The position numbers and the translations under genes are program-made. DNA of 20,472 nucleotides from a virus: positions 1 to 20,472 of IMG/VR virus record IMGVR_UViG_3300032053_000663, one strand, 5' to 3'. The notes under the pieces were generated by a model. The model saw only the letters and a program-made list of their open reading frames with translations. It was not told the origin of the DNA and did not search any database. Of the stretch, positions 1 to 20,472 are shown one piece after another; the first letter of the stretch is position 1, and every line of letters begins with the position of its first letter.

Positions 1-11
1 AGAAAAAATAG

Positions 12-245
12 ATGAGTTTTGGTTTACGTGACTATGTTGAAAGGCTCTTAGAGGATGGGGAAAATCCTTCTTCTTTTGCATTGTGGGCTTTCGGAAAAGA
101 TTATCTAAATATTACTGGTACAGATAAATTTGCCGATAAATGGAACGAGATACATTCCAATCTTTTTGAAATAAATAAGGCTTGTGAAATCTACCAAGAT
201 ATAGTCAAAATGGTTAATTTATGGAGAGAATTTGGGAAAACATAA
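12..245 (+). CDS. Small hypothetical protein
   Basis: A 77-residue acidic, helix-rich protein that I do not recognise. It has no obvious motif, signal peptide or membrane segment. The ATG follows directly after a TAG at 9-11, which may be the stop of an upstream gene cut off by the window edge (reading ...Lys-Lys-stop). No convincing Shine-Dalgarno is visible in the 11 bases available. Its last 14 bases overlap the start of the next gene, which suggests translational coupling. In this position (just before scaffold and capsid) a portal or portal-linked accessory gene would be expected upstream, but this short protein shows no portal features. It is believable mainly because of its tight overlap with a better supported gene. 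Confidence 0.5.
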   Translation: MSFGLRDYVERLLEDGENPSSFALWAFGKDYLNITGTDKFADKWNEIHSNLFEINKACEIYQDIVKMVNLWREFGKT

Positions 246-840
246 AACCTCTGGACAGCTATCTCATAAGGCATTATCAGATACAACAAAATATGATGCT
301 TTAGAGGTTGCCCATGCTTCCACAGATGACACGATGGATCAATTACTAGAGTCTGTAAAAACATACTACGATAAGATTGATGCAATCACTTTCTGTGTGG
401 TAATGGTTATTTCTAAAGATCCATTGCTTGTTAATTTAAAACGCCGTAAATTCTATTGTTGGCCTTGGCTACCTTCTCCAAGGCCAAATCAAGCTGTATT
501 TCTATACAATAAGATGCTTGATAAAATCACCAAGCGTTTGTGGGTTCTTCCTTGCCCTGAAACAATGGCATATATTACAGAGCCTGGGTTCATGGTCGGT
601 AAAGAATACCAGACGATGCAGCATTGGAGCCGTTCATTCTACAGAGGGACATTCTGGAAGGATATTAGAGACGAGCATAAGATTGACATGCTATCTCAAG
701 AGGAATATTTCGCCTTACATGCCGATGAATTGGCTAATTCTGGATTGTATATAGAGGATCCTGGTATCGCCGAGTCCTTTGATTTTAGTAAAATCCAAGC
801 CAACAATTTCGATAACTCTACTGAACCCGTTATTTCTTAA
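232..840 (+). CDS. Conserved-looking phage protein of unknown function upstream of scaffold
   Basis: A 202-residue soluble protein. I chose the TTG at 232 because GGAGAG lies at 223-228 and the start sits inside the end of the preceding gene. The next in-frame ATG would remove the first 34 residues and has no comparable site. The middle (about residues 45-165) is rich in aromatic and proline residues (for example WPWLPSPRPN and a TMQHWSRSFYRGTFW stretch), which suggests a folded globular domain. The ends are polar. There is no signal peptide or transmembrane helix. Its place between a putative portal-side gene and the scaffold suggests a head-morphogenesis or head-accessory role, but that is inference from position only. 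The last 126 bases are overlapped on the other strand by the alpha-CTD-like gene. Confidence 0.8.
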   Translation: MGKHKTSGQLSHKALSDTTKYDALEVAHASTDDTMDQLLESVKTYYDKIDAITFCVVMVISKDPLLVNLKRRKFYCWPWLPSPRPNQAVFLYNKMLDKITKRLWVLPCPETMAYITEPGFMVGKEYQTMQHWSRSFYRGTFWKDIRDEHKIDMLSQEEYFALHADELANSGLYIEDPGIAESFDFSKIQANNFDNSTEPVIS

Positions 841-1008
841 TATGGTTAGTATAGCAGTTGGAAGGCATAAAACTTCAATCGGAGCATCAAGTTCACATGT
901 TCTGATATATTTTTTGTAATCGTTTAGCTGTTTAAGAAATCCTTTTTTTATTCGATTGATTTCTTTATTCATAACTTTAGAATTATCTTTTTTAACACTC
1001 TCATTCAT
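715..1008 (-). CDS. Small protein resembling RNA polymerase alpha C-terminal domain
   Basis: A 97-residue minus-strand protein. The ATG at 1008-1006 is chosen because GGAG lies five bases upstream on this strand; a longer start at 1071 lacks such a site. Residues 1-40 are lysine-rich and helical. Residues 41-97 read like a bacterial alpha-CTD. The segment begins with a D-A-P-I-E-V-L-x-L-P signature, comparable to RPVDDLELTVRS in E. coli alpha. A helix follows (ILTILRNNGFSRVIEIV), then a helix-hairpin-helix turn (IKGLGDTRILYIQSRI), comparable to LKTPNLGKKSLTEI. In alpha, this domain binds UP-element DNA and activators. A free-standing phage copy could alter host or late promoter choice. The function is inferred; an unrelated HhH DNA-binding protein is the main alternative. 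It lies antisense to the 3' end of the preceding gene and diverges from the scaffold gene with only nine bases between start codons. Confidence 0.62.
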   Translation of the reverse strand: MNESVKKDNSKVMNKEINRIKKGFLKQLNDYKKYIRTCELDAPIEVLCLPTAILTILRNNGFSRVIEIVGLDFTKIKGLGDTRILYIQSRISQFIGM

Positions 1009-1017
1009 AAGGACTCC
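1009..1017. promoter_or_regulatory. Shared ribosome binding segment for two divergent genes
   Basis: The nine bases AAGGACTCC separate two divergent start codons. On the plus strand they give AAGGA followed by four bases and the scaffold ATG. On the minus strand they read GGAGTCCTT and give GGAG followed by five bases and the ATG of the alpha-CTD-like gene. The inner seven bases are palindromic except for the central base. Promoters for the two genes must therefore each lie inside the opposite coding region. Confidence 0.6.
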
Positions 1018-1761
1018 ATGACTACAGATCAAGTACAAACAGAAAATAAAGAAGTTATTAAGAATACGCAAGTTAAATCAGAAGTAACACCTGTTACACC
1101 AGTTATATCTGAATCATCTCCAGATATCAAAACAGAGGAAAACAAGGTCAATTGGGCTAATTTCCGAGAAGAGAGAGAAAGAGAACGTAAAGCTAGATTA
1201 GAAGCTGATAGAATTTCTGAAAAGCGTAAACTAGAAGCTGATGCACTCCGAACAGCTATGGAAGCACTTGTAAATAAACCAACACAACAAGAACACAATG
1301 ATCCGTATTCAAATGAGTCCGATGAGCAACGTGTAGAAAAAATGGTTGCCACAGCATTGGCAAAAGAAAGACAGAAATATCAGGAAGAACAGAAGATAAG
1401 AGATCAAGAGCAGCTTCCTAAAATATTAAAACAAAACTTCAAAGATTTCGATCAGGTTTGTAATTCTGAGAATTTAGATTACCTAGAATTTCATTATCCA
1501 GAAGTAACAGCAGCTTTTAAATATATGCCAGATGGTGTTGAGAAGTGGTCATCCATCTATAATACTGTTAAGAAGTTCGTCCCATATTCTAATAAGAACT
1601 CAGATTCAAAACGAGTAGAGGAAAATATGAAAAAACCACAGATTTCAACACCTGCCATAACAGATACACAGCCTAAAGGTTCGGCTTGGATTCTATCCGA
1701 TGAGAGGAAAAAAGCTAACTGGGAACGTATGCAAAAAGATCGTAAATCTTTTACTGTTTAA
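1018..1761 (+). CDS. Putative capsid scaffolding protein
   Basis: A 247-residue, highly charged protein directly upstream of the major capsid gene, the usual place for an internal scaffold. Residues 1-45 are low-complexity T/V/E/K. Residues 50-87 and about 104-135 are strongly charged heptad-like helices (runs of R/E/K with alanine and leucine), likely coiled coils. Residues 136-190 form a more ordered segment with aromatic residues, and the last 40 residues are basic, as expected for a coat-binding C-terminus. No protease motif is visible, so it does not look like a fused protease-scaffold. AAGGA lies at 1009-1013. Scaffold sequences diverge quickly, so the call rests on composition and position rather than on a recognised family. 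Confidence 0.75.
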   Translation: MTTDQVQTENKEVIKNTQVKSEVTPVTPVISESSPDIKTEENKVNWANFREERERERKARLEADRISEKRKLEADALRTAMEALVNKPTQQEHNDPYSNESDEQRVEKMVATALAKERQKYQEEQKIRDQEQLPKILKQNFKDFDQVCNSENLDYLEFHYPEVTAAFKYMPDGVEKWSSIYNTVKKFVPYSNKNSDSKRVEENMKKPQISTPAITDTQPKGSAWILSDERKKANWERMQKDRKSFTV

Positions 1762-1904
1762 TTAAATATTAAATTTGATATATTTTGGAAAGCTGAATTT
1801 CGGGCTTCGCTAGCCCACGGCTGACTCCACACCTCGCCAGTGTAAGGCTGATTTTAGTTGCATCGCCAGCAACGGAAATTATTCGTACACTATGAGGTAT
1901 AATT
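1762..1904 (+). promoter_or_regulatory. Structured leader upstream of the capsid gene
   Basis: A 143-base gap without a credible gene. It can fold into a hairpin with stem 1802-1806/1812-1816 (GGGCT/AGCCC). A second, longer structure has an outer stem 1839-1844/1886-1891 (AGTGTA/TACACT) and an inner stem 1857-1861/1869-1873 (GTTGC/GCAAC). The second structure ends just before the GAGG ribosome site at 1894-1897. No T-run follows either stem, so neither looks like a terminator. A role in capsid mRNA stability or translation is inference. Confidence 0.35.
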
Positions 1905-2206
1905 ATGTCATTCCCATCAGGAATTACAAATATCAATAACCTTGCGCCCGAAGTTCCAGTGCAAGCGTTAGAAGATTTTCTTTCAACCCCTATGTTCAAT
2001 TTGATCCACTCATTTGGAGTTGATCTTTACCATGCCGAAGCATATCTCGGCAAAACAACACGTATGTCACGTTTTGAGCGTCTTAATACAGATGGCGGTC
2101 AGTTGGATGGTTCTGGTATTGACCCAGCATCAGAAGTGCCTGTTCGTTCTGATATCGATGCAAAAATGGAAATATTCGCAAAGTCTATTGTAGTTAATGA
2201 GCAGGT
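1905..2206 (+). CDS. Major capsid protein, exon 1 (N4-gp56-like)
   Basis: First 100 codons plus two bases of the major capsid gene. The start has GAGG at 1894-1897. The exon encodes the N-terminal arm and the segment ending in IVVNEQV, which in this family leads into a stretch of the form (x)DPVL...LLGxxMRExxDxLxRD; here that continuation is found only 833 bases downstream. Exon 1 ends after T2206, the base that forms the required U-G wobble with the intron guide sequence. If the intron is not removed, translation continues for 20 intron codons to a TAG ending at 2270 and gives a 121-residue truncated product. With exon 2 the protein has 322 residues, a normal size for N4-gp56-type capsid proteins, which carry the HK97 fold. 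The family assignment is by motif and position, not by database search. Confidence 0.85.
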
Positions 2207-3039
2207 CAACGATGAAATAGCCTGCTATAAATCCCTCCTGAATAACTTGGAAGGCCTGTTGGCTGCATAGCCTATGGTAACCAGAGGCAACGGTTTAAGA
2301 AGGTTTAATTAAGGAACCAGTACGACAATGAAGTGCTCTAATCTCATAAAAACATTGCTGACGAAAGTCAATGATATCTTGGCTCAAAGCCTGGGTTCCC
2401 TGCTTTCCTCCGATGCTAGAATGGGGTTTGAAAGTAGTACGAATTTTCAACATGATTTCAATCTGTTTGGTTTTAATAACCATGAAAGGTTGAACCAATT
2501 GGCAAATATGAGTCAACAAGTCACCAGTGGCAACCCATCGGTAATAAGCTTGTCGACTGTTTTTTGGGGTTTGCTTGGCAGAATACTTCCAAGAATTACC
2601 GCCAAAAGTGGATCGAAGCCAATTGATAAGATTCATGTCGGAATTTGTGATGCTAAGGATTGTTTGATAGTGCAAGACTCCAGTCTTTTTATTGGCAGAG
2701 TAATTACCAATAGTAAGACTTCCTTCTCCATCAATAATTCCAGCGAGATAAGCAACTTCTGTGTCTTTATACGTTCTTTTTATGTATTTGTCTTTAGGCA
2801 TTTTAACCTCATGATGAATGTCTATAGTACATTACACGATAAACACTTAAATGTCGAGCCGCAACGTAGCAAGCGGAGAGAGGGCGCACAAAGGTTTATG
2901 TGCGTTCAAGCGGTGCTCTAAACACTAGGGAAACTTAGTGAGGGGTAAGTAGAGAAAGCCCCCGCCACAATAAAGCGTCCTGCGAGACGTTAAAGAATGT
3001 GGTCAGTAGATCAATTAGGTGATCGAAAGTAATAGTTCG
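2207..3039 (+). ncRNA. Group I self-splicing intron in the capsid gene
   Basis: An 833-nt intron. P1 pairs exon bases 2200-2206 (AGCAGGU) with guide bases 2220-2226 (GCCUGCU), perfect apart from the canonical U2206-G2220 wobble at the 5' splice site. P10 pairs 2212-2219 (AUGAAAUA) with the first eight bases of exon 2, 3040-3047 (UAUUUUAU), so the last intron base is G3039. These ends also restore the reading frame. P7 is visible as 2916-2920/2950-2954 (CUCUA/UAGAG), preceded by a J8/7-like GUAAG. Further helices are 2923-2927/2936-2940 (P8-like), 2965-2969/2998-3002 enclosing 2974-2979/2986-2991 (P9-like), and 3009-3013/3020-3024. A hairpin CGCACA/TGTGCG lies near 2885-2905. I could not place P3-P6 with certainty and give no subgroup. 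A LAGLIDADG gene lies inside on the opposite strand. Confidence 0.9.
2295..2801 (-). CDS. LAGLIDADG homing endonuclease, antisense inside the intron
   Basis: A 168-residue endonuclease with a single LAGLIDADG motif (AYLAGIIDGEG, residues 17-27), where E26 is the expected metal-binding acid. The following beta strands (SLTIGNY, YQTILSITNSD) and the helix with a WLRSTFGG motif match the alpha-beta-beta-alpha-beta-beta-alpha core of this family. Single-motif enzymes of this size act as homodimers that cut a 20-30 bp site, usually the intron-less allele. GAGG lies five bases upstream of the ATG on the minus strand, so it has its own ribosome site. No convincing -35/-10 pair was found upstream. 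Its last codons overlap intron sequence near the 5' end of the core. The gene is antisense to the capsid gene and cannot be translated from the capsid pre-mRNA. Confidence 0.92.
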   Translation of the reverse strand: MPKDKYIKRTYKDTEVAYLAGIIDGEGSLTIGNYSANKKTGVLHYQTILSITNSDMNLINWLRSTFGGNSWKYSAKQTPKNSRQAYYRWVATGDLLTHICQLVQPFMVIKTKQIEIMLKIRTTFKPHSSIGGKQGTQALSQDIIDFRQQCFYEIRALHCRTGSLIKPS

Positions 3040-3706
3040 TATTTTATGGGAGAATCCTAAGACATATTCTAAATTTACTGCGCTACTTGGCCAGTGGATG
3101 CGTGAGAAGGAAGATTTGCTCATGCGCGACTTATTTTCTTCCAGTGTTTCCTATATCAACGCCACTGGCGGTGGTAACGGAGATTCTCCAAGTAACATCA
3201 GTTTGAATGATGTAAACAACATTGAATCAATTCTGTTGAATAATGATGGTAGAACGATGCTTGAAAGCATCGATGCCATGAATAAATTTTCGACAGGCCC
3301 CACCAGAGATTCCTTCTTGGCACTTGCAAGTACATCATTGACAAGAGATTTACAAGGGATTCAAGGGGTTTTATTGAAGAACGCATATCCTTCACAAGAG
3401 GGTCTTCGTCCTGAAGAATATTGTTCAGTAAGCCGCTTCCGTTTCTTTGTATCTTCTAAAGCTGCCAAGAAACCAGGTGCTTCGATGCGTGGTAACACAG
3501 TATATACAATCCCAATGTTTGGCTTGGAAGCTGCCGCTAAGATCGAGCAGAACCAATATACAGCCGTTATCGGCTCACGCCCTTCATGGGTTGTTTCCAA
3601 CGTGGCTCAAAATAGTGGACTGTATGCTCGTTTTGCAATTGCTCGCGCGATTACAAACACTAACTGGGTTTCTGGTTTGAATGTCACAACTAACCAAGTA
3701 ACCTAA
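3040..3706 (+). CDS. Major capsid protein, exon 2
   Basis: Second exon of the capsid gene, joined to 1905..2206. The first base completes codon 101 (GT+T, Val). The joined protein continues ILWENPKTYSKFTALLGQ and then WMREKEDLLMRDLF, the conserved spine-helix region expected after the exon 1 end. Downstream features include a glycine-rich loop (NATGGGNGDSPSN), a helical region around the spliced residue 145 (VNNIESILLNNDG) and a C-terminal beta-rich part. Before ATG 3098 there is no useful ribosome site, so independent expression of the 202-residue tail of this exon is unlikely. The stop is 12 bases before the next structural gene, consistent with a shared late transcript. Confidence 0.88.
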
Positions 3707-3718
3707 TAGGGGGATAAC

Positions 3719-4726
3719 ATGGCCTTTACAATTATTACTCAAGGACAATTTACGTCTGCCGGTGTTGGGGTTAAAATTCCTCTACCAAGTTCTGCTGACT
3801 ACTTTGTTACAAAGAACTTAACTCAATTGGCTACAACACAGGCGACAGGTCGCTGTGTGGGCGGCGAATGGTACGGCGGTTCTGCTTTCGCTATTAATGA
3901 TGGTATCAGATGGAAAAAATCTGACAGTACAAACGTCATTAATATGGATAAATTCTCCACTTCAACAGCGTCAAACGGATTTACTTACGTTACAGTAGTT
4001 CCGAATGTTGAGGCTGCTGTAACGGGTGGTACAGCAATTACAGCTGCAAATCCAGCTGTCGTTTCAATCACAAACACATATTCCAACGGGGATCGTGTTC
4101 GTCTTTATGCGACAACCGGTATGCTTCAAATTGCTGGCATGGATTTTACAATCAGCTCAGTTTCCGGTTCTGCCTTTACTTTGCTAGGATTAGATGCAAG
4201 TGCATTTGCTGCACCGGCAACTGGTTTGATAGCACGCAGGATTTCCCAGTTTGATTCAGTAGAACCAAGATATTTGTTTATCACTAAGATTACACAAGCA
4301 TCTCAAGCGGTTGTAACTGTATCTTGTGAACATAACTATGTGGTTGGTGAACTGATTACATTCTCAGTACCAGTTTCATTCGGTATGTCACAACTTCAAG
4401 GTTTAACAGGTAAGATTGTTGCGGTAGGTGCTTATACTATGACTGTAGACATTGATACATCGACATTCACTGCATTTGCATTCCCTGCAAGCACATCGGT
4501 ACCGACAGTCCAATTGTTTGCAACCTTGGCACCTGCTGGTCAACGTACACAGTTTAATCCGATTACTGGTATTCAGACCGGTTACGATTTCAACTATCCT
4601 CCATATCATACTGGGCAGTTTAGCCCATACATGTACTTGGCCGCCGGTGTTCAATCGCCAGCCGGTTCAACAAGTGATGTAATCGTATGGCAGGCTTTGA
4701 AAACTGAGACAGGCATCATAGCTTAG
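3719..4726 (+). CDS. Head-associated structural protein with two FCCH-like beta domains
   Basis: A 335-residue beta-rich protein directly after the capsid gene, preceded by a GGGGG-containing site (ataGGGGGAtaacATG). Residues 1-95 look like a small beta domain. Residues about 105-170 and 189-257 are two copies of a module with the pattern [hydrophobic strand]-x-Gly-D/E-x-[I/V]-x-[L/F]...GM-x-Q-[L/I]-x-G...-x-[F/M]-T-[L/V]...D-x-S-x-F-x-A-F. This resembles the first catalytic cysteine half-domain (FCCH)-like fold often annotated in phage virion proteins. The last 75 residues are aromatic and glycine-rich. Location and abundance logic suggest a capsid decoration, head-fibre or head-completion protein. 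The gene is followed by a strong terminator. Assignment to a virion role is fairly sure; the exact role is not. Confidence 0.8.
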   Translation: MAFTIITQGQFTSAGVGVKIPLPSSADYFVTKNLTQLATTQATGRCVGGEWYGGSAFAINDGIRWKKSDSTNVINMDKFSTSTASNGFTYVTVVPNVEAAVTGGTAITAANPAVVSITNTYSNGDRVRLYATTGMLQIAGMDFTISSVSGSAFTLLGLDASAFAAPATGLIARRISQFDSVEPRYLFITKITQASQAVVTVSCEHNYVVGELITFSVPVSFGMSQLQGLTGKIVAVGAYTMTVDIDTSTFTAFAFPASTSVPTVQLFATLAPAGQRTQFNPITGIQTGYDFNYPPYHTGQFSPYMYLAAGVQSPAGSTSDVIVWQALKTETGIIA

Positions 4727-4735
4727 TTTTAATAA

Positions 4736-4773
4736 AGACCATATCGAGTAACCCCTCGATATGGTCTATTTTT
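4736..4773 (+). terminator. Strong intrinsic terminator after the head genes
   Basis: A perfect 13-bp stem (4736-4748 with 4755-4767, AGACCATATCGAG/CTCGATATGGTCT) with a six-base loop is followed by A and five T residues (4769-4773). It abuts the GAGG ribosome site of the next gene (4774-4777), leaving no room for a new promoter. It is therefore likely to be a partial terminator that lets some late transcripts read through into the tail genes. Confidence 0.88.
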
Positions 4774-4781
4774 GAGGTATT

Positions 4782-5180
4782 ATGACAGTTCCAAACAATT
4801 CAAACGTTTATCTCCCTGGAACTATTCAGATTCCCTCGGCATTAGAGATAATCGCAGTGACCAGAGCGTTTCCTATGGTCATAACGATTATTGTAGATTC
4901 TACAACGCAAAATAATTCTTACATTGCTGGACAACTAATAAAATTATTTATACCTTATGGTTATGGTATGTGGCAGGCTAATGGTCTCAATGCTAAGATT
5001 TTGTCAATCAATGGAAATGATTTATCACTGAACATTGATTCAAGAAATTTCGATGCTTTTTCGATACCTTCTTCAGGAATTAAGCCGGCATCCATGTCGC
5101 CATCGGGGAGCAAAAATCTCGAATACAATAATTTAACAAACAAAATCGCGTTTCAATGCCTAAACAATGAAGGAAATTAA
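4782..5180 (+). CDS. Small virion protein, paralogue of the second module of the preceding gene
   Basis: A 132-residue protein with GAGG at 4774-4777. Residues about 22-97 repeat the second beta module of the gene before it. The shared pattern is G-x-L-I-x-[F/L]-x-[I/V]-P-x-x-[Y/F]-G-M-x-Q, then a Gly-Leu and Lys-Ile pair, then I-D-[S/T]-[R/S]-x-F-x-A-F-x-[I/F]-P. This points to duplication of that domain as a separate gene. The C-terminal tail is polar, with ILE-poor, Asn-rich composition. The stop overlaps the next start (TAATG at 5178-5182). It is probably a minor capsid or neck component; I infer this from relatedness and position only. Confidence 0.72.
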   Translation: MTVPNNSNVYLPGTIQIPSALEIIAVTRAFPMVITIIVDSTTQNNSYIAGQLIKLFIPYGYGMWQANGLNAKILSINGNDLSLNIDSRNFDAFSIPSSGIKPASMSPSGSKNLEYNNLTNKIAFQCLNNEGN

Positions 5181-5605
5181 TGAAAAAACAAATCACACTT
5201 TGTACAGCTAGTGGGGAAGAACATGGGTTGTTGGGACTTTTACCTAATGCAGTTCCTTTTGATGATTTTAAGGCGATGACACCTGAGCATAAAGCTGAAT
5301 GTCAAAAAAAGTTAAAGAGGGATAAAGAGCTTATTAAAGGCCGTTATATCAATAGACGCGGAGCAAATGAAAGACTAGAGAAACCCTACTGTGCAGGCGC
5401 AGGCGAGCCAATTCAACTGTGGAAGCTCATTCCTGAACATACGTACGATCTTCCAAGAGGAATGATTGATGAAGTTAATGACAGTCGTATGCCAGTAAGA
5501 GCTGATCTTGTAAGTGTAGATGGTAGAGATGTAAACAGAGATGGAACTCCAACAAAAAAGGATAGTTTCGACATTATTCATGAAATTGTACCGTGTTCTT
5601 TTTAA
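5180..5605 (+). CDS. Hypothetical virion-region protein
   Basis: A 141-residue soluble protein, basic in the middle (residues 45-75) with a conserved-looking C-terminal half that contains IQLWKLIPEHTYDLPRGM and ends in DSFDIIHEIVPCSF. I do not recognise a family. The start shares a base with the preceding stop (TAATG), so translation is probably coupled. In podovirus-like late operons this slot, between capsid accessory genes and the tail adaptor, commonly holds a neck or head-completion protein. Nothing in the sequence proves that. A mobile HNH gene follows and separates it from the tail adaptor. Confidence 0.7.
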   Translation: MKKQITLCTASGEEHGLLGLLPNAVPFDDFKAMTPEHKAECQKKLKRDKELIKGRYINRRGANERLEKPYCAGAGEPIQLWKLIPEHTYDLPRGMIDEVNDSRMPVRADLVSVDGRDVNRDGTPTKKDSFDIIHEIVPCSF

Positions 5606-5617
5606 ATAGGTTTCATG

Positions 5618-5651
5618 TATAATCACCACTTCACAAGGAGTGGTGATTATG
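5618..5651 (+). promoter_or_regulatory. Hairpin holding the HNH ribosome site, with an overlapping -10 box
   Basis: A perfect 11-bp inverted repeat (5619-5629 with 5640-5650) has a 10-base loop (5630-5639) containing AAGGA of the Shine-Dalgarno. The start codon ATG 5649-5651 sits in the right arm. Read-through mRNA from upstream would therefore hide the ribosome site and start. A perfect TATAAT lies at 5618-5623, overlapping the left arm; a transcript starting about seven bases later would lack the left arm and be open for translation. No good -35 box was found. The layout is like that known for T4 homing genes such as I-TevI; its use here is inference. Confidence 0.6.
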
Positions 5652-6149
5652 AAAAAATGCAAAGTATGTGGTGTTGAACAAGAAGAATTATTATTTCCTA
5701 GGGTGAATAGAAATAGAATTAAAGTGTGTTATTCACCAAAATGTAGAAAATGTTTAAATGAATATGTGCGATTAAAAAATCCTCAAAATAAAGAAAAAAA
5801 GAAAGCGTGGATTGAAAAAAACAAAGAAAAAATAAAGTTAAAAGTTCACGAAAATTATTTAAAAAATAGAGAGAAAGTTCTTGAAAGAACAACAAAATGG
5901 CGCAAAGAAAATAAAGAGAAATTTAAAAGAATTTGGAAAGATTCCAATGAAAAAAATTTAAATAAAAGAAAAGCAAGAAAAATAGTGGATTATCACCTAA
6001 GAAAGGGTAATTTGAAAAAACCAGAAAGTTGCAGTATTTGCAATAATAATTTCAATATTCAAGCACATCATGACGATTATTCATTTCCTTTAAATATTCG
6101 CTGGTTGTGTAGTCAATGTCATGGTATTGAACATAGAAAATTTAAATAG
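5649..6149 (+). CDS. HNH homing endonuclease
   Basis: A 166-residue, very lysine-rich protein. The start is ATG 5649, eight bases after AAGGAG (5635-5640); GTG codons at 5640 and 5643 lie on the ribosome site and are rejected. The N-terminus has a zinc-ribbon-like set (C4, C7, C27, C32, C35). Residues 45-110 form a basic helical linker, probably DNA-binding. The C-terminus is an HNH nuclease: C128/C131, then HHDDY (140-144), N149, then WLCSQCHGIEH (152-162) with C154/C157 and catalytic-type histidines. The gene is markedly more A-rich than its neighbours, a sign of separate origin. It sits between two structural genes and ends nine bases before the tail adaptor start, like a free-standing mobile endonuclease. 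It probably cuts endonuclease-less relatives at this junction. Confidence 0.88.
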   Translation: MKKCKVCGVEQEELLFPRVNRNRIKVCYSPKCRKCLNEYVRLKNPQNKEKKKAWIEKNKEKIKLKVHENYLKNREKVLERTTKWRKENKEKFKRIWKDSNEKNLNKRKARKIVDYHLRKGNLKKPESCSICNNNFNIQAHHDDYSFPLNIRWLCSQCHGIEHRKFK

Positions 6150-6157
6150 GTAATATT

Positions 6158-7441
6158 ATGACAATTCCTCAAGCTGATTCAACCCTTGTGGCAATTAGAA
6201 AAAAAGTAAGACGTTTGACTAATTCAACAGGTCAATCTAGCTTGACGGATGCTGATCTAGATCAACATATTAACGTATTTTATAATCAGGATTTTCCCTA
6301 CGCCATTAAAGTAGATCAGATGCGTGCGATCTATGACTTTTATACAAAGCCATACATTGACAGATACCCTTTAGACGTAAACTATTTTCAGGGTGTTCGA
6401 GCACCTGTATATTTTGATGGCGTTCAGGGAGGATTTTACAAAGAACGCAATCAATTTTATAATATTTGGCCAAAATTCCCGACTAAATTTCAACAAGGTT
6501 CTACTACACTTTCAGGCACAATTACCGGAATTGCACAACCCACCAATCCTACAGAGATCACAAGTTTCGCACATGGTTTATCAAATGATGCATTTATTAC
6601 AATCGCGGCAGTTGGTGGAATGACACAATTGAATGGAAATAACTATATTATTACCGTGATAAATGCTAACACTTTTTCTCTAAATGGTATTGATAATGCT
6701 GCCTATGGAGCTTATACGGGAGGTGGAACTTGGACGGCGACATCACAAAACTTTAATTTTACTATTCCAGGGCCTTTCCTTTCTAATGAGGTGACAATCG
6801 GAGGTGTAGATACTTTAGGTTTTCCGATTCAAATTAAAGATGATGGTAATGGAACTCTTTACTATATCACATCTAATGCTCAAACATCATTGCCACTTCA
6901 AAATTCTAATCCTGCTTATCCTGGGATGTACAATAGAAATCTTGGAAATCCTGGATTACAGCAACCAATTACTATCGGTGCAGTTAACTATGTTACAGGT
7001 GAAATCGCCTTCAATCTTGCATCAGCCAGTGTGTCATTGGCGTCAGGAACTTTATTGAATATATTTGTTTCTCAATATCAGCCGGGCAGACCTTACAGTC
7101 TTCTTTTCTTTAATAACGAATTCGTAATTCGCCCTGTGCCGCAATTAGTTCATAAAGTGACCATTGAAATTTATCAGACTCCTGTACAGTTTATGGAAAC
7201 ATCAGATCATCCGATTATCGATCAATGGTGGCAATATCTTTCGTACGGAACGGCATGCGAGATACAACGAGAGCGTAACGACTTCGAGGGCGTAGCGCAG
7301 CTCATGGAAGGTATGAAGCGTCAGGAAGCCCTTGTATTAGAACGTCAGGGTGTTGAGGAAATTGGCCAACCGAATATGAATATATTTAATTCAAGCGGTT
7401 TAAATGTAGCTTCAAACAATTATTGGGGTAGTGGCTGGTAA
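6158..7441 (+). CDS. Tail adaptor / neck protein with an inserted FCCH-like domain
   Basis: A 427-residue protein with AGGT close before the ATG. Residues 1-75 are helical (STLVAIRKKVRRLT, then a TDADLDQHINVFY segment). The last 95 residues are helical again (IIDQWWQYLSYGTACEIQRE, followed by EGVAQLMEGMKRQEALV). This split-helical layout suits the gp4/tubular-protein-A type adaptors that join portal to tail in podoviruses. Between them, residues about 120-194 form an FCCH-like beta module (PTEITSFAHGLSNDAFITI, GGMTQLNG, NTFSLNG), followed by more beta-rich sequence. The stop overlaps the next start (TAATG), linking it to the nozzle gene. Role assigned from domain layout and order; moderately sure. 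Confidence 0.75.
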   Translation: MTIPQADSTLVAIRKKVRRLTNSTGQSSLTDADLDQHINVFYNQDFPYAIKVDQMRAIYDFYTKPYIDRYPLDVNYFQGVRAPVYFDGVQGGFYKERNQFYNIWPKFPTKFQQGSTTLSGTITGIAQPTNPTEITSFAHGLSNDAFITIAAVGGMTQLNGNNYIITVINANTFSLNGIDNAAYGAYTGGGTWTATSQNFNFTIPGPFLSNEVTIGGVDTLGFPIQIKDDGNGTLYYITSNAQTSLPLQNSNPAYPGMYNRNLGNPGLQQPITIGAVNYVTGEIAFNLASASVSLASGTLLNIFVSQYQPGRPYSLLFFNNEFVIRPVPQLVHKVTIEIYQTPVQFMETSDHPIIDQWWQYLSYGTACEIQRERNDFEGVAQLMEGMKRQEALVLERQGVEEIGQPNMNIFNSSGLNVASNNYWGSGW

Positions 7442-9750
7442 TGACTTATCAACCGACATACATTTCTGGCTATGAAACGGGGCTTGTCCAATCTAGGCAG
7501 AACTTCATTTTGCCGGCAGATGCTTATCCTACATTAGAGAATGCTTTTGTATGGAGAGAGCGTATACAAAGAAAGTCAGGAAGCAGGTTACTTGGAAGAT
7601 TAGCACGCTCTGTAAGTGGCGCTGGAATATCTTTACTGTCTCCATTTATCATTAATGTTTATACATTTTTAGGAATATCTTTAGTTTCTGAACCTAACGC
7701 ACAGATTCAGCCGGGGTCTATTGAGATGACAATAGGCCCTGAAACGTATACAGATAATGGTAACGGCATATTAATAGGAGTTCCAACTGGATTTGTTACT
7801 GTAGATTATGTCACGGGTCAGATGAACATTAGTACAGCACAAGGCCCCGGAAACCCTATAAACATCACAATTAATTATTATCCAGGTCTTCCTTGCATGG
7901 GTCTGCGCACGAGAGACCTTAATAATATTAATGCTGAGCAATGCGTAGCTTTTGATACCAAATACGCCTACAAATTCGTTACTGGTTGGGAAGAATTTAT
8001 TGCTGGTGCTGGTTCTGTAACATGGACAGGGAATGATTCTGATTTCTTTTGGACTACAAATTATTGGGTAGGAGATAACAACCAAAAAATATTTTGGGTA
8101 ACGAATAATTCTGGGCCGAATGGTGATCCTATTAGATATACAAACGGCACAAACTGGGTATCCTTTGCCCCACAGATTAACGTCGTACCAGAATATCTTT
8201 GGCAGTGCCTAGCTCTATTGCCATTCAGGGGTAGATTCTTAGCATTTAATACCTACGAAGGCGAAACACAGATTGGGTCAATTCAATATCGTCAGCGCAT
8301 CAGGTGGTCGGCTATTGGTACACCATTTACTATTGCAAGTACAGTAGTTACGACTGGTTTGAATGTAGAGGGATGGAGAGATGATATTAAAGGCAGGGGG
8401 GGATTTTTAGATATTCCCACCTCTGAAAATATTGTTTGTGTAGGTTTCGTTCGTGATAACCTGGTTATTTATTGCGAAAGCAGCACATGGCAGCTTAGGT
8501 ATACCGGTAAAAGTATATCTCCATTCCAAATTGAAAAAGTTAATACTGAACTGGGTGCAGAAAGTACATTCAGTGCAGTTCAATTTGATACTTCTCTTGT
8601 AGGTATAGGCGATAAGGGTGTAGTAGAATGTGACAGCTATAAAAGCAATCGTATTGATATTAAGATCCCAGACATTGTCTATGGATTTAATAATGAAAAC
8701 AATGGCCTGAAAAGGGTATATGGAATAAGAGATTTTCAGCAGCGTCTTGCTTATTGGACATTTCCAACAAATGACGAAGATGTCACATTCCCGAATAGAA
8801 GATTAGTCTATAACTACGAAAATGATTCGTGGGCAATATTTGTTGATTCATACACATGCCTGGGATTTTTTCAATCTTTAACAGCATATAAATGGCAGGA
8901 TTTTCCACCATCTAAAGAAACAAACCAATGGCAAAATCTTAATTTTCCGTGGGTTAATAGACCTACTTCTTTCCCTGCCATTGTTGGAGGAAACCAACAG
9001 GGATATGTTGAATATCTTGGACAACTAAACTTTGAAACAGGTGCATCAAACGATGTCAGTTTGTCTATTAGTGATATTACCGGAAATGATCCTAATCCAA
9101 CGGTTATCACTAGTATAAATCATAATTTAGAAAACGATCAGATAATAGAGATCACGGGAATACCTACAGGTACCCCATTTGCATCTGCTCTAAATCAACA
9201 TGTATTCCAAGTTAACCGATTAAGTGCCGATACATTCAATTTATATATTTACGATGCAGATGATTTAGAATTTTCTATTCCACAGGTTGATCCATCAGGA
9301 GATTATATAGGTGGAGGAGAAATCATCATCAGAGACAATTTCCGTATTGTTAGCAAGAAATTCAATTTTATAGAACAAGGTCAAGCTATTCAATTTGGTT
9401 TTATGGATATCCTTATGGATTCCACCAGTGAGGGAGCTGTAACCATGAACATGTATTTGGATTATAATGAAAATCAATCGATCAACAGTTATCCAAATAA
9501 TATTGTAGAAACTACCAACACACCAGATACTTTCTTTAATACGGTCATTCCTACATTTACCGAGGTCAACAACGGTTCATCTAAAAACTGGCAAAGGGTT
9601 TATTGCTCTGCCAGAGGTGCATTTATTACACTAGAATTTACTTTGTCCAACGCTCAGATGGTTGGAAATGAACAAAAAAGCGATGTTCAAATTGATTCAC
9701 AAATATTATGGATGCGCCCTGCAGGTAAACAGTTAGCAAGAGGAATTTAA
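7441..9750 (+). CDS. Tail nozzle / stabilisation protein (beta-propeller type)
   Basis: A 769-residue protein beginning one base inside the adaptor stop. Its start (residues 1-55) includes YISGYETGLVQSR, then AYPTLENAFVWRERIQRKSG, a hallmark of podovirus nozzle proteins that list and recolour repeated blades. Repeated W/Y/G-rich strands over residues 150-520 fit a beta-propeller such as T7 gp12 or P22 gp10. These sit at the tail tip below the adaptor and close the DNA channel. Residues about 541-630 hold another FCCH-like module (PTVITSINHNLENDQIIEI...ADTFNLYIYD). The C-terminus is beta-rich with an LWMRPAGKQLARGI end. No frameshift or truncation is visible. A mobile HNH gene follows after 58 bases. 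Confidence 0.75.
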   Translation: MTYQPTYISGYETGLVQSRQNFILPADAYPTLENAFVWRERIQRKSGSRLLGRLARSVSGAGISLLSPFIINVYTFLGISLVSEPNAQIQPGSIEMTIGPETYTDNGNGILIGVPTGFVTVDYVTGQMNISTAQGPGNPINITINYYPGLPCMGLRTRDLNNINAEQCVAFDTKYAYKFVTGWEEFIAGAGSVTWTGNDSDFFWTTNYWVGDNNQKIFWVTNNSGPNGDPIRYTNGTNWVSFAPQINVVPEYLWQCLALLPFRGRFLAFNTYEGETQIGSIQYRQRIRWSAIGTPFTIASTVVTTGLNVEGWRDDIKGRGGFLDIPTSENIVCVGFVRDNLVIYCESSTWQLRYTGKSISPFQIEKVNTELGAESTFSAVQFDTSLVGIGDKGVVECDSYKSNRIDIKIPDIVYGFNNENNGLKRVYGIRDFQQRLAYWTFPTNDEDVTFPNRRLVYNYENDSWAIFVDSYTCLGFFQSLTAYKWQDFPPSKETNQWQNLNFPWVNRPTSFPAIVGGNQQGYVEYLGQLNFETGASNDVSLSISDITGNDPNPTVITSINHNLENDQIIEITGIPTGTPFASALNQHVFQVNRLSADTFNLYIYDADDLEFSIPQVDPSGDYIGGGEIIIRDNFRIVSKKFNFIEQGQAIQFGFMDILMDSTSEGAVTMNMYLDYNENQSINSYPNNIVETTNTPDTFFNTVIPTFTEVNNGSSKNWQRVYCSARGAFITLEFTLSNAQMVGNEQKSDVQIDSQILWMRPAGKQLARGI

Positions 9751-9783
9751 TTATCGACAGGATATGGGTAATATTTTACACTT

Positions 9784-9811
9784 CATGAAAAATCTACAGG
9801 AGTTTTTTATG
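9784..9811 (+). promoter_or_regulatory. Hairpin holding the second HNH ribosome site
   Basis: Left arm CATGAAAAA (9784-9792) pairs with right arm TTTTTTATG (9803-9811) over nine base pairs including one G-U. The 10-base loop (9793-9802) contains ACAGGAG, and the start codon forms the end of the right arm. This is the same geometry as the hairpin before the first HNH gene, but the stem is AT-rich and weaker. A TAATAT at 9768-9773 is the nearest -10-like sequence; it lies upstream of the whole hairpin. Confidence 0.45.
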
Positions 9812-10408
9812 AATAAGTGTAATAAATGCGGTAAAGAAGGAAAAATAATTAAACCAGGTCTTAGATGTTGGCGGTGTGTAAATGACTATAAAAACGATTG
9901 GGCACAAAAAAAGAAAAATAAACACTGTGATTATTGTAAAGAGCCATTTATACCAAACGGAAGAGCTTTAGAATGTAGCCTAAAATGCAAACTACTAAAT
10001 AGAATTAAAATTGTAAATGGATGTTGGGAATGGCAAGGAAAAATAACGAAATGTGGATATGGTGAAATAACTCACAACCAAAAATATATTTTAGTCCATA
10101 GATGTAGTTATAAGGAATTTTTAGGTGAAATTGAAATTGGTAGAAATGTTTGTCATACATGTGACAATAAGAAATGTATAAATCCTAATCACTTATGGAT
10201 AGGAACCCAAAAGGATAATATACAGGATGCCAAAAAAAAGAAAAGATTGTCAAAACAACCAATGAAAAAATTTACAATGGAACAGGTTGTTAAAATTAGA
10301 GCTGAGTTACAAGAGGGTATGACCACAACCTCTTTAGCAAAAAAATATAATGTATCACAAGGCGTTATATGGAATATAAAATCTGGAAAATCTTACAAGG
10401 AGGAGTAA
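9809..10408 (+). CDS. HNH homing endonuclease with C-terminal helix-turn-helix
   Basis: A 199-residue protein. ATG 9809 is chosen because CAGGAG lies six bases upstream; an earlier in-frame ATG at 9764 has only an AGGA two bases away. Residues 4-60 contain several CxxC pairs (C4/C7, C20/C23, C40/C43, C56/C60), likely zinc ribbons. Residues 71-133 are an HNH_3-type nuclease: GCWEWQG, then VHRCSYKEFLG, then VCHTCDNKKCINPNHLWIGT with H116 and H128 as candidate active-site or zinc residues. Residues 155-195 form a NUMOD-like helix-turn-helix (MTTTSLAKKYNVSQGVIWNI) for target binding. The gene is A-rich and inserted between the nozzle gene and a virion gene, as expected for a free-standing mobile endonuclease. 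Its stop overlaps the hairpin that precedes the next gene. Confidence 0.9.
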   Translation: MNKCNKCGKEGKIIKPGLRCWRCVNDYKNDWAQKKKNKHCDYCKEPFIPNGRALECSLKCKLLNRIKIVNGCWEWQGKITKCGYGEITHNQKYILVHRCSYKEFLGEIEIGRNVCHTCDNKKCINPNHLWIGTQKDNIQDAKKKKRLSKQPMKKFTMEQVVKIRAELQEGMTTTSLAKKYNVSQGVIWNIKSGKSYKEE

Positions 10409-10430
10409 CGTAAGTTACTTATATTGAATG
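10397..10430 (+). promoter_or_regulatory. Shine-Dalgarno brought to its start codon by a GNRA hairpin
   Basis: AAGGAGG (10397-10403) lies 24 bases before ATG 10428, too far for normal initiation. Between them is a six-base-pair hairpin (10404-10409 with 10414-10419, AGTAAC/GTTACT) closed by the GNRA tetraloop GTAA. Folding it leaves eight bases (10420-10427) between Shine-Dalgarno and ATG, an ideal distance. An in-frame TGA at 10425-10427 rules out an earlier start. T4 gene 38 is the known precedent for such bridging. The HNH stop codon (10406-10408) is within the stem. Confidence 0.6.
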
Positions 10431-11036
10431 GCATATCTTCCAAATGTACCCCAGCCCACAGACAATTTAAGTGATAGTCAGAACGATCTACTTAATAATT
10501 TTCAGGGAGCCAATACCAGTTTCGGTATAAATCATTATAGTTTTGCTAATGCCACAGCAGACAATGGTAAGCATTTTGTAGTTCAGACACCCATCATTCC
10601 GGGTGGTCATCCGACTACAGCGGCAAACGAACCAAAATTATATGCTATGACAACAGGAATTATTGGAGTGCTCCAATATTCTAGAATGGGATCGGATAGA
10701 GTGCCAACGCCTATTACATTGATTCAGTCTACAAGCGCACCAATTGGTATGATTAGTGGTACGTCAATAGATATTATCGATCTTGCTGGTGTAACACAAG
10801 CTATTTTAAAATGCTATGCAGTTGACATATTAGGACTTGTAAATACTCAAGCTGCTTTAAAAAGATCGGAATATGATGTGTTTTATGATGGGGTAAACTT
10901 CAATAACGCTAATATAAATAGCTTTACCGGTTTTATATTTACAGGATCAGGAACTAAAGTTGTTTTACAAAATGCTACCGGAACGAACTTAGGTGGTGTT
11001 ATATGGTCTGTTCAAGTAGTTAGGATAATAGTATGA
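10428..11036 (+). CDS. Virion accessory / fibre-associated protein
   Basis: A 202-residue beta-rich protein. The N-terminus, MAYLPNVPQPTDNLSDSQ followed by NDLLNNFQGANTSF, resembles a short tail-binding segment followed by a helix, a layout I associate with small phage tail appendage proteins. The remainder has repeated G/T/S/I-rich strands and a hydrophobic end (GGVIWSVQVVRIIV). No enzymatic motif is visible. The start appears to depend on the bridging hairpin described at 10397-10430. The stop overlaps the next start by ATGA, so the next gene is translationally coupled. Function is inferred from position between nozzle and injection proteins. Confidence 0.78.
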   Translation: MAYLPNVPQPTDNLSDSQNDLLNNFQGANTSFGINHYSFANATADNGKHFVVQTPIIPGGHPTTAANEPKLYAMTTGIIGVLQYSRMGSDRVPTPITLIQSTSAPIGMISGTSIDIIDLAGVTQAILKCYAVDILGLVNTQAALKRSEYDVFYDGVNFNNANINSFTGFIFTGSGTKVVLQNATGTNLGGVIWSVQVVRIIV

Positions 11037-11494
11037 GTTTATCAAGTCAGACATTTGAAAGTTATTTGCCAGTCTATGATGTGGTTCCAGAAAAGTGGGA
11101 AGATGCTCGTCAATTCCTTGTGGAAACACTAAAGAAAATCTCAAACGTTACAAATGATCGGGAAATTGGTTTCTTTTTGGATGAAGAATTGCTTACCGGT
11201 AAACAGTTTATAGGAACTGTCGCAACTCCTCAAGAATACCGATCAGTATTTAGAAAGGTTTTGAATACAGGTGCTTTGATTGCAGGTGCCAATACGGCCG
11301 CGCACGGGATCAACTTTGATTCTAGATTTACTTTAGTTGATATGTGGGTATCAGCAACAAATTCAGTGGGTCTTACTGCTGTTACAATGTCCAACCCTCA
11401 GAATGTGACATTAGATGCTACAAATATTAATATAACATCATTAGCGGCTTATGACAGAAGTTTTTCGGTGATTGAATACATGTTGGAGGTGTAA
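11033..11494 (+). CDS. Virion structural protein, tail-appendage type
   Basis: A 153-residue protein. Residues 1-70 are mixed helical with an acidic stretch (VPEKWEDARQFLVETLKKIS, then a FFLDEELLTGKQF strand). Residues 80-153 are beta-rich with NTGALIAGANTAAHGINFDS and a jelly-roll-like series of strands. I recognise the general look of a podovirus appendage protein but no named family. The start overlaps the preceding stop (ATGA). The stop is two bases before the next ATG, whose GAGG ribosome site overlaps this gene's end. It is likely co-translated with its neighbours in the tail module. Confidence 0.75.
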   Translation: MSLSSQTFESYLPVYDVVPEKWEDARQFLVETLKKISNVTNDREIGFFLDEELLTGKQFIGTVATPQEYRSVFRKVLNTGALIAGANTAAHGINFDSRFTLVDMWVSATNSVGLTAVTMSNPQNVTLDATNINITSLAAYDRSFSVIEYMLEV

Positions 11495-11496
11495 TT

Positions 11497-12174
11497 ATGG
11501 GGTTGTTTGATGAACTAGGTAAAATGTTTTCTGGGACACCCGAAAAACATGAAAGAGTTTCCACTCTTTTGCCGGGTCAGGAAAGGAATGCTTCTAATTT
11601 GTATAAGGCAGGGGAGCAAAGGGGTGCGGGTGGTGCTTTTGGACAATCAGCCGATTATTATCGAGATATTCTGGAAAATGATCCTGCATTACTAGAAGAA
11701 TTTATGCGTCCTGAGATGAGAAGATTTAATCAAGAGACTATTCCAGATATTGCAGAGCAGTTCGCTGGTATGGGTTCTGGTGGTTTATCTTCATCAGGAT
11801 TCAGGAATTCAGCAGTAAGCGCAGGAGCCGACCTTTCTGAGCGTCTGGGAGCTATCCGCGCGAACTTAAGAAAAAATGCTGCCCAAGGATTACAAAATAT
11901 TGGCCAATTTGGACTTGGTAACTTTTCTCAGGATGTGATGACCCAACAAGGAAGTCAAGGGATGCTAAGTCAATTAGGGCCGGCAGCGATAAGTGCCGGA
12001 CTTGGATTTCTAACCGGCGGCCCCGGTGGCGCATTAGCCGGTGGACTTTCTGGGTTAATGGGCGGTCAAGGCGGTGGTGGATCTGTTCAAAAAGGGTCGA
12101 CTAGTCCGTACGGTAGACAGCAACAAACATCCGGACGTTACGGATTGCCAACATTCGGGGGAGGTAAATTTTGA
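11497..12174 (+). CDS. Injection / internal virion protein with glycine-rich membrane helix
   Basis: A 225-residue protein. Residues 45-130 are helical, with RPEMRRFNQETIPDIAEQFA and a GMGSGGLSSSGFRNSAVSAG stretch, a pattern I associate with DNA-transfer proteins of podoviruses. Residues about 160-195 form a hydrophobic glycine/alanine-rich segment (AAISAGLGFLTGG, then ALAGGLSGLMGG) that could insert into a membrane, as for T7 gp14 or P22 gp7. The C-terminus is glycine- and serine-rich and flexible. GAGGT precedes the ATG. The stop overlaps the next start (TTGA). Together with the next two genes it probably forms the ejected internal protein set that carries DNA through the cell envelope. Confidence 0.72.
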   Translation: MGLFDELGKMFSGTPEKHERVSTLLPGQERNASNLYKAGEQRGAGGAFGQSADYYRDILENDPALLEEFMRPEMRRFNQETIPDIAEQFAGMGSGGLSSSGFRNSAVSAGADLSERLGAIRANLRKNAAQGLQNIGQFGLGNFSQDVMTQQGSQGMLSQLGPAAISAGLGFLTGGPGGALAGGLSGLMGGQGGGGSVQKGSTSPYGRQQQTSGRYGLPTFGGGKF

Positions 12175-13526
12175 GCTATTCAGTAAAACAGGGCAATGTA
12201 TTCGGAAGATTAGGCGAAAGCCTTGGTAAAGCGTTATCTGACCAAGTGCCTAAAGAAGTAGAGAGGATGCGCTTGTCTAAAGGGTTGCAAGAACTAGGAC
12301 AACAAGAAGATCAAACACCATTTCAACAATTTGCAGGATTAGCGGGGCTTCCGGGTATTACGCCTCAAATGATTCAGACTGGTGGAGAGCTTCTAAAAAA
12401 TCAGGGAATGAGAAATTCTTTGTTTAGGAAAGCTGGAGGAGGACAAGGAACGACTGGAGCTTATGGACAAGAATTGGGCATTCCAAGTCAAGAAAATGTT
12501 CCTAACATGTCTCCATTACAAAGACAAATTTCAGTTGAACAACAAACCGGAAATATTCCTTCAAGTTTTGCATCAGAAGGCGCTAAAGCAGCCTCTACGC
12601 AGACATCCCCACAAAGAAATCCATTAAGTAAAGAATTAATTCCTGCAAAACCTTGGACGCCAGATAGGTGGAATAGAGAACTGTCTGATATGGCTAGAGA
12701 TTTTCCTAATGCTTCTTTTGAAGATATTAAAAAGATGGCACAGGACAAGGAAAATAGAGAATTAGCACAACCGGCTAGTGAACAGGCTATCGATTCATAT
12801 CGTGAAGATGTAAAGCATAAAGCAGATAAAGAATTCGATAGACAATTTCAAACGAAAGTACAAAAGACGGGTGATGCTTCTTATGCTGATTTACCCGGAG
12901 CCATGCAGTTAAATGTAAAAAAAGCAATGGGAGATGAACTTATTAAAAATCCCAACATGAGTTTGGATCAGGCGGCAGATAAATATTCAGAGATTGCCTA
13001 TAACAATGGCAGAGCGCTGAACAAAGTTAATGAAATATCAAAATCTCCATTCAGAAATAGCCCTTCAGAAACATTAAATAAATTAATGTCTGCCAGAACA
13101 CCTTTTGCAAAAGCAGGAAATTTAGATACCTATAAAAGTATATTGCAGGACGATAAGGATGGATTTGGTTTTTCTCCACAAAGAGCGTCTCACATAGCAT
13201 TTAAACCTACTCCACAAGTAGAAAAATATATATCTAATCATAAAAGAGGGAGTACTTCAAATATAGAACAGAACTCCAGAAAGGTAGCTTTAGATATTGA
13301 AGATATTCTGACAAAAGATGATAGCCTTCTCTCTATCGTAAGTCACTTGAAAGACAAAGATCCTTACTTTGATGAATCGGCTGCTTTTGCACAATGGCGT
13401 GAAGATGAAAGTAAATTAAGTCCTAGGCAAATAGAAGAATTGACAGAAGGCGTAAGTTCAATTTTTCCAAAAGCAGCCGATTTATGGTTTTTCCCTTTTA
13501 GAACAGGGATCAGAGGAGGAAAATAA
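12171..13526 (+). CDS. Putative injection / internal virion protein
   Basis: A 451-residue protein with a TTG start, chosen for the GGGGGAGG at 12157-12164 and the four-base overlap with the preceding stop. The first 100 residues are helical with an amphipathic start (NVFGRLGESLGKALSDQVPK). Residues 100-170 are a polar Q/S/P-rich linker. Residues 170-430 are charged helices (several K/D/E-rich stretches, for example ENRELAQPASEQAIDSYRED). No lysozyme or transglycosylase motif is visible. Size, composition and place in the three-gene block fit P22 gp20/gp16-like or T7 gp15-like ejected proteins. This is inference; the family evolves fast and no single motif settles it. Confidence 0.65.
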   Translation: MSYSVKQGNVFGRLGESLGKALSDQVPKEVERMRLSKGLQELGQQEDQTPFQQFAGLAGLPGITPQMIQTGGELLKNQGMRNSLFRKAGGGQGTTGAYGQELGIPSQENVPNMSPLQRQISVEQQTGNIPSSFASEGAKAASTQTSPQRNPLSKELIPAKPWTPDRWNRELSDMARDFPNASFEDIKKMAQDKENRELAQPASEQAIDSYREDVKHKADKEFDRQFQTKVQKTGDASYADLPGAMQLNVKKAMGDELIKNPNMSLDQAADKYSEIAYNNGRALNKVNEISKSPFRNSPSETLNKLMSARTPFAKAGNLDTYKSILQDDKDGFGFSPQRASHIAFKPTPQVEKYISNHKRGSTSNIEQNSRKVALDIEDILTKDDSLLSIVSHLKDKDPYFDESAAFAQWREDESKLSPRQIEELTEGVSSIFPKAADLWFFPFRTGIRGGK

Positions 13527-13528
13527 CA

Positions 13529-14254
13529 ATGACTTCAGTATTAAGACCGGATGAAAGAGCTTCAATGGCAGCGAACGAAAGCGATGAGAGATTAGGAAAA
13601 AAAATTAAAGGCGTAGCAAAAACAGTAGGTACTCTAGGTTTGGCCGCCGGAGCTTTACCGGCAGCCTTTTCAAGGATTGTACCATTTCTTAGTGAGTTAA
13701 TTCCTGCCGATATTGCTATGAAGGGTATATCTAAAATAAGCCCAAAAATTGGTGAATATTTAAACCGAGTGCAAAAATCGGGTTTACCAGTGGAAGAGGG
13801 GTTAAAATTTCTAAAAGATAATATTAATCAAGAACCTAAAGAACAGGCTAAAACTTCGGAACCTCCTAAAGAAAGCCGAAACATTATTGAGCAGTATTCA
13901 CCTAATTTAAATTCTTATCTTAAAGAGATGATCGGCGCGGGAAATACCCCAGCACAGGCAGCTGTTAAGGCTAGGAAATGGCTTACAAAAAAAGAAAAAG
14001 ATCTCATAAATAAGATCGAAAAAGACCATAAAACTGATTGGATAAGCATAGTCGAATCTATTTTTGGTGGTCAAAGTAAAGCCGCTTTACAACCACAACA
14101 AGCAGAGCAACAAAACCCGATTAATCAATCACAAGCGCAACAGCAAGCTCCTCAAGAACAGCAATCCCAGCCTATGCAACAACAGCAAACAGGCCCAGGA
14201 CAACAGATGTTAATGCAGGTACTTCAAAAGATTAATAGTAAAATTGGAATGTAA
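13529..14254 (+). CDS. Putative injection protein with hydrophobic segment and glutamine-rich tail
   Basis: A 241-residue protein with GGAGG ahead of the ATG. Residues 30-65 include a hydrophobic alanine/leucine segment (VGTLGLAAGALPAAFSRIV, then PFLSELIPADIA) that could cross or insert in a membrane. Residues 65-180 are lysine-rich helices. Residues 183-241 are strikingly glutamine-rich (QQAEQQ, QAQQQAPQEQQSQPMQQQQ) with few charges. Low-complexity Q-rich tails occur in ejected phage proteins and may stay unfolded for passage through the tail. The stop overlaps the next start (TAATG). It belongs to the same coupled block as the two preceding genes. The Q-run codons are mixed CAA/CAG, so this is not a simple recent repeat expansion. 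Confidence 0.65.
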   Translation: MTSVLRPDERASMAANESDERLGKKIKGVAKTVGTLGLAAGALPAAFSRIVPFLSELIPADIAMKGISKISPKIGEYLNRVQKSGLPVEEGLKFLKDNINQEPKEQAKTSEPPKESRNIIEQYSPNLNSYLKEMIGAGNTPAQAAVKARKWLTKKEKDLINKIEKDHKTDWISIVESIFGGQSKAALQPQQAEQQNPINQSQAQQQAPQEQQSQPMQQQQTGPGQQMLMQVLQKINSKIGM

Positions 14255-14733
14255 TGAATCCTGAAGAACTGGAAGAGTTATTAGGCGAACTTCTAAGAGG
14301 AGTTCAGGATGTTTTACAATCTGGAGAGATTCTTAGCGACGAATTTCAGGGTATGCTTGCCCAAACTCTTACTGCGCTTACAGATCGCATTGATGAGTTA
14401 AGAGCAGGCGGAGCACCCCAAGCACCTGAAGATCCAGATGTAAATCCTGCACCATACCCATCTAGCAATATTAACGGTTTTAGATACGATCCTGCATCTG
14501 GAAGATTGTTTGTTAAATTTCAAGGAAAGTATCCTCAACAAAATGGCCCTGTTTATAGCTACGACAATGTTCCACCATTTATTTTTGATGTATTTAGAAG
14601 GGGAGCGGTAGCACCAAGGACATCAGGACGTAATGCATGGCACAGATGGAGAGAAGGCATTACACCATCTCTTGGTGCATCTATGCATGCGCTTATCAAA
14701 CTTGGTGGATATAATTATCATCGTCTTTCATAA
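14254..14733 (+). CDS. KTSC-domain protein
   Basis: A 159-residue protein with two parts. Residues 1-60 are an acidic helix (NPEELEELLGELLRGVQDVL...TDRIDELRAGG) followed by a proline-rich hinge. Residues 70-155 look like a KTSC domain: SSNINGFRYDPASGRLFVKF, then a Y-S-Y-D-N-V-P-P motif and a helical end ending in ASMHALIKLGGYNY. KTSC is a small beta domain in phage and bacterial proteins with an uncharacterised function, sometimes fused to tail or minor head components. The start shares a base with the preceding stop. The final 16 bases overlap the end of a minus-strand gene. This is the last gene before the minus-strand pair and appears to close this plus-strand block. Confidence 0.75.
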   Translation: MNPEELEELLGELLRGVQDVLQSGEILSDEFQGMLAQTLTALTDRIDELRAGGAPQAPEDPDVNPAPYPSSNINGFRYDPASGRLFVKFQGKYPQQNGPVYSYDNVPPFIFDVFRRGAVAPRTSGRNAWHRWREGITPSLGASMHALIKLGGYNYHRLS

Positions 14734-14933
14734 GCATGAGGATTTTTTAACATAACTTTTGCGTCGACGACAGCATCTTTTAAAATCCATTCTGCATTAA
14801 TAGCTCTACAATATAATCTGTCGTTTTTATCTAAAGTTTGTTTTAAAAATTCTCTGGTTCCTTGCTCTGTCCATATTTGTAATAAGCAAAATATTGAAAG
14901 TGCTATTGTTATAGATAAGTGTAGTTTTTTCAT
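14718..14933 (-). CDS. Small membrane protein
   Basis: A 71-residue protein. Residues 1-21 (MKKLHLSITIALSIFCLLQIW) are a classic positively charged start followed by one hydrophobic helix, so either a signal anchor or an uncleaved signal peptide; no lipobox cysteine pattern is convincing. The remaining 50 residues are soluble and charged. GAGA lies upstream, and the ATG overlaps the TGA of the RHH gene, so the two are co-translated. The 3' end overlaps the KTSC gene by 16 bases in convergent orientation. Possible roles are superinfection exclusion, an antiholin-like lysis factor or another inner-membrane factor. The sequence alone does not decide. Confidence 0.65.
   Translation of the reverse strand: MKKLHLSITIALSIFCLLQIWTEQGTREFLKQTLDKNDRLYCRAINAEWILKDAVVDAKVMLKNPHAYERR
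14726..14748 (+). terminator. Possible intrinsic terminator at the convergent junction
   Basis: A six-base-pair stem with two G-U pairs (14726-14731 with 14736-14741), loop AAGC, is followed by A and six T residues (14743-14748). The preceding stop codon lies in the stem and loop. The stem is weak, so termination may be partial. It would end plus-strand transcription from the injection genes before the minus-strand pair. Confidence 0.42.
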
Positions 14934-15100
14934 GTTTTCTCTAAGTTTACTATTTTTATTTTTTCATTTTGTTTGGTTACAAATTCTCTAACTATTCTCT
15001 CTGTCTGTTGTGTCATAGACAGGTTATTAATCGCGCAGTAGACTTTATATTTTCTAAAAAGTTCATTCGGTAAACGAATTCTGACTACAGTATAGGCCAT
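14930..15100 (-). CDS. Arc/CopG-like ribbon-helix-helix regulator
   Basis: A 56-residue protein. ATG 15100-15098 is chosen because GGAGG lies four bases upstream on this strand; longer in-frame starts lack a comparable site. The sequence matches the ribbon-helix-helix fold. An N-terminal strand (VVRIRLP) would lie in the major groove as part of a dimer. Helix A follows (NELFRKYKVYCAINNLS) and then helix B (MTQQTERIVREFVTKQN). Arc of P22 has 53 residues and a similar layout. As a dimer it probably binds operators near its own promoter and perhaps that of the adjacent divergent fibre gene. Its stop overlaps the start of the membrane protein gene (ATGA). The fold is well supported; the target and regulatory effect are inferred. 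Confidence 0.85.
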   Translation of the reverse strand: MAYTVVRIRLPNELFRKYKVYCAINNLSMTQQTERIVREFVTKQNEKIKIVNLEKT

Positions 15101-15219
15101 TTTACCTCCAAAAGCAAGTGTCATTATGTGCGAAATAATAACATAAATTTTAATTATATTGTTGTTGCATCTTATTTTATTTGTTAATTTAAATTTCAAA
15201 ACCAACCATAGGAAAAATT
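15101..15219. promoter_or_regulatory. Divergent AT-rich control region between RHH gene and tail fibre gene
   Basis: A very AT-rich 119-base gap. On the minus strand a perfect TATAAT lies at 15158-15153 without a good -35 box. TTATGT (15124-15129) and ACATAA (15141-15146) form an inverted repeat with an 11-base spacer around the expected transcription start, a possible RHH operator. A 10-bp palindrome AATTTAAATT lies near 15187-15196. On the plus strand a weak TTGTTG/TAATTT pair with 17-base spacing may serve the fibre gene. AT-richness makes chance matches likely. Confidence 0.4.
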
Positions 15220-17718
15220 ATGCCACAACCATTCGGGAGTTACCCATACGATGCCGCTGGTGTTGATCCGTTCGCCCATCCTTTATATATCGTTTGGGAT
15301 CGTGCGCCAACTACTCAAGATATTTATCCATCCGGTACACAAGTTCAGGATAATTCAATTCCTGCAAGTCCAGTGATTTATCAGACAACGGGTTCTGGTA
15401 ATTGGCAAAGTGGTGGCAATGCTAATGCTACAACTTCAACTTTTGGAATAGTACAACTGTCAACATTAACAGAACTGCAAAATGGAACAGCTCCAGCGGG
15501 TGCGTATGTTCCAACATCAAATGATGTTGCTACCGTTATTGCAGGTGTCGTGGCCGGTGCAGTCCCTCCTGCAAATGAAACACAAGCCGGTATTGCAGAA
15601 ATTGCAACTCAAGTTGAAACGGACGCCGGTGTAGATGATACTAGAATTGTAACTCCTCTTAAACTTGCCAACTTCGTAGCTAGCGGTGGTTTTCCTGGTG
15701 TCTTTACAGATTTGACAGCTACGGGCACTGTATCTTTTACAGGTGCAACTGGTGGGATTGTTATGACATCTGCCACAGCATCAAGTTTTGGAACTACTGG
15801 AGCTGGAATAGATTTAACTCTTGATAGTGCTGCTGGTCGAGTTGTTATTAATGGTGAAGAAGCAGCAGCAGACGCTGTAAGAATATTAAGTGCGGCCGGT
15901 GGTTTAGATACCAACGTTGCATTGCAGATGAATTTAGATTCTTCACAAGCAGCTGTTAACGCTGTCAGGGTTGTAGCATCTGCCGTAACGGGCGGTATTG
16001 ATGTTGATGCTGGAACAGGTGGAATCGCAATTGATTCAACTGGTGCAATCTCGGTTGATGCTGCGGCAGCTTCTAATTTTACAGTAACAGGAGCGTTTGA
16101 TCTTACTTTAAGCTCAAGTGCTGGTTCGATTAATATTTCCGGCGCAGAAGCTGCTGCCGATGCGATTAATATTGATGCTGCTGCTGGTGGTATTGATGTT
16201 GATGCCGCACTGCAAATCAACATTGCATCTTCACAAGCGGCTAATAATGCAATTAGACTTGTTACTTCTGCCGGGACTGGTGGTATTGACGTTGATGCAG
16301 GTACAGGCGGTGTTGCTATTGATTCAACGGGTGCGTTTTCAATTGATGGTGCTGCTGCTTCAAATGTTACTGTGACAGGGGCTGGAATTGACCTTACTTT
16401 GTCTTCCGTATTAGGATCAGTTCTTGTTTCGTCTACTGAAGATGCTGCTTTGGCTATTAGACTTTATGCTAATGGTGGTACTTCCGAGACAATTCAATTG
16501 CGCGCTGACCAAGGAACTTCTGCAAATAGTTTAGATCTCCTTTCGGATGTTGGAGGTATTACTCTTAATGCTGGACTAAGTTCAGGGAATGCCATCGTAT
16601 TAAATGCAAGCGGAGTGGCTGGTGGATTTAATATTGATGCAGGTACAGGCGGTATCATTGTGGATACTACCGGAGCTATTTCTTTAGATTCTACAGCTGC
16701 TTCAAACTTCACCGTAACAGGTGCTTTTGATTTAACTCTGAACTCTACAGCTGGATCGGTAGTTATCACAGGTGCAGAAGCTGCTGTTGATGCAATACAA
16801 CTTAATGCCACAACTGCACTGGGTGGAATCGATATTAACGCCGGAACAGGTGGAATCACTATTGATTCTGGTGGATTGATGTCTTTAGATGCTGCTGGAG
16901 TAGTCAACTTAACTACGACTGGTGCTTTCGACATTACAGTCAATTCGACTGCCGGAAGTGTAATTCTTACGGGTGCAGAAGCTGCCGTTGATGCTGTCCA
17001 GATCAATGCGACTACAGCCGGTGGAGGCGTTGACATTAACGCAGGAAGCGGTGGAGTCACTGTTGATACTACAGCAGCTATTTCATTGGATGCCGCTACT
17101 GCGTCTAATTTAACAGTGACAGGAGCTGCTGACTTAACTCTACAATCAACGGCAGGGGCAGTAAACGTAATATCTGGCGAGGCAAATCTAGATTCAATCA
17201 ACATCACAAGCGGTGGTGGTATGAGCATTGTAGCTGTTGGAGCAGCTGCTAAAGATATTCTAATTACAAGCACTAGCGGATCTATGACTCTTTCGGCTGG
17301 TGAAAGCGTTACCGATGCTCTTAATCTTACTGCTGGAGGGGCTGCTAGCGGAATAAATCTTACAGCCGGAACTAATGGAATATTGCTTTCGTCTGGTCAA
17401 AAAGTAAAAGTTACTGCCGTTGTAACTGGAGTAAATGCTTCCCCTTATGCTCTTTTGGGTACTGATTATTTCGTTAGCGTAGATACGGGAGCTGGTGTAA
17501 TGACTATTACGTTGCCGGCATCTCCTGCAACGGGAAGGAAAGTTACTGTTTATGATGCTGGAGGAGCTGCCGCTGGGTCGAATATTACCATTGATGGTAA
17601 CGGTAAGAATATTGCCGCAGCTGGTACAGCAGCAGCTACCAAGCTTATTAATACTGCCTACGAGTCATATAACCTTGTTTACAATGGAACTTTGTGGCTT
17701 GGTCAAAACGTAGTTTAA
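15220..17718 (+). CDS. Long repetitive tail fibre
   Basis: An 832-residue fibre, preceded by AGGAAAA. Residues 1-70 form an attachment segment (GSYPYDAAGVDPFAHPLYIV...IYQTTGSGNWQSGG). Residues about 75-155 contain a fibre-shaft repeat of a known type (TFGIVQLSTLTELQNGTAPA and QAGIAEIATQVETDAGVDD then TRIVTPLKLANF). Residues about 160-727 are a long series of Gly/Ala/Ser/Thr/Ile repeats, each containing variants of GGIDVDAGTGGIAIDSTGA, AASNFTVTGAFDLTL and GAEAAADAI, as expected of a trimeric beta-helix shaft. Residues about 735-832 are a distinct C-terminal domain ending in TLWLGQNVV, likely the receptor-binding or trimer-closing end. There is no chaperone or peptidase motif. The gene starts a fibre cluster of five genes. 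Confidence 0.85.
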   Translation: MPQPFGSYPYDAAGVDPFAHPLYIVWDRAPTTQDIYPSGTQVQDNSIPASPVIYQTTGSGNWQSGGNANATTSTFGIVQLSTLTELQNGTAPAGAYVPTSNDVATVIAGVVAGAVPPANETQAGIAEIATQVETDAGVDDTRIVTPLKLANFVASGGFPGVFTDLTATGTVSFTGATGGIVMTSATASSFGTTGAGIDLTLDSAAGRVVINGEEAAADAVRILSAAGGLDTNVALQMNLDSSQAAVNAVRVVASAVTGGIDVDAGTGGIAIDSTGAISVDAAAASNFTVTGAFDLTLSSSAGSINISGAEAAADAINIDAAAGGIDVDAALQINIASSQAANNAIRLVTSAGTGGIDVDAGTGGVAIDSTGAFSIDGAAASNVTVTGAGIDLTLSSVLGSVLVSSTEDAALAIRLYANGGTSETIQLRADQGTSANSLDLLSDVGGITLNAGLSSGNAIVLNASGVAGGFNIDAGTGGIIVDTTGAISLDSTAASNFTVTGAFDLTLNSTAGSVVITGAEAAVDAIQLNATTALGGIDINAGTGGITIDSGGLMSLDAAGVVNLTTTGAFDITVNSTAGSVILTGAEAAVDAVQINATTAGGGVDINAGSGGVTVDTTAAISLDAATASNLTVTGAADLTLQSTAGAVNVISGEANLDSINITSGGGMSIVAVGAAAKDILITSTSGSMTLSAGESVTDALNLTAGGAASGINLTAGTNGILLSSGQKVKVTAVVTGVNASPYALLGTDYFVSVDTGAGVMTITLPASPATGRKVTVYDAGGAAAGSNITIDGNGKNIAAAGTAAATKLINTAYESYNLVYNGTLWLGQNVV
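15700..17400 (+). repeat. Coding repeats of the fibre shaft
   Basis: Variants of a Gly-Gly-[IV]-[DN]-[VI]-[DN]-A-G-[TS]-G-G unit start near 15989, 16279, 16622, 16820 and 17020, that is about 97, 114, 66 and 67 codons apart. The first two belong to a higher-order unit of about 97 codons (containing xALQxNxxSSQAAxNAxR). Synonymous positions differ widely between copies, so the repeats are old and were not created by recent slippage. Confidence 0.75.
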
Positions 17719-17737
17719 TATTATTAGGAAAAATAAA

Positions 17738-17761
17738 ATGTGGAAACATGTTGAGGTTTAA
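17738..17761 (+). other. Seven-codon leader reading frame
   Basis: ATG TGG AAA CAT GTT GAG GTT TAA follows a TTAGGA site and stops directly before the next ATG at 17762, whose GAGG lies inside it. It may couple translation to the following gene, or be a remnant start of an earlier, longer version. It may also be chance. Confidence 0.25.
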
Positions 17762-18112
17762 ATGATTGGTGAACAATTAGATTCTGTCCAGTTTATCCTA
17801 AAATCCGTATTTAATCCAGCATCATTAACCGGAACTTATCAGGCTTTAAATGGGCCTAATGGTTTTAGTGATGATGTAAAGATATTTGAAATGTTCAATG
17901 GAAGTACTACAGTTTCTATGGATATTTCTTATGATGGTGTGAATGACCATGATTTTATCGGCCCATTACAGGCTAAAATAAGGGATTTCCAGGCTAATCA
18001 TGCTAATAACCCAAATTCTGCAGCCGGGACAAAATACGGTAGAAGAGGTCAAATAGTGTGGGGAAAAACGGCTGAATCTCCAACGTTCTTGCAGATGATA
18101 GGATCGAGGTAA
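17762..18112 (+). CDS. Small tail-fibre accessory protein
   Basis: A 116-residue protein preceded by TTGAGG. Residues 1-35 are hydrophobic and mixed (VQFILKSVFNPASLTGTYQ), and residues 45-75 contain EMFNGSTTVSMDISYDGVND, then a turn DHDFIGP. The C-terminus is basic with GRRGQIVWGKTAES. I recognise the overall look of small proteins that often lie beside phage fibre genes but no assigned function. Two bases separate its stop from the next ATG, whose GAGGT site overlaps the end of this gene, so translation is coupled. Probable role: connector or tip protein of the fibre cluster. Confidence 0.7.
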   Translation: MIGEQLDSVQFILKSVFNPASLTGTYQALNGPNGFSDDVKIFEMFNGSTTVSMDISYDGVNDHDFIGPLQAKIRDFQANHANNPNSAAGTKYGRRGQIVWGKTAESPTFLQMIGSR

Positions 18113-18114
18113 AT

Positions 18115-18672
18115 ATGTCACATTGGGATGTTGGAATAACAGCTGGATCTTTGCCGCCTGTCGTGGCAACGCAATTTAATACTCAGAATGGTACGGCGGT
18201 TCCAGCGGCCAATATTCTTATCGTTAATGCCTTTGATTCTACGGAGAACAATGATAATGGGATCATAACAAAAGGCGGTGTGGTAGGTACAGGAACGGCT
18301 AACGAAGTCGATGTCATTACTACTAATCGTCTTCAAGGATCTATTTCTACTGTAGGTGCATCTACAAGCACGATTATAACATTTACTCCGACTGTTATAG
18401 GAACATATTCTATAGAATTTAGATCAGCAGCATATAATACAACAACACCTCTTGGGGCTGGTTATAGTATGTTTGGGGCTGTTCGTTTTGATGGGGCAAC
18501 ATCAACAGTTTGTGACACATTCGACGAGATTGTTAACGAAGAAGGCGCTATGTCTGGAGTAGATATTTTTGTTGATGTTTCAGGTGCAGATATTCGTTTA
18601 AGGGCTACTGGTTATTTAGCACAGACAATTAATTGGTCAGCAGTTGGTCTTTACACATTTGTAGGAGTATAA
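18115..18672 (+). CDS. Beta-rich tail appendage protein
   Basis: A 185-residue protein. The first 60 residues are an extended linker (AGSLPPVVATQFNTQNGTAV, then a NAFDSTENNDNGI stretch). Residues 75-185 form a beta sandwich-like unit with regular alternation (TIITFTPTVIGTYSIEFRSA, then a GYSMFGAVRFDGATSTVCD stretch), suggesting a TNF/C1q-like or jelly-roll fibre tip. There is no signal peptide, so it is not secreted in the usual way. It sits in a five-gene fibre cluster and ends one base before the next ATG. The fold is a guess from strand pattern; receptor binding is inference. Confidence 0.7.
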   Translation: MSHWDVGITAGSLPPVVATQFNTQNGTAVPAANILIVNAFDSTENNDNGIITKGGVVGTGTANEVDVITTNRLQGSISTVGASTSTIITFTPTVIGTYSIEFRSAAYNTTTPLGAGYSMFGAVRFDGATSTVCDTFDEIVNEEGAMSGVDIFVDVSGADIRLRATGYLAQTINWSAVGLYTFVGV

Positions 18673-18673
18673 A

Positions 18674-19297
18674 ATGGCCGGCACGAAGAACGATGTCTCG
18701 GTTGCGAAAAATGCTGACTTTTCCCAAGTTAATGCACCAAACGCTACTTCTTCAGAATCTAACGGTCTAGTGACCGACGGTAAAATGTGGATTGGTACTA
18801 CAGCAGTAAATGCAGGTGGAACTCACGTCAATGTTGGGTCTATAACATCACCTCTCGGTACACTTTCTATTGGTTATTCCACTCCTAATATTACCGTTGA
18901 AGTAGCTGGTGGAGCACCTGTTTTAACTCTGACAGGTGGGCCAGGTATTACTATTACCGGAACTGTACAGAATCCTATCGTGAATAGTGTCGTCTTTACA
19001 GATACGGCTGCGGTAACATTGGCTGTAGATCAAGGCTATAACGCAACTGCAGCAGGAACCTATCCTATGCCTGCAACGGCTGCACAAGGTGAAATGATCA
19101 TCGTTTTCTGTGATACTGATGGAGCCGTTGTATTAGATTGCCCTGCTCTTAATTTTATTCGCATTGGGGCGCTTATTACTAGCTCGGGAGGGACTGTAAC
19201 TTCTAGCTCGATTGGAGATTCTCTAACACTTAGGTATAGGCTTAGCACTCTTACTTGGGAGGCTACTTCGGTGATTGGTACGTGGGTGGTGGCATGA
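18674..19297 (+). CDS. Tail fibre / appendage protein with C-terminal beta domain
   Basis: A 207-residue protein with GGAG upstream. Residues 1-60 contain a short linker and IGTTAVNAGGTHVNVGSIT. Residues 75-105 contain a GGAPVLTLTGGPGITITGT motif of a type common in phage fibre shafts. Residues 115-207 form a terminal domain that resembles the C-terminal domain of the long fibre. Both have a proline-rich strand before a Gly, then an acidic turn, hydrophobic strands and an L-x-Y-x(5-8)-T-x-x-W segment near the end. This suggests a shared trimerisation or binding unit. The stop overlaps the next start by ATGA. Confidence 0.72.
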   Translation: MAGTKNDVSVAKNADFSQVNAPNATSSESNGLVTDGKMWIGTTAVNAGGTHVNVGSITSPLGTLSIGYSTPNITVEVAGGAPVLTLTGGPGITITGTVQNPIVNSVVFTDTAAVTLAVDQGYNATAAGTYPMPATAAQGEMIIVFCDTDGAVVLDCPALNFIRIGALITSSGGTVTSSSIGDSLTLRYRLSTLTWEATSVIGTWVVA

Positions 19298-20460
19298 GTT
19301 TCGCTAACGCAATCAATTCCGTCTTCTCAAATACTGATGCCTTTGGAAACTTGGCAACTACGTCAATCACTCCACGTATTCAGATACAATTTCCCTATGT
19401 CATAAATTCAGACGTCACAACTAGCACGGTTACAGGAAGTGGGACGGTTACACAAGTCGCACCATTCGCTATTTGCAGCACTACAGCAGCGATCAATTCT
19501 ACTGCCAGATTATCCAGTAAAACAAATCTGCATTACAGGACTGGTCAAGGCGGACTCTGCTTGTTCACTGCTATTTTTACCACTGGTGCGGCAGGTAGCG
19601 TACAAGAGGTGGGATTAGGAGATGATGTCGATGGGTTTTTCTTTGGTTATACTGGGTCGGTTTTTGGGATAAATCGTAGAGCAGTTTCTGTAGACACTTT
19701 CATTCCACAGACAGATTGGAATAAAGATAAAATGAATGGTACAGGGTCTTCTGGTTGTACCCTAGATCCTACGAAGGGTAATGTCTACAAGATTCAGTAT
19801 CAATGGCTAGGTTTTGGAGCTATAAATTTTTATATAGAATCTCAGTTTACTGGCAAATTTGTTTTCGTTCATCAAATTCAATATGCAAACCAAAATATTG
19901 ATACAAGCGTTCGCAATCCTTCGATGCCTGTGACATTGAAAGCATCCAATACCTCAAATAACACTAATATAGTTGTGAAAGTGCCGTCTATTTCGGCATT
20001 CGTCGAAGGCGAAATCGTCGATACTGGTTTGATAAATGCCATAAACAATCGAAAGACAGGGGTTTCAACGGAACTTAATATTTTAACGATCCGGAACAAT
20101 GCTACTTTTGGCGGTATTACCAACAGAAAGCAAGTTGAACCATTGTTATTATCAATTTCCAACACATCTGCTGCTGATGCTGTGTTCAGAATAGTGTTAA
20201 ATGCAACTCTTGGTGGCGTTCCCGTCTTTACAGACATTTCAACAACCACGTCTGTGGTATCATTTGACGTGGCAGGAACGACGGTAACGGGGGGTAGATT
20301 AATAGCGGTGTTTTACGTGAATGGAAATACCCAATCGCAAATTGATCTTAAAAATGTTGCATTTTTGTTAAACAATTTAGACACGATGACGATCAGTGCG
20401 ACGAGTTTAGGTGCAGCAATAGTTGCATCGACGGGTGTTAACTGGTCTGAACAATTTTAA
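19294..20460 (+). CDS. Large tail appendage / putative receptor-binding protein
   Basis: A 388-residue protein. ATG 19294 is chosen over upstream in-frame starts because it gives the ATGA overlap with the preceding stop. Residues 1-60 form an N-terminal strand set (TTSITPRIQIQFPYVINSDV). Residues 70-200 include GGLCLFTAIFTTGAAGSVQE, DGFFFGYTGSVFGINRR and KGNVYKIQYQWLGFGAINFY, a run of aromatic, glycine-rich strands like a lectin-type beta sandwich. Residues 215-388 are a second beta-rich part with several Thr/Val strands and end in VNWSEQF. No enzymatic motif is visible. As the largest non-repetitive protein of the fibre cluster it is the best candidate for receptor recognition, but this is inference. 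Confidence 0.72.
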   Translation: MSFANAINSVFSNTDAFGNLATTSITPRIQIQFPYVINSDVTTSTVTGSGTVTQVAPFAICSTTAAINSTARLSSKTNLHYRTGQGGLCLFTAIFTTGAAGSVQEVGLGDDVDGFFFGYTGSVFGINRRAVSVDTFIPQTDWNKDKMNGTGSSGCTLDPTKGNVYKIQYQWLGFGAINFYIESQFTGKFVFVHQIQYANQNIDTSVRNPSMPVTLKASNTSNNTNIVVKVPSISAFVEGEIVDTGLINAINNRKTGVSTELNILTIRNNATFGGITNRKQVEPLLLSISNTSAADAVFRIVLNATLGGVPVFTDISTTTSVVSFDVAGTTVTGGRLIAVFYVNGNTQSQIDLKNVAFLLNNLDTMTISATSLGAAIVASTGVNWSEQF

Positions 20461-20469
20461 AGGTATAAT

Positions 20470-20472
20470 ATG
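20470..20472 (+). CDS. Start of a further gene, cut by the window edge
   Basis: The final bases read AGGTATAATATG directly after the preceding stop, the same AGGT-plus-AT-rich spacer used before several other genes here. Only the start codon is present, so nothing can be said of the product. Confidence 0.5.

Follow-up and report, generated by a model that had tools for sequence, protein, structure and literature searches.

The stretch of DNA analyzed here (the window), a fragment of 20.5 kb, comes from an uncultivated virus that is best explained as a tailed phage. Near one end it carries a major capsid gene divided into two exons by an insert, and a gene for a LAGLIDADG homing endonuclease (HEG) is located inside the insert on the opposite strand (Table 1). 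The earlier note had described at this locus a LAGLIDADG gene, complete and on the minus strand, that has a GAGG ribosome site of its own and is placed within a group I intron whose splice sites fit a plus-strand phage capsid gene, and all these points were borne out by the comparisons given below. The positions assigned there to the finding (2295–2801) are those of the open reading frame alone; the intron is larger.

Table 1. Features of the interrupted capsid gene, its intron and the antisense endonuclease gene (window coordinates).
Feature	Position	Strand	Details and basis
Exon 1, major capsid gene	1905–2206	+	3' end ...GAGCAGGU; alignment with uninterrupted relatives, P1, reading frame
Group I-like intron, 833 nt, final base G	2207–3039	+	Relatives without insert; P1/P10/P3/P7 pairing
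Exon 2, major capsid gene, including stop codon	3040–3706	+	Alignment with L001; spliced product against TIGR04387
P1	2200–2226	+	Exon AGCAGGU 2200–2206 / guide GCCUGCU 2220–2226; U.G at splice site
P10	2215–2219 / 3040–3044	+	Guide loop AAAUA / exon 2 UAUUU
P3	2232–2238 / 2875–2881	+	UCCCUCC / GGAGAGA; hand-placed, letters checked
P6a	2291–2299 / 2846–2856	+	CGGUUUAAG / CUUAAAUGUCG; hand-placed
Catalytic core	2866–2918	+	P7 5' strand GUAGCA 2866–2871; P8 hairpin 2884–2905; P7 3' strand UGCUC 2914–2918
P9 hairpin	2923–2940	+	CACUAGGGAAACUUAGUG
LAGLIDADG homing endonuclease (HEG), 168 aa	2295–2801	-	Antisense to capsid gene and intron
Shine-Dalgarno sequence GAGG of the HEG	2807–2810	-	Similar sites ahead of relatives' starts
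Promoter candidate	2831–2857	-	TCGACA 2852–2857, 15 nt, TGTAAT 2831–2836; sub-consensus

The uninterrupted capsid gene of a related contig, L001, is 97% identical to exon 1 and 94% identical to exon 2. Among 80 capsid relatives, the site is uninterrupted in 75, and an intron is present at the same site in four. Joining the two exons on paper gives the junction GAGCAGGU-UAUUUUAUGG and a product of 322 aa, and the protein sequence at the junction (EQVILWENPK) is that read in the uninterrupted relatives. The spliced product showed similarity with the TIGR04387 model (N4-gp56 major capsid protein) over residues 9–269, spanning the junction (E 1.6e-14), with a score of 54 bits, slightly short of the cut-off (60 bits); L001, whose gene is intact, scored 60 bits, and wider relatives 80–82 bits. 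Since the AlphaFold2 model of an intact capsid relative was unusable (pLDDT 30), the identification of the capsid is based on TIGR04387 and, for the wider relatives, PHROG 1357. Queried against annotated phages, exon 2 gave no match.

The insert has the anatomy of a group I-like intron. P1 is perfect (7/7 pairs), the final U of exon 1 (2206) is paired with a G of the guide, and the guide covaries with the exon in relatives (e.g., GAACAGGT/GCCTGTT). The 3'-terminal base of the intron is G3039, and P10 of the window comprises 6 pairs. Across the family, P10 has 4.0 of 5 pairs versus 2.85 in shuffled sets, with none of 5000 shuffles reaching 4.0 (33 unique introns), these shuffle tests leaving in the shared ancestry of the introns. 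The same P1/P10 rules restore the reading frame base-exactly at 56 introns of the site. As for the interior, manual placement was used for helices P3, P4, P6a, and P9; over the family, P3 pairs better with its own partner (6.46) than with permuted ones (4.92, maximum 5.52), and the P6a pairing also exceeds permutations. P7 occurs in relatives as GACUA/UAGUC, GACUU/AAGUC, and GACUG/CAGUC, the pair beyond the bulge covarying too, and the window contains a rarer form, GUAGCA/UGCUC.

The Rfam models gave no intron match at any setting in the window and 13 related loci, including the intron of mycobacteriophage LittleE, so the assignment to group I rests on comparative structure. The miss is regarded as a limit of the models because the LittleE intron, missed as well, is spliced in vivo (PMC3706429). 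Taken at the level of sequence comparison, the insert is confirmed as a group I-like intron with predicted splice sites at 2206/2207 and 3039/3040. Matches to the Rfam int-alpA RNA above the curated threshold were found in two contigs with capsid introns (L082:3882–3942, minus strand, and L094:2114–2183, plus strand).

The HEG begins with an ATG at 2799–2801 and occupies the P6a loop; its stop codon (2295–2297) falls within the 5' strand of P6a. The protein matches Pfam LAGLIDADG_1 above its cut-off (E 1.8e-6) and PHROG 5046 (E 2.5e-23). It contains a single motif, LAGIIDGEG, in which D24 and E26 are invariant in 13 relatives. The protein was modeled with AlphaFold2 (pLDDT 85), and Foldseek gave I-CreI as the best match of the model (E 1.4e-8). 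According to this model, the protein is probably an I-CreI-like, homodimeric LAGLIDADG enzyme. It shares with the homodimeric I-CreI/I-MsoI family the single motif and the predicted fold, whereas the sequence identity is 18–20%, the motif reads DGEG instead of DGDG, and the gene is antisense to its intron. No clear palindrome marking a cut site was found in the surroundings of the predicted target.

The 69 unique complete HEG proteins of the family have no internal stops. The median dN/dS was 0.116 (maximum 0.24) in 40 HEG pairs with nucleotide identity of 70–97%, and changes were distributed over the three codon positions as 1371/831/3401. As judged from these substitution patterns, the frames of the HEG family are under strong purifying selection.

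As for expression of the antisense gene, the -35-like hexamer of the promoter candidate in the window (TCGACA) overlaps the 3' strand of P6a. A standard promoter scan of the window was near chance level, and the candidate was absent from its output. In many relatives, TGTACA or TAGACA is followed after 16–17 nt by TATAAT, about 37 nt ahead of the HEG start. A minus-strand sigma-70-like promoter was detected in 22 of 47 dereplicated loci versus 4.0 in shuffled sequences (maximum 11 in 300 rounds) and 4 on the opposite strand; the loci were thinned to <75% identity for this count, and those remaining are still related. The signal could come partly from the RNA, the -35-like hexamer being within a conserved ribozyme stem. 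Separate timing of HEG expression and capsid transcription is plausible and gains indirect support from the minus-strand promoter-like sequences of relatives; we infer it with reserve, because the candidate in the window is sub-consensus and unreported by the standard scan, the hexamer is part of an RNA helix, and the loci are not wholly independent of each other. A bolder proposal, that the minus-strand promoter of this phage lineage uses the P6a stem as its -35 element and that the antisense RNA tunes capsid splicing, seems to us rather improbable; if true, a single stretch of DNA would serve both splicing and antisense endonuclease expression.

A scan of viral contigs with the single HEG sequence yielded no relatives, and an alignment was required as the query. 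In the best 80 loci from this protein-only search, the HEG was always antisense to the capsid pieces, which were found on both sides of it in 74 loci and on one side in 6. In a second search with distant HEG members, 57 new loci were tallied, of which 40 were antisense to capsid, 1 (L298) was sense, and 16 had no capsid nearby. Several of the latter look free-standing or are accompanied by a sense intron core, and two have a core on the opposite strand (rough motif test). Consequently, the HEG lineage is antisense in 120 of 121 capsid-linked loci (the best 80 together with 40 of 41). In addition, a search with a pattern of the site found 25 contigs, mostly with an antisense LAGLIDADG gene, three with a sense one, and three with none, others being cut by contig ends. 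Because the pattern search is biased to the guide sequence of this intron, we relied on the protein searches for the orientation counts. In the phylogenetic tree, the antisense HEGs formed one group (support 86/84), separate from the sense lineage. Matches in bacterial genomes were mostly distant; one of them, L187, falls in a group with phage L181, its HEG running antisense to pieces of capsid.

The same intron site also harbors a sense LAGLIDADG lineage (L090, L091, L093, L267–L275), in which 9 of 9 loci with a capsid match are in sense, and introns without a gene (L102 and L106, 337 and 334 nt). The frame of the sense lineage crosses P4', P7, and P8, with its stop at the P7 3' strand, whereas the antisense genes are placed in the P6a loop. 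This contrast in anatomy fits the proposal that the antisense placement would let the intron fold without the passage of ribosomes. In L171–L174, the antisense HEG is located in a different loop, 5' of P3. Related introns with antisense HEGs are seemingly inserted a few bases downstream, in the EQVTL region, in L111, L115, L117, L122, L137, L140, L146, and L156. Capsid genes with seemingly at least two introns were noted in L084, L099, L118, L153, L269, and L274, with up to about four cores in L118.

The histories of the HEG and the capsid are incongruent. The HEGs of the window and L161 are only 41% identical, although their capsids are 85% identical; meanwhile, the window HEG is 50–55% identical to HEGs residing within capsids of only 33–37% identity. 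Such a mismatch is expected for a mobile element and, as far as these identities tell, is a mark of horizontal movement. Intronless alleles (L001–L080) read GAACAAGT, GAGCAAGT, GAGCAGGT, or GAACAGGT at the site, and the intron-bearing alleles found have CAGGT endings only, which fits either target choice or co-conversion.

The earlier note had held that antisense homing genes are known mainly from nuclear rDNA introns. Such rDNA cases do exist, e.g., the antisense His-Cys HEGs of the Didymium introns Dir.S956-2 and Dsq.L2066 (PMC9548176), but a phage precedent has been described as well, in LittleE (Pope et al. 2013, PMC3706429; JF937101). There, splicing of the intron in the capsid gene gp13 was verified by RT-PCR in infected cells, and the intron carries the bottom-strand LAGLIDADG gene gp14. 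LittleE and the window are alike in having a group I intron of about 0.8 kb in the major capsid gene, a U as the last base of exon 1, a G as that of the intron, and a bottom-strand LAGLIDADG gene related to I-CreI. They differ in the capsid and the insertion site, and the LittleE HEG is located in a 3' peripheral loop (read by eye) rather than in P6a. The similarity of gp14 to the window HEG is marginal (28 aligned residues, E 9e-5 in a two-sequence comparison), and gp14 is on a very long branch of the HEG tree. The nuclear introns resemble the window in that the HEG is opposite to the host gene and the ribozyme and that its own promoter was proposed; they differ in the eukaryotic rDNA host, the His-Cys enzyme, and the polyadenylated mRNA with spliceosomal introns. 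Group I introns of T4-type phages are likewise mobile introns in essential phage genes, but their HEGs are in sense and encode GIY-YIG or HNH enzymes (PMC2988022). In T4, the free-standing segD is the only HEG opposite to its neighbors.

LittleE was the only phage precedent found in open-access papers, and neither a survey of Bastillevirinae introns from 2025 nor one of phage HEGs from 2023 contains the word antisense. An antisense HEG in a phage intron is thus already known as such. What seems to be novel, as far as open-access papers go, is a widespread and apparently independent antisense lineage, together with its placement in P6a and the promoter-like sequences. A single reported oddity (LittleE) thereby becomes a widespread pattern over a large and diverse capsid gene family. 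Antisense, sense, and gene-free introns at one site form a natural comparison set, which makes it possible to test an old question, namely how a homing gene carried by an intron can be expressed while the splicing of that intron stays unharmed, and whether the orientation makes a difference.

Taken together, the data point to a mobile group I intron in the capsid gene that carries an antisense HEG on its own promoter and homes into intronless alleles; we assign this reading a probability of roughly 87%. The capsid transcript would include the intron, which would fold through P1 on exon 1, P10 on exon 2, and the P3/P7 core, and its self-removal would allow normal capsid production. For its expression, the HEG would rely on a host-type promoter and a Shine-Dalgarno sequence of its own, independently of the capsid transcript. 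In a co-infecting phage whose capsid gene has no intron, the enzyme would cut close to the site of insertion, after which repair would copy the intron into the cut allele. Splicing in vivo, minus-strand transcription, cleavage, and homing are steps that we infer; the presence and absence of the intron, together with the incongruent histories, fit cleavage of the intronless allele.

Several other explanations were considered. The frame overlaps the P6a stem, as might be seen in a chance or decayed ORF opposite a ribozyme, but its Pfam, PHROG, and fold matches disagree with this, and the dN/dS of 0.12, together with the frames of 69 unique relatives, all free of internal stops, refutes it, leaving it a negligible chance. 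It is also very unlikely that the insertion is unspliced and the capsid gene broken or used as a truncated fragment: such a gene was rejected on the basis of P1/P10 pairing and the base-exact frame restoration at 56 introns, and both exons retain 94–97% identity to the intact L001. Antisense read-through begun elsewhere, in place of an own promoter, would agree with the weak promoter candidate in the window; however, all recognizable structural genes surrounding the HEG are on the plus strand, and consensus-like promoters precede the start in many relatives by about 37 nt, which makes this source of expression improbable.

Two explanations concern the orientation itself. The minus-strand RNA might pair with the intron or hamper its transcription, delaying capsid splicing, and the antisense orientation might be kept for this regulatory effect. 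Its maintenance over a deep clade would agree with such a role, as would the span of the promoter candidate and the HEG across the P6a loop, but the site also retains HEGs in sense orientation and introns without any HEG, and the observed selection acts on the protein, so that we consider a regulatory role unlikely, if a little less so than read-through. Alternatively, the orientation may be a neutral frozen accident, a single entry of an antisense HEG with its promoter into the P6a loop that was then spread by homing. This proposal competes only over why the orientation was kept, not over the identity of the element, and we give it an even chance. The grouping of the antisense HEGs apart from the sense lineage and the movement of the HEG among capsid lineages speak for it, whereas the antisense genes in the loop 5' of P3 (L171–L174) and in the 3' loop of LittleE hint that antisense may be favored.

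Further genes of the window deserve mention. A PHROG 2340 endonuclease (5640–6149, plus strand; E 3.5e-30) and an HNH_3 endonuclease (9764–10408, plus strand) are each located between structural genes and are apparently free-standing. In addition, a small minus-strand gene (14930–15205) with a weak match to an Arc-like repressor (PHROG 582, E 5.6e-5) adjoins the tail fiber gene.
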